Part shown: positions 1-64,000 of the stretch, in pieces
Position numbering within the stretch: the stretch's first letter is position 1
Layout of the letters: every line of letters starts with the position of its first letter
From: Akkermansiaceae bacterium
Lineage (GTDB): Bacteria; Verrucomicrobiota; Verrucomicrobiia; Verrucomicrobiales; Akkermansiaceae
DNA length: 64,000 nucleotides
Reading direction: 5' to 3'
Assembly: GCA_017798145.1 (NCBI GenBank)
Contig: CP059069.1
Coordinates: 791,226 to 855,225, forward strand
The notes under the pieces: model-generated
The model's input: only the letters and a program-made list of their open reading frames with translations
Databases searched by the model: none
Told to the model about the DNA's origin: nothing
Translations under genes and position numbers: made by a program

Positions 1-539
1 TCCCGCACAACACCTTCATTGTCTGGAAAGGCGGCGAGCCATCCGATTTCACCCTCACATTGAAATACCGGATGACCCCCGGCGACGAAAAGAAATACAC
101 CAACAGCGGCATCCAATACCGCAGCAAGGTCATCGACGCGGAGAAATTCATCGTCGGCGGATACCAGGCGGATTTCGAATACGCCGACAAATGGAGCGGC
201 ATCCTCTACGAGGAAAAAGGCCGTGGCATCCTCGCCAAGCGCGGGGAGCAGGTTGTCATCAAGCAGGGCGAGAACCCCAACAAGCCCAAGCTCGAAGTCA
301 CCGGCAAGACCGGTGATCCCGCCGAGATCCAGGCAGCCATCAAGAAGGACGACTGGAACGAATACAAGATCATCGCCAAGGGCAACAAGGTCCAGCATTT
401 CATCAACGGCAGGCTTACTGCGGACGTCACCGACGAAACCGCCGAAGCGCCAAAGAGCGGCGTCATCGCCCTCCAGATGCACCAGGGCCCACCCATGAAA
501 GTGCAGTTCAAGGACATCACCCTCAGCACCGGGGAATGA
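1..539 (+). CDS. DUF1080 (3-keto-disaccharide hydrolase-like) protein, 3' part
   Basis: The reading frame is already open at the left edge, so the start lies outside the window; 178 residues are visible, ending at the TGA at 537-539. DUF1080 domains are secreted jelly-roll (concanavalin-like) domains related to glycoside hydrolase family 16 and are greatly expanded in Verrucomicrobiota and Planctomycetota. Visible hallmarks are the N-S-G-I-Q-Y-R-S strand, the G-G-Y-Q-A-D-F segment, the D-D-W-N-E-Y-K-I strand, the H-F-I-N-G-R-L loop and the closing G-V-I-A-L-Q-M-H-Q-G with V-Q-F-K-D-I, all typical of the C-terminal half of the family. A sugar-active or sugar-binding role is known for some members; the substrate here is unknown. 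A second DUF1080 gene lies at 19611-20306. Confidence 0.85.
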   Translation, partial: PHNTFIVWKGGEPSDFTLTLKYRMTPGDEKKYTNSGIQYRSKVIDAEKFIVGGYQADFEYADKWSGILYEEKGRGILAKRGEQVVIKQGENPNKPKLEVTGKTGDPAEIQAAIKKDDWNEYKIIAKGNKVQHFINGRLTADVTDETAEAPKSGVIALQMHQGPPMKVQFKDITLSTGE

Positions 540-616
540 CCCGATCGCGCTGGCCAGTCCAGCAGACGGCTTGACTTTCCGTACGTCTCCCCCCATCCAT
601 CCCCTACCAGCCATCC

Positions 617-693
617 GCGCCCGTAGCTCAGCTGGATAGAGCATCCGCCTTCTAAGCGGACGGTCACTGGTTCGAATCCAGTCGGGCGCACCA
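617..693 (+). tRNA. tRNA-Arg (anticodon TCT)
   Basis: Full cloverleaf with an encoded CCA end. The 7-bp acceptor stem pairs 617-623 with 683-689, the discriminator base is A690 and CCA is 691-693. The anticodon stem TCCGC/GCGGA (644-648 with 656-660) encloses the loop CTTCTAA, placing anticodon TCT at 651-653, which reads AGA. The T arm carries the invariant GGTTCGAATCC. It lies just downstream of the DUF1080 gene on the same strand. Confidence 0.97.
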
Positions 694-792
694 AGCGCCA
701 ACAGAAATCAGCCAGGAGGATGCCACCGGATGGGGGCGTGGGACTCAATCCGGCCTGGCGCAGCAGCGAAATGTTTCCACGCAGAACGTGTT

Positions 793-806
793 GGGAATAA
801 ATTCCC
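793..806. promoter_or_regulatory. Palindrome upstream of metal-efflux operon (candidate operator)
   Basis: GGGAATAAATTCCC is an inverted repeat with 6-bp arms and a 2-nt centre, 38 bp upstream of the first gene of the efflux operon. It lies in the otherwise empty 150 bp between the tRNA and the His-rich gene, where the operon promoter must be. Such short dyads suit dimeric metal sensors (ArsR/CopY/MerR classes), but no regulator gene is adjacent, so assignment is inference. Confidence 0.4.
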
Positions 807-844
807 TTTCCCCACCGGCGGGTCTGGGCTAGATAACCACTGAG

Positions 845-1186
845 ATGAGTTTCACTACGCGCCTGCTGCTTGCACTCTGCGTCCTCGCAGGACTGGCCAA
901 CGGCATGGTGCACAAGGGCATCCACGACGGGCACGATGAGTGCGCCGCCGAGCATGCTCACTCTCATGCTCACTCTCATCCTCACGGCCATGATTCTCAG
1001 GATGATGGGGATCAAGAAGATGTGCCGCACCACCACGATTGCTGCCACTTCCCGAGTGCCGTTTGCGCCTTGGGCGGCATATCCGCATCCGTTTCTTTCC
1101 AGCCCATCCTGCTCGGAATTTCCGAACATGTCTCTCTGCGCCCGGAAGATCCGGTGTATGCCCTGGACAAGCCGCCCCTGATCTGA
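845..1186 (+). CDS. Secreted histidine-rich protein, first gene of metal-efflux operon
   Basis: 113 residues. Residues 1-20 form a signal peptide (basic start, then L-L-L-A-L-C-V-L-A-G-L-A). The mature part has an alternating His cluster (H-A-H-S-H-A-H-S-H-P-H-G-H, about residues 37-49) and a second cluster H-H-H-D-C-C-H (62-68), with acidic residues between. This composition indicates periplasmic divalent-metal binding. The C-terminal 45 residues are hydrophobic/neutral and of unknown fold. It precedes czcC-, czcB- and czcA-like genes on the same strand, so it probably buffers or delivers the exported metal. Small His-rich proteins are common companions of heavy-metal RND pumps; I cannot place this one in a named family with certainty. 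Confidence 0.7.
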   Translation: MSFTTRLLLALCVLAGLANGMVHKGIHDGHDECAAEHAHSHAHSHPHGHDSQDDGDQEDVPHHHDCCHFPSAVCALGGISASVSFQPILLGISEHVSLRPEDPVYALDKPPLI

Positions 1187-1333
1187 GGCCGCCGCCCTCC
1201 TCCCGGAGGTTGCATGCAGCGCGTGCTTATTCCCAGCACGCCCCTCCCCTGTTGCCGCAAGGTGCTGGTGCACCCATCTGCGGTGACACCCAGACCCAGA
1301 CTCAGACGAAGCGCCACCCGCGCACACCCATCC

Positions 1334-2554
1334 ATGAAATTCCCATACCCGGCCCTAACTGCCGTTTTCCTGACAAACCTGCTCCCCGTCGAGGCGCAGC
1401 CTGCGGAGATACTCACCTACGAGTCCGTACCGGCACGCATCCGGCACGGAAACCCGGAGCTCGCCGCAGCACGCCACCGCATCGGCGAGGCCTTGGGTCG
1501 ATTGAAACAGGCAGGCCGCCTTCCCAACCCATCCCTGCAAACCGGACTCTCCCACAATGTCCGCAATGCGGAAGGCGGCTTGGAGATCGGCATTTCCCAG
1601 AAATTCCCGCTTACCAACCGGCTTGCGCTGGAGAAGGAAATCGGCATCGCGGGGGTCAAGGCAGCGGAAGCGGAGGTGAAAAACGTGGAGCGCTTGCTTG
1701 CGGCCGAGGCGCGTGCCGAGTTCGTGAAAACGCTGGCGGTGCGGGAACGGCGGGCGCTGCTGCTGGAACAGAAATCCCTTGCCGATGGGCTGGCCGACTT
1801 CATCTCCGGGGCTTCCGCACGGGGAGAGCTTTCCAAACTCGATGCGGCACAAACACGGCTCGCCGCCCTGCGCCTGACAACGGAAGAGCGCAGGCTGGAA
1901 GCGGAGGAAACCGCCTCGCTGGGAAGGCTGCGGCCACTGCTTGGAATCGCCGCCGGGACTCCCGTCTCCCTCTCGGGGAAAATCCCCACCCTATCGCTCC
2001 CCGGGATCGCCGCAGTGAGCCGCCCGGACCTGGATGCCATGAATGCGGAGCTGGATGCCGCCAATACAGGGATCACCCTGGAACGGGCACGGCGGCGGGA
2101 TGACATCGAGGCTTCCGTTTTCGCTGCGGGCGAGCGAGTGGAGGACGCCCCTGTTGGATTGGAAAACGAGGGCATGATCGGAATCAGGCTGAGCCTTCCC
2201 CTGCCCTTTTGGAACGACAACCAGGGCGCGATCGACGAGGCAACCGCCCGGCAAGGGCGCAAGCGCGAGGAACTCAATGCGCTCCTGCGGGACATCGACC
2301 ACACCAGCGATACCGCACGCGCGGAAATGCGGCAATGGGCGGCGCTGGTTTCGGAAATCGATGCTTCCCTGCTGCCTCTGGCGCGCACGCAGACGGAACT
2401 GCTGGAAGACGCATACCGCAAGGGCCAGGGCGACCTCCAGGCGGTGATCCGTTCCCGCGAGCAAATCTTGGAGCTGCAAGCCTCCAGAATCGATGCAGCC
2501 CGGGAGTTCCGGCTTGCCCATATCCGCTACCAGGCCGCGACCGGCCAACCCTAA
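1334..2554 (+). CDS. CzcC-like outer-membrane efflux protein (TolC/OEP family)
   Basis: 406 residues with the ATG at 1334; the frame is open further upstream, but this start gives a clean signal peptide ending near V-E-A-Q. The rest is mostly long amphipathic helices rich in Ala, Glu, Arg and Leu, with the OEP-type G-N-P-E-L-A-A-A-R opening, the N-P-S-L-Q-T-G motif and two similar halves of about 200 residues, as expected for a trimeric outer-membrane channel. It is the outer component of the tripartite pump formed with the adaptor at 2566 (11-nt gap) and the RND pump at 3688. Family assignment is firm; metal specificity cannot be read from this subunit. Confidence 0.88.
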   Translation: MKFPYPALTAVFLTNLLPVEAQPAEILTYESVPARIRHGNPELAAARHRIGEALGRLKQAGRLPNPSLQTGLSHNVRNAEGGLEIGISQKFPLTNRLALEKEIGIAGVKAAEAEVKNVERLLAAEARAEFVKTLAVRERRALLLEQKSLADGLADFISGASARGELSKLDAAQTRLAALRLTTEERRLEAEETASLGRLRPLLGIAAGTPVSLSGKIPTLSLPGIAAVSRPDLDAMNAELDAANTGITLERARRRDDIEASVFAAGERVEDAPVGLENEGMIGIRLSLPLPFWNDNQGAIDEATARQGRKREELNALLRDIDHTSDTARAEMRQWAALVSEIDASLLPLARTQTELLEDAYRKGQGDLQAVIRSREQILELQASRIDAAREFRLAHIRYQAATGQP

Positions 2555-2565
2555 CAGAACCCCCC

Positions 2566-3657
2566 ATGAAACGAATCGTCACATCCCTTTTGCTTCTCGT
2601 CACCGCCCACGCCGCGGACACCATCGTGCTCGACGAGACGGGTGAGAAAAACCTGCGCATCGAGACCGCAGTGGTCGCGGAGACGGACTTCGAGGACACG
2701 GTGTTCTCACTCGGCCACATCGAGGCATTACCGGAAAACACCGCCGCCGTCAGCAGCCGCATCCCCGGCCGGGTGATTGCCATTTCCGCAAATCCCGGCG
2801 ATACGGTCGAGAAAGGCGCGGAAGTGGCGCGCATCGAGAGCCGCCAGCCGGGCGATCCTCCGCCGGTCGTCACCCTGGAGGCGCCCATCGACGGGCTGGT
2901 GACGGAGCGCAGCATACGCCTTGGCGATCCGGTCACGGCGGACTCCGCCCTCATGGAGATCACCGATCTGGGCCGGGTCTATGCAGTGGCGAAAATCCCG
3001 GAGCATTTGGCAGGAAAAATGGCCAAAGGCAGCATGGCGCACATCCGCGTGATCGCGCTGCCGGATCAGGATTTTGAGGGCACCATGATTCGCTTCGGCA
3101 CCAGCGCGGATGAGGAGAGCGGAACCATCGACGCAGTGTTCCTGCTGCCAAATCCCGGCAACCGGCTGCGCGGCGGAATGAGGGCTGAGTTTTCAATCGT
3201 CCTCAGCAAGCGCCCCGGCGTGATGAGCATCCCACGCCCCGCCCTCCAGGGCGAGGAGGCTGGCCGCTTCGTCTATGTGAGGCACTTCGATCTGCCCCAT
3301 GCCTTTGTCAAGGCACCGGTCATCGTCGGCGCGATGAACGACAGGCAGGTGGAGATCGTGACCGGACTTTTCCCCGGCGATGAGGTGGTGACGCGCGGGG
3401 CATATTCGCTCTCCTATGCGGGCGCGGGAACCGTTTCGCTCAAAGAGGCGCTCGATGCCGCGCACGGCCACGAGCACGCGGAGGACGGATCCGAACTGGG
3501 CGAAAATGAAGCGAAGCAAGATCACAAGGGCCATGCCCATGGCGAAGAAGCTCATATCCAAGGCAGCCGCCTATGGATGTATTCCTCCATCCTGCTTGGT
3601 CTTCTGCTCATCGCCTCCCTGTTGACCCGGAAAAGCAATCCAAGGACGGATGCCTGA
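2566..3657 (+). CDS. CzcB-like membrane-fusion (adaptor) protein with His-rich tail and C-terminal TM helix
   Basis: 363 residues, ATG at 2566. A short signal peptide is followed by the HlyD/CzcB adaptor core: barrel-sandwich hybrid halves (S-S-R-I-P-G-R-V-I-A-I and L-E-A-P-I-D-G-L-V-T-E-R-S) and beta-barrel segments. The helical hairpin is very short, as in CusB/CzcB-type metal adaptors. Oddly, the C-terminus continues into a His/Glu-rich stretch (H-G-H-E-H, then H-K-G-H-A-H-G-E-E-A-H) and a hydrophobic helix of about 18 residues followed by positive charge, predicting an added inner-membrane anchor. Classical CzcB proteins have no such C-terminal helix. The His stretch suggests metal presentation to the adjacent RND pump. 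Confidence 0.88.
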   Translation: MKRIVTSLLLLVTAHAADTIVLDETGEKNLRIETAVVAETDFEDTVFSLGHIEALPENTAAVSSRIPGRVIAISANPGDTVEKGAEVARIESRQPGDPPPVVTLEAPIDGLVTERSIRLGDPVTADSALMEITDLGRVYAVAKIPEHLAGKMAKGSMAHIRVIALPDQDFEGTMIRFGTSADEESGTIDAVFLLPNPGNRLRGGMRAEFSIVLSKRPGVMSIPRPALQGEEAGRFVYVRHFDLPHAFVKAPVIVGAMNDRQVEIVTGLFPGDEVVTRGAYSLSYAGAGTVSLKEALDAAHGHEHAEDGSELGENEAKQDHKGHAHGEEAHIQGSRLWMYSSILLGLLLIASLLTRKSNPRTDA

Positions 3658-3687
3658 AGCAGGCGTCACATCACCAACTTCCCCACC

Positions 3688-6600
3688 ATGCTCAACAAGC
3701 TGATCCAATTCTCGCTGGCCAACCGTGCCGCGGTGGTCGCCGTCTCCATCCTCATGATGGTGCTCGGCCTCCACACCGCCACACAGCTGCCCGTCGAGGT
3801 CTTGCCGGATCTCACCAAGCCAACCGTGACAATCCTGGTCGAGGCACACGGGCTTTCACCGGAGGAGGTGGAAACACAGATCACAGTCCCGCTTGAAAAC
3901 TCGCTCATGGGCATCACCGGCCTCACCAGGCTGCGCTCGAACTCGGATGTCGCCCTGTCCCTGATCTACGCGGAATTCGGCTGGGGCACGGACATCCAAA
4001 GAGCCCGAGTGCTGGTGCAGGAGCGGCTCCAGTCCGCCCGCGAGAAACTGCCGCCCGGCACCGAGCCTTTCATGACCCCCGTCGCCTCCCTGATGGGGGA
4101 GATCCTGCTCGTCGGCGTCCGCTCGACCGTTGCGGAGGGCGGTGAGGGACACCTCAAGCCCGAGGAGGTGCGCACCCTCGCCGACTGGACGATCAAGCCG
4201 CGCCTACAGTCAATCAACGGCATCGCGGAAGTCCTCAACATGGGCGGCGGCATACGCCGGATCGAGATCCAGCCGGACCCGCATCGCATGTACGCACACA
4301 ATGTCAGCTTTGCGGAGCTTGAGAATGCTGCGCAAAACGCCGCCAGCCGCAGCGCCGGCGGTTTCCTTAACACCGGCCCGACGGAGATCATGATCCGCAA
4401 CCTTGCGATGACCGTGGAACCGGATGAGATCGCAAAAACGGTGGTGAAAAAAATCGACGACAGGCCCATTTCCATCGCGGATGTGGCGGATGTGGTGTGG
4501 GGCATCGAGCCGATGCGCGGCGATGCCACTGTCAGCAAAGCCCCGGAGAAATCGCCGACCTACGGGGTCATCATGTCGATCACGAAAGCACCCGGAGCGG
4601 ACACCCGCAGGCTCACCGAAGAGATCGAGGCTGCGCTCGCCGATCTGGCGCCCGCCCTGCCCGCCGGAGTGGAGACGACCACGCTTTTCCAGCAGAAGGA
4701 CTTCATTGACCACGCGATCGGGAACCTGACTGAAGCGATCCGCGACGGAGCCATCATGGTGGTGATCGTGCTGTTCCTCTTTCTCCTGAATTTCCGCACC
4801 ACCTTCATAACCCTCACGGCCATACCCATGTCCTTCGCGGTGACCATGCTGGTTTTCAAGCTCTCCGGGATCAGCGTGAACTCGATGACCCTCGGCGGCC
4901 TCGCGGTGGCCATCGGCATGGTGGTGGACGATGCGATCGTGGACGTGGAGAATGTGTTCCGGAGGCTGCGTGAGAACGCCGCCCGCCCCGAGCCTTTGCC
5001 AAGGCTCTCCGTCATCGCCAGCGCATCCGGCGAGGTGCGCAACTCCATACTCTACGCCACCGTCCTCATCATCCTCGTCTTCCTCCCGCTGCTGGGTTTG
5101 AGCGGAGTGGAGGGGAAACTCTTCGCCCCCATCGCCATCGCCACCATCGTCTCGATGAGCGCCTCATTCATCGTCTCGCTCACCGTCATCCCGGTGCTCT
5201 GCTCCTTCCTGCTGAAGCCGAGGGACGGCGGCAAGCACAGGGACGGAGCGATTTCCCGGGTGTTGAAATGGCTCTTGGAAAAGACCCTTCTCCGCGCCGC
5301 CCTCGCCCAGCCGCTGATCGTGCTGCTCATCGCCTTCGCGCTGATGCTCGCCTCATTTTCTCTCTATCCCGCCATGAACAAGGACTTCCTGCCGCGTTTC
5401 GAGGAGGAGACGGCGCTCGTGGCGGCGACTGCGGCACCCGGCACCTCGCTGGAGGAGATGAACCGCATTTCCGATGTCATCGAACAGCAGATCCTTTCCG
5501 TCCCGGAGGTCAGGAAAATCGGCAGGCGGCTGGGTCGGGCGGAGCGCGGCGACCACGTGGTTCCGGTCTCCACCGCGGAGTTCGATGTGGATTTCACGGC
5601 CAGCGAAAGATCCCGGAAAGAAATCCTGGATGACATCGGCGGAAAAGTCCGGACGGTGCCGGGCATCTTCGCCGTGGTCGGCGGCCCGCTTGGGGACAGG
5701 ATAGGCCACATGATGAGCGGGGTGTCCGCGCCGGTGGCGGTGAAAGTCTTCGGCCCGGACTTGGAGAAAATCCGCAGCATCGGCACGGAGGTGCAAAAAG
5801 TCGCACGGACGATCCCGGGTTTCGAGAACGCGAAGCTCGACCAAGCGGCCTCGATCCCACAGCTGCGCATCGAGCCGGACCGCACCCGCGCACTCGCCTA
5901 CGGGATCACGCCCGGCAGGATCAGTTCGGAGCTCTCCGCACTGCTCGGCGGCCATGAATGCGCCAAGCTCTACGCGGGACAAGTGGAGATCAACCTCGTG
6001 ACCCGCCTGCCGCTGGAGTGGAGGAACTCCCCGCAGAGGATTTCCGAAATCCCCATCCAGGTTTCCGAAAAACAATGGGTGCCGCTTTCCCAGATCGCCG
6101 ACGTCCGCGAGGCCAAGGGGCCGAACGTGATATTCCGTGAAAACAACCAGCGCAGGTTTGCCATCGCGATCAAGCCGACGGCGCGCGATGTCTCGAACCT
6201 CGCCGCCCGCCTGGAGAAAGAGGTCGCCGAAAAGGTAAAGAGGCCGGAGGGGTATTTCATCACCTTCGAGGGCGAATTCCAGGCACAGAAAGAGGCCACG
6301 CAGCGCATCGCCATCCTTTCCTCGGTGGTTTTCATGATCATTTTCATGATGCTCTGCGGATACTTCAAGAGCGCCTCGCTCGCCCTGCAGGTGCTGGTCA
6401 ACATTCCCCTCGCACTGATGGGCGGGCTCGCGCTGACATGGCTGATGGTGGACAACATCTCGATTGCCACGCTGGTCGGGTTCATCGCCGTGGGCGGCGT
6501 GGCGGCGCGCAATGGGATCATGATGGTCTCCCACTACCTCCACCTCATGCGGCACGAGGGCGAGGGCTTCACGCGGGAAATGATCGTCCGCGGCACCAAG

Positions 6601-6837
6601 GAACGGCTCATCCCCGTCTTGATGACCGCGCTTTCCGCAGGCATCGGCCTCATCCCGCTCGTCCTCGCGGCAGACCAGCCCGGCAAGGAAATCCTACATC
6701 CCGTTGCTGTCGTCATCGTCGGCGGGCTGATCTCATCCACCTTCCTGGACATGGCCGTGACCCCGGCGATGTTCTGGCTGATCGGCAGAAAGGCCGCCGC
6801 CCGCGCACTTTCCCTGCGCTCCGAGGCATCGATATGA
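3688..6837 (+). CDS. CzcA/CusA-like heavy-metal RND efflux pump
   Basis: 1049 residues, the usual RND length. Residues 1-40 contain TM1 and the L-P-V-E-V-L-P-D-L-T-K-P-T-V segment typical of heavy-metal RND (HME) pumps. Two large periplasmic loops and twelve predicted TM helices follow. The TM4 proton-relay motif (about residues 407-422) reads A-I-G-M-V-V-D-D-A-I-V-D-V-E-N, keeping the relay Asp and the E-N pair. Classical CzcA has D-F-G-x3-D-G-A-x-V-x2-E-N and CusA has A-I-G-x-M-V-D-A-A-I-V-M-I-E-N, so this pump is nearer the CusA pattern but not a textbook member of either. Exports a metal cation from periplasm/cytoplasm through CzcB and CzcC; the ion is not determinable here. Confidence 0.93.
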   Translation: MLNKLIQFSLANRAAVVAVSILMMVLGLHTATQLPVEVLPDLTKPTVTILVEAHGLSPEEVETQITVPLENSLMGITGLTRLRSNSDVALSLIYAEFGWGTDIQRARVLVQERLQSAREKLPPGTEPFMTPVASLMGEILLVGVRSTVAEGGEGHLKPEEVRTLADWTIKPRLQSINGIAEVLNMGGGIRRIEIQPDPHRMYAHNVSFAELENAAQNAASRSAGGFLNTGPTEIMIRNLAMTVEPDEIAKTVVKKIDDRPISIADVADVVWGIEPMRGDATVSKAPEKSPTYGVIMSITKAPGADTRRLTEEIEAALADLAPALPAGVETTTLFQQKDFIDHAIGNLTEAIRDGAIMVVIVLFLFLLNFRTTFITLTAIPMSFAVTMLVFKLSGISVNSMTLGGLAVAIGMVVDDAIVDVENVFRRLRENAARPEPLPRLSVIASASGEVRNSILYATVLIILVFLPLLGLSGVEGKLFAPIAIATIVSMSASFIVSLTVIPVLCSFLLKPRDGGKHRDGAISRVLKWLLEKTLLRAALAQPLIVLLIAFALMLASFSLYPAMNKDFLPRFEEETALVAATAAPGTSLEEMNRISDVIEQQILSVPEVRKIGRRLGRAERGDHVVPVSTAEFDVDFTASERSRKEILDDIGGKVRTVPGIFAVVGGPLGDRIGHMMSGVSAPVAVKVFGPDLEKIRSIGTEVQKVARTIPGFENAKLDQAASIPQLRIEPDRTRALAYGITPGRISSELSALLGGHECAKLYAGQVEINLVTRLPLEWRNSPQRISEIPIQVSEKQWVPLSQIADVREAKGPNVIFRENNQRRFAIAIKPTARDVSNLAARLEKEVAEKVKRPEGYFITFEGEFQAQKEATQRIAILSSVVFMIIFMMLCGYFKSASLALQVLVNIPLALMGGLALTWLMVDNISIATLVGFIAVGGVAARNGIMMVSHYLHLMRHEGEGFTREMIVRGTKERLIPVLMTALSAGIGLIPLVLAADQPGKEILHPVAVVIVGGLISSTFLDMAVTPAMFWLIGRKAAARALSLRSEASI

Positions 6838-6871
6838 ATTTTCACCGACAACAACACATCCAAACAACGAT

Positions 6872-7363
6872 ATGAAGATAACAAACGTAACACTGACGGC
6901 AATGGCACTACTCACCCCTTACCTCTTCGCCGGGGAAAAAGGACAGGACAACCATGGCAAGGACAACCACGACGAAGCCGGGCACAAGCACGCCGCCATC
7001 ACCGCCGGCCCGAACGGCGGGAAGATTTTCACCTCCACGGAGCCCCATTTCGAGTTCTTCGTGACGGAGGACAGGAAGCTGCGCCTGACCTTCCTGGACA
7101 AGGAAAACAAGCCGGCTCCCGCCGGGGATGCCACAGCATCCGCCATCGGCGGCGAACGCTCGGCACCGACGAAGATGACCTTTGCGAAGGTTGGCGAATC
7201 CCTCATCTCCGAAAAGCCGCTTCCCGAAGGCAAGAAGATCCCGCTCATCCTGCAGGTGAAATCCGCGGCCGATGCCGACAACGTGACCGAAAGGCTCACC
7301 GTGGATCTCAACAGCTGCCCGACCTGCGTGCACCTTGAATATGCCTGCACCTGCGGCCACTGA
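6872..7363 (+). CDS. Periplasmic His/Cys-rich metal-binding protein of efflux operon
   Basis: 163 residues with a signal peptide ending near L-F-A (residue 20). The mature N-terminus is His/Asp/Lys-rich (N-H-G-K-D-N-H-D-E-A-G-H-K-H). A predicted beta-rich domain follows, and the protein closes with C-P-T-C-x-H-x3-A-C-T-C-G-H, two cysteine pairs and two histidines that could form a metal site. It lies 34 nt downstream of the RND pump on the same strand and so probably belongs to the operon. The domain between the two metal-rich ends was not recognised. Inference: a periplasmic chaperone or sink that passes metal to the pump. Confidence 0.75.
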   Translation: MKITNVTLTAMALLTPYLFAGEKGQDNHGKDNHDEAGHKHAAITAGPNGGKIFTSTEPHFEFFVTEDRKLRLTFLDKENKPAPAGDATASAIGGERSAPTKMTFAKVGESLISEKPLPEGKKIPLILQVKSAADADNVTERLTVDLNSCPTCVHLEYACTCGH

Positions 7364-7411
7364 GAAATCGGCGCTTCCCCAGGGTGCCTCCGCCGAGATA
7401 GCCTCAGGCAC

Positions 7412-8152
7412 ATGAAAGACCCCGCCCTCTGGGAGAAGCTGCGTTCCTTTCCGCTCGATGACCCGGAAGCGGGCTTCCGTTTCTCCGAACGGCTGGCGCG
7501 GGAAAATGGCTGGACGCAATGCTTCACGGCGGAGGTGCTGGGCGAATACCGGCGCTTCCTCTACCTCAGTGCGGCGGCTGGTCATGCGGTGACACCTTCC
7601 GATGCGGTGGACCAGGCATGGCACCTGCACCTCTGCTACACCCGCAGCTACTGGCACGACCTCTGCCGCGACACCCTCGGCTTCCCTCTCCACCATGGCC
7701 CGACAAAGGGCGGAGTTGCGGAGCGCGCGAAGTATGCGGATTGGTATGAACGGACACTTGCCTCTTACCGCGAGGCATTTGGTGATGAACCGCCACCGGC
7801 TGTCTGGCCGGCTTCGGGAGTCCGCTTCGCGAAACGGGACTTCCGGCGCGTCGATGCATCCTCCCACTTCATCGTCAGGAAACGCCATCTGGCGGCGCTC
7901 GCCGTCGGTACGGGCTTGTCCATCCCCCTGGCGAGCTGTGCCAGCCATCTCGCCAGCGCCGATGGATTCTCGGTTTTCCCCGTCTTCATCATCGCATTCG
8001 TCCTTTTTGTCATCCTTGCCTCGATTTTCTCCAAAAAAGGAGGGAAGGGCGGCGGCGGATGCTCCGGCGGAGGAAGCTGCGGCGGCGGCGGTGCCGACAG
8101 CGGCTGCTCCGGTGGGGGAGGCTGTGGCGGCGGCTGCGGCGGCGGGGATTGA
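7412..8152 (+). CDS. GRDP-like (glycine-rich domain-containing) membrane protein
   Basis: 246 residues. The N-terminal half carries V-D-Q-A-W-H-L-H-L-C-Y-T-R-S-Y (about 66-80) followed by H-D-L-C and L-H-H-G-P, the signature of the GRDP/PF07173-type domain. A weakly hydrophobic segment near 162-180 and a strong TM helix near 187-207 follow. The tail of about 35 residues is almost entirely Gly, Cys and Ser in G-G-G-C repeats, as in several bacterial membrane proteins of unknown function. It lies 48 nt after the metal-binding protein and may be the last gene of that operon; the Cys-rich tail would suit metal or redox chemistry, but no function is established. Confidence 0.7.
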   Translation: MKDPALWEKLRSFPLDDPEAGFRFSERLARENGWTQCFTAEVLGEYRRFLYLSAAAGHAVTPSDAVDQAWHLHLCYTRSYWHDLCRDTLGFPLHHGPTKGGVAERAKYADWYERTLASYREAFGDEPPPAVWPASGVRFAKRDFRRVDASSHFIVRKRHLAALAVGTGLSIPLASCASHLASADGFSVFPVFIIAFVLFVILASIFSKKGGKGGGGCSGGGSCGGGGADSGCSGGGGCGGGCGGGD

Positions 8153-8252
8153 CCCTGCTTCGCCCAATGCAAATGCACGAAGGTTGTGCGTTGACGCACC
8201 CGGATTTTGCCACCAAGCTTGCCGCGCAGACATTCGCAACCCCAAACATCCT

Positions 8253-8891
8253 ATGACCCTAATCCGACGTTTTCTCAGCGTGGCCCTAGCCGCCTCGTTC
8301 ATTTCCGTGGCAGCCGCCCAGGAGGCCAAACTCAAGATCGCCACCGTGGACATGCAGGAGCTTTTCAAGCAATACTACCGCACCAACGAGGCCCAGAAGC
8401 AGATCAACGTGGAGCGCGCCCGCATCCAGAAGGACAACAACGAGCGCCTCGCCCGCATCCGCGAGCTGGAAACCAACCTCGGCAACCTCAAGAAGCAGAT
8501 CGAGGATCCGGCGATCAACGATTCCAAGAAGCAGGCGCTGTTCAAGGACTGGCAGATGCAGCAGCAGGAGGGCATCGCCCTTGACCGCGAGCGCCGCGAG
8601 TTCCTCCAGCGCCGCAACCAGGCGCTCAACGAGAAGATGGTGCAGCGCATGAAGGGCATCCTTGAGGAAATCCGCAAGCTCGTCGAGGAGCAGGCCAAGA
8701 CCGACAACTATGACTACGTCTTCGACAAATCCGGCCTCAGCACCTCTCAGGTTCCCTTCCTCCTCTATACCAAGGACGCGACGGACATCACCGCCGGCCT
8801 GCTCAAGGATCTGAACAAGGACGCCCCTGCGGAATCCCTCCCATCCGAAGAGCCTGCTCCTGAGACCGCTCCCGCACCCGTCGAGGAGTAA
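8253..8891 (+). CDS. OmpH/Skp family periplasmic chaperone
   Basis: 212 residues, ATG at 8253; a longer upstream frame exists but would remove the signal peptide (residues 1-22, ending A-A-A). The mature start K-I-A-T-V-D-M-Q-E-L-F is the typical OmpH strand. Residues about 45-145 form a long charged coiled coil, as in the tentacles of trimeric Skp, and the chain closes with a strand bearing the Y-D-Y-V-F-D-K-S-G-L-S motif. A Pro/Glu/Ala-rich tail of about 25 residues is extra. Skp escorts unfolded outer-membrane proteins. The gene directly precedes lpxD, a widely conserved order, but no bamA lies upstream here. Confidence 0.9.
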   Translation: MTLIRRFLSVALAASFISVAAAQEAKLKIATVDMQELFKQYYRTNEAQKQINVERARIQKDNNERLARIRELETNLGNLKKQIEDPAINDSKKQALFKDWQMQQQEGIALDRERREFLQRRNQALNEKMVQRMKGILEEIRKLVEEQAKTDNYDYVFDKSGLSTSQVPFLLYTKDATDITAGLLKDLNKDAPAESLPSEEPAPETAPAPVEE

Positions 8892-8911
8892 TCCCAAAGA
8901 CACCTCCCGCT

Positions 8912-9940
8912 TTGGCAATCAGCCTGAGTCTTTCGGAACTCGCCGCCCGTACTGATGGAAAAATCATCTGCGGGGAGGCGGGTTCCCTTTTTTCCGGCAT
9001 GGCCGCCCTCGATGCGGCCGGGTCGGACGACATCAGTTTCCTCGGGAACGAAAAATATCTGCCCCATTTCCTCGCCACCAAGGCAGGCGCGGTGATCGTC
9101 CCTGCGGGCTATGACTTCAAACCCGGCGGCCCCGCGCTGGTCGCGGTTGCGAATCCCTCGCTGGCCTTCGCGGCTGTCGTCCGGCATTTCGCGGCGGAGG
9201 CGGAAAAATTCACCCCCGGCATCGATCCAAGGGCCATCGTTTCAGCGACCGCAAAGCTCGATCCCGCGAAAACCCGTGTCCATGCCGGTGCTGTGGTGAT
9301 GGACGGCGCGGTCATCGGCGACGGTACGGAGATTGCCCCGAACGCGGTGATTCAGACCAACGCCGTGATCGGCAACGACTGCCGCATAGGCGCGAACGTC
9401 ACGATCCGGGAGCGCTGCATACTCGGCGACAGGGTTTCCATCCAGCCCGGCGCGGTCATCGGATCGGACGGATACGGATACGAGTTTTCCAACGGGAAAC
9501 ACGTGAAGATCGACCAGGTCGGCATCGTCGAGATCGGCGACGACGTGGAGATCGGTGCGAACACCACGATCGACCGCGCCCGCTTCGGCAAGACCCTCAT
9601 CGGCGAGGGCACCAAGATCGACAACCTCGTGCAGGTCGCCCACAATGTGGTCATCGGGAAGCACTGCCTCGTCATTTCGCAGACCGGCCTTGCGGGCAGT
9701 TCCAAGCTTGGGGACTATGTCACCATCGCCGCGCAATCCGGGGTTGCGGGGCATGTGACCATCGGCACGAAAGCGATCCTAGCCGCCCGCACCGGAGTCA
9801 CAACGAATCTGGCAGGCGACGAAACCTACTCCGGATACCCCGCCATCCCGATGAAGGAGGACACGAGGAACAAAGCACTTGTCCGCCGCCTTCCCAAACT
9901 CGTCGAACGCGTGAAGAAACTGGAATCCCGCGCCCCCTGA
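8912..9940 (+). CDS. lpxD: UDP-3-O-acylglucosamine N-acyltransferase
   Basis: 342 residues, starting with TTG at 8912, 20 nt after ompH. LpxD transfers a 3-hydroxyacyl chain from ACP to UDP-3-O-acylglucosamine, the third step of lipid A synthesis. The N-terminal uridine-binding domain (A-A-L-D-A-A-G-S-D-D-I-S-F-L) is followed by a left-handed beta-helix of hexapeptide repeats (I-G-D-G-T-E-I, I-G-A-N-V-T-I and so on). The catalytic histidine lies in V-A-H-N-V-V-I-G, and the G-S-D-G-Y-G-Y motif is present. C-terminal P-A-I-P-M-K-E and a short helix complete the usual length. Shows that the organism makes lipid A or a related glycolipid. Confidence 0.95.
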   Translation: MAISLSLSELAARTDGKIICGEAGSLFSGMAALDAAGSDDISFLGNEKYLPHFLATKAGAVIVPAGYDFKPGGPALVAVANPSLAFAAVVRHFAAEAEKFTPGIDPRAIVSATAKLDPAKTRVHAGAVVMDGAVIGDGTEIAPNAVIQTNAVIGNDCRIGANVTIRERCILGDRVSIQPGAVIGSDGYGYEFSNGKHVKIDQVGIVEIGDDVEIGANTTIDRARFGKTLIGEGTKIDNLVQVAHNVVIGKHCLVISQTGLAGSSKLGDYVTIAAQSGVAGHVTIGTKAILAARTGVTTNLAGDETYSGYPAIPMKEDTRNKALVRRLPKLVERVKKLESRAP

Positions 9941-9945
9941 GCAGC

Positions 9946-10731
9946 ATGATCGACTTCTCATGGTTCTCCCAACCCGACGCCTGGGCCGCGCTTTTCACTC
10001 TGACCCTGCTTGAGATCGTCCTCGGCATCGACAATATCGTGTTCATCTCCATCCTCGTGGACAGGCTTCCGCCCGAGCAGCGGAAGCGCGGCCGCATGAT
10101 AGGCCTATCCCTCGCCATGGTCATGCGTCTCTGCCTGCTGGCGACGATTTCCTGGATGATGGGGCTTACGTCCGCCATCTTCTCCATCCCCGTGCACCCC
10201 GCTCTCTGGAACATGATGCCCTACGCGGCGGAGCACGCGGGAATGCTCGACATCAGCGGCAAGGGGCTGATCCTTCTGGCGGGCGGTTTTTTCCTGATCT
10301 GGAAAGCGACCAAGGAAATCCACCACAAACTCGAAGGCCACGAGCAAACCGGGCACTCCATCAATGCGGCGACCTTCGGCGCGATCATGGCGCAGATCGC
10401 GGTGATCGACATAGTGTTTTCTCTGGACTCCGTCATCACCGCCGCAGGCATGGCGGATCACCTTTCCGTGATGATGCTCGCCGTGGTGATTTCCATCGGC
10501 GTGATGATGGTCTCCGCCTCATCGATCGGGGATTTCGTCTCCAAGCACCCATCGGTGAAAATGCTGGCCTTGTCCTTCCTCATCCTCATCGGCACGGCGC
10601 TGATCGCTGAGGGATTCCATTTCGAGATCCCCAAAGGCTACATCTACTTCGCGATGGCGTTCTCGCTGGGCGTGGAAATGCTCAACCTCAAGCTCCGCAG
10701 CAAGGGCGGTGCGATGCCATCACCGCACTGA
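9946..10731 (+). CDS. TerC/YgdQ family integral membrane protein
   Basis: 261 residues, ATG 5 nt after the lpxD stop, so co-transcribed. About seven TM helices. Diagnostic TerC motifs are present: L-E-I-V-L-G-I-D-N-I-V-F-I near the N-terminus and the repeat-related I-D-I-V-F-S-L-D-S-V-I-T-A in the middle, each with acidic residues inside the membrane. Members are linked to tellurite resistance and manganese export (Alx/MntP-like roles). Conserved membrane Asp/Glu residues suggest divalent cation handling, but substrate cannot be assigned from sequence. Confidence 0.9.
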   Translation: MIDFSWFSQPDAWAALFTLTLLEIVLGIDNIVFISILVDRLPPEQRKRGRMIGLSLAMVMRLCLLATISWMMGLTSAIFSIPVHPALWNMMPYAAEHAGMLDISGKGLILLAGGFFLIWKATKEIHHKLEGHEQTGHSINAATFGAIMAQIAVIDIVFSLDSVITAAGMADHLSVMMLAVVISIGVMMVSASSIGDFVSKHPSVKMLALSFLILIGTALIAEGFHFEIPKGYIYFAMAFSLGVEMLNLKLRSKGGAMPSPH

Positions 10732-10802
10732 CACGACGAAAAACAACAATGTTGGCACAACCGACGCGTCTCGCAGTATGGTGAAACGATGAAAAAAGGG
10801 GG

Positions 10803-11198
10803 TGCCGCCTCCCTGTAAGCCGGATTCTGTCCACCCCGGTTTTACCCGGAGCTGGACGGTCATTTCTCTCAACCCGGCTTGCGCCGGGCGCCCCGCTTGC
10901 GCGGAGTGCGACTAATACCCGGGAGTTGACGGGCGGGCCGCCCTTTCCCTGTTATGTCTTGCACCACCCGGGGTTTCCAATGCCGCTCCGGTTGCCCTCG
11001 GCGCGGTGGGCTCTTACCCCACCATTTCAACCTTACCTGTGCCCTTGCGGGCCATCGGCGGTGTCTTTTCTGCTGCACTTTCCATCCGCTCCCCTCTCGG
11101 TTTGCGTTCCCTGCTTTCACAAGGCGGGTTGCCCTACGGTGTCCGGACTTTCCTCAATAGGAGCTTGCGCCCCATTGCGACCGCCCGGGAGACGGCGA
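10803..11198 (-). ncRNA. rnpB: RNase P RNA, bacterial class A
   Basis: Reading the minus strand, the conserved 5' core GAGGAAAGTCCGGACACCG appears around 11135-11155, and the conserved 3' core GACAGAATCCGGCTTACAG ends near 10812. The terminal P1 helix pairs CCGUCUCCC (11195-11187) with GGGAGGCGG (10813-10805), with one G-U pair. The length of about 395 nt fits class A RNase P RNA. Just beyond P1 the minus strand reads CCCCC then six T, a plausible transcription end. This explains why no gene is found here on either strand. Confidence 0.95.
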
Positions 11199-11273
11199 GG
11201 GAATCAACGCTGAAAAGCGAAACACTGGAAAGCCGAAAAGCCGGAAAACCAACTTATTTCAGCGTTTCAGCAT

Positions 11274-11777
11274 TTACCAAACGAGCACATCCAGGAGGAA
11301 CACGGCGATCATCAGGACACCGACGACGATCTTAAAACCCATCCCGGCGAGAGTTCCGACCACGCTGCCGACCCCCGAAACCGCAGACTCCCGCGTTTTC
11401 ATCTTCGCGAAAAGCTTCTCGAAGCCAAATGCTCCGACCAATGGCCCGACGAGAAGGCCGAAGGGGAGGAAAAATAGGCCGACGATGCCACCGACCAATG
11501 CACCGACCGCGCCCCAGCGGCTGCCGCCGAACCATTTTGCGCCCAGCGAGCCGCTCATGATCTCGAAGGCCTGCGAGACCGCCATCAGCAATACCAGGAT
11601 GGAGAAGCCCCACCAACCTATGCCTGCGGATTGCCCAACCACGAGGCGGTAGCAGACGGCACCGGCAAGGATGATGAGATGCCCCGGCAACACCGGGATC
11701 ACGCAGCCCGCCAAGCCGATCAGCAGGATCACCGCAGTGACCAGCCAGATCCCGCCGTCTTTCAATATCTCCGCCAT
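11274..11777 (-). CDS. DUF456 family membrane protein
   Basis: 167 residues, almost entirely hydrophobic, with about five TM segments. The start L-I-G-L-A-G-C-V-I-P-V-L-P-G-H-L-I-I-L and the Gly-rich helix pair G-A-V-G-A-L-V-G-G-I-V-G-L-F-F and P-F-G-L-L-V-G-P-L-V-G-A are the recognisable DUF456 pattern (packed glycine-zipper helices). Function unknown. It stands alone between rnpB and a divergent carboxypeptidase gene. Confidence 0.85.
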   Translation of the reverse strand: MAEILKDGGIWLVTAVILLIGLAGCVIPVLPGHLIILAGAVCYRLVVGQSAGIGWWGFSILVLLMAVSQAFEIMSGSLGAKWFGGSRWGAVGALVGGIVGLFFLPFGLLVGPLVGAFGFEKLFAKMKTRESAVSGVGSVVGTLAGMGFKIVVGVLMIAVFLLDVLVW

Positions 11778-11860
11778 GGCAGCAGGCTAGCCCCGGGGCG
11801 AAATCCGGCAAACCGATTCTGTGCGCTTGAATGTCATGCCCGCATTCCTAAGCTCCAGCC

Positions 11861-12805
11861 ATGCGCAAGCTTCTCACCCTATTCATGGCAATCACCGCCA
11901 CCCTCTCCGCCCAGGAGGCTCACATCGTCGTTGAGGCCTACTCGGGAAAAGTCCTCTCCGCATCGGGCTCCACCGAGAAGCGCCCCGTCGCCTCCCTCAC
12001 GAAAATGGCCACCGCGATCGTCGCCGTCGATTGGGCCACCGCGACCGGCACGGACATTGCGACCCACATGATACAGGTTCCGGACATCGTCCTCCAGATC
12101 AACTCCTCGAGCTCCATCCAGCTCGCTCCCGGAGATACCCTGACGCTGCGCGATGCCCTCTACGCCGCACTGCTCTCCTCGGACAACATCGCCGCGCTCA
12201 GCATCGCCCACCACGTCGGCGGCCAGCTGCTTGCGCGACGCGGCAGAGGCGGGGATCCGGTGCTGGCCTTCGTCGCGGAGATGAACAAGCTGGCCAAGGC
12301 AACCTACGCCAAGAACACCCTCTTCGTGAACGCCCACGGCCTCGAGAACGGCCCTAAGCCCGGCTACTCCACGGCCGCCGACATGGCGCGCATCGCCATC
12401 CATGCGATGCGGCGCAACGCGATCACCTTCATCGTCCGCCAGAAGACCCGGCAGATTTCCGTCAACGGCGCTGCCGGAAAACGCAGCTACACGCTGACGA
12501 ACTCGAACGAGTTGATCGGCGAGCAAGGCATTCTCGGGGTGAAGACCGGAACCACCCGTGCCGCAGGCCCGTGCCTTGCCACCTGCATGGACCGCGATCC
12601 CGTCGTCCGCACCAAGCCGGACGGCAGCAAGGGAGTCACGCCCCGCCGCCTCATCGTCGTGGTTCTCAATAGCCCGGATCGATACGCCCGCACCCGCCAG
12701 CTCATCAAGGCCGGCTGGGCTTTCTATGATCCATGGCTCGCCGCCGGTGCACCTGTGAAAGATGCGAAACGCGAAATCCTATCCACCCCCGCACCCGTCC
12801 GGTGA
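11861..12805 (+). CDS. D-alanyl-D-alanine carboxypeptidase (peptidase S11)
   Basis: 314 residues. Signal peptide ends near S-A-Q (18). The three penicillin-binding motifs are in order: S-L-T-K (nucleophile Ser45, Lys48), S-D-N (107-109) and K-T-G-T in G-V-K-T-G-T-T. The arrangement and length match the DacA/PBP5 class, which removes the terminal D-Ala of peptidoglycan stem peptides in the periplasm. There is no obvious C-terminal amphipathic anchor, so it may be soluble. It is followed 30 nt later by phosphofructokinase on the same strand, probably unrelated functionally. Confidence 0.92.
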   Translation: MRKLLTLFMAITATLSAQEAHIVVEAYSGKVLSASGSTEKRPVASLTKMATAIVAVDWATATGTDIATHMIQVPDIVLQINSSSSIQLAPGDTLTLRDALYAALLSSDNIAALSIAHHVGGQLLARRGRGGDPVLAFVAEMNKLAKATYAKNTLFVNAHGLENGPKPGYSTAADMARIAIHAMRRNAITFIVRQKTRQISVNGAAGKRSYTLTNSNELIGEQGILGVKTGTTRAAGPCLATCMDRDPVVRTKPDGSKGVTPRRLIVVVLNSPDRYARTRQLIKAGWAFYDPWLAAGAPVKDAKREILSTPAPVR

Positions 12806-12835
12806 AATTACCGTTGGAACCTGAAAATTGAACCT

Positions 12836-13909
12836 ATGAGAATCGGAATCCTGAACAGCGGCGGCGATTGCCCAGGGCTCAACGCGGTCATCCACGGTGT
12901 CGTCGGCGCGGCGGATCAGCTCGGCTGGGAGGTCATCGGATTCAAGGACGGTTTTGAGGGTCTGCTGCCGCCCGGCGATTTCCGCATCCTCAAGCCCGCC
13001 GATACAATAGGCATTCTCAAGCTGGGCGGGACCATACTCGGTTCCACGAACAAGGGCCATTTCGCGGCGAAAATCGGTGCCGGGGATGTCGCGGAGGTGC
13101 CTGCGGAAATCGTCGCCCGCGCGAAATCGACGATGGAGCGCATGGACATTTCCGCCCTCGTCATCGTCGGAGGCGACGGCTCGCTGACCACAGGCCTCCA
13201 GCTTTTCCGTGCCGGCTGGCCCATCGTCGGGGTGCCGAAAACGATCGACAACGACCTCTGCGCCACGGCCATGACCTTCGGTTTCGACAGCGCGGTGACG
13301 ACGGTTGTCGATGCCCTCGACCGGCTCAACACCACGGCGGAATCACACAAGCGGGTGATGGTGCTGGAAGTCATGGGAAGGCACGCGGGCTGGATCGCGC
13401 TCTGGGGCGGGATGGCCGGTGGCGCGAACGTCATCCTCCTGCCTGAAATCCCCTTTGACCTCCAGACCGTCGCCGATTTCATCAAACAGCGCGACGCGCG
13501 CGGACAACACGCAACGCTCATTGTCGTGGCGGAGGGCGCCAGGATGCCGGATGGCGGGCTGGTGACCACGGCGCAGAATTGTGGAGGCGAAGTCCGACTC
13601 GGCGGTATCGGTGAGCAGGTTGCCCGCAGCCTCCAGGATCTGACCGGAAAGGAAACCCGCTCGACCACCCTCGGCCACCTGCAGCGCGGCGGCGCACCGA
13701 CCGCCTTCGACCGCATCCTTGGGATGCGCTTCGGAGTGATGGCGGTGAACCTTGCCGCGGAAGGCAGCTTCGGGCGCATGGTTTCCTACCAGGCATACCA
13801 TGTCGATTCGGTTCCCATCGAGGATGCGGTCAACAAGCTCCACCTCGTGGATCCCGAAGGAGAAGTCGTCCAAGCCGCCAAGGCGGTCGGGATCTGCATG
13901 GGGGACTGA
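12836..13909 (+). CDS. pfkA: 6-phosphofructokinase (K124-type, probably ATP-dependent)
   Basis: 357 residues. Phosphorylates fructose 6-phosphate to the 1,6-bisphosphate in glycolysis. The nucleotide site starts I-L-N-S-G-G-D-C-P-G-L-N; G-G-D-G-S (112-116) and P-K-T-I-D-N-D (134-140) follow, with M-G-R-H-A-G-W and Q-R-G-G-x-P-T-A later. Two positions distinguish phosphoryl donors: after the G-G-D triplet a Gly suits ATP, whereas Asp suits pyrophosphate, and Lys in P-K-T-I-D-N-D is typical of the mixed group III. The Gly+Lys combination therefore predicts an ATP-using enzyme from the group that also contains PPi-dependent ones. Converges with clpB, 9 bp apart. Confidence 0.93.
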   Translation: MRIGILNSGGDCPGLNAVIHGVVGAADQLGWEVIGFKDGFEGLLPPGDFRILKPADTIGILKLGGTILGSTNKGHFAAKIGAGDVAEVPAEIVARAKSTMERMDISALVIVGGDGSLTTGLQLFRAGWPIVGVPKTIDNDLCATAMTFGFDSAVTTVVDALDRLNTTAESHKRVMVLEVMGRHAGWIALWGGMAGGANVILLPEIPFDLQTVADFIKQRDARGQHATLIVVAEGARMPDGGLVTTAQNCGGEVRLGGIGEQVARSLQDLTGKETRSTTLGHLQRGGAPTAFDRILGMRFGVMAVNLAAEGSFGRMVSYQAYHVDSVPIEDAVNKLHLVDPEGEVVQAAKAVGICMGD

Positions 13910-13918
13910 GAACGGGAA

Positions 13919-16492
13919 TCATTTCCCGAACACAACCCCGCCGTCCTTCATCTCCGCCCTGATCACATCCCCATCGGTGAATTTCCCTTCGAGGACATCG
14001 AGGCTGAGCGGATCCAACAGAACGTGCTGGATCGCGCGCTTGAGCGGCCTGGCTCCATAGACCGGATCGTATCCCTGGTTGCCTACGTATTCCTTCGCCT
14101 CTTCCGAAAGCGCGAGGCCGAGGCCTTGTTTTGCGAGACGTTTGCGCACGCGGTCGAGCTGGAGATCGACGATGCTGGTGAGATCCTCGCGGTTGAGGCG
14201 GTCGAAGATGACGGTCTCGTCGATGCGGTTGAGGAACTCAGGGCGGAAATGCCCGCGCAGCGCCTCCATCACCGCGGCCTCGCGCTGCTCCGCGTTCTCC
14301 TCGCCTAGGATGAACTGGGAGCCGATGTTCGAGGTCATGATCAGCACGGTGTTGCGGAAATCGACGGTGCGGCCCTGGCCGTCGGTGATGCGCCCGTCGT
14401 CGAGCACCTGGAGCAGGACGTTGAAAACGTCCGGGTGAGCTTTCTCCACCTCATCGAAAAGGACGACGGAATATGGCTTGCGGCGGACGTGCTCGGAGAG
14501 CTGCCCGCCCTCATCGTAGCCGACGTATCCGGGCGGTGCGCCGATGAGCCGGGAAACACTGTGTTTCTCCATGTATTCCGACATGTCGATGCGCACCATC
14601 GCGGCCTCGTCATCGAAGAGGAACTCCGCCAAGGCCTTGGACAGCTCGGTTTTCCCGACCCCGTCGGGGCCGAGGAAAAGGAAGGAACCGATGGGGCGGT
14701 TCTCATCCTGCAAGCCCGCACGGGCGCGGCGCACGGCGTTCGCCACCGCCTTGATCGCCTTTTTCTGGCCGATGACCCGATCACCAAGCCGCGCCTCCAT
14801 GGAGACGAGTTTCTGCTTCTCCCCTTCCTGCAGGCGGCTGACCGGGATGCCCGTCCATGAGGAAACCACCCGCGAGATATCCTCTTCCGTGACCTCTTCC
14901 TTGAGCATCGCACCGTTCTTCTGGAGATGGGCGAGGCCTTTCTCCGCCTCCTCCAGAGCCTTCTGCGCCTCCGGCAAATCCCCGTAGGTGATCTGCGAGG
15001 CGCGGGTCAGGTCGCCGATCCGCTGCGCCTTCTCCACATCCGTCTTCAACGAATCGATCTTCTCCTGGGCGATGCGCACCTGATCGATCACCTCCTTCTC
15101 GTTGCGCCACTGCGCCATCTTTCCGGAGGATTCCTCCTTCAGGTTCGCCTGCTCCTCGATGACCTTTTCCAGCCGTGCTGCGGATGCCTTGTCGCTCTCT
15201 TTCTCCAAGGCCTTTTTCTCCATCTCAAGCTGCATGATCTGGCGCTCTAGCACGTCGATTTCCGTGGGCATGGAGTCCAGCTCGATTTTCAGGCGGGAAG
15301 ACGCCTCGTCGATGAGATCCACCGCCTTGTCCGGCAGGAACCGGTCTGAAATGTAGCGATCGGAAAGCACGGCCGCCGCCACGATGGCTCCGTCCTGGAT
15401 GCGGACGCCGTGATGGACTTCGTAGCGCTCCTTGAGGCCGCGCAGGATGGCGATGGTGTCCTCCACGGAAGGCTCACCGACCATCACCGGCTGGAAGCGC
15501 CGCTCAAGCGCCGCATCCTTCTCGATGTATTTCCGGTATTCATCCAGAGTGGTCGCTCCGATGGTGTGAAGCTCGCCTCGCGCGAGCTGGGGCTTGAGCA
15601 TGTTCGCCGCATCCGCCGCGCCCTCCGCCGCGCCCGCGCCGACGATGGTGTGCAGCTCGTCGATGAACAGGATGATCCTGCCCTCGGACTCCGTGACCTC
15701 CTTCAGGAAGGCCTTGAGCCGTTCCTCGAACTCACCGCGGAACTTCGCGCCCGCCAGCATCCCGGCGAGATCGAGGGCGATGACCTTCTTGTCCTTCATC
15801 GAGTCCGGCACATCCCCGGAAACAATGCGCCGCGCCAACCCTTCGACGATGGCGGTCTTGCCGACACCCGGCTCGCCGATGAGCACCGGGTTGTTTTTCG
15901 TGCGGCGGGAAAGCACCTGCAGCACGCGGCGGATCTCGTGGTCGCGGCCTATCACAGGATCGATCTTCCCGGCACGGGCGCGCGCCGTCAGGTCCGTCCC
16001 GTATTTCTCGAGCGTCTGATACTTGCCCTCCGGATCGGCATCAGTCACCTTCTGCGATCCGCGTATCTCCTTCACCGCCGCCTCCGCCTTCTTGTCATCG
16101 AGGCCGGCATCCTTGAGCAGCTTTCCTGCAGGCGAATCCCCTTTCAGCGAGCCTAACAGAAAGTGCTCCACCGACAAAAAATCATCGCCCATCCTCTCGC
16201 GGATCTTGTCGGCGGCATCCAGGCTGGCGCGCAGCCCGGCGCTGATCTGCGGTTGGGTCGATGCTCCCTGCACGCTGACCTCCCTGGAGAGCGCTGCAGC
16301 GGTCGCCGCCTTCAGCATCGGCACATCCACCCCCGCTTTCTGCAACACCGGCACGGTGATCCCGCCCTCCTGCTGGAGCAGGGCGAGCAGCACGTGAGCG
16401 CTCTTGAGTTCCGGGTGAGAGGATTTCGAGGCAAGCCCCTGCGCGGACTGGAGCGCCTCCTGGAGTTTCTGGGTGAGTTTGTCGAGTGCCAT
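13919..16492 (-). CDS. clpB: ATP-dependent protein disaggregase ClpB
   Basis: 857 residues, the standard length. An N-terminal Clp-N domain (about 1-145) is followed by NBD1 with Walker A G-E-P-G-V-G-K-T and Walker [10 protein letters not shown]. The middle coiled-coil domain (about 400-530) distinguishes ClpB from ClpA/ClpC. NBD2 has [10 protein letters not shown] (Asp where Thr is usual) and [11 protein letters not shown]. The closing G[15 protein letters not shown] sensor-2 region is intact. Rescues aggregated proteins together with DnaK. No CIRCE element was seen in the 160 bp upstream. Confidence 0.97.
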
Positions 16493-16652
16493 GGATTTGG
16501 GAAAACGGGTTGTATCCGGCGCCAGCCCTAACAGCTGTTACCACCGTGAATCTTATCCAAAAAAGCCATCCCCGCAAGCCCACACAGGCTGCGTATCTTC
16601 GCGGAAATGGCGCAGGGATTCGCGCGGCGGCATGATGCGCGGGCGGGAGCTT

Positions 16653-17039
16653 TCAGCAGTCCTCACGGATGCGGCGGACACGCTCCTGGGCCCAGGCGCG
16701 GTAACAGCGGAGGAGGACGGAGATGCAGACCAGGGTGACGGCTGTTTCCAGGGCGGGTGCGATGCCGCGCGGGCGGGTGCCGACGATGAATTGGGCGAAA
16801 TCCGGGAAGTTCAGCACGCCGCGCCCGAAGCCAAGGAGGGCAAGGACTCCGCCGCCGATGATGCCGTGCCATGGCATTCCCAGGGTGAAGAGCCCGCAGA
16901 TCAGGAAGCCCCCACCGAGGGTCAGGGAGCCGAGCAGGAAGGCCGTGCCCGCTTCCTTTTCGAGGCGCATCGTCCCGAGCATACCGAGGCCGATGATGAT
17001 GGCGGCGGCGAGAAAGAGGGCGGTGCGGGCGGCTTTCAT
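16653..17039 (-). CDS. Small membrane protein coupled to metX
   Basis: 128 residues with about four hydrophobic segments (residues 5-25, 33-55, 57-75 and 96-113) and a basic C-terminus. Not recognised as a named family. Its ATG overlaps the metX stop codon as ATGA (17036-17039), indicating translational coupling, so it is expressed with the methionine-synthesis gene. Nothing in the sequence gives a catalytic role. A longer frame running back into metX is only the overlap of the two frames. Confidence 0.65.
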   Translation of the reverse strand: MKAARTALFLAAAIIIGLGMLGTMRLEKEAGTAFLLGSLTLGGGFLICGLFTLGMPWHGIIGGGVLALLGFGRGVLNFPDFAQFIVGTRPRGIAPALETAVTLVCISVLLRCYRAWAQERVRRIREDC

Positions 17040-18175
17040 CGCAGCGCCCAGGAAATGTGTGGGGTGTAGAGATCCGGCTCCAGCAGGAAGGAATCGTGCC
17101 CTTTGTCGGAATGGACGGTGATGTGCATGACCGCGACGCCGGCGGCCTCCAGATGGCGGACAAGCTCGGCCTGCTCCTCGGGGTAGAAGCAGAAGTCCGA
17201 GTCGATGGAGAAGACCAGCCACTTCTGGCCGGCCTCGCGGCACGGTGCGAAGAGGCCTTCCGGGCTTTCCGCACCGCCTTCGGCAAGCGCGTCGAAACGC
17301 GACCACAGGTCGATGATGCGGAGGTAGGTGTTCGCATCGAAACGGCGGACGAATTTTTTGCCCTGGTGGAGCATGTAGCTCTGGAACTGGTCCTGGACGC
17401 GGTACCAGGCCAGGATGTCATCGGGCTGGACGACGTCCTGGCGGGCGCGGTTCTCGAAGGAATCGAGGTGGACGAAGGTCTTGTGGGAAATCATCCGGGC
17501 AAGGGCCAGGCCGTAGAATGGCGGCTTGGTGTCATAGAAATCCCCGCCGTTGAAATTCGGGTCGTTCTCAATCGCGAGGATCTGCTCGAAGAGAATGAGT
17601 TTGTTAAGGACGGTGGTGCGGAAGCCCGCAGCGATGTCGATGACGGTTTTGACGCGCTCCGGCAGGCGAGTGGCGAAGGCGAGGGCGATGAGGCCGCCGA
17701 CGGATGGGCCGACGAGGGCGTGGAGCGTCGGGATACCGAGGGAATCGAGAAGGAGGGCGGTGGCGTTGACCTGATCGGTGGCGGAGATGGATGGGAAAGC
17801 GGCACCCCAGGGTCGGCCGGTCGCAGGATTGGGGGAGGCGGGGCCGGTGGAGCCGTAGCAGCCGCCGAGGTAATTCGGGCAGATGACGAAAAGACGGTCG
17901 GTATCGATGGCCTTGCCCGGACCTATCATGCTTTCCCACCAGCCCTCGTGGAGTTCCGGCTGCCAGAGGGCGCCTGTTCCGGGGATGCCGGGATTGTGGC
18001 CTGCGGCGTGGTGGGAGCCGGAAAGGGCGTGGAAAAGCAGGACGGCATTGGAGCCATCCGCATTCAGCTTGCCCCATGTTTCGTAGGCGATGGTGATGCC
18101 TGGAAGCGTTGAGCCATCGCGGAGGGCGAAGTCTACCGAGCTCTCGAAAAACCTTGTCTGGATGTCGGCGGGCAT
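17036..18175 (-). CDS. metX: Homoserine O-acyltransferase (MetX, alpha/beta hydrolase)
   Basis: 379 residues from the ATG at 18175; an upstream in-frame ATG at 18256 would overlap rnd and adds an unlikely Ser/Arg-rich leader. MetX activates homoserine by acylation from acyl-CoA, the first committed step of methionine synthesis. Family marks are I-A-Y-E-T-W-G, H-A-L-S-G-S-H-H-A, P-N-Y-L-G-G-C-Y-G-S-T-G-P, the nucleophile elbow G-P-S-V-G-G, and the catalytic Asp (S-I-D-S-D-F-C-F-Y-P) and His (K-G-H-D-S-F-L-L-E). Acetyl versus succinyl preference was not determined. It lies 61 nt after rnd and overlaps the next gene by 4 nt. Confidence 0.92.
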   Translation of the reverse strand: MPADIQTRFFESSVDFALRDGSTLPGITIAYETWGKLNADGSNAVLLFHALSGSHHAAGHNPGIPGTGALWQPELHEGWWESMIGPGKAIDTDRLFVICPNYLGGCYGSTGPASPNPATGRPWGAAFPSISATDQVNATALLLDSLGIPTLHALVGPSVGGLIALAFATRLPERVKTVIDIAAGFRTTVLNKLILFEQILAIENDPNFNGGDFYDTKPPFYGLALARMISHKTFVHLDSFENRARQDVVQPDDILAWYRVQDQFQSYMLHQGKKFVRRFDANTYLRIIDLWSRFDALAEGGAESPEGLFAPCREAGQKWLVFSIDSDFCFYPEEQAELVRHLEAAGVAVMHITVHSDKGHDSFLLEPDLYTPHISWALR

Positions 18176-18236
18176 GGGCGTAAGATCGGGAAAGGGGCGG
18201 TGAGCGTCCAACACGGAAAACCGGGAGCGGTGAAAA

Positions 18237-19295
18237 TCAGAGCTCGAGGAGATCACGCTGCCATTTCATCAGCAACTCTTCCGGCTGTGCCTCGCCGGCG
18301 GGAAAGGATTCGATGACGCTGCGGGAGGCGATGAGCGAACCGTCGATGCCAAGCTCGGAGGCGATCCCGTTGCGGCGTGCGATCATGGCGTCTACCCGCT
18401 TGTCGAACTCCCGGTCGCGCTTGCGGCGTTTCGTGACCACGCGTGCCGGCCATTCGGATTTCGGGAGATCCCTGAGGCCGGAGATCGTTTCCCGGAGGCG
18501 CTTGACCCTGTCACCGCGGAAGTGGTGGGGGAATTCGATGTTTTTCCGCTCGGCGAGAAGCATGCTCCATTCGATGAGGTTGCGGTTGGTGGCGACCATG
18601 AAGGAGGGCTTGTCCCATGACTCCGCTTCCTTGTCGCGCCAGTTCCACAAGGCGCGCAGGCAGGCGAGCCCGAAGGGATCGAGCTTTCCGCTGCCGGAGA
18701 TGCGCCATTGGTCTTCCTTGGAGTCGTCGCGCTCCGCGACCTTGGCCCTGGCGCTTTCGCAGCTCTCGGTGAACCATTCGTGGCGGCCTTTTTCCTTGAG
18801 CCGTGCGACGATGATACCACCCATTTCCAGGAGGTAGCGGACATCGTTGAGGGCGTAGTCGATCATTTTTTCAGAGAGCGGGCGCTTGCCCCAGTCGGCC
18901 TTCTGAGAGGATTTGGAGAGGACGATGCCGAAGTAGTGCTCGACGAGGTTGCCGAGCCCGAACTTTTCGACCCCGAGCAGGCGTGCGCCGATCTGGGTGT
19001 CGTACACGGTGGGCGGTAATTCACCGAACTCCCGCTTGAGCATGGTCATGTCGTAATCGGCGCCGTGCATCCAGACGGTGGCATCCCTGAGGTATTCCTT
19101 GAGGGGTGACATGTCCTCGATGGCGAGCGGATCCATCAGCACGCAATCCGGTCCGGCAGTGAACTGGATGAGGCAGAGCGACTCGCTGTAGCGGTGCAGG
19201 CTGTCAGCCTCCGTGTCGATGGCGCATACCTTGCGCCCGTCCGTTTTTTCGCAGCTGCCTAGGAAAGTGGCAAGTTCTGTGGTGGTTTGGATCAT
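18237..19295 (-). CDS. rnd: Ribonuclease D (DEDDy 3'-5' exoribonuclease)
   Basis: 352 residues. The DEDD exonuclease motifs are present: D-T-E (Asp27, Glu29) in C-A-I-D-T-E-A-D, the second Asp in M-H-G-A-D-Y-D-M-T-M-L, and Y-A-L-N-D-V-R-Y-L supplying the motif III Tyr and Asp that define the DEDDy subclass. A C-terminal HRDC-type helical region (about 205-350) follows. RNase D trims 3' ends of tRNA precursors and other stable RNAs. It heads a minus-strand group with metX and the small membrane protein. Confidence 0.93.
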   Translation of the reverse strand: MIQTTTELATFLGSCEKTDGRKVCAIDTEADSLHRYSESLCLIQFTAGPDCVLMDPLAIEDMSPLKEYLRDATVWMHGADYDMTMLKREFGELPPTVYDTQIGARLLGVEKFGLGNLVEHYFGIVLSKSSQKADWGKRPLSEKMIDYALNDVRYLLEMGGIIVARLKEKGRHEWFTESCESARAKVAERDDSKEDQWRISGSGKLDPFGLACLRALWNWRDKEAESWDKPSFMVATNRNLIEWSMLLAERKNIEFPHHFRGDRVKRLRETISGLRDLPKSEWPARVVTKRRKRDREFDKRVDAMIARRNGIASELGIDGSLIASRSVIESFPAGEAQPEELLMKWQRDLLEL

Positions 19296-19610
19296 GGCAG
19301 CCGCTTGGAGGGCTGGGCATCAAATGGGATAGCGGCATGGAAAACAACGGAAATATCCGTTTTGAGAGCATTTTCATCCGAACACGCTAACAGGACTGGG
19401 GACGGGCAAAAAAAAAGGCCGCCGGGGCACCCACCCCGACGGCCAAGCTGAACAACTTCAACACACCCGAAGGTATCTGAGGCTGACAACTGCTGTTCAC
19501 CCTTACATGAAAACACGGGCTTGCGCCCGGCCTTCAGTGAATTCAGACCGCCTGTGATGGAGTACGTTCAAAAAAAATCTCAAAAACCGAGAGTCTCCCG
19601 CCGGGGTGGG
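19296..19610. other. Intergenic region between rnd and DUF1080 gene
   Basis: 315 bp without a convincing gene. It holds the minus-strand terminator at 19408-19444 and, on the minus-strand 5' side of it, a small GC hairpin (around 19514-19531, CGGGCTTGCGCCCG). The rnd promoter should lie between 19296 and 19407. A 74-codon minus-strand frame here lacks coding character. Confidence 0.6.
19408..19444 (-). terminator. Intrinsic terminator, minus strand
   Basis: On the minus strand an 11-bp GC-rich stem (19444-19434 with 19427-19417, one mismatch) with a short CACCCA-side loop is followed by nine T. It lies about 170 nt downstream of the DUF1080 gene at 19611 and could end that transcript or a short independent RNA. 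Confidence 0.75.
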
Positions 19611-20306
19611 TCATTTCGGAGGGTTGATGAGGATCTTCATGTTGCGGAAATCGCAGCCATCCTGGTGATCCGTGAGCATGATGTGGCCCTCGATCTTCTT
19701 GCCGAAGCCTTCTGCCCCCTTGAATTTGCTCTTGGCGATGGCGGCCATGAGCTCAGGGCTGCCGAGCTCGTAGCCGAGGACGGGCGAGCCGTTGACCCAG
19801 TGCTCGACGCTGTTGCCACGTACGATGATGCGGGAGCGGTTCCACTCCCCGACAGGTTTGAGCAGCTTGTCGGGGGAAGGGGCGACGATGTCATAGAGGG
19901 CTCCGGTCTGCCGGTTCGCCCCCTTTTTCGCATCGGGATGCCCCTTGTCGTCCAGAATCTGGAATTCCGGGCCGGGTGCCTTGGGGCGGGATTCATCCAC
20001 GAGATACTTGATCCCGCTGTTGCCCTTTTCCGAGATGCGCCATTCCCAGATCAGGAAAAAATCGTTGTATTTCTTTTTCGTCACGATGTCCCCGCCTTTG
20101 ACACCGGGCAGTTTCTTGAGGATGCCCTGATCGACCTTCCAGCCCTCTCCGGGTCTTGCATCGGAACCGAATGCACGGAAATCCGAGAGATCTCGGCCAT
20201 TGAAAAACAATTTCCAGCCGGCTGCCTTTTCCTCGGGACTAAGGGTGTTGTTGTCAGAGGCAAGGGCGGGAATGGTGAATAGCAGGCAGAGCAAAATGCG
20301 TTTCAT
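19611..20306 (-). CDS. Secreted DUF1080 (3-keto-disaccharide hydrolase-like) protein
   Basis: 231 residues, ATG at 20306, with a signal peptide of about 16 residues (M-K-R-I-L-L-C-L-L-F-T-I-P-A-L-A). The mature protein opens with L-S-P-E-E-K-A-A-G-W-K-L-F-F-N-G-R-D-L-S-D-F, a standard DUF1080 start. It has the W-E-W-R-I-S-E-K-G-N-S-G-I-K-Y strand, G-P-E-F-Q-I-L-D-D in the central cleft and G-H-I-M-L-T-D-H at the end. The whole jelly-roll domain is present. Some family members hydrolyse 3-keto-glycosides; the substrate here is unknown. It lies 43 nt downstream of a GHL10 glycosidase gene on the same strand, so both may act on extracellular or wall carbohydrate. Confidence 0.9.
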   Translation of the reverse strand: MKRILLCLLFTIPALASDNNTLSPEEKAAGWKLFFNGRDLSDFRAFGSDARPGEGWKVDQGILKKLPGVKGGDIVTKKKYNDFFLIWEWRISEKGNSGIKYLVDESRPKAPGPEFQILDDKGHPDAKKGANRQTGALYDIVAPSPDKLLKPVGEWNRSRIIVRGNSVEHWVNGSPVLGYELGSPELMAAIAKSKFKGAEGFGKKIEGHIMLTDHQDGCDFRNMKILINPPK

Positions 20307-20349
20307 ATCTTGGAAAATGCAATGCTGGAGGGGAGTTGTCGATGCGGAA

Positions 20350-21762
20350 TCATGGTAGGCCGAGGACTTTCGGGGCGGATGCGTTGCCGTAGCGATCCAG
20401 GCTGGAGAGGGCGATGGAATTCGCCCTGGGGATGGATACCGACCCTCGGCCGGCCGGGACGATGGCCACTGTCCGCCATGATGAGCCGTAACGCGCCTGC
20501 ACCGCAATCTTCGATGCGCCCGCCGGGGCCGTCCAGCGGATGCGGGTGTCCGCGCCCTCGGCGGAGGCACCTGCCTGCGGCTGGGCGGGCGTGGTTTTGT
20601 TGATCCATGGCATGGGCGGGACGGCGACAGCCTGGGTGTAAACCTTGGAGAGTGCGGTGCTGATGCCTCCCTGGTTTTTCGTGAGTCCCTTTGCGCTCCA
20701 GTGGATGTGACCCACCCAGTTCTTACCGATTTTCCGGGAAAGGTCGATCTGGTTGATGATTTCCGAGGCTGGCCTCCCCGGGTCTTCCGAGGACTGGATG
20801 CGCGTCGTCGCGATGCCGGGCCAGACCGGGCGGCTGCCCTGCTGCCGCCACCATTCGAGCAGGGCGCTGTAACTCTGCTTCTGCGGGGAAATACGCCAGT
20901 AGAGCTGCGGGGCGAGGTAATCCACCCAACCGTTCCTCAGCCATTTCCGTGAGTCCCCTGCGAGATCCTCGTATGAATCGACACCTGCCTCGATCCCCGC
21001 AGGAACGCCCGGACGCCAGATGCCGAAGGGGCTGATGCCGACTCGCACCCAGGGCTTCTGCTTTTTCACCGTGGAGTAGAGTTGGCTTACGAAAGCATCC
21101 ACGACGGCACGGCGCTGGGCGGGGGTTTTGCCATCCACGAACGTTTGGCCGGGCAGCGGATAAGGGTAGAAATAGTCGTCTAGGTGAACCCCATCGATGT
21201 CATAGCGGCGGACGACGTCGCTGATCGCGGCCAAGGCCCTGGTGCGGGTCTCCGGGTGGGATGGGTCGCACCACAGGGAGTCCCCGTAGCGCTTGATCAT
21301 GTCCGGCCTGGTGCGGCTGACGTGGCTCGCGCTGCGGGAATGGGAGGTGTTGGAAATGGCGCGGAAGGGATTGAACCATGCATGGATCTCGATGCCGCGT
21401 GCGTGACCTTGCTGGATCCAGTAGGCCAGAGGGTCGTAGCCAGGGGATTTCCCCATCGTGCCGGTGAGCCATGGCGACCACGGCTCCAACGAGGATGCGT
21501 ATAGGGCATCCGCGTGCGGCCTGACCTGGAGTATCACCGCATTCATTTTCAGGCTGGCGAGCCTGTCCAGGATGGCGCGCGCCTCGGCTTGCTGAGCGGA
21601 TGCGCCCAGACCGGATGCGGAGGGCCAGTCGATGTTGTAAACCGCCGCCACCCATGCGGCGCGGAATTCGCGCGTGATCTGCGGCGGCCTTTCAGAAACC
21701 GGAGAGTAGTTCTGGGCGCAGAGCGGGAGGCTTGTAAGGATGATTGCTGGTATGAGTTTCAT
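20350..21762 (-). CDS. GHL10-family glycosidase (YngK/DigH-like), secreted
   Basis: 470 residues with a signal peptide (to about residue 16). The GHL10 TIM-barrel signature is clear: R-E-F-R-A-A-W-V-A-A-V near the N-terminus, N-A-V-I-L-Q-V-R-P-H-A-D-A-L-Y, E-I-H-A-W-F-N-P-F-R, Y-D-I-D-G-V-H-L-D-D-Y-F-Y-P and V-G-I-S-P-F-G-I-W-R. E. coli DigH of this family cleaves denuded peptidoglycan glycan strands at the septum, so a wall-remodelling role is reasonable but unproven. The C-terminal 90 residues look like a fibronectin-type or similar beta domain (T-R-I-R-W-T-A-P-A-G-A-S-K-I-A-V). Confidence 0.9.
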   Translation of the reverse strand: MKLIPAIILTSLPLCAQNYSPVSERPPQITREFRAAWVAAVYNIDWPSASGLGASAQQAEARAILDRLASLKMNAVILQVRPHADALYASSLEPWSPWLTGTMGKSPGYDPLAYWIQQGHARGIEIHAWFNPFRAISNTSHSRSASHVSRTRPDMIKRYGDSLWCDPSHPETRTRALAAISDVVRRYDIDGVHLDDYFYPYPLPGQTFVDGKTPAQRRAVVDAFVSQLYSTVKKQKPWVRVGISPFGIWRPGVPAGIEAGVDSYEDLAGDSRKWLRNGWVDYLAPQLYWRISPQKQSYSALLEWWRQQGSRPVWPGIATTRIQSSEDPGRPASEIINQIDLSRKIGKNWVGHIHWSAKGLTKNQGGISTALSKVYTQAVAVPPMPWINKTTPAQPQAGASAEGADTRIRWTAPAGASKIAVQARYGSSWRTVAIVPAGRGSVSIPRANSIALSSLDRYGNASAPKVLGLP

Positions 21763-21775
21763 GGATGACAGGAGG

Positions 21776-22138
21776 CTAGTAGGACGATTGCTGCAAATCC
21801 TGCATGATCCCGATGAAGTATCGTGCGAGTTCGATGCTTTTCAGGATGGAGATCCACAACAGCCAGGAAAGGATGAGGATGGCGATGGAATTGATGATTT
21901 TCCAGCGCAGGCTCATCTTCGGATGCCAGATGATCTGCGGCAGCGCCAAGGGAGGGATGCTCAGCACCACGATGACGATGGCCGCCGTACGGAAATACCA
22001 CGGGAGCTGATTTTTGGCGGGGATCGGCGGCGGATTGTGGTGGGCTGGGCGCTTGGACTCATCGAGGAATTCGCCGCAGTGCTTGCACTTGACGGCCTCG
22101 TCCTGGATTTCCTCGGCACAATACGGGCATTTTTTCAT
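21776..22138 (-). CDS. Zinc-ribbon membrane protein
   Basis: 120 residues. The N-terminus has a zinc-ribbon, C-P-Y-C-A-E-E-I-Q then K-C-K-H-C-G-E-F-L, with two CxxC pairs. A Pro-rich linker and two TM helices (about 50-68 and 83-102) follow. Such one-ribbon, two-helix proteins are common but functionally unassigned in bacteria. The gene lies 13 nt upstream of the GHL10 gene, likely in the same transcript. Confidence 0.8.
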
Positions 22139-22254
22139 GGTCTGGGTGGGCGGCGATTTTCACAAGCGCGCACGGCCATTTATCCCGCGATCCCCGCAGC
22201 TTGCGAGAAAATCCCGAGTGGTAACCAATATCCCGGCGGGGGAATTTCACTCCA

Positions 22255-24048
22255 CTACCCCTCCGCCGCGTTCTGTTGGCGGGCGATATCGTTGAGGGTC
22301 AGCCAGCCAAGGAGCTTTCCTGGATCTGCAATGCTGACGACGGGAACCTGCTGGAAGTCCTTCTCGATCATGCAGTTCGCAGCATCCCTGATTGAGGTTT
22401 CAGCTTGGACGGACAGGGTTTGCCGGCCGGCGATGATTTCCGCGACCGAACCAGCATCCCCGCAGCCCATGATCTCCTTTTGTGTGACGACTCCGGCCAG
22501 CCTGCCCGCATCATCGACGACGGGATAGGCATGATAGCTCCGGTTTTCCACCCTGATTCGCTTCAAGGCTTCGGCCGGCCTTTCCAGCAACCCTATGGTG
22601 AAGACATCATGGGTCATGATCGATTGCACCGGCAGCTTCCGGTAATCCTGCACGCCACGGTAGGCGGGGAGTTTCCGCAGAGAGATGCCGTCCTGAAGCA
22701 GCAGCGCATTGTAAATGCTGACCGGCTGGAGGTGCCGGGCGATCTGCCAAGCCAGGACATTGCCCGCCATGAGCGGCAGGATCAGGGAGTAGTTTCCCGT
22801 CATTTCGAAAATGATGATGAGCGATGTGAAAGGGCAGCGGACGACGGCAGCGAACATCGCCCCCATGCCCAGCAGAACGCAGCCGCCTATGACGTTACGA
22901 TCCGTGGGGAATGCCGGTATCCACGGATACATGTGTTGGAAATCGGCCAGCCCCACGCCGATCAGGCCGCCGAGCATCCCGCCGAGGAAAAGCGTGGGCG
23001 AGAACAATCCGCCGGAGCCGCCGGATGCGTAATTGATGACAACCGCAAGGAACTTCATGACCAGCAGCGTAGCGAGGATCCCCACCGTCAGCTTGTCCTC
23101 GAAGGCCGCCTCAAGGCTCTCGTAGCCAATGCTGAAGACGGAATTCTGCGCATCCCCCAGATGAGCTGTCAGGTAAAAGGCGCCCAGCCCCAGCAATCCG
23201 CAGGAAAGCCCTCCGAGCGCAGGGTTCACCCATGCGGGAAAGAGCTTCCCACCCTTGAACCGCGACCGCAATTGTAGTGTGCTCCTTACGAAAAAATGGC
23301 CGATCAGCCCGGCCGCTAGCCCGAGGGGCAGCGCCACAAGCATCCATGCGGAGGTCTCGTAGTCTCCGGAAATTTTCGCCATCAAGACCGGATCCTCCCC
23401 GAGTATGGTGCGTGAAACCGCCGCCGCGATGACCACCGCGATGACCATCCCGCCGATCGCCTTCATCGAGAAATCATCCAACAGCTCCTCGAACACGAAG
23501 GTCAGAGCGGAAAGAGGCGCATTGAAGGCCGCAGCGATCCCCGCCGCCATCCCGACGGGTAGCATGGACTGGATGCGCGCGGGATCGTTGAACGCCCAGC
23601 GGCCTATCCGCGAGGAGATCGCCGCGCTGACATGCACTGTCGGCCCCTCGCGCCCAAGGCTATTGCCGAGGCCGACGTAGAGTGTGCCAAGTATGAAGCG
23701 CAAGATCCCCGCCCTGCCGGAGACTTTGCCGCCCTTGTTATAGTATGCAGCCTTTGTCTGAGGTATGCCGCTGCCCGCCGCATCCGGCGCAAAACCCTGC
23801 ACCGCAATGCCTACAAGAAGACCGGCGAAAGTCGGTGCGGTGATGAGTATCGCACAGAATTCCAAAGGGTCCCGCCCTTGAGCGAAATGCCAAAGCCAAT
23901 CGAAAAGCCCGTCGATGCAAAGGTGGAAGGCAACAGCAGCAAGACCGCACAGGAGCCCGGAAAGCACGCAGAGGGCGAGGAAGCGCTGGTTGTCGCTCAA
24001 CCTGGCCCGCATCCAATCGGGCAATGTTCTTTTGATCCAGGGACTCAT
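22255..24048 (-). CDS. ClC-family chloride channel/exchanger with C-terminal CBS pair
   Basis: 597 residues from ATG 24048; the frame runs upstream but that part has no ClC character and overlaps the divergent gene. Selectivity motifs are present: G-S-G-I-P-Q (Cl- site), G-R-E-G-P-T-V-H (gating Glu equivalent to E148 of E. coli ClC) and F-V-F-E-E-L-L (equivalent to the proton-path E203), so a 2Cl-/H+ exchanger is more likely than a channel. G-x-F-x-P near G-G-L-F-S-P-T-L-F closes the pore. Residues about 460-590 hold two CBS motifs (V-Q-S-I-M-T-H-D-V-F, and V-V-D-D-A-G-R-L-A-G-V-V-T then L-G-W-L-T-L-N-D-I), which bind adenine nucleotides in related proteins. Confidence 0.93.
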   Translation of the reverse strand: MSPWIKRTLPDWMRARLSDNQRFLALCVLSGLLCGLAAVAFHLCIDGLFDWLWHFAQGRDPLEFCAILITAPTFAGLLVGIAVQGFAPDAAGSGIPQTKAAYYNKGGKVSGRAGILRFILGTLYVGLGNSLGREGPTVHVSAAISSRIGRWAFNDPARIQSMLPVGMAAGIAAAFNAPLSALTFVFEELLDDFSMKAIGGMVIAVVIAAAVSRTILGEDPVLMAKISGDYETSAWMLVALPLGLAAGLIGHFFVRSTLQLRSRFKGGKLFPAWVNPALGGLSCGLLGLGAFYLTAHLGDAQNSVFSIGYESLEAAFEDKLTVGILATLLVMKFLAVVINYASGGSGGLFSPTLFLGGMLGGLIGVGLADFQHMYPWIPAFPTDRNVIGGCVLLGMGAMFAAVVRCPFTSLIIIFEMTGNYSLILPLMAGNVLAWQIARHLQPVSIYNALLLQDGISLRKLPAYRGVQDYRKLPVQSIMTHDVFTIGLLERPAEALKRIRVENRSYHAYPVVDDAGRLAGVVTQKEIMGCGDAGSVAEIIAGRQTLSVQAETSIRDAANCMIEKDFQQVPVVSIADPGKLLGWLTLNDIARQQNAAEG

Positions 24049-24172
24049 CCGGCGAGCCTGCGATAACACGCACAGCGCCCCTTGGCCAGCATGGCTTTGG
24101 TCTTCTAACTGCAGCAAATCACCGATGTTCCCACTTTGCAAAATCCGTTTCCGGGCGATGATCTGCCCGCAC

Positions 24173-25675
24173 ATGATCGCAAAAACCAGAACACTCCTGC
24201 TCCTCCTCTGCGTGCCTTTCACCGCCCTGGCCCAGGATCCCCCCACGAAAAAGGAGAACGATAAGAAGCAGGAGGCCGAAGCACCCAGGGAGCCAGTCTC
24301 CAAGGAAGGGAAGGTCAGCATCGCCGGGAAGGAGATCTCCTACACAGCCACCACAGGGAAAATGCAGCTCCGCGATGACAAGGGCAAGCCGAAGGCCTCC
24401 GTCTTTTACGTAAGCTACACCCGCAGCGGGATCAAGGATCTCAATGGGCGTCCTGTGATGTTCGCATTCAACGGCGGCCCCGGCTCCTCGGCGGTCTGGC
24501 TGCACCTCGGCATCCTCGGGCCACGCCGCATCGACATTCCCGGCGACGGCACGCTTCCCATCGCCCCACCCGCCCGGCTCATCGACAACGAATTCAGCAT
24601 ACTCGATGAGTGCGACCTCGTTTTCATCGATCCTGTCTCCACCGGATACAGCCGCGCCGAGGAGGGCGCGAACGTGAAGGACTTCCACGGAGTGGAGGGT
24701 GACATTGAGTCCGTGGGCGATTTCATCCGCATCTGGATCACGGAGAACAAGCGTTGGGGATCGCCGAAATATCTGTGCGGGGAGTCTTACGGCGGCATCC
24801 GTGCAGCAGGGCTTTCGGCTCATTTGCAGAACCGCTACGGGATGAGCCTCAACGGGGTTGTATTGCTTTCCTCGCTGCTGGATTACCGAACCATCATCGG
24901 GGCACAAGGCAGCCAGCTTTCCTACCAGGTGTTCCTGCCGACCTTCGCGACGGTGGCTCATTTCCACAAAAAGGTCTCCGGGGATCGCGCCGAACTGATC
25001 AAGGAGGTGCGGGAGTTCGCGTTCGGCGATTACGGGCTGGCCCTGATGAAAGGCAGCGAGCTTGGGGCGGAGGAAAAGGCTGGGATCGCCGGGAAGCTCG
25101 CTGGTTTCACCGGGGTTGGGGCGGAAACATGGTTGAGGAAAGAGCTGCGCATGGATGCCACCGAGTTCCGGGCCGAGCTGCTGAAGGCCGAGGGCAAGGT
25201 GATCGGGCGCTTCGACGCCCGCGTCGCGTGGGACTCCACGGATCCCGACTCGCGCGGGGCTGAATACGACCCTTCCTACTCGCTGGCCATCGGCGCGTTT
25301 TCCACAGCCATGCTCACCTACCTCGGCGAAGAGCTCGGCTGGAAGGAAGACCAGCCCTACGAGGTGCTCACCGGGGTCGGCCCATGGAAGTATGGGGCGG
25401 AGAACCAGATCGTGAACATGACCGGTAGGCTTTCCCAGGCACTGCGTGACAACCCGGAGCTGAGGGTTCTGGTGATGGGTGCGCATGCGGATCTTGCGAC
25501 TCCGCCGGAAGGTGTGCCCTACTCGCTTCGGCAGGAGGTAAATCTCCCGGAATCCCTGCGGAAACAGATTTCCCACGTGGAATACGATGCCGGGCACATG
25601 TTTTACCTCAACCCGCCGGATCTGGTGAAATCCCGCAAGGATCTCATCGATTTCCTGGCTGCCGGGAAGCATTGA
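24173..25675 (+). CDS. Secreted serine carboxypeptidase-like protein (peptidase S10)
   Basis: 500 residues from ATG 24173, giving a signal peptide ending near A-L-A-Q. The S10 fold is indicated by N-G-G-P-G-S-S (oxyanion/substrate-clamp motif), the nucleophile in C-G-E-S-Y-G-G, the Asp in G-A-H-A-D-L-A-T-P-P and the His in Y-D-A-G-H-M-F-Y. All catalytic elements are intact. S10 enzymes remove C-terminal residues at acidic pH; the bacterial homologues are mostly uncharacterised. A Lys/Glu-rich linker of about 25 residues follows the signal peptide. Divergent from the ClC gene. Confidence 0.92.
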   Translation: MIAKTRTLLLLLCVPFTALAQDPPTKKENDKKQEAEAPREPVSKEGKVSIAGKEISYTATTGKMQLRDDKGKPKASVFYVSYTRSGIKDLNGRPVMFAFNGGPGSSAVWLHLGILGPRRIDIPGDGTLPIAPPARLIDNEFSILDECDLVFIDPVSTGYSRAEEGANVKDFHGVEGDIESVGDFIRIWITENKRWGSPKYLCGESYGGIRAAGLSAHLQNRYGMSLNGVVLLSSLLDYRTIIGAQGSQLSYQVFLPTFATVAHFHKKVSGDRAELIKEVREFAFGDYGLALMKGSELGAEEKAGIAGKLAGFTGVGAETWLRKELRMDATEFRAELLKAEGKVIGRFDARVAWDSTDPDSRGAEYDPSYSLAIGAFSTAMLTYLGEELGWKEDQPYEVLTGVGPWKYGAENQIVNMTGRLSQALRDNPELRVLVMGAHADLATPPEGVPYSLRQEVNLPESLRKQISHVEYDAGHMFYLNPPDLVKSRKDLIDFLAAGKH

Positions 25676-25681
25676 GCCACT

Positions 25682-26602
25682 TCAGCCCGGCATGTTGCCG
25701 AAAGCCATTTCGCACAGGCCGATGAAGGATTCCCCGACGAGGCTGGGAGCTCTCTGCGTGGAGTGGAAAACACCCCACTCCCGCCGGATGCGCGGCTCGC
25801 GGATTGGCACTGCACAGAGTGTCCCGTCGGCGATCTCCCTTGCGGCTACCCATGGGGCGACGATGCCCACCCCGGTGCCTAGCTTGGCCATCTCCTTGAG
25901 CGCCTGCATGTCGCCGAGCACCAGGGGCTTCCTGATTTTTCCGGCCATGCGCTCCATCCAGTCCTCGATGAGGCGGTGGGTCTCGGTCGCGCGGGCGTAG
26001 ATGATGAAATGCTGGTCGCCGAGCGCATTGAGCATGTCATCCTTGTTTGCCGCCCACGGGTGGAAGGGCGAGACGACGAACGCCAACTCGTCGGTGAACA
26101 TGGCCCGGTAGCCATCCCCTCCGTGGTTCTTCGGCTTCAGGCCTACGACAATGTCCAGCTCACCCTGGTCGAGTTTTTCCAGGAGCATGGTCGTATCGCC
26201 CGCGTCGATGTTCGGCTCGCACCTCGGGAAGCAGTCGCGGAACTCGCGCAGCACGCTGGGTATCAGGAAATGGCAGAGGCTGTGGGGCGCGCCGACCCGG
26301 ATGCAGGTCTGGCCCCAGCGCCTCAGTCCGTCAAGGTCGCGTGTCGCCCCTTCGATCTCGTGGAGGATACGGCGGCAGCGGCGGAGCAGGATTTCGCCTT
26401 CCGAGGTGACCGCCACCCGTTTCCCCGATCGGTCGAGCAGCTTGCAACCGAGCTGATCCTCGAGCGTCCGCATCGAGTGGCTGACGGCGGATTGCGTGAC
26501 GAACAGCCTCCTGGAGGCCAGGGTGAAACTCCCCTCCTCCGCCACCGCCACGAGAGCGCGCAACTGGCGCAGGTCAGGTACCCAGTCCATAGGAAATTTC
26601 AC
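25682..26602 (-). CDS. LysR-family transcriptional regulator
   Basis: 306 residues (a start at the second Met, 26590, is also possible). The N-terminal winged helix reads L-R-Q-L-R-A-L-V-A-V-A-E-E-G-S-F-T-L-A-S, then V-T-Q-S-A-V-S-H-S-M-R-T-L-E-D-Q-L-G, typical LysR. A two-lobed effector domain follows (residues about 95-300). It is divergent from an NrtA/NasS-like gene with only 79 bp between, and a palindrome there suits autoregulation and control of the neighbour. It has tail-to-tail contact with the S10 peptidase gene, 6 bp apart. Confidence 0.93.
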   Translation of the reverse strand: MKFPMDWVPDLRQLRALVAVAEEGSFTLASRRLFVTQSAVSHSMRTLEDQLGCKLLDRSGKRVAVTSEGEILLRRCRRILHEIEGATRDLDGLRRWGQTCIRVGAPHSLCHFLIPSVLREFRDCFPRCEPNIDAGDTTMLLEKLDQGELDIVVGLKPKNHGGDGYRAMFTDELAFVVSPFHPWAANKDDMLNALGDQHFIIYARATETHRLIEDWMERMAGKIRKPLVLGDMQALKEMAKLGTGVGIVAPWVAAREIADGTLCAVPIREPRIRREWGVFHSTQRAPSLVGESFIGLCEMAFGNMPG

Positions 26603-26635
26603 TCATCGCACGAATGCCGAAAACAAGCACCGCGT

Positions 26636-26659
26636 ATGCCAAAGGCGCGGAATTGGCAT
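26636..26659. promoter_or_regulatory. Candidate LysR operator between divergent genes
   Basis: ATGCCAA, ten bases, TTGGCAT is a perfect 7-bp inverted repeat. A third ATGCC half-site lies exactly 22 bp upstream (26614-26618), two helical turns away. LysR proteins commonly bind such a recognition dyad plus an activation half-site. The element lies between the divergent LysR and NrtA/NasS-like genes. Confidence 0.65.
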
Positions 26660-26681
26660 TCGATCCGCTTATCACCCGCCC

Positions 26682-27716
26682 ATGCGGCCATTCAACTCGA
26701 ACCATAAGAAAACTCAGACGATCCGGCTCGGCTACGTCCCGCTCAACGATTGCGCCCCCCTGGCGGTGGCGCGGGAGATGGGGATTTTCGAAAAGCACGG
26801 CCTGAACGTCAGCCTACACCGTGAGCTGGGCTGGGCCACGATCCGCGACAGCCTCTTCTACGGGGAGCTGGATGCCGCGCAATCCATCGCCGGGATCGCA
26901 CTCGCGCTTGGCTTCGGGCTAACCGACCTGCGCTGCGAGGTTTCCGTCCCCCTGATCCTCAATCTCCACGGAAACGCGATCACGCTCTCCTCCCACCTGC
27001 CCCATGATGAGATCGGCGATGGCTCAGGGCTGAAGGGATACCTTGCCCGCCATTGGAACAAGGAACGCCCGTTCACCCTTGCCACCACCCACCGCTTTTC
27101 ATCCCACAGCGTGCTGCTCCACGCATGGCTGAAGCGCCACAACCTCGCGGATACCGACATCGAGATCATTGTCCTCCCCCCTTCCCTCATGCCGCGCCAT
27201 CTCAGTGCCGGACACATCGACGGTTACTGCGTCGGCGAGCCATACAACTCCGAATCCATACTCGGCGGCTTCGGGTGGTCTCCCGCCACCTCTGCGGAAC
27301 TCTCCTACGGGCATCCGGAAAAAGTGCTGTTGCTATCCGCCGAGTTCACCAAGGAGCGGAAGGCGGAAACCGTCCGGCTCGTCGCGGCTTTGTTAGAGAG
27401 CTGCAAGCTCTGCCAGGATCCAGCATTCCGGGAAGACCTAATCAACATCCTCGCACAAAGGCAATACACCTCCGCCAGTCCGGAAGTCCTCCGCAACAGC
27501 CTGGGTGAATCCTTTTTCACCGGGAATACGCGTGTGTCAGCCTCCTCGTTCCATATCTTCCATGGCGATTCGGTCAACCGCCCAACCACCGACAAGGCAT
27601 CGTGGATGCTTGCAGGGCTTCGCAGCGCGGGGAGTCTCCCCGAGGCTTCCCTGGGATCGCTTTCCCGGCTCTACCGCGAGGATATCTACATGGCGGCCGT
27701 GGCGGCTACGCCGTAA
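26682..27716 (+). CDS. NrtA/CmpA/NasS-like ligand-binding protein, no signal peptide
   Basis: 344 residues, ATG 26682. The opening I-R-L-G-Y-V-P-L-N-D-C-A-P-L-A-V-A-R-E-M-G-I-F, the G-W-A-T-I-R-D segment, A-Q-S-I-A-G-I-A-L-A, and G-H-I-D-G-Y-C-V-G-E-P-Y-N belong to the nitrate/bicarbonate-binding NrtA/CmpA group. Neither a Sec signal nor a lipobox is visible, so the protein is probably cytoplasmic, as is NasS, the nitrate sensor that holds the antiterminator NasT. No NasT, transporter permease or nitrate reductase lies nearby; instead it is divergent from a LysR regulator. Likely an anion sensor or part of a regulatory pair; ligand unknown. Confidence 0.8.
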   Translation: MRPFNSNHKKTQTIRLGYVPLNDCAPLAVAREMGIFEKHGLNVSLHRELGWATIRDSLFYGELDAAQSIAGIALALGFGLTDLRCEVSVPLILNLHGNAITLSSHLPHDEIGDGSGLKGYLARHWNKERPFTLATTHRFSSHSVLLHAWLKRHNLADTDIEIIVLPPSLMPRHLSAGHIDGYCVGEPYNSESILGGFGWSPATSAELSYGHPEKVLLLSAEFTKERKAETVRLVAALLESCKLCQDPAFREDLINILAQRQYTSASPEVLRNSLGESFFTGNTRVSASSFHIFHGDSVNRPTTDKASWMLAGLRSAGSLPEASLGSLSRLYREDIYMAAVAATP

Positions 27717-27912
27717 AGGTGGGTGCAAGGACGGTGTCGGACGGGTCTCGGCATGGGGAGGAACATCTGAACAACCTGCGCGCGTCGGTGCTCTCCGACT
27801 CCGCTTAGCGCGATCTGGAACAGCATCTAACCGGTCTTGTGAACCCGGCCTGATCGGAAACAACGCGATGCGAATCGTCTTCTCAGCATAGCACCTGATT
27901 TTAGGATGCGGC

Positions 27913-28320
27913 ATGTTGGAACTGTTGGAACAGGCGCTACTGCCTTTCAATCTGCCCCTCACCATCGCTTTGGGGGCTGTTATGCTGTTCTGGCTCGTCG
28001 TCCTGCTGGGTTTCATCGGCATCGACACCTTCGATGTCGATCTCACTCCTGAGGCGCTGGATGCCGAAACCTTTTCGCTGCCAGACCTCATCGGCAAGCT
28101 GACCAACGCCGCCGACATCCCGGTCACCATCATCATTAGCCTTTATACGCTTTTTCTCTGGATGGCGTCCCTCCTTGGAAACTATTACCTCAATCCCATG
28201 CAATCGAACCTGATCGGACTCGCCATCCTTGGCGGCGGGCTTTTCGTCTCGCTGGCCCTCACCAAGGCCATCACCCAGCCGGAGGTGCGGCAGGGGAAGG
28301 ATGATGGGGATAAGGAGTGA
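27913..28320 (+). CDS. YqiJ-like (DUF1449) membrane protein, N-terminal part only
   Basis: 135 residues with TM helices around 14-36, 67-92 and 97-115. The order of one helix, an Asp/Leu-rich loop (F-D-V-D-L-T), then I-P-V-T-I-I-I-S-L-Y-T-L-F-L-W resembles the membrane half of the YqiJ/YuaF family, whose members carry a C-terminal OB-fold and sit beside flotillins. Here the chain ends in a charged tail without the OB domain, and no flotillin gene is adjacent. Either a short subfamily or a truncated gene. Family assignment is moderate. Confidence 0.6.
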   Translation: MLELLEQALLPFNLPLTIALGAVMLFWLVVLLGFIGIDTFDVDLTPEALDAETFSLPDLIGKLTNAADIPVTIIISLYTLFLWMASLLGNYYLNPMQSNLIGLAILGGGLFVSLALTKAITQPEVRQGKDDGDKE

Positions 28321-28330
28321 AGATTACGGA

Positions 28331-28484
28331 ACCACGGAAGGAAGAAGACGGGACTTCTGTTTGAAGAAGGAGGAACCACGAATTTCACGAATGATTTGGA
28401 TCTCAAGGATCCGCTCTTCAAGATTCGTCCAATTCGTGAGATTCGGGGTTCGTTGAGTCTTCTTCCTTCCGTGTGTTCCGTGGT
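28331..28484. repeat. Nested inverted-repeat element
   Basis: Two concentric inverted repeats. The outer arms, 28333-28349 and 28457-28473, are a perfect 17-bp match (CACGGAAGGAAGAAGAC against its complement). The inner arms, 28373-28392 and about 28432-28451, match at roughly 18 of 20 positions (GAACCACGAATTTCACGAAT type). A partial extra outer arm TCCGTGGT is at 28477-28484. The whole forms one long potential hairpin between two convergent genes. The ACCACGGAA / CACGAATTTCACGAAT wording resembles interspersed repeats often seen in Verrucomicrobiota intergenic DNA. Confidence 0.85.
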
Positions 28485-28490
28485 CAATTT

Positions 28491-30113
28491 TCACTCCCTG
28501 AAAACCTCCGGGACGAAGCGCAGCTCGGTGGCTTCGCGGACGGCGAGGCCGATTTGGAAACGCATGATTTCCTCGCTGACCGGCGCCTGGTAGTCGGCGA
28601 GGGTCTCGATGAGGGCGTCGGCGGGGCTGGTTTCCCGGGTGAGGACTTGGCGGGCGATTTTCACCGCGATGGCTTCTGCGGCACCGGGGGTGAGCAGGGC
28701 GGGCATGGCGGCAGAGGGGGCTGCTTCGGGCAGGTCGATGTCGCGCTGGCGGCAGAGGGCGCGGATGAGGCTGTAGGATTCAGCGTCATTGGCGGTGGGG
28801 AGAAGCGGGATTTTCACGTCGATGCGGCCCGGGCGCTTGAGATCGACCTCGATCAGGTCCGGGCGGCTGGAGGCCAGCAGCCAGAGGATTTTCCCGCGGT
28901 TCGAGGGCTCGCTCATTTCCTTGGCGATCATCGCATAGACGCGGCCGGAGAGGCCGCCGTCGTTGGCGCCGCTGTCGCGTTTGCCGAGGATCTGGTCGGC
29001 CTCGTCGATGAAGACGACGCAGCGGCCAAGACCCTGGAGCAGGCGGAAGATGCGTTCGAGGTTCGCCTCGGTGCTGCCGACCCAGCGGTCGCGGAAATTG
29101 GCGATCTTGACCACGGGCACGCCCGCTTCCCCGGCGAGGCAGTTGGCGAAATAGGTTTTCCCGGTGCCGACAGGCCCGCAGATGAGGTAACCCATCGGCA
29201 TGGCATCGGTGGCGCCGCGCCGCCAGAGCGCGAGATCCTCCCGCACCCATTTCTTGACGGCTTCCATGCCGTGGAGGTCGTCGAGCGTGCGCTTCGGCGG
29301 GATGAATTCGATGAGCCCCTGGCACTCGCGCTCGACCATGGATTTTTTCAGCTCGCCGAGATCGCGGGCTTCGATGGGTTTCCTGCCGTGCTCGCTGCGG
29401 CGGGCGATGCGGCGGAGGGCGGAAAGGGTGGTGCCTGCGAGAAGGGCGGCCGAGTGCGGGCCGTCTTCCACCAAGGTCTTCAACGCGACGGGCGTCTCCT
29501 TGGCCAGGAGGTCCAGGGTGTGGAGGATGGTTTCGGGGCAAGGCAGGGGAACCTGGATGCGGTCGGCGCGGGAGTTCTGCACCAGCATGGGGTGGAGATC
29601 GCTGAGGTTTTCCGTGATCAGGAAAGTCGCGAGCCCGTGGGCATTGAGCCGAGGGTCGGCGGCCCAATCGCGGATCTGCAGGGCGGTGGCGGTGCCGCCC
29701 GCTCCGGCGGGAGCGACGAGATGCGCCTCGCGAAGCAGGAAGGCGACGCCGATGTGGCGGCCGCCGCCGCTGTGGAGGTTGGAGCAGAAGCGGAAGTAGT
29801 GGCTGAGAAAGGAAATGGTTTCGGCGGGATCGCGCGGCAGGGCGCGGTCGCGGGCGGTGGGCCATTGCTGGAATGTTTCCCGCCCGCGCTCGATGCGCAG
29901 ACCCGCGCCGATGTCGTAGCTGAGGACGACATCGAAGGGGGCCAGCAGGCGGGAATCCAGGAATTCCGTTAGAGAACCGAGCCTCGCCGGGTTGTCGCCT
30001 TTCTCATCGATCAGGAAAAAGTCCTGCACATTGCCATGGAGGATGAACTGGCTGGAGGCGTCGCTTTCATAGAGCGCGGCCAGCTCCCGGGTCCATGGCG
30101 TCGGGTTTCCCAT
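28491..30113 (-). CDS. Cdc48/Ycf46-type AAA+ ATPase partnered with PspA
   Basis: 540 residues. The C-terminal half is a classical AAA module: Walker A G-P-V-G-T-G-K-T (about 314), Walker B V-V-F-I-D-E-A-D (about 369) and the second region of homology ending in R-P-G-R-I-D (about 428) with the arginine finger. The N-terminal 260 residues (F-I-L-H-G-N-V-Q-D-F-F opening) look like a degenerate AAA-like domain without Walker motifs, as in Ycf46-like proteins. Starts 12 nt after the pspA stop, so the two are co-transcribed. By analogy with Vps4 acting on ESCRT-III, it may remodel or disassemble PspA polymers; that function is inference. Confidence 0.85.
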   Translation of the reverse strand: MGNPTPWTRELAALYESDASSQFILHGNVQDFFLIDEKGDNPARLGSLTEFLDSRLLAPFDVVLSYDIGAGLRIERGRETFQQWPTARDRALPRDPAETISFLSHYFRFCSNLHSGGGRHIGVAFLLREAHLVAPAGAGGTATALQIRDWAADPRLNAHGLATFLITENLSDLHPMLVQNSRADRIQVPLPCPETILHTLDLLAKETPVALKTLVEDGPHSAALLAGTTLSALRRIARRSEHGRKPIEARDLGELKKSMVERECQGLIEFIPPKRTLDDLHGMEAVKKWVREDLALWRRGATDAMPMGYLICGPVGTGKTYFANCLAGEAGVPVVKIANFRDRWVGSTEANLERIFRLLQGLGRCVVFIDEADQILGKRDSGANDGGLSGRVYAMIAKEMSEPSNRGKILWLLASSRPDLIEVDLKRPGRIDVKIPLLPTANDAESYSLIRALCRQRDIDLPEAAPSAAMPALLTPGAAEAIAVKIARQVLTRETSPADALIETLADYQAPVSEEIMRFQIGLAVREATELRFVPEVFRE

Positions 30114-30125
30114 GACGGGGGAGGA

Positions 30126-30884
30126 TCAGGCGTTGGCTTCCGGCTCGGAGGCGCCCATGGATTTGCGGACGGGGCTTTCCTCGGCGGTCTTGGGGGGAGC
30201 TCCGGGGATGTCGAGGCCTTCCGCCGCGGCGAAGTCGGCGAGCGCCATTTCCTCGAGGGCGGATTGCTCCGACTGCATCGCCTCGATGCTGGAGAGGTTC
30301 ATGGAATCGCGGGCGACGCGGGCGCGGCCGGCGGCGGAGCTGCGCTGCTCCTCGACGATCTCGCTGAGGCGGTTGAGCGTTTCGCCGCCGCTGCCGAGAT
30401 TGGTGACAAGGCCGGCGGCCATCTCGTTGAGTTCGGCGGTCGCTTGCTTGATCTGGACTTCTTTGAGCCCACGGGAAAGTTCCTCGATCTTCCGTTTCGC
30501 CTCGTTGACGGAGACTTCGCGGGCTTTTACGAGTTCGTTGTAGGTTTTTTCCGCCTCGGCGAGTTGCTGGCGGTTCTCATCGAGTTCGCGCTTGGCGGTC
30601 TGGTAACGCATCGCGAGCTGGCCGGCGAGGGTCTGGTTGTTGGCGCGGATGTTGGCGGCGGTCTTGGCCCGCAGTTCCTCGCATTCCTTTTCAAGGCGGC
30701 GTGTCTGGCCGATGAGCTTTTCGCAAAGCCCGGCATGGGCGGCGAGGCCTTGGTTGTATTTCGCGATCTGGGTGCGGAGATTTTCCTTCTCCAGCTCGAG
30801 CAGGGCTTCAGGGTTCTTTTTCTCCAGGCCGCTGACGAAGAGGCCGAAGAATCCGCGCACGATGTTGGATAGTCTGGAGAACAT
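30126..30884 (-). CDS. pspA: PspA/IM30 (Vipp1) family membrane-stress protein
   Basis: 252 residues from ATG 30884. The short amphipathic N-terminal helix (M-F-S-R-L-S-N-I-V-R-G-F-F-G) and the long coiled coil from about 25 to 210 are characteristic of PspA/IM30, now placed in the ESCRT-III superfamily. The last 40 residues are Pro/Ala/Glu-rich and unlike E. coli PspA. PspA coats and seals stressed inner membrane. No PspF, PspB or PspC gene is nearby; instead an AAA+ ATPase follows immediately. The promoter should lie in 30885-31078. Confidence 0.9.
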   Translation of the reverse strand: MFSRLSNIVRGFFGLFVSGLEKKNPEALLELEKENLRTQIAKYNQGLAAHAGLCEKLIGQTRRLEKECEELRAKTAANIRANNQTLAGQLAMRYQTAKRELDENRQQLAEAEKTYNELVKAREVSVNEAKRKIEELSRGLKEVQIKQATAELNEMAAGLVTNLGSGGETLNRLSEIVEEQRSSAAGRARVARDSMNLSSIEAMQSEQSALEEMALADFAAAEGLDIPGAPPKTAEESPVRKSMGASEPEANA

Positions 30885-31078
30885 GCTGGTGAGGTCTTGC
30901 AATAGGAAAGGGCATCGCCAGGGGCATGCCAAGGCATTTCGGTGGCGAACGCGAAGAGGCGGTTAGGATCCCGGAGTCGGCCCCTGTGGCACCGGGACAA
31001 GCCCAAAATTCGCGTTGGATCGCCATGGCAAGGACGTCATGCCATCTGGCGGGGTCGCGAAGGATGCCCTACCAATGC

Positions 31079-32239
31079 TCACACCTTCGTCCAAGCCCCG
31101 TTCGCCTTTGATGATTTCACAGCGGCCTCGATAAAGGCCATGCCCGCCACGCCGTCATCGACAGTCGGGAAATCATAGGCGTCCGCTCCCTTGAAGTTTC
31201 CTTCGGTGGCGTCGGTGATGGCCTCGGCGGCGGCGAGATAGACGTTGGCGAAGGCCTCGATGAATGCCTCTGGGTGGCCGAAGGGAAGTCGGGTGTATTT
31301 CGATGCTTCCGCCCCGTTGTAGCTGTTGCCGCGGCGCCAGATTTCACGGGGTTTGTCGGCGAATTTCACGATGAGCTCGTTCGGATGCTCCTGGTGCCAC
31401 TCGATGGATGCCTTGGTGCCGTAGATGCGGATGTTGAGGTTGTTCTCGTCCCCGGTGGAAATCTGGGAGGCGTAAAGCACTCCGCGGGCTCCGCCCTCGT
31501 AGCGGCAGAGCATGGAGCCATCGTCATCGAGCTGGCGGCCGGGGATGAAAGTGTTCAGGTCGGCGGCGATTTCCTCCAGCTTCAGGCCGGAGATGTATTG
31601 GGCGAGGTTTTCCGCATGGGAGCCGATGTCGCCGATGCAGTTCGATACCCCGGAAATGGATGGATCCATGCGCCAGTTCGAGATCGCGCCGCCGGAGGAG
31701 GAAGCTTCCTCGTAGGCACCGATAGCGTATCCCTGCGGATATTCGGCGACGATTTTGAGGATCTTGCCGAGCTTGCCATCCTTCACCATCGCCTTGGCTT
31801 CCTTGACCATGGGGTAGCCGGTGTAGTTGTGCGTGAGTGCGAAAACGAGGCCGCTCCCATCCACGATGGCCTTGAGCCGCTCGCCCTCCTCCCTGGAGAA
31901 CGCGAGGGGTTTTTCGCAGATCACATGGATGCCGCTTTCGAGGAATTTCTTGGCCACCTTGTAGTGCAGGTCATTGCGGGCGACGATGCTGACGAAGTCG
32001 ATGCGCTCGCCCACCGGGAGGGCTGATTCCTTGTCGGCCATTTCCTCGAAGGTGCCGTAAACCCGATCCGGGGAGAGGAAAAAGTCCTCGCCGGAGAGCC
32101 GGGATTTCTCTGGATCCGAGGAGAAACAACCTGCCACCAGCTCGATCTTGCCGTCGAGGTTCGCCGCCATCCGGTGTACGGAGCCAATGAATGCCCCGCG
32201 TCCGCCGCCTACCATGCCCATCCTGAGTTTTCTTTTCAT
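31079..32239 (-). CDS. Gfo/Idh/MocA family oxidoreductase
   Basis: 386 residues from ATG 32239. The Rossmann NAD(P)-binding start is M-G-M-V-G-G-G-R-G-A-F-I-G-S-V-H, followed by the signature I-C-E-K-P-L-A-F (about residues 110-117), which supplies the catalytic-site Lys of this family. The C-terminal beta-sheet domain includes the G-D-I-G-S-H-A motif with the conserved His. Members oxidise or reduce sugars and inositols; the substrate is not predictable. No signal peptide. Divergent from vsr; no sugar operon adjoins it. Confidence 0.92.
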   Translation of the reverse strand: MKRKLRMGMVGGGRGAFIGSVHRMAANLDGKIELVAGCFSSDPEKSRLSGEDFFLSPDRVYGTFEEMADKESALPVGERIDFVSIVARNDLHYKVAKKFLESGIHVICEKPLAFSREEGERLKAIVDGSGLVFALTHNYTGYPMVKEAKAMVKDGKLGKILKIVAEYPQGYAIGAYEEASSSGGAISNWRMDPSISGVSNCIGDIGSHAENLAQYISGLKLEEIAADLNTFIPGRQLDDDGSMLCRYEGGARGVLYASQISTGDENNLNIRIYGTKASIEWHQEHPNELIVKFADKPREIWRRGNSYNGAEASKYTRLPFGHPEAFIEAFANVYLAAAEAITDATEGNFKGADAYDFPTVDDGVAGMAFIEAAVKSSKANGAWTKV

Positions 32240-32329
32240 AACCTTGCGGGCGAATCCTCCCCCATCCCCCCCGCAGCCTGCAACCCATTTTCCGTGGCAA
32301 AGTCCCCTTCCCGCCCCATCCTGTGCTTG

Positions 32330-32845
32330 ATGGCCGATATTTTCAGCAAAGACCAGCGATCCTACATCATGTCGTGCATACGGGGGCGGGATACGAAACC
32401 GGAGGTCGCATTGCGTTCCATGCTCCACGGTATGGGCTACCGTTTCACCGTCAACGGCCCTAACAACAGAGGGCTGCCGGGCAGGCCGGACATCGTGCTG
32501 CCGAGGTATGGGACGGTGATCTTCATGCACGGCTGCTTCTGGCACGGGCATGAGAACTGCCCGGACTTCAAGATGCCGAAATCACGCCGCGAGTGGTGGC
32601 AGGCGAAGATTTCCGGCAACAAGGCCCGCGACATGCGCGTCGAAGAGGAACTGCGCGGCATGGGCTGGCATGTGGTGACGATCTGGGCATGCGCCGTGAA
32701 AAACAGCCACGCGAGGATGTGGCTGGAGACAAGGCTTCCGGCGCTGATCGGTGATGTTCCGCAGATTGCCGAAGACCCGTTGCCGAAAGTGGCGGAGGAA
32801 TATGCGCCATACCGCGTCAATGGAACCGGACAAGATCCGCGTTGA
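32330..32845 (+). CDS. vsr: Very short patch repair endonuclease (Vsr)
   Basis: 171 residues. Vsr nicks DNA 5' of the T in T:G mismatches made by deamination of 5-methylcytosine. Visible motifs: S-x3-R-S-Y-I-M-S-C-I-R-G-R-D-T-K-P-E (with Glu25), G-R-P-D-I-V (Asp54, the catalytic aspartate) and F-M-H-G-C-F-W-H-G-H-E-N-C (His67, zinc/active-site region). Vsr genes normally sit beside a C5-cytosine methyltransferase; none is in this window. Start chosen at ATG 32330, matching the M-A-D-x-x family start. Confidence 0.93.
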   Translation: MADIFSKDQRSYIMSCIRGRDTKPEVALRSMLHGMGYRFTVNGPNNRGLPGRPDIVLPRYGTVIFMHGCFWHGHENCPDFKMPKSRREWWQAKISGNKARDMRVEEELRGMGWHVVTIWACAVKNSHARMWLETRLPALIGDVPQIAEDPLPKVAEEYAPYRVNGTGQDPR

Positions 32846-33038
32846 TGCGGCCTTCCGTACCGGATGTGTCCCCAAAGACAAATTGGGCCAGCCCGAATGA
32901 CAGGCCGGCATCTACCAGATGATCTTTGGGAAGCCCTTCCAGAACGAAATTTCCATCACTCCCTATGCGCATCACGGCGATTGATTCCCCGGCTTCCGTG
33001 GCTGGCAATGCCGCCGATGGCTGTAGGAAAAGAAGCAT
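32817..33038 (-). CDS. Possible small secreted protein
   Basis: 73 residues, tail-to-tail with vsr (29-bp overlap). The N-terminus is hydrophobic and ends A-L-P-A-T-E-A, resembling a signal peptide without a basic start; the rest has believable strand periodicity (S-I-A-V-M-R-I-G-S-D-G-N-F-V-L-E-G). A stop codon lies about 50 nt upstream in frame, so if real the gene is short or has lost its true N-terminus. Not recognised; may be a remnant. Confidence 0.3.
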   Translation of the reverse strand: MLLFLQPSAALPATEAGESIAVMRIGSDGNFVLEGLPKDHLVDAGLSFGLAQFVFGDTSGTEGRINADLVRFH

Positions 33039-33097
33039 GGGGCAAAGGCAGAGGGTGATGATTGGTGTGTGAGTGTGTTTTCACTTCACCCCAACAA

Positions 33098-33129
33098 CAC
33101 GTCGCGTCGCAGCTAGCCCTCGCGACGTG
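33098..33129. repeat. Perfect inverted repeat
   Basis: CACGTCGCG and its exact complement CGCGACGTG, separated by 14 nt. No T-tract follows on either strand, so it is not a standard terminator. It lies 87 bp upstream of the cytochrome c gene start and may be regulatory. Confidence 0.6.
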
Positions 33130-33215
33130 AGAAATCAAACGGCGATCATCATTTGCGGCCGGGATTCACTCTGGATTCTTTCATGGAAATGTGGATAGTC
33201 CGTCATCCCCACCTC

Positions 33216-35792
33216 ATGTCCCCTTTTCGAATATGCCTGTTCACGCTGCTTGCGGTTTTGCCCTCATTCGCAACGCCGCTTCCGCCCAATGGCTTCGTCG
33301 AGTCCGAACAACCGTTCCTGCGCAGCGCCCTGGTCGTTTCCGAAAAGCCCCTGAACCGTGTCCGCCGTGGCGTGTTGCTGCCGCTCGGCAACGATCTCTG
33401 GACATGCTTCGATCCGGATCTCCTCCGCTATGCCGCAATCTGGAAAGCGCCCGCCGGACAAGCCCCGCTGACCATGGATTCCATGGCGGGCATTTCCTAT
33501 CCCAGCGGAACCGCGAAGGCTGACACGCCGCCGAAACTGATGGGCAGGCTCATTGCATCGTCCCCCGAGCTTCCCGGTGTCGGCATCCGCAGCCTGCCGG
33601 ACGGGGACGTCAGGAAAGCAGATCTGTTAGGGGGCGGGGGGAAGGTCGGCCCGATGCCTCCGGGGGCGGGTCGCTATCTCGGGCTTGCGCTTTCCGGGGA
33701 TAGGGCGGCGCTGAATTACAGGATCGGCGGCAGGCTTGTCCGGGAAGGGAACCGTTCGCTGGGGCCGGATCTCATCGAGAGAATGATCGTTTTGTTTCCC
33801 GGTGCGGATCCGGTCGCCATCGGCATCGATGCTGGAAAAGGGAAAGCCGTAATGGATGGGAAGAAAGCCAGCTTGATGGTGACGTCCGGTGATATGCCCC
33901 ATTTGGAAATCGAGGGGACATCCGGCTACCTTCTCAGGGAAGACGGGAAAAGGGGTGTCACCCTGCTGGTTCCTGGCGGGACGAAGGAGTGCGTCATCCG
34001 CATCCTACGCTCATCCAAGCCCATCGCATCCCCGCCTCCGATGGGAAAGGCGGCGGAGTTCCTTCCCGCTGCTGAGCCTTTTCAGGGAGAAATCAAGGTG
34101 GCCGGAGAAGCAACGCCAGAAACCGGGAAACAGATCGCCGTCCGCACGCTTCCATTGCCCGAGGAAAACCCATGGAAGCGCAGGATACGCCCCACCGACA
34201 TTGCCTTCACCCAGGGTGGCGACGCTCTCATCACGACCCTGGACGGCGATGTCTGGCGTGTGAAAAACATCGGCGGAAAAACATCCGCATGGAGCCGCGC
34301 CGCCTCCGGGATCTTCGAGGCCATGTCCATCGCGGTCAATGCCAAGGGCGAGGTGTTTGTCTTGGGACGGGATCAGATCACCCGCCTGGATGACACCGAT
34401 GACGACGGTTTTTTCGATGTCCATGCCTGCGCCTCCGATGCCTTCAACCAGACCCTCCACACCCGCGACTACGCCACCTCCCTGGAGCTTGATGCCGACG
34501 GTTCCTTCATTATCGCAAGGGCGGGTCTCATCGATTCCGGAAAATCGAAATATGGAGAAATGGCAGAGGATCGCGGATCGGTGCTTCGGATCAGCCCGAA
34601 CGGCTTGCTTGTGACCAAGCTCGCCGATGGCCTGCGCGTTCCCTACATCGGAATGGCACCCGGCGGGGTGATCTTCGCCTCCGACCAGCAGGGCAATTTC
34701 ATCCCGAGCACACCGATCCACCGGATCGGAAAAGACGTGCCCTACCTTGGCTACGAGCCATCAAATTTCCGGAAGAAGAGACATCCGGTGCCGCCGCTGC
34801 TGTGGTTCCCCTACCAGATCAACCGCTCCGGTTCGTCGTTCGCGACGCTTTCCGAAGAGGCCTTTCCTTCGCTCGGAGAGACCTTCGCCCACCTGTCGTG
34901 GAGCGGCCGGATTTTCCCCATTGTGACGCCGGGGAGAGGCCTGCCCTTTGCATGGAAGCTGCCAGCCGATTTCGATTTCCCCATCCTGGGTGCCGCGACA
35001 AATCCAAGGAACGGCAGGCTGTATGCCGTTGGCTTGGGCATCTCCGGCTATAAGCCCGAGACTCCGAGAACCGCCGGCCTTGCCGAGATCCGTGAGAGAG
35101 CCGCCATCGCCGCACCCGTCACCCTGGAGATTTCGGAAACATCCGTCATCGTGGGCTTCAGAACTCCCCTCCCCGCCTCTTTCAGCCTCATCTCCCCACG
35201 CCCGGAGCTCGATCTCTGGAACATAAGACGCACGGAGAAATACGGCTCCGGCCACTACCGCTGGAATGGGGAACCGGGCGAGCATTCCGTGAAAACCGGC
35301 AAGCTCACCATCTCCAATGACCGCACGAAGATCGCCATCGAGGTGCCCCCCATCTTCCGCTCGGACATCATGCGCCTGCGCCTCCATCTGCACGACACAG
35401 CCACCGGGGATTTGCCCTACACCATCGAGATCTACGCTCGTCCGACCCATCTTCCTGCTGCGGAAAAAGCGGATCTCGTCGCTGTTGGGAACCGCGAAAA
35501 ATCCACCGCCGTCGCCATGGTGCCGGGTAGCGCAAAGACCGGCGAAACGCTTTTCAGGAACTACGGCTGCACCGGCTGCCATGCGCTGGATGGCACCAAG
35601 CTCACCGGCCCGCCGCTCAATGGCATCGCAAGCCGCCACAAGGGCGACATCGATGCTTTTCTGAAAACATCCATCATCGATCCCGCTGCGGTGATCGCGG
35701 AAGGTTATGAGCCGTCCATGCCATCCTTCGCAGGCGTCATCCCGGAGCAGGACATCCTGCATATCGTGGCCTACCTGAAATCGCTCAAATGA
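33216..35792 (+). CDS. Large secreted DUF6797-like protein with C-terminal cytochrome c domain
   Basis: 858 residues from ATG 33216, which yields a good signal peptide; earlier Mets exist at 33153 and 33183. The N-terminal 600 residues resemble the DUF6797-type, beta-propeller-like domain found in Planctomycetota/Verrucomicrobiota haem proteins (D-N-D-L-W-T-C-F-D-P-D-L-L-R-Y-A, L-P-L-P-E-E-N-P-W). The last 90 residues are a class I cytochrome c: haem motif C-T-G-C-H (C-x-x-C-H) with Met ligand candidates near the end (P-S-M-P-S-F) and the closing D-I-L-H-I-V-A-Y-L-K-S-L. Likely periplasmic electron transfer coupled to a carbohydrate or alcohol reaction; substrate unknown. Confidence 0.82.
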   Translation: MSPFRICLFTLLAVLPSFATPLPPNGFVESEQPFLRSALVVSEKPLNRVRRGVLLPLGNDLWTCFDPDLLRYAAIWKAPAGQAPLTMDSMAGISYPSGTAKADTPPKLMGRLIASSPELPGVGIRSLPDGDVRKADLLGGGGKVGPMPPGAGRYLGLALSGDRAALNYRIGGRLVREGNRSLGPDLIERMIVLFPGADPVAIGIDAGKGKAVMDGKKASLMVTSGDMPHLEIEGTSGYLLREDGKRGVTLLVPGGTKECVIRILRSSKPIASPPPMGKAAEFLPAAEPFQGEIKVAGEATPETGKQIAVRTLPLPEENPWKRRIRPTDIAFTQGGDALITTLDGDVWRVKNIGGKTSAWSRAASGIFEAMSIAVNAKGEVFVLGRDQITRLDDTDDDGFFDVHACASDAFNQTLHTRDYATSLELDADGSFIIARAGLIDSGKSKYGEMAEDRGSVLRISPNGLLVTKLADGLRVPYIGMAPGGVIFASDQQGNFIPSTPIHRIGKDVPYLGYEPSNFRKKRHPVPPLLWFPYQINRSGSSFATLSEEAFPSLGETFAHLSWSGRIFPIVTPGRGLPFAWKLPADFDFPILGAATNPRNGRLYAVGLGISGYKPETPRTAGLAEIRERAAIAAPVTLEISETSVIVGFRTPLPASFSLISPRPELDLWNIRRTEKYGSGHYRWNGEPGEHSVKTGKLTISNDRTKIAIEVPPIFRSDIMRLRLHLHDTATGDLPYTIEIYARPTHLPAAEKADLVAVGNREKSTAVAMVPGSAKTGETLFRNYGCTGCHALDGTKLTGPPLNGIASRHKGDIDAFLKTSIIDPAAVIAEGYEPSMPSFAGVIPEQDILHIVAYLKSLK

Positions 35793-35796
35793 TCCC

Positions 35797-37581
35797 TCAG
35801 AACGGCCAGATCCTCGGGATCAGTATCATCGCCGTCCCCCAAAGGAGAAGGCTCAGCGGCAGGCCGACCTTCATGAAATCCGAGAACCTGTAGCCGCCCG
35901 CGCCATAGACGTAGGTGTTCGTCTGGTAGCCGATGGGCGTGATGAAACTCGCGCTCGCAGCGAACATCACCGCCACGAGAAACGGGCGCGGGCTCACATC
36001 CAGCGAGAGCGCCACGGAGATCGCGATGGGCGTCATCAGGATCGCCACGGCGTTGTTGGTGACGAGTTCCGTCAGGATGATCGTGAGCAGGTAGATCCCG
36101 GCCAGGATGGCCAGCGGCCCGAGGCTTTCCATGGAGCCGACGACTGCGGCCGCGATCCACGCGGCACCGCCGGTTTTCTGCATGGCCAGCCCCATGCCGA
36201 GCATTCCGTAGATCATGAAAAGCACATCCCACTCGATGGATTTGTAGGCGTTGCGGATCTCCACGCAGCCGGTGAGGACGACGAGCACCGCGCCGATGAG
36301 AGCCGCGCTGGTGATGGAGAGGATGCCGAATGCCGCGGAAAGGACGACCGCCGCGAGCACCGATACCGCGACCGCCATCCGCGATCTCAGCGCGGGCAGG
36401 ATCATCGTTTCGTTGAGGCTCAGGAAGCTCCCCTCCTCGTTGAGTTTCACGATGTTCTGCACCGGCCCCTCCATCAGCAAGGTGTCGCCGAAGGCCAGGC
36501 GCATGTCGCGGTAGCCTTCCGCGATGTTGATGCCCTTGCGGTGCACGGCGGCGACGACGATCCCGTAGCGCCTCCGGATGTTGGACTCCTTGATGCTCTT
36601 GCCGATCAGCGGGCTGCGCGGCCCGATGATCGCCTCCACGGTCTTGATTTCCTCGCCGCCGGCATCGCCGCCGCTCTTGCGGTGTATCATCCTCACCCCG
36701 GGTGCCGCCTGCATCTCGGCAAGCTGCTTCGAGGTGGCGCGGAACCACAGGACATCCCGCTCCCCCAGCGTGATTGCATCCAGCGGGATGTCTTCCACCC
36801 TGCGCCCCTGGCGGATGACCTCATAGACGATGGTGCTGTTTTGCTTGGAGAAAAGCGGATGGGCGATCAGCCGCTCCCCGATCAGAGGCGAATCAGTGGG
36901 GATTTCCACGGCGCTGGAAAATTTCCGGGTATCCTCCGCATCGAGCAGGCTGCTGACGGTATCCCTGTCCGGCAGGAAATGTCGCCCGATGAGCACGATG
37001 TATGCCGTCCCCACCAAGGCAAAGGCGATGCCCAGCGCGCTGATCTCGAAAATGCCGAACGGCGGACGGCCCTGCTTTGCGGAAAGCCCGGAGACGAGAA
37101 GGTTCGTCGATGTCCCGATCAGCGTGATCGTCCCGCCGAGTATGCTGAGGAAAGAGAGCGGGATGAGCAGCTTGCTCGCCTTCAGGCCGGTGCTCCTGGC
37201 GAAGGCCAGCAGCACCGGCAGGAAAACGATGACCACCGGCGTGTTGTTCATGAATGCCGAAAGCGGCACGACGATGAGCGCCAGGATCAGCATGGCGCGC
37301 GGCAGGGACCTGCCCGCCATCCTCTCAAAGTGCAGCGCGATCCAGTCGATCACCCCCGTCCGCGTCAACGCCCCGCCGATGATGAACATCGCGCCGATCG
37401 TCATCGGCGCGGGGTTTCCGAAAACCTCCGTGAGATCCTTTTCATCAATGATACCTGTTAGAAGAAGCACGGCCATCCCGCCAAGCGCGACGAGATCGTT
37501 GGGAAGCCATTCCTTGGCAAAGGTCACGAAAACCGCAGCAAGGACAACGAAGGTTACGATCATCTGGGTGTCCTGCGGCAT
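35797..37581 (-). CDS. SLC13-type sodium/anion transporter with RCK_C domains (copy 1)
   Basis: 594 residues. About ten to twelve TM helices of the CitMHS/SLC13 type, with the repeated A-F-M-N-N-T-P-V-V-I-V-F-L-P and E-L-V-T-N-N-A-V-A-I-L-M-T-P motifs (Asn-Asn-Thr/Ala signatures of each inverted half). The cytosolic centre (about 200-380) contains two TrkA-C (RCK_C) domains. Such proteins import sulfate or dicarboxylates in other bacteria. Converges with the cytochrome gene, 4 bp apart. Very similar to the next upstream gene at 37637; the pair arose by tandem duplication. Confidence 0.9.
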   Translation of the reverse strand: MPQDTQMIVTFVVLAAVFVTFAKEWLPNDLVALGGMAVLLLTGIIDEKDLTEVFGNPAPMTIGAMFIIGGALTRTGVIDWIALHFERMAGRSLPRAMLILALIVVPLSAFMNNTPVVIVFLPVLLAFARSTGLKASKLLIPLSFLSILGGTITLIGTSTNLLVSGLSAKQGRPPFGIFEISALGIAFALVGTAYIVLIGRHFLPDRDTVSSLLDAEDTRKFSSAVEIPTDSPLIGERLIAHPLFSKQNSTIVYEVIRQGRRVEDIPLDAITLGERDVLWFRATSKQLAEMQAAPGVRMIHRKSGGDAGGEEIKTVEAIIGPRSPLIGKSIKESNIRRRYGIVVAAVHRKGINIAEGYRDMRLAFGDTLLMEGPVQNIVKLNEEGSFLSLNETMILPALRSRMAVAVSVLAAVVLSAAFGILSITSAALIGAVLVVLTGCVEIRNAYKSIEWDVLFMIYGMLGMGLAMQKTGGAAWIAAAVVGSMESLGPLAILAGIYLLTIILTELVTNNAVAILMTPIAISVALSLDVSPRPFLVAVMFAASASFITPIGYQTNTYVYGAGGYRFSDFMKVGLPLSLLLWGTAMILIPRIWPF

Positions 37582-37636
37582 GGCTTCGCGGCATAGCCTA
37601 GCGGCTTCCGGCCATGTGGCAACGAAATCGGCATTT

Positions 37637-39424
37637 CTAGCGGAACGGCCAGATCCAGGGGATGAGGATCATCGCGGCCACCATCAGGACGATGTTGAGC
37701 GGGATGCCCACCTTTGGGAAATCCGCAAAGCGGTATCCGCCCGCACCATAGACGTAGGTGTTCGTCTGGTAGCCGATGGGGGTGATGAAACTCGCGCTCG
37801 CCCCGAACATGATCGCCACCAGGAAGGGGCGCGGATCGACTCCCATGGACTCCGCGATGGTGATGGAAACCGGGGTCATCAGGATCGCCACCGCGTTGTT
37901 GGTCACCAGCTCCGTCAGGATGGAGGCGAGCAGGTAGATCGCAGCCAGCACCACCAACGGCCCCAGGCCGTGCATGACGCCGACCACACCCATGGCGATC
38001 CACTCCGCCCCGCCGGTGTTCTGCATCGCCAGGCCCATGCCCAGCATGCCGTAGATCAGGAAAAGGACATCCCACTCGATCGCCTTGTAGGCGTTCCTGA
38101 GTTCCACGCAGCCGCTGAGAACCACCAGCACCGCCCCTATCACCGCCGCGCTGGTGATGGATAGCAAACCGAAGGCGGAGGCGACCACCACCGCAGCAAG
38201 GATCGACACCGCGATGGTCATTTTCGATTTCAGCTTCGGCTGGATCAGGGTCTCGTTGAGGCTCAGGAAACTGCCCTCCTGCCGCAGCCGGGCGATGTTC
38301 CCGACCGAACCCTCTAACAGGATGGTGTCACCAAAAGCGAGCCGCACATCCTGGTAGCCCTCCTCGATGTTCACGCCCTTTCTGTGGACAGCCACCACCA
38401 TGATCCCGTAGCTCCGCCTGATGTTCGATTCGCGGATGCTCTTTCCCACCAGGCGGCTCTGCGGCCCGATGATCGCCTCGACGGTCTTCACTTCCTCACC
38501 CTGCAGTTCCCCGTCGCTTTTCCGGTGTATCATTCGCAGACCCTTGCTTCCCCGGATCTCCGCAAGCTGCACCGAGTTCGCACAGAACCATACGATGTCC
38601 CGCTCCTCCAGCGTGATCGCGTCCAGCGGGATGTCTTCCACCCTGCGCCCGCCCCGTATGACCTCATAGACGATGGTGCGCTTGCCCTCGCTGAATGGCT
38701 GGCATTCCGTCAGGCGCTGCCCCGCCAGCGGCGAGTCCACGGAGATCTCCGCCGCGCTGGAGAATTTCCTCGTATCCTCCGCATCCAGAAGGCTGCTCAC
38801 CGTATCGCGCTCCGGCAGCAGCCGAAGGCCGATGAAACGCATGTAGATCACGCCGACGGCTGCATAGGCAAGGCCCAGGCCGCTGATTTCGAAAATTCCG
38901 AAGGCCGGTTGACCGAGCTTTGCGGAAAGGCCGGACACGAGCAGGTTCGTGGAGGTGCCGATGAGAGTCATCGTGCCGCCGAGAATGCTGAGAAACGAGA
39001 GCGGGATGAGCAGCTTGCTCGCCTTGAGCCCGGTTTTCCGGGAAAACGCGAGCAGAACCGGCAGGAAAACGATGACCACCGGCGTGTTGTTCATGAACGC
39101 GGAAAGCGGGATCACGATGAGCGCCAGCACCACGATCGCCCGCGTCAGGGAGTCCCCGGCAAGATTCCCGAAATGGTGCGCGATCCAATCGATCACCCCC
39201 GTGCGGGTCAGCGCGGAGCCGAGGATGAACATCGCCCCTATCGTCATCGGTGCGGGATTGCTGAAGACCTCGCCCAGATCGCCCTCGTCGAGGATACCTG
39301 CCAGGAGCAGCAGCGCCATGCCGCCCAGCGCCACCAGGTCATTGGGCAGCCATTCCTTCGCGAAGGCAACGAAGACCGTTGCAAGCACGACGAAAGTGAC
39401 GATCATCTGGATGTCCTGCGGCAT
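37637..39424 (-). CDS. SLC13-type sodium/anion transporter with RCK_C domains (copy 2)
   Basis: 595 residues, colinear with the copy at 35797-37581 and almost identical in long stretches, including the N-terminal 30 residues (one I/T and one A/T change) and the TM helices. Differences concentrate in the RCK_C region (for example K-L-G-Q-P-A-F-G against K-Q-G-R-P-P-F-G). Both keep the N-N-T-P and T-N-N-A-V motifs, so both should be functional. The 55-bp spacer has no terminator, so they may be one transcript. Divergent use of the RCK domains could give different ligand control. Confidence 0.9.
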   Translation of the reverse strand: MPQDIQMIVTFVVLATVFVAFAKEWLPNDLVALGGMALLLLAGILDEGDLGEVFSNPAPMTIGAMFILGSALTRTGVIDWIAHHFGNLAGDSLTRAIVVLALIVIPLSAFMNNTPVVIVFLPVLLAFSRKTGLKASKLLIPLSFLSILGGTMTLIGTSTNLLVSGLSAKLGQPAFGIFEISGLGLAYAAVGVIYMRFIGLRLLPERDTVSSLLDAEDTRKFSSAAEISVDSPLAGQRLTECQPFSEGKRTIVYEVIRGGRRVEDIPLDAITLEERDIVWFCANSVQLAEIRGSKGLRMIHRKSDGELQGEEVKTVEAIIGPQSRLVGKSIRESNIRRSYGIMVVAVHRKGVNIEEGYQDVRLAFGDTILLEGSVGNIARLRQEGSFLSLNETLIQPKLKSKMTIAVSILAAVVVASAFGLLSITSAAVIGAVLVVLSGCVELRNAYKAIEWDVLFLIYGMLGMGLAMQNTGGAEWIAMGVVGVMHGLGPLVVLAAIYLLASILTELVTNNAVAILMTPVSITIAESMGVDPRPFLVAIMFGASASFITPIGYQTNTYVYGAGGYRFADFPKVGIPLNIVLMVAAMILIPWIWPFR

Positions 39425-39684
39425 GGCTATTCGGCCTATCCTAACAGCGTATGCCGATCAGGCAAGATCCCATCGACGACGAAGATATGGTTGGTGAATG
39501 GGCTCAGGAACGCTGGCCGGCCAGCAAACACGTCCACCCCCATGTGATGTTTTTCCAAAAACCGCAAACAGGCCGCCTCGGCATGGTTCCCATCATGGAC
39601 ATCACTCCGGATCCCGGCAGGGCTCCGTCCCATGGCCGGGGGCGGCGGTTGCTCCTCCCGTTTCCCCGTTTCCCCGTTTCCCCG

Positions 39685-40755
39685 CTATCCCCTCGCCGGG
39701 CCTATCGTGCCGCCGCGCAGGAATATCGCCGGGGTGTTTGTCTGGCGGATGTCCTTTTTCCCCCGTCCGACGTTCTTCGCCCAGCGCACCACCTGGCTCA
39801 CAAGCGGTCGGGTGTCCCAGCTGATGTGGGAAACGGGAGGCTGGCACCAGCGGAATTCGGGGCTGGCGTCCGTGCACATCAGCGAGACGTCCTCCGGCAC
39901 CATGAGGCGACGGCCTGAGAGGAACTGCAGGGCGGCGAGGAAAAACGGCGCCTCATCGGTGATGAGCGCAGTCGGCGGGCTTGTTTTGAAAAGCGATTCG
40001 AGCCGCGCATGAAGCCCGGCCACCGTTTCCTCCCAGTCGGGCAGGTTGTAGTCGCCGGATGGGATCCCGTGGGCTTTCAGCTCCGCGAGAAAGGCGTTTT
40101 CGGGCGATCCCGGGACTGGCGCGGGGATCCGCCTCAGCGCGCGGGTCAGAAGCACGATGCGCCTGTGGCCGAGGCCGATCAGCTCCCGCGTGGCTGCCGC
40201 AAAGGCCGGCGTCGTGTCCGGCCCTGCCCCTGCGATGGGCAGCCCGCGCCGCCGCCCGAAGATTGCGAAGACCGGCAGCTCCTCCTTGCAGAACCACTGC
40301 AGCACCCCGAGCGAGCCGGCCATCACCACCCAAGCATCCGCCTCGGTCTCGCGAACCATCCGGGCGATGCGCTTCACATCCATTTTCAGCACGTCCATGG
40401 AATGCGTGGTGTGGAAGGAGCTGTGCCCCGCATCGGAAAGCTCGTGCTGAAGCTCCACCATGTAGTCCAGCCTGCGATCCGCAGCCTCGCCCACCAGGAT
40501 CGCAATGCGCAGGGACGGCTGTTTCATATCGGCGGGTATGCTGATGCGGCGCCGCCGCCCTGTGCCTTGCGGAACCAGCAGCCCCTCCTCCTCCAGCAGC
40601 TTCAGCCCCGCCTCCAGGGTGTTGCGGTTCACCCCCAGCCTGGACTCCAGCCTGAGGACACCGGGCATCGTCCCGCTCAGCTTGCCGCTGATCAGCTCCT
40701 CCCGCAGATGCGCCGCGACCTGCTCTGCGGCGGTAAGCAATCGCAATCCGGCCAT
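39685..40755 (-). CDS. XylR-like regulator: GntR-type HTH plus LacI-type sensor domain
   Basis: 356 residues. The N-terminal 70 residues are a winged helix of GntR type (A-E-Q-V-A-A-H-L-R-E-E-L-I-S-G, then L-G-V-N-R-N-T-L-E-A-G-L-K-L-L-E-E-E-G-L-L). From about residue 80 the chain is a periplasmic-binding-protein-like sensor (I-A-I-L-V-G-E-A, G-H-R-R-I-V-L-L-T, D-V-S-L-M-C-T-D). Such regulators respond to sugars. It is divergent from the PATR protein at 40888, with a palindrome 7 bp above its own start codon. A paralogue lies at 43401-44465, also divergent from a PATR gene. Confidence 0.9.
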   Translation of the reverse strand: MAGLRLLTAAEQVAAHLREELISGKLSGTMPGVLRLESRLGVNRNTLEAGLKLLEEEGLLVPQGTGRRRRISIPADMKQPSLRIAILVGEAADRRLDYMVELQHELSDAGHSSFHTTHSMDVLKMDVKRIARMVRETEADAWVVMAGSLGVLQWFCKEELPVFAIFGRRRGLPIAGAGPDTTPAFAAATRELIGLGHRRIVLLTRALRRIPAPVPGSPENAFLAELKAHGIPSGDYNLPDWEETVAGLHARLESLFKTSPPTALITDEAPFFLAALQFLSGRRLMVPEDVSLMCTDASPEFRWCQPPVSHISWDTRPLVSQVVRWAKNVGRGKKDIRQTNTPAIFLRGGTIGPARG

Positions 40756-40761
40756 GGGAGA

Positions 40762-40781
40762 ATCCTACTGGAAAATAGGAT
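40762..40781. promoter_or_regulatory. Candidate operator of the divergent regulator/PATR pair
   Basis: ATCCTA, eight bases, TAGGAT is a perfect 6-bp inverted repeat, 7 bp upstream of the regulator start codon; a third TAGGAT half-site is at 40812-40817. Placement fits autorepression and control of the divergent surface-protein gene. Confidence 0.55.
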
Positions 40782-40887
40782 AGTCGCAAGCAAATTAGGC
40801 GTTGTCGATTTTAGGATAATTCGTCAGCTTCTACACACGTTATCCCCCCACACGCTCTCCGGAGCGTGCATAACCCTTGTAAACCAT

Positions 40888-43302
40888 ATGAAAACCACAT
40901 TGAAACTCCGCTCCTTCCTCCTCGCCTGCGGCTCGCTGCTGCTTGCGAACTCAGTCTCCGCCCAGCTCACCTGGGACGCCAACGCTGCCGGTGCCCTCCA
41001 GACCGACGGCGGCGGCACTTGGACCAACGCCAACCAATGGTGGGACGGTGCAGCGAACGTCAACTGGACGGACGGTAACAACGCCATTTTCGGCAACGGT
41101 GGGGCGGGCGGCGCTGTAAATGTCGGCACTGTTAGCGCAGGTACTGTCCTGCTTGATAATTTCTCGGGCACCTACACGCTGCAAAACGGCACCCTCACCC
41201 AGAGCGGAGGCTTCTCCGTCGGGCCCAACGCCGGCCGGGTCACCTTGGGATCAGGCATGACTCTCACGGGAACAGGAGGCCTCAGCGTCAATGGGACAAC
41301 TCTTCAAACCAACCAAGCCACTCTGAGCTACACCGGAACAACCAGCGTCACCGGGAACGGGATCCTGCTGTCCTTCAACAATCTGCCGGCCGGCAACGTG
41401 ACGCTGAACAACGGCAAGCTCTCCGACTACTACCGCTCGACCACGATCTTTGCCAACGGCTTGGGAACAGGAGCCAGTCAGATCCAGATGTACGGCGCCA
41501 GCGGCTTCGGCGGCGGCAACGGCGGTTCCAACTTCCGCATCGGCGCGAACAACTCCGTGCTGACATGGGGCGCGCTTGGCGAAGGCACTGCCACCGGATT
41601 CTTCAATCCGAGCGTGCTGGCCATGCGCTCGACCGCCGACAACAACGGGCCCAGCATCTACGGCCAGGTGACGCTCCAGAACAAATTGGACCTGAACGGC
41701 GGCGCGCGGACGATCGATGTGTTTCGGTCCGGTGCCAATATATACTCTTCTTCGGCAACGATTGCCGCCGGCATTCAGGACACCGGTGGAACCGGCGGCC
41801 TCACCAAGACCGGCGAGGGCACACTGTTCCTCGGGGCAGCCAGCACTTGGGGTGGCAGCACCAATGTGAGCGCCGGCTACCTCGATTTTGGAGCCACTAA
41901 TCTCGCCAACATAGGCGGCGGAACAGGCCGCAACATAACCATCGGTGACGGGGCAGCCGTGAGGTTCGGAACCATGAACAACGCGAGCTTGAGCCGCGTC
42001 GTGCAAAACAGCAATAACATGACGTTCATAATCGCTACCTCCTCCACTGATTACGACTTCAGCAGCGGTGGGGCTGGGGCCTACCTTCCCAACGCATACC
42101 TCAGCAACTATGCAGGCAACGGCGCGAAGGCCGAATACAGCGGGACGGTGACGCCTGCGGACAACACCTACAGATTCGGCTCAGTATTGCAGAGCGGTTT
42201 GCTTGGCATCCGCAGCACTCTCGCAGATGATGGTTCGAACTCCAGATCCTTGCATGTCAACGGCCGCGTCGACTTGGTCGCAGCAAACACTTTCTCCGGT
42301 GAGACTGTTCTCGACGATAATTCGAAGCTCGTAATCGGCAACAACCTCGCGCTTCAAAACAGCGCCCTGAATGTGGGGACAACTTCCACAGGAAGGTTCT
42401 CCCTCGCTGCCGGCACGGCAACCGGCAAGATCACCGGCGAGACAGCGGCACCATCGCCAACGCTCGGCGGGCTCACTGGCTCACGCAATCTCTTCTCTGT
42501 GTTCAATGCTGGCAGTAACGGCAACAATGAATCCAACCTTGCCGCAGCTGCCGTCACTGGCTTCACCCTCAATGTCGGCACCGGAAAAACACACACGTAT
42601 TCCGGAGCCATTGGCGGCTTCGGCACCGGTGGCATTATCTCAGGCGGCTCAGCAGGCACATTGGGCGACTCCACCCTCACCAAGACCGGCGACGGAATCC
42701 AGATCCTCAGCGGCACCAGCACCTACACTGGTGCGACTAACGTCGATGGCGGAACCCTGGTCATCAACGGCAGCATCTCCACCAGCTCCCTCACCACCGT
42801 GGCCTCCGGCGCGACGATAGGCGGATCGGGGACTGTCGGTGCGCTCACCGTGCAAACCGGCGGCTTCATCAGCCCCGGCAACAGCCCAGGCACCCTGAAT
42901 ACGGGCAACTACACGCAGCTCGGCCTCTACACCGCTGACATCACCGGCCTCACCCCAGGCACTCAGCACGACCAGATCAACGTCACCGGTTCGGTGGACA
43001 TCACCGGCGGCAGCCTGTCGGCGGCGTTCACCGGCGGCAGCTACGCCCTGAATGACATGATCTTCCTCCTGCTCAACGACGGCGGCGATGCCATCACCGG
43101 AACCTACTCGGGCTTCAGCCAGGGAGCCGTGGTCACCGCCTTCGGCGGCTTTGACTGGCAGATCAGCTACGTCGCGGATTCGGTTGGCAGCAGCTTCACC
43201 GGCGGCAACGACATCGCCCTGATGGCAGTCGCCATCCCAGAGCCATCCGCAGCCCTGCTCGGTGCTCTCGGAGCCATGCTCCTCCTGCGCCGCCGCAGGT
43301 AA
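40888..43302 (+). CDS. PATR beta-strand-repeat surface protein with PEP-CTERM tail (1)
   Basis: 804 residues from ATG 40888, which gives a clear signal peptide (to about N-S-V-S-A-Q). The chain is Gly, Asn, Thr and Ser-rich and built from short beta-helix turns; PATR (autotransporter-associated) units such as L-T-K-T-G-E-G-T-L-F-L-G and T-Y-T-G-A-T-N-V-D-G-G-T-L-V-I-N-G occur several times, followed by S-P-G-N-S-P-G-T-L. The end reads I-P-E-P-S-A-A-L-L-G-A-L-G-A-M-L-L-L-R-R-R-R, a PEP-CTERM sorting signal for exosortase processing. No autotransporter barrel is present, so export and anchoring rely on Sec plus exosortase. Function probably surface structure or adhesion. Confidence 0.9.
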   Translation: MKTTLKLRSFLLACGSLLLANSVSAQLTWDANAAGALQTDGGGTWTNANQWWDGAANVNWTDGNNAIFGNGGAGGAVNVGTVSAGTVLLDNFSGTYTLQNGTLTQSGGFSVGPNAGRVTLGSGMTLTGTGGLSVNGTTLQTNQATLSYTGTTSVTGNGILLSFNNLPAGNVTLNNGKLSDYYRSTTIFANGLGTGASQIQMYGASGFGGGNGGSNFRIGANNSVLTWGALGEGTATGFFNPSVLAMRSTADNNGPSIYGQVTLQNKLDLNGGARTIDVFRSGANIYSSSATIAAGIQDTGGTGGLTKTGEGTLFLGAASTWGGSTNVSAGYLDFGATNLANIGGGTGRNITIGDGAAVRFGTMNNASLSRVVQNSNNMTFIIATSSTDYDFSSGGAGAYLPNAYLSNYAGNGAKAEYSGTVTPADNTYRFGSVLQSGLLGIRSTLADDGSNSRSLHVNGRVDLVAANTFSGETVLDDNSKLVIGNNLALQNSALNVGTTSTGRFSLAAGTATGKITGETAAPSPTLGGLTGSRNLFSVFNAGSNGNNESNLAAAAVTGFTLNVGTGKTHTYSGAIGGFGTGGIISGGSAGTLGDSTLTKTGDGIQILSGTSTYTGATNVDGGTLVINGSISTSSLTTVASGATIGGSGTVGALTVQTGGFISPGNSPGTLNTGNYTQLGLYTADITGLTPGTQHDQINVTGSVDITGGSLSAAFTGGSYALNDMIFLLLNDGGDAITGTYSGFSQGAVVTAFGGFDWQISYVADSVGSSFTGGNDIALMAVAIPEPSAALLGALGAMLLLRRRR

Positions 43303-43331
43303 TCGCCAACAAGCCTTCCACGGCCTTTCCG

Positions 43332-43371
43332 AAACGCCCCCGTGCCACCGCACGCGGGGCGTTTTCCTTTT
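43332..43371 (+). terminator. Intrinsic terminator after PATR gene 1
   Basis: AAACGCCCCCGTGC pairs with GCACGCGGGGCGTTT (one bulged base) across a CACC loop, followed by TTTTCCTTTTCCC. It separates the PATR gene from the convergent regulator at 43401. Confidence 0.88.
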
Positions 43372-43400
43372 CCCGCGTAGCTGCCCTAGGACGGAGGCAG

Positions 43401-44465
43401 CTACCCCTTCGCCCTGCCCATGGTGCCGCCGGTGACAAATTTCGCGGGAATCACCGACTGGCGGATGTCCTTCTTTCCCCGTGCGATCCTGGCCGCCCAT
43501 TTGGTGATCCTGCCGACCAGCGGTTGGGTCTCCCAGCGCATGTGGGCGATGGACGGCTTGCACCAGGCGAAGGTGGCGTCGGCATCCGTGCAGACCAGCG
43601 AGACATCCTGAGGGATGAGGATTTTCCTCTGTGAGAGAAACTGCTGGACGGCGGAAAATAGCGGCGCTTCGTCGACGATGAGCGCCGTGGGCGGGGTGAT
43701 GCGGAAAAGCGAGTCGAGACGGGCGTGGAAGCCATCCACGCTTTCAACCCAGTCGGGCAGGTTGTAGGTGCCGGAGCTGATCCCATGGGCATCCAGCTCC
43801 CTGAGAAAAGCCTGCTCCGGCTCGCCCGGCTCCGGAAAGCGCCGCATGCGGCGGGCGAGCAGCACGATGCGACTGTGACCAAGGGAAATGAGCTCCCTTG
43901 CCGCGGTGGTGTAGCAGGCCTCCTTGTCCGGCTCGACGCCGGCGATCGGAAGGCCGCGATGCCGCCCGAAGACGGCGAGGGTCGGCTTCCCCTGCTCGGA
44001 AAACCACTCCAACACATCCCGCGGGCCGGACATCACCACCCACGCATCGGCCTCGGTTTTCCCAACCATCCGGGCGATCCTTTTCGGATTTTTCCCGAGC
44101 TCGGCCATGTTTCCCGGGGCAAAGCTTGCGGTGTGCCCCGCCTCCACCAGTTCGTGCATCGCCTCGACGATGTATCTCGGCCGCCGGGTCGCCGTCTCGT
44201 CGGCAAGGATCGCGATCCGGAGTGCGGGGGGCGCGGTGCCCGGCTTGATCTCGATCCGGCGCTTGCGGCGCGGCCCCTGCCCCACAAGCAAACCTTCCTT
44301 CTCAAGCAGCCGCAGCGCTGCCTCAGTGGTCTTGCGGCTGACACCCAGCTCCACCGCGAGCGTGTCCACCCCCGGCATGAGCCCGCTCCATTGCCCGCGC
44401 AGCATTTCCTCGCGGAGAATCGCCGCGACCTGCTCGACGGCGGAAAGGAGGCGGATCTTCGGCAT
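43401..44465 (-). CDS. XylR-like regulator paralogue (GntR HTH plus LacI-type sensor)
   Basis: 354 residues from ATG 44465. An AGGAGG-like sequence (44478-44483 on the minus strand) lies 12 nt upstream, a little far for an ideal ribosome site. Same architecture as the regulator at 39685: HTH E-Q-V-A-A-I-L-R-E-E-M and L-G-V-S-R-K-T-T-E-A-A-L-R-L-L-E-K-E-G, then the sensor domain with R-I-A-I-L-A-D-E-T, G-H-S-R-I-V-L-L-A and D-V-S-L-V-C-T-D. Strong similarity along the whole length shows duplication. Divergent from the 1501-residue PATR gene at 44618. The equivalent of the ATCCTA/TAGGAT dyad is not clear here. Confidence 0.9.
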   Translation of the reverse strand: MPKIRLLSAVEQVAAILREEMLRGQWSGLMPGVDTLAVELGVSRKTTEAALRLLEKEGLLVGQGPRRKRRIEIKPGTAPPALRIAILADETATRRPRYIVEAMHELVEAGHTASFAPGNMAELGKNPKRIARMVGKTEADAWVVMSGPRDVLEWFSEQGKPTLAVFGRHRGLPIAGVEPDKEACYTTAARELISLGHSRIVLLARRMRRFPEPGEPEQAFLRELDAHGISSGTYNLPDWVESVDGFHARLDSLFRITPPTALIVDEAPLFSAVQQFLSQRKILIPQDVSLVCTDADATFAWCKPSIAHMRWETQPLVGRITKWAARIARGKKDIRQSVIPAKFVTGGTMGRAKG

Positions 44466-44617
44466 GCCGAAAACTAACCTCCTGAGGGGAGTAGAAGGCA
44501 AGGAAGAAATTCCTATCCAAACCTCGGGGAAGGTATCAGTTCTCACCCCGAAGCGAAAAACCCCACCTTCTGATCCGATTCAGATTCCCAATAAAAAACC
44601 CTCCAAAACCCCATCCC

Positions 44618-47600
44618 ATGAAACCGAAATTCCGTAATCTGCTCGTTGCCGGCAGCGCCCTGCTGACCATCTCTTATGCCCACGCATCCACTCTATACTG
44701 GGATGGTGCTGATACCGGTCCAAACGCGCAAGGCGGCGCGGGCACTTGGATCACCGGTGGCACGAACTGGGACGCATTGGCCTTTGGTGGTGCCGACACC
44801 GCATGGGCGAACGGAGACACCGCCGTCTTCGGAGGCACGGCGGGCACGGCCACCATTGGCACGGGCGGCGTCACCGTGGGCGGACTCACCTTCAACACCA
44901 CCGCCTACACGATCGCGGCCGGGACGAACGGCCTCACCTTCTCCTCAGGAAACAACTCCGTTTCCAACATCATGGTCGGCGCCACCACCGCAGCCACCAT
45001 CACCGGCACGGTGGGCGGGACGGGGGCGAATCTCATTCTCTCATCCCACCCCCTCTCCAACTCAACGCTCACCTTCAGCGGCATTTCCGCAGGCGGTTGG
45101 ACGGGCACGACGACGATCAATTCCAACTACACCCTCGCGACCACCACCACGAGCGGCAACATCAACCGGGTGCTGAACAGCACCAGCGGCATCACGCTCA
45201 ACGGTGGTGCCATCCAGTTCAACCGCGCGACCAACGCCGGGCTCGGCGCCATCAGCGACACGGCGGCCATCACGGTGAACGGCGGCGGCACATTTGGCGT
45301 GACCTCGGCGGATGCCGGCGGTGCCAGCGCCAACGAAACCATCGGTGCCGTGACGGTGAACTCGGGGCAGATGAACTTCAACTGGACGAACGGCGCCAGC
45401 AGCGGCGCGCAGATGATTTTGGGTGCCAGTGGCTCAGGCAATCTTGTTGTGAATGGCACCGGCGCGGTGACATTTTCCGGTGCCTTGGGCACAACCGGCA
45501 GGTGGAAGGTCACAGGCGCGGGATCGACAACTCCAGGCGAGATTATCGGTGCCTGGGCCACCACCGGTGCTGCCAACGGCATTGGCGCCCAGAACGACTA
45601 CGCCGTTTATGCCTCCGACTTTGTCGCCGCCGCGGGCATCGCCGCCACGGCGGAGAGCGCTTGGTCTATAAGCCATGCTATCGGCAGCAATTACACCCTT
45701 CAAAATCCCGGCGGCGCGTCAGCGTCGGCGGCAAACGGCAGACTCACCGCCACCCGCAACGTGAATACCGTGCGCAACACGTCCGGTGTTGCAAACATTA
45801 CCTCGGTGGATACCACCCTCGAGACCATCACCATTACCGGAAGCTCCTTTGCCAATGGCGATGTGGTGCAGGTCGGCGGCACCGCGCCGGGTGGCTTGGC
45901 CAACAACGCCGCATACTACGTGGTTGGCGCCTCGGGGGCAAGCTTCCAACTCGCCAGCACTCCCGGAGGCACGGCGATCAACCTGACCAGCGCCGGAACC
46001 GGCAACGTGGGTGGTGGCATCACGCTCTCCTCTGGGAACAACCTCGGGACTTTCGGCATCCTCAATGGTTCCACGGCATTCCTGCCCATCGGACGGGGCA
46101 CCACCGGTGGCCAGGTCACGCTGCCCACCAATGCGGCCGGCAACCTGTATGTCACCGCTGGCTCCGCCGGCATTGGCATCGACGCCCCGATCGTTGACCC
46201 CGGCACTGGCAATGGCCTCACCCTGGTCAAGGGCGGTTCAAGCGGTCTCTTCCTTTCCGGCACCAACACCTACACCGGCGGCACCGTTGTCAATTCCGGC
46301 ACGCTCCAGTTCAACAATGCGGGCTCCTGGGTCAGCGGCCAAGACCTGTCCTTCGGTGGCGCAGGCACCGTCGTGGCCAACTTTAGTGGAACACTCACCG
46401 GCGGCACGCTGAAGGCCGAACAAGGGGCGGTGGCGGTGATCAACGGCTTGTCGGCCATCACCTTCAGCTCGACCACGGGCACGGGAACGATTGTCCGCAA
46501 CGGAGGCAACGGCAATGTGGGCAACCTCAATCTGGGCAATGCCGGCGGCTTCACCGGCAATCTCCAAATCAGCCAGGCCAGTGGCACCAACCCCCGGCCA
46601 ACCGTCGTCTTCTCCAATCTCGGCGACGGTGGTGCGCTGCAATACGGCGGCGGCCAGGGCGACTCGAACCAGAAGGTCACCTTCCAGTTCAACGGGTCCA
46701 GCCCGCTGACCTGGGATACGCGCCAAGTCCAGATCCTGCCCCGATCTGGCGGCAACAACGCCGCGCGCAGCATGATTCTCGAAAACAACAGCACTGACGC
46801 CGCCAACACGCTGACCATCAACACGGATTTGCTGAACAGCGGAGACCGGACGAACCAAGGCTTTATCTTGGGCGGCAGCAACACGGGCAACAACACCTTT
46901 GGCGGGGACATCGGCAACTCGACGCTGAACGGTGCCGCGCTGAACCTGTACAAGTCCGGCGCAGGCAAGTGGATCCTTTCCGGAACCAACACCTTCACTG
47001 GCGGAATCGCCGTCAACGGCACACTCTCGGTGGGCACGTTGAACGATAACGTACCGCCCGGCCCCCTTGGCAGCGGCAGCAACTCCATCCAGCTCGGCGG
47101 CATCGAGCAGCGGTTCAGCGGCACGGGAACTGAAAACATTCTCGGCGGCACCACTTCCGGCACCCTGGAATACACCGGCGGTGCCGTGACTTCGGCGCGC
47201 GCGTTCTTTGTCGGCGGCAATGTCGCTGGAGACACCGGCGGCGGCGGCATCAATAACAACGGCTCGGGTGCAATCACCTTCACCGCCACCAACTTCAACC
47301 CGACCCAAGCCGGCATCACCGCCACCCGCACGCTGACGCTGGGCGGCTCTAACACCGGCACCAACGACATCCAGGGCATCATCCAGGACAATACCGCTAC
47401 GACCGGCAAGCTCAACCTCACCAAATCCAACGCGGGAACCTGGAGGCTGTCATCGGCCGACAGCACCTACAGCGGAGTGACGACCCTCAGCGGGGGAGGC
47501 GGCATCCTTGAGGTTTCCAAGCTCGCCGACGGCGGCAGCAACAGCAGCATCGGCACTTCCCCGAACGCCGCGACAAACCTGCTGCTGGGCAACACCTCCA

Positions 47601-49123
47601 CGCTCCGTTACGTCGGCGCGGGCGATAGCACCGACCGCTCTTTCACGATCAACGGAACGGCAGCCGGCAACCAGGCCACCCTCGATGCTTCCGGTTCGGG
47701 CGCGATCAATTTCACCAACACGGCCAGCCCCGCCTACGGAACCGCCAACCAATCCCGCGTCTTGTTCCTTGCCGGCACGAACACCGGTGACAACACGCTT
47801 GCGGCCAACATCGCCAACAACGGCAGCGGTGCCGTCCAGATACAGAAGAACGGAACCGGCAAGTGGGTGCTGACCGGAACGAACAGCTTCTCCGGCGCGG
47901 TGACCGTCGCCAACGGAACGCTCTCGATCCCCACCATCAACAACGCGGCCACGAACGGCACGCTCGGCAACCAGGTGGCGGGAACGGCGGTCGTCCTCGG
48001 TTCCAATGGCAACACCGGCGTCCTCAGCTACACCGGAACCGGAGCTCCCCAAACGGCCGGAACGATCAGCAACAAGACCTTCTCCCTGGCCACCGGTGGC
48101 ACGGGCGTGATCGAGGTCACCAATGCCGGCTCTACCCTGACGCTGAGCAACAACACCGCCAGCCAAGGCATTATCGGCGCGGGCAACTTCGAGAAGAAGG
48201 GCCCCGGTATCCTGGCTCTCCAGGGCGGCAACGCCGCCAGCACCTACTCGGGCAGCACGACGATCTCCGAGGGCACGCTCCAGCTGGGTCTCAACACCAC
48301 CTCGGGCGCCCTGTCGCTCAATACCACCAGCATCACCATTGCATCGGGGGCGAGCCTTGCCATCAACCGTTCCAACGCAGTCACACAGGCTGCCGGAGGG
48401 ATTTTGGGTAATGGAACGATCCCGCTCACCGGCGACGGCTCGTTCGTCCAGATGGGCGGCGGCGTGACGACCCTCACCCTGGGCAACACCTACACCGGCG
48501 GCACCACGGTCAGCAACGGCACGCTTTTGGTCAACAACACCAGCGGATCCGGAACCGGCACGGGCAGCGTGACGGTGGGAGCCACCGGCACGCTCGGCGG
48601 CACGGGTGTGATCAGCGGCGCGGTCAATGTCACCGGCGTCCTTTCGCCCGGCGCGAGCATCCAGAGCCTCGCCACCGGAGCGCTCAACATGGCCTCCGGC
48701 TCCACCTTCGTTTACGAGGCGGCGGACAACACCCCGACCGGCGCCGACCTTCTCGGCGTCAACGGTGGCCTTACCCTCAGCGGAGTGATCCTGAGCCTCG
48801 ATCCGACAACGCTAAGCGCGCTGGGTGCCGGCGGATGGTCCGGTGGCGACAAGCTCACGCTGATCAGCTACATCTTCGGCGGAACGGAAGTCACCTCGGG
48901 ATTCACAGATGGAACAAACCCCTATCTGGATGATACCAATTACAGCTTCGGCTCCAACGTCTGGACATTCAATTACAACGACACGACTGCGGGAGGCAAC
49001 TTCCTTGCCGACGCAACGGCCAACGGCCAGAACCGCTTCGTGACCTTTACGCTGATCCCCGAGCCAAGCACCGCGTTGCTCGGAGCCCTCGGTGCCATGC
49101 TCCTCCTGCGCCGCCGCAGGTAG
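44618..49123 (+). CDS. Giant PATR beta-strand-repeat surface protein with PEP-CTERM tail (2)
   Basis: 1501 residues with a signal peptide ending about S-Y-A-H-A. It is the longest of the three PATR proteins. Repeated units include F-L-S-G-T-N-T-Y-T-G-G-T-V-V-N-S-G-T-L, W-I-L-S-G-T-N-T-F-T-G-G, L-T-L-G-G-S-N-T-G-T-N-D-I and W-V-L-T-G-T-N-S-F-S-G-A-V, spaced roughly 100-150 residues apart. A late V-S-P-G-A-S-I segment precedes the globular tail. The end I-P-E-P-S-T-A-L-L-G-A-L-G-A-M-L-L-L-R-R-R-R is PEP-CTERM and matches protein 1 nearly exactly. Predicted long right-handed beta-helix at the cell surface. Confidence 0.9.
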   Translation: MKPKFRNLLVAGSALLTISYAHASTLYWDGADTGPNAQGGAGTWITGGTNWDALAFGGADTAWANGDTAVFGGTAGTATIGTGGVTVGGLTFNTTAYTIAAGTNGLTFSSGNNSVSNIMVGATTAATITGTVGGTGANLILSSHPLSNSTLTFSGISAGGWTGTTTINSNYTLATTTTSGNINRVLNSTSGITLNGGAIQFNRATNAGLGAISDTAAITVNGGGTFGVTSADAGGASANETIGAVTVNSGQMNFNWTNGASSGAQMILGASGSGNLVVNGTGAVTFSGALGTTGRWKVTGAGSTTPGEIIGAWATTGAANGIGAQNDYAVYASDFVAAAGIAATAESAWSISHAIGSNYTLQNPGGASASAANGRLTATRNVNTVRNTSGVANITSVDTTLETITITGSSFANGDVVQVGGTAPGGLANNAAYYVVGASGASFQLASTPGGTAINLTSAGTGNVGGGITLSSGNNLGTFGILNGSTAFLPIGRGTTGGQVTLPTNAAGNLYVTAGSAGIGIDAPIVDPGTGNGLTLVKGGSSGLFLSGTNTYTGGTVVNSGTLQFNNAGSWVSGQDLSFGGAGTVVANFSGTLTGGTLKAEQGAVAVINGLSAITFSSTTGTGTIVRNGGNGNVGNLNLGNAGGFTGNLQISQASGTNPRPTVVFSNLGDGGALQYGGGQGDSNQKVTFQFNGSSPLTWDTRQVQILPRSGGNNAARSMILENNSTDAANTLTINTDLLNSGDRTNQGFILGGSNTGNNTFGGDIGNSTLNGAALNLYKSGAGKWILSGTNTFTGGIAVNGTLSVGTLNDNVPPGPLGSGSNSIQLGGIEQRFSGTGTENILGGTTSGTLEYTGGAVTSARAFFVGGNVAGDTGGGGINNNGSGAITFTATNFNPTQAGITATRTLTLGGSNTGTNDIQGIIQDNTATTGKLNLTKSNAGTWRLSSADSTYSGVTTLSGGGGILEVSKLADGGSNSSIGTSPNAATNLLLGNTSTLRYVGAGDSTDRSFTINGTAAGNQATLDASGSGAINFTNTASPAYGTANQSRVLFLAGTNTGDNTLAANIANNGSGAVQIQKNGTGKWVLTGTNSFSGAVTVANGTLSIPTINNAATNGTLGNQVAGTAVVLGSNGNTGVLSYTGTGAPQTAGTISNKTFSLATGGTGVIEVTNAGSTLTLSNNTASQGIIGAGNFEKKGPGILALQGGNAASTYSGSTTISEGTLQLGLNTTSGALSLNTTSITIASGASLAINRSNAVTQAAGGILGNGTIPLTGDGSFVQMGGGVTTLTLGNTYTGGTTVSNGTLLVNNTSGSGTGTGSVTVGATGTLGGTGVISGAVNVTGVLSPGASIQSLATGALNMASGSTFVYEAADNTPTGADLLGVNGGLTLSGVILSLDPTTLSALGAGGWSGGDKLTLISYIFGGTEVTSGFTDGTNPYLDDTNYSFGSNVWTFNYNDTTAGGNFLADATANGQNRFVTFTLIPEPSTALLGALGAMLLLRRRR

Positions 49124-49505
49124 CCGGCCGGTTCGGAAATTGCATTTCACAAAGCGTCCCCGTCGGCACGGGGGCGCTTTTTTGTCCGTGCCGTAAGTGC
49201 GCTCTTGGGCGCGGTTCCAAAGCGGTTTCCGCCGTGATGTGTTGGGCTGCCGAGCGGCCGCTTGCAGCGAAGTAGCCCGAATCGGCGAAAAACACCGGAA
49301 AAATGCCAAATCTACCCCCCAAAACGAGATAGATGCCGTTTGCGATTCTTCTTGGGCGGGGCTCCTAAGATGCTAGATCTCCGCCCACGAACTTCGCCGA
49401 AACAGCGCATTTCCCCTGCCCCATTTCTGCAAACGCGACACTGATCGCTTCATCCAAAACAATTCGAAACCAATTCCTTAGCAATCCAAAACGCCAATCG
49501 ATCCC
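49124..49505. other. Intergenic region between PATR genes 2 and 3
   Basis: 382 bp. It begins with the terminator at 49151-49183. No convincing gene or regulator is found, and no copy of the ATCCTA/TAGGAT dyad was seen. The promoter of the third PATR gene must lie here, so this gene differs from the other two in lacking a divergent regulator. Confidence 0.6.
49151..49183 (+). terminator. Intrinsic terminator after PATR gene 2
   Basis: AAAGCGTCCCCGT pairs with ACGGGGGCGCTTT across a short CGGC loop and is followed by further T residues. Confidence 0.9.
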
Positions 49506-51854
49506 ATGAAACCAAAAGCATTCCTCCGCCACTCCATCCTTGCCTCCAGCGCGCTGTTCGCGGCTCCACTCGCACAGGCAGCAACCTACACATGGTCTGA
49601 TGTCGTCAACGGCACGGCTGTTTCCGCGAATTGGTCCGCCGGCACGAACTGGACGGCGGCGCCTGTAAGCGCGGCTGACACCACCCTGAGCTTCGGCATG
49701 ACTTACGGCTCCAACTCCACAGCCGAGACGAATACCTTGACCAACGATGTCGCCAACCCGTTCCAGTTGAACGTGCTGACTTTTGCCGGCAACACTCCTG
49801 GCGCAGCCAACGGAACAAACGTCGCCACCGTCAACATCGCCGGGAGTCCGTTGAGCCTCGTGCTCAACGGTGCGACCGCACCTAGGGTCAATCTGAACTC
49901 CAACCGATCCAACGGGCAAGGTGTGGTTTATAATGTGCAGAGCAATGTTTCTCTCGCCGCCGGCACCCTCTTCACCGGCAACGGCACCGCTACATTCAAC
50001 TTCAGCGGGATCGTCAGTGGCACTTCCGGTTTCTCCAAAACCGGCACCAGCACCTTGACCCTTTCCAATGCGAGCAACGACTTCACCGGCGGCGTCACCC
50101 TTTCCGGCGGCAATCTTACCGGCGGCGGTCTGGCTCTCGCGAATGTATCGGCTCTTGGCAGTAACGCCATTTCGGTCACCGGAAACTCAACAATTTCCGC
50201 CACCTCGGGTACTGTCTCAAACACCTTCAACATCACCGATGGCGTGACCTTGGGTCTGCGGGCTATCGGTGCGACCGGCACCACAACCACCTTCAGTTCG
50301 GCGATCACCGGCGCAGTCGGCATCACCCTGGTGCAGGGACCAGTCACAAGCAACATTGTCAACCTATCCAGCACGAACAACACATTCACGGGTAACCTCA
50401 CCTTGCCTACAGCATCAGGCACCAATGATTTCATCAATTTTGCGAGCATCGGCGACGGTGGATCGATCATCTTCGGCAGAGCCTCGTGGCTTGCGAACGT
50501 CCGCTATACCGGCGCAGCAAATTTGACCTTGAACACCCGCAACATCGCGCTGGCCAGCACTATTGGTATAGCTGCTGGTGTTGATGGAAGCGGCAACCCG
50601 TCTCACATGTTCGAGAACAACGGCACAGGCACCGTTACCATCAACTCGGCCATGGGGGTGACTAGCACGGCCACCTCAACTATCTTTTTCCTCGGCGGCA
50701 GCAATGCGGGCAATAACACCTTCGCCGGAGCCATCGCCGATCCGACCGGAGCCAATACCCTCGGAATCGGCAAGTCGGGAGCCGGCAAGTGGATTCTATC
50801 CAACAGCGCGAATTCCTATGAGGGCAACGTGCTTGTGCACCAAGGCACCCTATCTGTCAGTGATATTGATGTGGCAGCCAATGCCCAGTCGCTTGGCAAG
50901 GGCTCCCTCATCCAGTTGGGGTATCGGACTTCGCAGACTTCCGGCACGCTGGAATACACGGGTTCTGCAAATGCTACCACGGACAAACAAATCCAGGTTG
51001 GTTTCCTGGCGAACTCGACAAATACTAATTTTGCTGCTGGAGGTGTGATCCTCAACAACGGTCTAGGCACGCTGACCTTTTCCAACACCACATTCAACTC
51101 AATTGCTGGTGTCCCCGGCACCTCAACGGTTGACCGCACGCTGACCCTCGGCGGCTCCAACACGGGTGCCAACACCATCTCGGGCACCATCCAAGATAAC
51201 CTACTGGGAGCTGCACAGGTATCGGTAAGCAAAACCGATGCAGGCACCTGGGTGCTCGGCGGTGCCAACAGCTACACGGGCACGACGAGTGTAACTGGCG
51301 GCACCTTGCTCATCAACGGCAGCACCTCCTCGACAAGCTTGGTCACGGTGGGAGCATCGGGCACTCTCGGTGGCAACGGCGTGGTGGGCGGCAACACCAC
51401 GGTGAACGGCTCCCTGCGCCCCGGCAACAGCCCGGGCGTGCTTGAGTTCGGTGCCAACCTCACGCTCGGCTCGACATCCATCAGCACGATGGAGATCGGC
51501 GGCATCACCCGCGACACCCAATACGACGGGGTGAACGTGGCGGGAGCCATGGCCTACGGTGGCACCCTGTCCATCGACCTCACCACCCTCTTCGGTGGCG
51601 GCAGCTATACCTTCGACCTGTTCAACCTTACGAACGCGCCCACCGGCAACTTTACCGCCGTCAATCTCACCGGCAGCTACACCGGCACGCTCACCAACAA
51701 CCTGGGCGTCTGGACGACGACGACGAACTCCGCCAACGAGTCCTGGACCTTCACCCAAAGCACCGGCGATCTCAGCTTGGTTGTCATCCCGGAGCCATCC
51801 GCAGCCCTGCTCGGAGCCCTCGGAGCGCTCGCCCTGCTCCGCCGCCGCCGCTGA
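49506..51854 (+). CDS. PATR beta-strand-repeat surface protein with PEP-CTERM tail (3)
   Basis: 782 residues with a signal peptide ending A-Q-A-A. PATR units such as F-S-K-T-G-T-S-T-L-T-L-S-N, W-I-L-S-N-S-A-N-S-Y-E-G and W-V-L-G-G-A-N-S-Y-T-G-T-T-S-V-T-G-G-T-L-L are visible, then L-R-P-G-N-S-P-G-V-L-E-F. The C-terminal I-P-E-P-S-A-A-L-L-G-A-L-G-A-L-A-L-L-R-R-R-R is a PEP-CTERM signal. The N-terminal residues M-K-P-K match PATR protein 2. Unlike the other two it has no adjacent regulator. Confidence 0.9.
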   Translation: MKPKAFLRHSILASSALFAAPLAQAATYTWSDVVNGTAVSANWSAGTNWTAAPVSAADTTLSFGMTYGSNSTAETNTLTNDVANPFQLNVLTFAGNTPGAANGTNVATVNIAGSPLSLVLNGATAPRVNLNSNRSNGQGVVYNVQSNVSLAAGTLFTGNGTATFNFSGIVSGTSGFSKTGTSTLTLSNASNDFTGGVTLSGGNLTGGGLALANVSALGSNAISVTGNSTISATSGTVSNTFNITDGVTLGLRAIGATGTTTTFSSAITGAVGITLVQGPVTSNIVNLSSTNNTFTGNLTLPTASGTNDFINFASIGDGGSIIFGRASWLANVRYTGAANLTLNTRNIALASTIGIAAGVDGSGNPSHMFENNGTGTVTINSAMGVTSTATSTIFFLGGSNAGNNTFAGAIADPTGANTLGIGKSGAGKWILSNSANSYEGNVLVHQGTLSVSDIDVAANAQSLGKGSLIQLGYRTSQTSGTLEYTGSANATTDKQIQVGFLANSTNTNFAAGGVILNNGLGTLTFSNTTFNSIAGVPGTSTVDRTLTLGGSNTGANTISGTIQDNLLGAAQVSVSKTDAGTWVLGGANSYTGTTSVTGGTLLINGSTSSTSLVTVGASGTLGGNGVVGGNTTVNGSLRPGNSPGVLEFGANLTLGSTSISTMEIGGITRDTQYDGVNVAGAMAYGGTLSIDLTTLFGGGSYTFDLFNLTNAPTGNFTAVNLTGSYTGTLTNNLGVWTTTTNSANESWTFTQSTGDLSLVVIPEPSAALLGALGALALLRRRR

Positions 51855-52333
51855 TCCGGCGCGGTGCCTGGTGCATCACTTCCCAGAACGCCCGCTTCCC
51901 CAGGAGGCGGGCGTTTTTGATTTGCGGCAGGGACGATCGTGCATCCGTCGCCGCGTTCAAAAAGAACGGATCGCCCGATCACGTCCATGGGCATCGCGAC
52001 AAAATGGGACGACCTAGGGTTAGCGGGTTACAGCAGGAGTTCGCTGGTGACGGGGCTGCGGATGTGGTCTTTGGGCTTGCGGCCAGAGCCGGGTCTGGCA
52101 CGCCACCTCGGGATGTTTCGGCGCCAAGTTCTGCCGAGGCGCGCGCCATGGGGGATTTCATTTCCCAACGGCTTTGCCGGGGTGACAAACGGATCAAAAT
52201 TGGTGTTTTCCCAATCTTTTTTTGGGGGGATGGATCGTTGCGGTTGGGGCGGATGCGGTAGGGGGGGGCAAAATACCAGAAATTTAATGGCTGCATTTCA
52301 GGTATCAAAACATCATACTCCAGCGATTTTTTT
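51855..52333. other. Intergenic region with coding-like minus-strand remnant
   Basis: 479 bp. It holds the terminator at 51887-51918. Between 52028 and about 52220 the minus strand keeps a frame without ATG that reads like a protein C-terminus (K-P-L-G-N-E-I-P-H-G, R-N-I-P-R-W-R-A-R-P-G-S-G-R-K-P-K-D-H-I, then S-E-L-L-L and stop). This may be a decayed gene or an interspersed repeat. A homopolymer G run occurs at about 52261-52268. No other gene is supported. Confidence 0.4.
51887..51918 (+). terminator. Intrinsic terminator after PATR gene 3
   Basis: AACGCCCGC pairs with GCGGGCGTT across an 11-nt loop, followed by TTTT. Confidence 0.88.
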
Positions 52334-53590
52334 ATGAACCCCTGCACCGACTACCAGATCACCCGCCGCCGCATGCTGAAACTTTTCAGCGCCTCGATGC
52401 TCGGGATGCCGATCAGCCGCCTGATGGCCGACACCATCCCGGGGCAAGGCCACGCCGAGCATGTCGTCCTTTTCTGGAACAGTGGGGGCATGAGCCACCT
52501 CGATACCTGGGATCCGAAGCCCGGCCGCAAGGTGCAGGGCGAGTTCGCTCCGATCAAGACCTCGGTCGATGGCATGGAGATCTCGGAAATTTTCCCGCAG
52601 CTCGCCAAGCAGATGCACCACGCCGCGCTGATCCGCTCCATTGCCGGGACGAACGGCGACCACGGCCGCGCACAGTACGAGCTCCAGACCGGCTTCAACC
52701 AATCGCCCAACATCCTGCATCCCGGGCTTGGCTCCATCGTCGTCCATGAACGTGAGCCGCTCGGCGATCTCCCCGCCTTCATCAGCATCAGCGGCCAGGC
52801 GTCCCGCGCCGGATATCTCGGCCAACAATGCGAGGCGTATTACGTGGGCCGCCCCGGCGACAAGGATCCCTATCTCGCGTTTCCTGAAGGCATCAGCCAC
52901 GCGCGCGGCATGCAGCGGCTCCAGGTTTTGGAAGCCATGAACCGCCGCACTTCCGGCACGCTTGGTGCCTCCGAGCTGAAAGCCTCCGAAACGGCGCTCA
53001 AAGATGCCGTCGCCCTGATGGAAAGCCCGGCGCTCAAAGCCTTCGAGCTGGATGAGGAACAACCCCAGACGATAGCCCGCTACGGCAACACGGAATTCGG
53101 GCGCGGCGCGCTGCTTGCCCGCAGGCTGGTGGAAAAGGGGGTCCGCTTCGTCCAGGTGAATCGCGGCGGATTCGACAACCACGGCAACATTTTCCAGGCC
53201 ATGCGCGACCACGGCGCGGTGATGGATCCCGCCATCGCCTCCCTCATCTCCGACCTCAAGGCAAACGGCCTGCTTTCGAAAACCCTCGTGGTCGTGCTCA
53301 GCGAATTCGGCCGCACCCCGCGCATCAACGACGGAGCGGGCCGCGACCACTGGGCGCGCTGCTTCAGTTGCATGATGGCGGGCGGGGGCCTGCGCGGGGG
53401 AACCATCATCGGCTCCTCCGACGAGGACGGGATGGATCCAGCCACACGCCCCGTGAAAGTCCACGACCTCCACGCCACCCTCTGCCACGCCCTCGGCATC
53501 GATCTCCAGAAAGAGGTCATCACCCCGCAAGGCCGGCCGATGCGCCTCCTGCAAAAGGAAGCCCAACCGATCACCGAACTGTTTGCCTGA
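52334..53590 (+). CDS. DUF1501 protein with Tat signal
   Basis: 418 residues. The twin-arginine leader T-R-R-R-M-L-K-L-F-S-A-S-M-L-G is at residues 10-24. The DUF1501 (alkaline-phosphatase-superfamily-like) core is recognisable: F-W-N-S-G-G-M-S-H-L-D-T-W-D-P-K-P, I-R-S-I-A-G-T-N-G-D-H-G-R-A-Q-Y, V-N-R-G-G-F-D-N-H and V-V-L-S-E-F-G-R-T-P, which together hold the metal-ligand Asp/His/Glu residues. Usual partners in this phylum are DUF1549/DUF1553 or DUF1800 proteins; here instead two TPR proteins follow in an operon (6-nt gap). Function of the family is not established. Confidence 0.92.
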   Translation: MNPCTDYQITRRRMLKLFSASMLGMPISRLMADTIPGQGHAEHVVLFWNSGGMSHLDTWDPKPGRKVQGEFAPIKTSVDGMEISEIFPQLAKQMHHAALIRSIAGTNGDHGRAQYELQTGFNQSPNILHPGLGSIVVHEREPLGDLPAFISISGQASRAGYLGQQCEAYYVGRPGDKDPYLAFPEGISHARGMQRLQVLEAMNRRTSGTLGASELKASETALKDAVALMESPALKAFELDEEQPQTIARYGNTEFGRGALLARRLVEKGVRFVQVNRGGFDNHGNIFQAMRDHGAVMDPAIASLISDLKANGLLSKTLVVVLSEFGRTPRINDGAGRDHWARCFSCMMAGGGLRGGTIIGSSDEDGMDPATRPVKVHDLHATLCHALGIDLQKEVITPQGRPMRLLQKEAQPITELFA

Positions 53591-53596
53591 CCCCAA

Positions 53597-55771
53597 ATGA
53601 GCAAACTTTCTCCCCTTTTCCTGCTCACCCTCATCCTGGCACTTCCGGTCTCCGCCCAGGAAAAAGCCGAGCGCGGTTCGATCATCGAGGACAGGGCCGC
53701 CCGCAAGCTACTGCAGGCCGGCGATACCCGTCTTGAGCTCGGTGAAAACGAGAAGGCGCTGGAGATCTGGGAATCCGTCGTCGAGCGCTACCCGCGCAGC
53801 AAGATCCGCTTCGAGGCGCATCTCCGGCTCGCCGACCATTTGCTAAATGAAAGCAAGGACTACGACAAGGCGCGCGTCCACTTCGAGGCCGCGGCAAGCG
53901 ATGCGAACGAGGACGATGCCCAGCGCGCCCACGCATTCCTGAACATCGGTGCATGCTTTTACGAAGCGGGGAACTACGGCAAGTGCTTCACCGTCCTGCG
54001 CGATGTCATCGAGCGTTTCCCCACCGCTCCGGAGGTGAACGAAGCCTACCACTACATCGGCCTCGGCCATTTCAAGCTGGGTCATTACAGCCGCGCCATC
54101 GAAGCGCTTGAAAAGGTTGGCACCGCCGTCTCTCCGCAAGACTCGCGCAACGGCAAGGTCGAGGCGGGCAAGCGGCTATACATCAAGATCGACGACAAGG
54201 ACTTCGCGATCCTCCCGCCGGGCGCGAAGGTCACCGCGACCTGCACCACGAAAAACGGCGACAAGGAAACAGTCGATTGCGATCCCGTGGGACGCCATCC
54301 ACGGCTCACGCTCGGCAGCATCGCGACCGCATCCGGCTCACCCGTTCCCGGCAACGGCATCCTCGAGGTGCGCGGCGGGGACGTGGTCAGTGTCAGCTAC
54401 ACCGACGCGCACACAGCCTCGAAAGCGTTCGACGAACCCCGCACCAAGCAAATCATGGTGGTCGGCAACGGCATCCCGCGGATCACGGATGGCTCCTACG
54501 GCCAGGATCTCCAGGCTGCGGTGATCGGGAAAGCCATTCACCTCCAGGTCACCGACGCCGACCTCGATGTCAGCGAAAATGCCGACGAACACACCGCAGA
54601 AATCCAGGTTTTCCGCAGGAAGACTGCGGAGGAGATCGACGACGAGGTCGCGCGCGGCGTTGCCAGCGGCGAGCTCACCGAAGGCCCGGACGGCGAGGAC
54701 ATGAAGACGAAGATCGATCCGCTGCTGCTGCTCCGCAGCCTGCCGGTGATACTCAAGGAATCGGATGAACCGGGCGTTTTCCGAAGCGCGATCCCCCTGC
54801 TTACCGGCAGCACCGGGGACGCGCTCACGGCGGAGCCCGGCCAGATCATCCGGCTCGTTTACCGCGACGAAATCCACCTCGGCGAGGGCACGCTCGTCCG
54901 CAGCGCGGAGGCAAGGGTGATCGAGGGCAACCTCGGCGAAATGCGAGTCACCCGCACCGAGATCTCCGATGAAGAACTGAGCCTGAAAACCAGCCTCCGC
55001 ACAGCGACGGCGCTCACCGAGGTAGGAAACCACTACAAGGAATTCGGTCTCAGCGACAAAGCGGACCTGAAATACGCCGAGGCGCTCGATTCCTGCGAGA
55101 CAATCCTGGCGGACTCGAAGAAACTCGGCGGGAAAATGCTGGAGGAAACCTACGTCCAGCTCTGGCGCATCTACTTCGCGATGGACGAGCTCGACCTCGC
55201 GCTAGGCATGAGCAAGCGCCTGCTTGCCGAGTTCCCCACCAGCGCCTTCGTGGACGAGGCGATGCTCCAGCAGGCGCATGTAGAGCGGAAACGCGAGAAC
55301 CATGCCCGCGCGATCAGCCTCTACACCAGCGTCGCCAAACTCCCCAACAGCCCGCTGCGCGGCGAGGGCCAGTATTTCGTCGGCGAGTGCTACGAGGAAA
55401 TGGCACTCAAGCCCGGCCAGCGCGATTCCGCCCGCCTGTTCGAGAACGCATTCCTCGCCTACCAGAAGGTCTTCGACCAGTTCCCTGACTCCGGGCGTGT
55501 CGGCGACGCGGTCGCAAAGATGGCCGCTTTCTATTACCAGAAGGAGGACTACGCCCGCGCCGTCGATGTCTTCGAAAACGTCCTCGCCGACTATCCCGAC
55601 GCGAATTTCCTCGATGTGATCCTCTTCAACTACGGCCGCTGCCTCTACAAGCTCGACCGCAAGCCCGAGGCGCGGAAAAAGTTCGAACAACTCGTCAACG
55701 ACTACCCGGAAAGCGAGATCTCCCAGGAGGCGCACAAGATCGCCGAAGCACTAACCAAGGCGGGGTTTTGA
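53597..55771 (+). CDS. Secreted TPR protein with central DxDxD-type beta-module
   Basis: 724 residues, signal peptide to about residue 21. TPR-like pairs lie at about 38-175 (Y-P-R-S-K-I-R-F-E-A-H-L-R-L-A, F-P-T-A-P-E-V-N-E-A-Y-H-Y-I-G-L) and again about 480-720 (F-P-D-S-G-R-V-G-D-A-V, Y-P-D-A-N-F-L-D-V-I-L). Between them (about 195-460) is a beta-rich region containing V-T-D-A-D-L-D-V-S (about 320), E-P-G-V-F-R-S-A-I-P and L-V-Y-R-D-E, a pattern repeated in the next protein. The stop codon overlaps the TTG start of the giant gene by 4 nt. Periplasmic scaffold is likely; function unknown. Confidence 0.8.
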   Translation: MSKLSPLFLLTLILALPVSAQEKAERGSIIEDRAARKLLQAGDTRLELGENEKALEIWESVVERYPRSKIRFEAHLRLADHLLNESKDYDKARVHFEAAASDANEDDAQRAHAFLNIGACFYEAGNYGKCFTVLRDVIERFPTAPEVNEAYHYIGLGHFKLGHYSRAIEALEKVGTAVSPQDSRNGKVEAGKRLYIKIDDKDFAILPPGAKVTATCTTKNGDKETVDCDPVGRHPRLTLGSIATASGSPVPGNGILEVRGGDVVSVSYTDAHTASKAFDEPRTKQIMVVGNGIPRITDGSYGQDLQAAVIGKAIHLQVTDADLDVSENADEHTAEIQVFRRKTAEEIDDEVARGVASGELTEGPDGEDMKTKIDPLLLLRSLPVILKESDEPGVFRSAIPLLTGSTGDALTAEPGQIIRLVYRDEIHLGEGTLVRSAEARVIEGNLGEMRVTRTEISDEELSLKTSLRTATALTEVGNHYKEFGLSDKADLKYAEALDSCETILADSKKLGGKMLEETYVQLWRIYFAMDELDLALGMSKRLLAEFPTSAFVDEAMLQQAHVERKRENHARAISLYTSVAKLPNSPLRGEGQYFVGECYEEMALKPGQRDSARLFENAFLAYQKVFDQFPDSGRVGDAVAKMAAFYYQKEDYARAVDVFENVLADYPDANFLDVILFNYGRCLYKLDRKPEARKKFEQLVNDYPESEISQEAHKIAEALTKAGF

Positions 55772-58700
55772 AAACGAAATTTGCACACATACCAGTTGCA
55801 ATCCTACTCGCGCTGCCGCTGAGCGGTGCGCCTGCGGAGGAAGCCGCGAAGCTTGAAGCGCGCCTCAAGGAAAGCGCCGAGGCTTCCCCGCCGGCGGCGG
55901 AGATGATGCTTCAGCTCATCGATCTCTACAAGGAGGACGGGCAGGTCTTCGGCCTGATCCGCACCGCATCGAAGTTTTCGCGCGCCCAGACGGAGCATCC
56001 CCGCAGGGCTGAGGTTACGCTTGATCTCATCAAGGGCTACGCGGCGGCCGCCAGGCATGAGGATGTGATCACCACCGCCCGCCAGTTCCTGGATATCTTC
56101 CCGCAAAACCCGCTGACCGACGAAGTCAGGGATCACATCGCCTCCGCCTACGAGCGAACGGGACGGGTGACCCAGGCGGCGGAGCAGCGCGGCCTCGCTT
56201 GGCAGAATGGTGCACCGACCGAACAAGGAATCGCGGCGATACGGCTGTGGGTTTCCACGGACAAGGTCGATTCCTATGCCAAGGCCACGGAGCTCGCGGC
56301 GCTGATGGCGGATAAGATCGCCGTGGATGGGAAGCTGACTGGCATAGGCTTGCGCGGGATCGAATCCGCTCTGCGCGCCGAGAAATTTGCCGAAGGCCTG
56401 AAAATCGCGAACGCCCTGGCCCGCCGGAATGCGACGATGGATGCGGAGACGGACAAGCGGCTCGCATTCCTCAAAGGCCTCTGCGAAACCCGGCTCGGGC
56501 AACACGGAAACGCGGTGGCGTCCTTCCGGAAATCGCTGGTTCCCGGAAACGACGAACGCCACCGGGCGCTCATCGATGCGATGGTTGCCGCAAAGAACCC
56601 TCCGGCGGAAATCGAGGCCGAAGCCCGCCGCTATGCCGATGCATTCCCGCAGCGCGAAGACCGCTACGATCCCCTCGCCCGCTCCGCCCATGCTGCGGCG
56701 GAAGGCGGCAACATGGGAGCAGCTCTCCGCATTGCCGAGGATGTGATGAAGCACGATGCGATCTCCCGCGACATCGCGCGGGCATACGCCGGGTGGTGCG
56801 GCGACGACAACAACCGCGCCGCGGGCGGGCTCGCCGCCGCCATCGAGGCGAACAAAAAAGGCGCGCCACGGCTCCGTGCGGTTCTCGCGCTCGATGTCTA
56901 TCGCGACCGAATGAAAGACAACGCGAAGGCGCGCGAAGCTGCACTACGTTTCCTGGAACTCTCCCCGGCGGAAGATGCCTGGACCGAGGAGATCGTGAAA
57001 TTCCTCTACGATTCCTCGGCCACGTCCGAGACCTTCCGCGAAGACCTGAAAAAGGTCACGGAGAGCGCCGGGAAATTCCCACACCTCGCTGGCTTTCAGG
57101 ATCGCGTGTGGAACCCCGCTCCCGCCGACAAGGAGCGCAACCGCGAATGGCAGAAAGCGAAGCGGGATTACCAATCGGACGCCATCACCAGGCTCTGGCG
57201 CGCGACCCGGGAAGACGGCGGCCGCTCCGGGCAAGCTTGCAAGGAACTGTTGGGCAAACAATGGCCTGCGGAAATCCGGCGGCACCTGCTTTCGCGCCTT
57301 TCCTATGTTTACCGCCACCACCTTGGCGGAAAATCGCGGGAGGTATCCGCAGGGCATTACGAAACGCTGTGCAAGGAATTCCCCAAGGACAGCGATGCCG
57401 CCGCCCGCTGGCTGGAGGCCGCCAGCCAATCCGGAAAAGAGCAGCAGCTCGCCGCCGCCCGGCATCTCCTGACCCTGCCACCCGTGGGGATGCATCCCGA
57501 CAACTGGATACGCCTCTGCGAAACCAAGGACGAAGCGATCACCCGCAAGGCGGCTCCGTGGATCACCCAATCCGCCGCCGCCAGCCAATCCCCACTCTAT
57601 CACGCCAGCCGCATCGGCGACCTGATGGCCGAGATCGGCATGAAAACCGAAGCCGCCGCGTGGTGGCGCTCACGCATGGATCTCGATCCCGCGAACCGCG
57701 ATGCCATATCATGCACCCTTCGTCTCGCAGGCACCATGGATGCACCGCAGGCCGCGGATTTCCTGGCGAAACGCCTCGAGGCTGCCACCGAAAACCAGGG
57801 TGTCTATGCCGCCGCAATCGCCGACCTCCATTTCAAGGCCGGTGACATCGCCTCCATGGCCAAGGTGCTTTCGGCATCCCGCAATGCCGCCGATCAGCAC
57901 CCTTTCCTCGAATGGGGCATGGGCGAGTGGCCTGCGCGGGGCTGGCTTGAGGCCGCTCGCAACTCCAAGGAAATGCCCGAAGCGGACAAGAAGCGGATTT
58001 ATGAAATCATACTCGATCTCCGCCTCGGCCGCATCAGTGCGGAGGCCGGGATGATGCTCATCGGCGACAGGAAGCACGATCTCGCCCGCCTGCTCGAAAC
58101 GCAGGAACTCATCCTCATGTGCGAGCCGCATCACGAGTCATGGGAACGCCTCTACCCCTTCGCGCAGGCCGCGCTGGCCAAGGAGGATCCGTCCCTCGCC
58201 GCCGCCATCCTCAACGGCCTCATCAACACGATCCGCTCCGTCGGCGGCGACCAGATGGCTGACGCGCGGACGCTGCTCCGCAAGGCTTACGGCGAAATGG
58301 GCGGCCTCAGCGCGGACATCCCCGCCGATAGCCCCATCGCACCCCTGCTCCAGATCGTCCTACATCTTCGGCTCGGGGAAACGGAACTCGCCGAGGAGGC
58401 CTATTTCAAGAACAAGGCGCTCTTCGACGCCCACCGCACCGAACTCCCCGTCGAGCTATTGCTTTTCGGAGCCGGGATCCACATCGCACAGGGCACCCCG
58501 GAAGACCACGAGCGGGCCGAGGACATCCTGCGTGGTTGGATGATGAAATTCGGCGAGGCGGAAAACGTCGATATCCGCGACAAGGCGCGCGTCCAGCTGC
58601 TCTTGGCCAGGAACTACCAGCGTGCCCTGCAATTCGACATCGCACGCGCCGAGTTCACCACCGTGCTGAACACCTACAGGGACCAGCCCGAGGCCATCGA

Positions 58701-61700
58701 GGCGCGCTTTGGGATCGGCGAAACCTACATGGCGCAGAAAGTCTACGACCAGGCTTCCGAGCTTTTCACGGAACTCGCCGAAAGCCCGGTGCCCGCGATC
58801 TCGATCCGCGCGAATTTCCTGCTCGGCGTGCTCGCACTGCGGCAGGAGGACAGCGAGAACGCCCGCCGCATTTTCCTCTCCGTCCTCGAAAACTCGCCCG
58901 ACGCGGATCTCGCCAACGAGACGCTCTACAACCTCGCCGAGGTCTATGGCATCGAGCAGCGTTTCCTGACGCAGCTGGAAACACTACGCACCGTCGGACG
59001 GCTCGGCCAGGATTCCAAGGTCTGGCAAACACCGGGGAACGCGCTTCCCATCGTGGTTCAGGATCCCGATCTCGGCATCAGCCGTGGCGACACGCGCATC
59101 CCGGTTGTTGTCAGAACCGAGCCGGGCAACGACGAGGAGCGTTCATTTCTGACAAGCGGCGGCGCGGGCAAGGGCATTTTCCTCTCGGAAATCCCCACTG
59201 TCCTCGGCGAGGCGAAACCCAACGACGGAGTCCTCCAGGTCACCGGCGCGGACACGATCACCGTGGACTACCCGGAAGATTTCAAGAAGGAGTTCCAGTT
59301 CGGCTTCCCCGGAAACACCCGCCTGCGCATCGCCTCCGACGGAAGCCTGGATATCGCGAGCACCGAAATCGCCAACGATGCGAAGGAAACGATCACCGAC
59401 GATCTCAAGAAGGAGATGGATGAGGAAAAGGAGGAGAAACCGCGTTCCGCGATCCGACCCTCCAACCAGGTGAAACCCGGCAACCTGATCTTCATCCAGG
59501 TGAAGGATGGCGACCGCGATGTGACGACCGCTCCGGACGAGGTCGGCATCCGCCTCACCGCATCGGGTGGCGACGAGGTGCAGGTGAAAATTTCCGAGGA
59601 AAGCTCCCACGGCGGGATTTTCCGGGGCACTGTCCGCACCGGCGAACTCCCCGCCGGCGCGGGCGCATCGGACTCCGCCCTCGACCACAGCCCGCTCATG
59701 GCGATCGACCACGATCCGAACAGCTCTTGGCGCAGCGAGCCTGACGGCGCGGCACCGAAGCTCCTAACGGTCGACATGAAGGAGCTCCGGGACGTCACGA
59801 CAATCGTCCTGACCTCCCCCGACGCGGACAACGAGGCACCTGTCCGCATGGCCGTGCGTGGCAGCCATGACGGCAGGTTCTGGTTCCGGCTCGCGGATCT
59901 CCCCCCTCCCCCACCCGCGGATAAGATCACTTTCCCGGAAAAAGGGATGTTCCTGCGCACCTACAGACTTCCCGCGAATGAGCTTCGGGAAAACTACACC
60001 TGGGAGCAGATCGCGGACATCGCGAAGAAACTCGAACCGACGACAAAGGAAGAGGTTGCCTCGATATCATGGACGGCTCCCGAGGAGGACGAAAACGCCC
60101 ATTTCCTGATCTGGTCGGGGCCGCTTGTCCAGGAGCGGGATGGCGCAATGCGCTTCTCCGTTTCCGGCAGGACGACCGCCCTGATGCTTGATGGCAAGCT
60201 GGAGCTACCGCCCGGTGAAGATGGACGGAGCGTGGATCTCCTTGTGGCGCGCGGCATCCACCACATCACCGTTTTCTCCATCGCCGAGCCGAAGGCGAAA
60301 TCCGCCGGTGCCGTCCGCGCCCGTGAGAACCGCAACTCGTCTGCGGTTTCGCTGCACCCTTTCGCGGCATCCGATTTCGACATCGCCGCCTTCGAGGGAC
60401 TGACCGAATCGGGCGATGCCACGACCAACCAGATCAACAAGGAGGCCAACACCTGGACGCTGGACATGCCATCGCGGAAGCTGCGCCACATTGAATTTTC
60501 CTTCCTCGAATATCGGGGCGAGGCGGTCGCGGTGAGCAATGTCGAGATCAGCGGAGGCGGAGCCCGCCACATCCCGCCAGCCCAGGACGTCCTCCAACTC
60601 GCCGACAACGACATCCTCGAACTGGCTCCCGGCGACAGCGTCCAGGTCTCCTACCTCGACGAACTGACCGCCGGCCGGCATCAGCCGAACCGCCTGCTGA
60701 CACGATCCCTCACCGCCACCTACTACAACGGCGAGATCATCCCCATCACCTACGACTTCCAGCGCACCGGCGGCGGATCGGTCTCGGGCTCCCGGAAGGA
60801 ACTGCTCCGCATCGATCCCGGAGAACGTATCGTCGCGGAAATCACCGACTTTGATCTCGACACCGGATTGGACCGCGACACGGTCGAGATCGAGGTACAG
60901 GTCAATGCCGACGCCTCCGTGAAATACCTCGCCACCGAAACGGGATCATCCACCGGCGTTTTCCTCGCGGAGATCGACACCGCCGCCGAAGCGGACGGAA
61001 GCAAGCTCGTCGTCAGGCAGGGCGACAAGGTTTACATGCGCTACAAGGACACGCAGAACACCTTCCCCGGGCACGCATCGGATCGCGAGGCGGTGGTTTA
61101 CCTCAACAGCCCGAGCGATGGTCTCGTGCGCATCCTCGAAAGCGAGACCCCGCCCGGCGGCGCGGCGCGAATCCTCCCTGCGCAGCCCGGTTGGCAGCCG
61201 GGGCACGCGGGGAAAATCGAATACCGTGCGCCGCTCACCGTGGAGGTCATCGATCCGGACCAAGCGAAGGACTCCAAAAGCACCGTCACCGTGGAAGTCA
61301 CGACCGACCAGGGCGCGCAAGCCCGGGTGATTTGCCAGCTCTCCCGCGCCTATGCCCCTGCCGACGAATCCATGGAAGGAGTCCGCAACCCCGCGCTCTT
61401 CGAAGGCCGCTTCGTCGGGCAGATCCCCCTGCTCCTGGGGAACGCCGCCGGACTTGTGCAAATCCCCGAGGACGGATCCCTGCCAGCAGCGGATTTTGGC
61501 GAGATCGTCTCCGATGAGGAAAAAACATCCGGACTCCATGCGCTCAACACCCTCGGCAACAGCGTTTTCACCGCCACTTACACCGACGATTCGGCCCAGC
61601 GAACGCTTTCATCAAAAGCCTCTCTCGCTTCCGCCGCAAGCCTCCGGATCACCGATAGCGAGTATCTGGAGGACGCGGAGATCGCCCATGTCGGCACCAA

Positions 61701-62841
61701 GCTCTATCTCCTTCTCGAGGATCCCGACCTCGATGTTTCCCCGGAGCGCGACAAGGCGCTCGTCCGTATCCTGACTGATACCGGTGAGGACGAAACGCTA
61801 GAGCTCGAGGAAACGCTCTCCCATAGCGGTGTGTTCAGCGCATCGTTCCCGCTCACAATCAATGCCAAGCCGGTTCCCGGAAATCCCGAGGCGGGCATCG
61901 AGTGTTTCTTCGGCGACGGGATCACCTCAGGATACCTCGACAATGTCCCGCAGACACCGGACGGCCTGAACATCATCGAGAGGAAGATCCCGGTCGCTGT
62001 CGGCACTGATGGCGAGTTGTCTTCATTCAGCAAGGTTTACAAGGATGAGGATCTCGCGGTGGAAACGCAGTTCCACATCGCGGAAAGCCATTTCGAACTC
62101 TTCAAGGGGCACCGCAAGCTTGAGCAGAAGGAAGAGGCCGCCGCCAACCTCGAGGCGGGCAGGCGCGTCCTGCGACAACTCCGCGAGGATTATCCCGATC
62201 CGAAATACGCACCACGCGTCTCCTACCTGCTCGGCCAGTTCGCGCAGGAGATGCAGGCATGGGACGAGGCGATCGCCGCCTACGCGGAGATCGTCCGCAA
62301 CCACCCCGAACACAGCCTTGCTCCCGACGCCCAATACAAGCTCGGCCAATGCTACGAGGAGGCCGGCGAACTGGACAACGCGCTGGAGGCATACGTCACA
62401 CTCGCCGCCACCTACCCGAAGAGCCCTCTCATCGCCAATGTCATGCTCCGCATCAGCGAGCATTTCTACGTCAAAGAAGAGTTCGCCGTCGCCGCCTCGG
62501 TGGGCGCGAAATTCGTCGAGCGTTTCCCCAACCACGAATGGACGCCCAAGATGGCGTTCCGCGTCGGCCAATGCCACTACAAGCTCGAGGAATATGGCCG
62601 TGCTGGCATCTCCTTCGATGCCTTCGTGAAACGTTTCCCCGAGCAGGAGCTCACCGCCCAAGCCCTCTTCTGGGCCGGCGAAAGCTACCGCATGGGAAAC
62701 CAGATCCCCGAGGCCTTCCGCCGCTACAACCGCTGCCGCTGGGACTTTCCCGAATCCGACGCCGCGAAATATTCCCGCGGACGACTAGCGCTTCCGGAGC
62801 TGCTTTCCCAGTTTGAAAGGGAGGCGAATCTGAATGAGTGA
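55768..62841 (+). CDS. Giant TPR / beta-module envelope protein (2357 residues)
   Basis: Starts with TTG overlapping the previous stop (TTGA), so translation is coupled. Signal peptide to about residue 23. Residues about 25-1090 are helical TPR-type repeats. From about 1090 there is a series of similar beta-modules marked by V-Q-D-P-D-L-G, V-K-D-G-D-R-D-V, I-T-D-F-D-L-D-T, V-I-D-P-D-Q and E-D-P-D-L-D-V-S, each followed by a G-x-F strand (for example G-G-I-F-R-G, T-G-V-F-L-A, S-G-V-F-S-A). An F5/8C (discoidin)-like stretch lies about 1304-1380 (M-A-I-D-H-D-P-N-S-S-W-R-S-E) and a PA14-like segment about 1410-1510. The last 270 residues are again TPR of the YbgF/CpoB style. Not recognised as a named family. 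Confidence 0.8.
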   Translation: MKTKFAHIPVAILLALPLSGAPAEEAAKLEARLKESAEASPPAAEMMLQLIDLYKEDGQVFGLIRTASKFSRAQTEHPRRAEVTLDLIKGYAAAARHEDVITTARQFLDIFPQNPLTDEVRDHIASAYERTGRVTQAAEQRGLAWQNGAPTEQGIAAIRLWVSTDKVDSYAKATELAALMADKIAVDGKLTGIGLRGIESALRAEKFAEGLKIANALARRNATMDAETDKRLAFLKGLCETRLGQHGNAVASFRKSLVPGNDERHRALIDAMVAAKNPPAEIEAEARRYADAFPQREDRYDPLARSAHAAAEGGNMGAALRIAEDVMKHDAISRDIARAYAGWCGDDNNRAAGGLAAAIEANKKGAPRLRAVLALDVYRDRMKDNAKAREAALRFLELSPAEDAWTEEIVKFLYDSSATSETFREDLKKVTESAGKFPHLAGFQDRVWNPAPADKERNREWQKAKRDYQSDAITRLWRATREDGGRSGQACKELLGKQWPAEIRRHLLSRLSYVYRHHLGGKSREVSAGHYETLCKEFPKDSDAAARWLEAASQSGKEQQLAAARHLLTLPPVGMHPDNWIRLCETKDEAITRKAAPWITQSAAASQSPLYHASRIGDLMAEIGMKTEAAAWWRSRMDLDPANRDAISCTLRLAGTMDAPQAADFLAKRLEAATENQGVYAAAIADLHFKAGDIASMAKVLSASRNAADQHPFLEWGMGEWPARGWLEAARNSKEMPEADKKRIYEIILDLRLGRISAEAGMMLIGDRKHDLARLLETQELILMCEPHHESWERLYPFAQAALAKEDPSLAAAILNGLINTIRSVGGDQMADARTLLRKAYGEMGGLSADIPADSPIAPLLQIVLHLRLGETELAEEAYFKNKALFDAHRTELPVELLLFGAGIHIAQGTPEDHERAEDILRGWMMKFGEAENVDIRDKARVQLLLARNYQRALQFDIARAEFTTVLNTYRDQPEAIEARFGIGETYMAQKVYDQASELFTELAESPVPAISIRANFLLGVLALRQEDSENARRIFLSVLENSPDADLANETLYNLAEVYGIEQRFLTQLETLRTVGRLGQDSKVWQTPGNALPIVVQDPDLGISRGDTRIPVVVRTEPGNDEERSFLTSGGAGKGIFLSEIPTVLGEAKPNDGVLQVTGADTITVDYPEDFKKEFQFGFPGNTRLRIASDGSLDIASTEIANDAKETITDDLKKEMDEEKEEKPRSAIRPSNQVKPGNLIFIQVKDGDRDVTTAPDEVGIRLTASGGDEVQVKISEESSHGGIFRGTVRTGELPAGAGASDSALDHSPLMAIDHDPNSSWRSEPDGAAPKLLTVDMKELRDVTTIVLTSPDADNEAPVRMAVRGSHDGRFWFRLADLPPPPPADKITFPEKGMFLRTYRLPANELRENYTWEQIADIAKKLEPTTKEEVASISWTAPEEDENAHFLIWSGPLVQERDGAMRFSVSGRTTALMLDGKLELPPGEDGRSVDLLVARGIHHITVFSIAEPKAKSAGAVRARENRNSSAVSLHPFAASDFDIAAFEGLTESGDATTNQINKEANTWTLDMPSRKLRHIEFSFLEYRGEAVAVSNVEISGGGARHIPPAQDVLQLADNDILELAPGDSVQVSYLDELTAGRHQPNRLLTRSLTATYYNGEIIPITYDFQRTGGGSVSGSRKELLRIDPGERIVAEITDFDLDTGLDRDTVEIEVQVNADASVKYLATETGSSTGVFLAEIDTAAEADGSKLVVRQGDKVYMRYKDTQNTFPGHASDREAVVYLNSPSDGLVRILESETPPGGAARILPAQPGWQPGHAGKIEYRAPLTVEVIDPDQAKDSKSTVTVEVTTDQGAQARVICQLSRAYAPADESMEGVRNPALFEGRFVGQIPLLLGNAAGLVQIPEDGSLPAADFGEIVSDEEKTSGLHALNTLGNSVFTATYTDDSAQRTLSSKASLASAASLRITDSEYLEDAEIAHVGTKLYLLLEDPDLDVSPERDKALVRILTDTGEDETLELEETLSHSGVFSASFPLTINAKPVPGNPEAGIECFFGDGITSGYLDNVPQTPDGLNIIERKIPVAVGTDGELSSFSKVYKDEDLAVETQFHIAESHFELFKGHRKLEQKEEAAANLEAGRRVLRQLREDYPDPKYAPRVSYLLGQFAQEMQAWDEAIAAYAEIVRNHPEHSLAPDAQYKLGQCYEEAGELDNALEAYVTLAATYPKSPLIANVMLRISEHFYVKEEFAVAASVGAKFVERFPNHEWTPKMAFRVGQCHYKLEEYGRAGISFDAFVKRFPEQELTAQALFWAGESYRMGNQIPEAFRRYNRCRWDFPESDAAKYSRGRLALPELLSQFEREANLNE

Positions 62842-63149
62842 GGCGACCGTTTGCAATCGTCAGATCACAAGCGGAAAACCGAAAAATCACACCAGGGGAT
62901 TCTCACAGGAAAGCCCCGTGGTGGTGTTTAGCGCGACGGCTCCAGCCAAAGGGCGCAGCCGACCCCGAGGGGCATGAGATTGCAGTCGTCGCGGCGGATG
63001 CCGTGGTTGGATCCTCGATGAGCCCATGCCCCCCTTCCCTCCCCGCTGCCCTAGGCGTACAGGAGCGGGGGCGGTCGCTACTGCAAACGGGTAACGAATG
63101 ATCAAAATGAAATTTGTGATCAGCCGGGTTGATGACATGTTGGGCACAC
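62842..63149. other. Intergenic region with possible remnant
   Basis: 308 bp. No gene is supported. On the minus strand from about 63040 to the stop at 62930-62928 a stretch of about 40 codons looks coding (H-R-G-S-N-H-G-I-R-R-D-D-C-N, then C-A-L-W-L-E-P-S-R and stop) but has no start and is closed upstream. The promoter of the CIA30 gene should be near its right end. Confidence 0.35.
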
Positions 63150-63755
63150 ATGAAAAAGATCCGGATCCCCGGCACATCCCCGGGAATATGTTTTTCGCTG
63201 TCGCTCGCTCTTTGCGCTTCTGCGGAGGAGGTCAAATCCATTGCGGAGTTTTCCCGGAATGATTCGAAAGAACCCAGGTGGCGAATCGTCGATGATGGCG
63301 TAATGGGAGGCCTTTCCAAAGGCGAAATGGAGATCAGGGATGACGGCTCTCTGCATTTTAGCGGAAAACTGTCTTTGGAGAACAACGGCGGGTTTTCCTC
63401 GGTGCGTTCCGGCAATCTGAAACTCGATCTGAGCGCCGCAGAGGGAATCGTCCTCCGGGTCAAAGGGGATGGCCGGACTTATGAGGTGCATTTTTCCACG
63501 CCTGCACGTTGGCAAGGCAAGGGCATCACCTTTGCCGCTATGCTGCCCACGGCAAAAGGCCAATGGAGGGAAGTGCGAATTCCGTTTTCCGCGTTCAAGG
63601 GCGATTACCGGGGCAAGCGGCTGAAGGATGGGGATATCAGATTCAACCCCGCAAATGTGCAGGGAATCACCCTCGAATTGGTGGACAAAAAAGCCGGTGT
63701 ATTCGAACTGGAGGTTGATTGGATCCGAACGTACGGCAGCAGCAAATCCGGCTGA
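63150..63755 (+). CDS. CIA30-domain secreted protein
   Basis: 201 residues from ATG 63150. A signal-like N-terminus (I-C-F-S-L-S-L-A-L-C-A-S-A) precedes a CIA30 domain: W-R-I-V-D-D-G-V-M-G-G-L-S-K-G (the hallmark D-x-V-M-G-G), L-S-L-E-N-N-G-G-F-S-S-V-R-S, V-H-F-S-T-P-A and the closing F-E-L-E-V-D-W-I. In mitochondria this domain belongs to the complex I assembly factor NDUFAF1; in bacteria it is a beta-jelly-roll, often secreted, of unknown ligand. Nothing around it suggests respiratory complex I, so a carbohydrate-binding role is as likely. Confidence 0.88.
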   Translation: MKKIRIPGTSPGICFSLSLALCASAEEVKSIAEFSRNDSKEPRWRIVDDGVMGGLSKGEMEIRDDGSLHFSGKLSLENNGGFSSVRSGNLKLDLSAAEGIVLRVKGDGRTYEVHFSTPARWQGKGITFAAMLPTAKGQWREVRIPFSAFKGDYRGKRLKDGDIRFNPANVQGITLELVDKKAGVFELEVDWIRTYGSSKSG

Positions 63756-63798
63756 AATAGGTGGCCTCCGTCCGAAGCCTGATGTGCCTTCGGCCTAT

Positions 63799-64000
63799 TC
63801 AGCGCGTTGCCTCAAGCCGCCAGAATGCTTTCGCGGCAGCCTGGATGGATGGGAGGGTGTAGTGGCGTTGGATGGTGAAATCGCCGTCGTCGATGATAGG
63901 CCCATAGGCGTTCATGCTTCCGCTGCCATCGGTGAAATTCGGGAAGTTCACCGTGGCGGCCGTGGCTAGCGTGAGTCCCTTGGTGTTTTTCGGGAGCCGG
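63799..64000 (-). CDS. 3' end of minus-strand gene running off the window
   Basis: The minus-strand frame is open from the right edge to the TGA at 63801-63799, giving the last 66 residues. It reads like a real C-terminus (V-N-F-P-N-F-T-D-G-S-G-S-M-N-A-Y-G-P-I-I, then F-W-R-L-E-A-T-R before the stop). The family was not recognised. No domain can be named from this fragment. Confidence 0.55.
   Translation of the reverse strand, partial: RLPKNTKGLTLATAATVNFPNFTDGSGSMNAYGPIIDDGDFTIQRHYTLPSIQAAAKAFWRLEATR

Follow-up and report, generated by a model that had tools for sequence, protein, structure and literature searches.

A near-obligate pairing of PspA with a tandem AAA+ ATPase: a candidate ESCRT-III/Vps4-type unit in bacteria

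Does any protein of the PspA/Vipp1 group have a Vps4-like ATPase of its own? PspA is a bacterial relative of eukaryotic ESCRT-III, and PspA and Vipp1 polymerise on the inner side of the cytoplasmic membrane by means of helix alpha0 and a core formed by alpha1-alpha5. The question is raised by a locus of an Akkermansiaceae bacterium whose genome is a single contig of 4.39 Mb, and of which we analysed a stretch of 64,000 nucleotides (the window). Here pspA (30126..30884, minus strand, 252 aa, ATG at 30884) is followed, after a 12-nt intergenic spacer (30114..30125), by a gene for a tandem AAA+ ATPase (28491..30113, minus strand, 540 aa), with both genes intact and in the same orientation. An earlier, sequence-only reading had noted pspA and a classical AAA gene 12 nt apart on one strand, in exact agreement with these coordinates, and had proposed that they form a two-gene membrane-remodelling unit. 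It had also found no pspC nearby, which is true of the whole genome (zero Pfam matches to PF04024). The locus thus shares PspA with the canonical PspFABC system and differs from it in that PspC is absent from the genome and the AAA partner is not PspF. A scan of the locus for promoters and terminators found no sigma-70 promoter and a number of terminators at chance level.

The pspA product is the sole PspA_IM30 (PF04012) match in the genome, and a borderline one (33.4 bits for the protein and 34.2 bits in a six-frame genome search, against a cut-off of 33.9). Its AlphaFold2 model (mean pLDDT 77.6) has helices at residues 2-23, 25-80, 84-139, 142-187 (broken) and 205-222, reproducing the PspA/IM30 layout of alpha0, a long alpha1-alpha2/3 hairpin, alpha4 and alpha5, and ends in a low-confidence tail. 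Foldseek searches with this model returned mainly Vipp1 and CdvB2 chains as top natural matches, all of them weak (E of about 0.04 or more), and comparison of the PspA profile with PDB sequences yielded coiled-coil noise only. Alignment of the model with E. coli PspA 1-144, Vipp1 and PspA rods gave Z scores of 10-11, which are indecisive for helical proteins, at near-identical residue numbering; this register-matched resemblance to the PspA/Vipp1 fold supports the assignment to PspA.

For the partner, Pfam reports a single AAA domain (PF00004, residues 310-435, 88.5 bits), and the AlphaFold2 model (mean pLDDT 85, pTM 0.79) places a second AAA-like fold in front of it. The N-terminal domain, D1 (about residues 6-250; 29364..30098, minus strand), is degenerate: throughout 87 orthologues it lacks the Walker A lysine and the acidic pair of Walker B, and it carries F-x-L-H-G-N-[VI]-x-D at the Walker A position. 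The second domain, D2 (about residues 257-540; 28494..29345, minus strand), retains Walker A G-P-V-G-T-G-K-T (residues 313-320) and Walker B D-E-A-D (within residues 367-371) in 87/87 orthologues, which also share a pore loop of the form R-D-[RK]-W-V-G and invariant Trp344, Arg427 and Arg430. Residues 5-528 of the model align along D1-D2 of p97 (Z 19.5, rmsd 9.4, 445 residues), with residue 5 paired to p97 residue 210, so that the chain starts at D1 and has no Cdc48 N-domain. D2 alone aligns with yeast Vps4 (Z 19.1, rmsd 3.4, 259 residues) and also with spastin. Residues 1-250 have no Pfam match to an MIT domain, and an AAA domain is predicted there instead. Scores against the NCBIfam CdvC equivalog (44 bits, cut-off 650) and, for the comparison with the Cdc48 group, TIGR01243 (71.5 bits, cut-off 802.65) fall far below threshold. 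Judged by its motifs, then, this is a tandem AAA+ protein with an apparently inactive D1 ring and a presumably working D2 ring, lacking both an MIT domain and an N-domain. Phage records contain generic AAA relatives only, none of which covers 80% of the ATPase query.

The pair has in common with eukaryotic and archaeal ESCRT-III/Vps4 (CdvB/CdvC) a filament protein of the ESCRT-III superfamily with a disordered C-terminal tail and a classical AAA ATPase with an aromatic pore loop 1, and differs in lacking an MIT domain and in having an extra, degenerate AAA domain. Cdc48/p97, VAT and Drg1/Afg2 share the tandem AAA domains, along both of which our model aligns, but possess an N-domain and ATPase motifs in D1; in Cdc48/p97 both AAA domains are competent, whereas D1 here is without Walker motifs. 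The description of the enzyme as Vps4-like holds in part: with no MIT domain and an inactive AAA domain in front it is not Vps4, and its overall architecture is that of Cdc48/p97 or Drg1 without the N-domain. The likeness to an ESCRT-III/Vps4 unit survives in the active second AAA domain and in the likely job, which would be ATP-dependent remodelling of PspA. An association of this kind is already published: the comparative genomics of PMC11237479 (mSystems 2024) describes PspA paired with a dual-AAA+ protein whose N-terminal copy is inactive, names AEY64321.1 and OGG56892.1 as examples, suggests ATP-dependent membrane remodelling, and reports wider operons with a TM 'Snf7' homologue and a PBPB/OmpA protein. 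As far as that description goes, the PspA partnership, the two AAA+ domains with the first inactive and the wider operons are the same as those seen here, and our locus is a further case.

How tightly the two proteins are bound to each other was assessed from their distribution, with orthologues retrieved using an alignment as the query (a single-sequence query of related loci gave no match). Among 59 relatives, the ATPase and this type of PspA are present in the identical 17 genomes, in 7 of which the genes lie on separate contigs. In the order as a whole (332 genomes), 107 genomes have the ATPase, 111 have the PspA and 105 have both (Fisher p 2.7e-76, from counts uncorrected for shared ancestry). 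The two genomes with the ATPase only belong to a genus in which several relatives split the genes between contigs, and a pspA-bearing contig may possibly be missing from their assemblies. Six genomes have PspA only: four hold merely decayed pspA pieces, and the others are G511, with a divergent PspA (178 bits), and G526, discussed below. In one of the four (L281:3556-3941) a scar joins remnants of the ATPase gene and the pspA 3' end, recording the joint decay of the pair. In two relatives from the same genus as this bacterium, pspA lies on a contig other than that of the ATPase (L060:9363-10552 and L063:7975-9116), and the genes after it encode a DUF1232 protein and a second, conserved protein, about 250 aa long, that has no Pfam match.

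The best 80 orthologues across GTDB are 49-58% identical to the ATPase. Their source genomes bear the labels Verrucomicrobia, Planctomycetota, Acidobacteria, Deltaproteobacteria, Pseudomonas and others, although labels of metagenome-assembled genomes may be wrong; carriers of the pair include environmental Pseudomonas/Atopomonas relatives (L161, L164). In 53 of these 80, pspA lies directly upstream of the ATPase gene, always on the same strand (53/53), and the remaining 27 genomes each have one such PspA, either elsewhere or on a cut contig. The sequence-only reading would have been undermined by an ATPase that is common without pspA; the two instead co-occur in 17/17, 80/80 and 105/107 genomes, and this profile strongly supports a functional unit of two genes. 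Since many members of the phylum have other PF04012 proteins and lack this ATPase, the partnership is a property of a PspA subfamily and not of PspA generally.

A candidate point of contact lies at the end of PspA. The Pro/Ala/Glu-rich tail that had been remarked on is genuine (residues 223-252, within 30126..30218, minus strand), and resolves into a variable linker and a conserved terminal motif, RKSMG in this protein, whose Met243 is invariant in A2, our alignment and profile of this PspA type. Ala, Pro, Glu, Ser and Gly abound in the A2-type linker after alpha5, which measures 20-36 residues including the motif. In the motif itself, [KRG]-[TSEA]-M, the Met either is the last residue of the protein or, more usually, precedes G-P and a few more residues. 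The motif occurs in 88/90 complete tails, compared with a mean of 14 and a maximum of 26 in composition-preserving shuffles, a comparison that is descriptive, the pattern having been defined after viewing the sequences. The two exceptions read R-E-A-I-G-P; in the genomes with the Ile tail (L159 and L162) the ATPase carries substitutions that include pore-loop V345 to Y, probably as one event. The motif is absent from the closest PspAs of two genomes without a detected ATPase (G097 and G106) and, bar one chance-like internal match, from the canonical PspAs of the phylum. In G526, where no ATPase was detected, a full-length PspA (L276:4075-4815) ends in K-A-T, and its relatives end in K-T-M or K-A-M. 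By sequence comparison, the tail motif is thus shown to go with the presence of the ATPase, and it may be the handle by which the ATPase holds PspA. We found no mention of it in the main text of PMC11237479, where the partnership is described as occasional; here it is near-obligate within the subfamily, kept when the genes are unlinked and lost jointly. The near-perfect co-inheritance even of unlinked genes, the joint decay and the tail motif are the new elements of this work.

Taken together with the predicted folds, these observations suggest a mechanism in which PspA would use alpha0 and the alpha1-alpha5 core to polymerise on the inner side of the cytoplasmic membrane, its disordered tail displaying [KRG]-[TSEA]-M-(G-P). 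The ATPase, which is probably hexameric, with D1 forming an inactive and D2 an active ring, would grip this motif as a docking or initiation site, and the conserved Trp loop would draw PspA into the D2 pore and thread it, so that ATP hydrolysis could extract subunits and the membrane-bound polymer be remodelled or recycled. We consider it reasonably likely that the locus encodes a bacterial pair of the ESCRT-III/Vps4 type, in which the ATPase binds the tail, threads PspA and remodels or dismantles its polymers. Also in favour of this reading, a distant sister family of ATPases, described below, is again accompanied by PspA-like proteins with a conserved terminal motif of their own. A stronger version, in which this is a genuine ESCRT-III/Vps4-type machine whose dedicated motor reads the C-terminal Met motif and turns over PspA polymers, we regard as evenly balanced; in that version the motif would be a convergent bacterial counterpart of the MIM tail. 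In sequence the tail motif bears no obvious likeness to the MIM sequences of ESCRT-III. Eukaryotic ESCRT-III tails recruit MIT-domain enzymes (PMC9477494) by the same positional logic as proposed here, and because both motif and receptor differ from those of ESCRT-III and MIT, the relationship would be one of analogy or convergence and not of membership. If the stronger version is true, it answers the question posed at the outset. In any event, the subfamily provides a near-obligate pair of genes and a precise candidate contact point that can be put to the test, the terminal Met motif, and our literature search found no interaction, ATPase or membrane assay of this pair.

The strongest competitor, though an unlikely one, assigns PspA the role of an adaptor, which would recruit the ATPase to damaged membrane and leave it to unfold or extract other membrane proteins, the tail motif being merely a tether. 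Co-inheritance and the tail motif are equally compatible with such a role, and the operons of some relatives also encode possible clients, namely solute-binding, VWA, OmpA and TM coiled-coil proteins. One of these, represented by alignment A3, a protein of 260-300 aa with a TM-hairpin and a coiled coil and no Pfam match, adjoins pspA or the ATPase gene at 19/80 loci (for example L099:3432-4232, L152:4105-4938 and L161:6614-7462, among others), and probably corresponds to the TM-bearing Snf7 homologue of PMC11237479. It is absent from this genome, however, in which the unit consists of two genes, so that PspA is the only obvious client here, and Vps4, the nearest functional analogue, works on the polymer itself.

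The same neighbours could be taken to mean that the pair is a reduced form of a larger, transport-linked envelope machine made up of PspA, TM coiled-coil, solute-binding/OmpA and VWA proteins and sometimes an ABC ATPase, with assembly or regulation of a transporter as its main job, a reading that we think decidedly improbable. Operons of this composition do surround orthologues and members of a sister family, and those with PspA, a TM coiled coil and solute-binding/OmpA proteins fit what PMC11237479 describes. The operons of five distant sister ATPases, which score about 300 bits against the profile, also encode a TM coiled-coil protein and contain further envelope genes. At four of them (L239, L240, L241 and L242) the operon of the distant tandem AAA+ ATPase includes a divergent PspA-like protein that scores 21-26 bits against profile A2, had no Pfam match in the two cases tested and carries a conserved terminal motif of its own, QKIAE or QKISE; SBP/OmpA-like and TM coiled-coil proteins are encoded there too. 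The idea that PspA is absent at all five was rejected, given the PspA-like gene near these four and a stretch that, in L243, ends before that position. Against an envelope machine as the main function, the extra genes are patchy, with the TM coiled-coil partner in 9/59 relatives as against 17/59 for the pair, and the constant core is PspA plus the ATPase.

Very improbable, in our judgement, is a regulatory partnership of the PspF kind, in which PspA would inhibit the ATPase in the absence of stress and the ATPase would act in signalling. Its precedent is the inhibition of the AAA+ protein PspF by E. coli PspA (PMC8281802), but the present enzyme is a classical AAA protein without a Pfam match to an NtrC-type domain or a DNA-binding helix-turn-helix, and its pore loop is of the threading type. 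A chance adjacency of functionally unrelated genes, to which the unlinked genes of some relatives might point, is already disfavoured by the data to the point of being negligible: the 105/107 co-occurrence, which puts the pairing far from chance, the shared strand in 53/53 adjacent cases and the joint decay all argue against it.

Some smaller features of the locus deserve mention. The idea that a third gene is conserved in the interval separating pspA from the ATPase gene was rejected for this genome, the spacer ORFs of relatives being mostly unrelated or spurious and their one recurrent partner, the TM coiled-coil protein, being absent here, and a suspected gene fission in one relative (G044) was likewise rejected, both halves being located at contig ends. 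Convergent with the ATPase gene is an ORF for a putative membrane protein of 135 aa (27913..28320, plus strand), which has no Pfam or NCBIfam match and is not conserved at the loci of relatives. Two long antisense ORFs, 28473..29972 (plus strand, 499 aa) and 30036..30872 (plus strand, 278 aa), overlap the ATPase gene and pspA and are in all likelihood shadow frames of high-GC genes.
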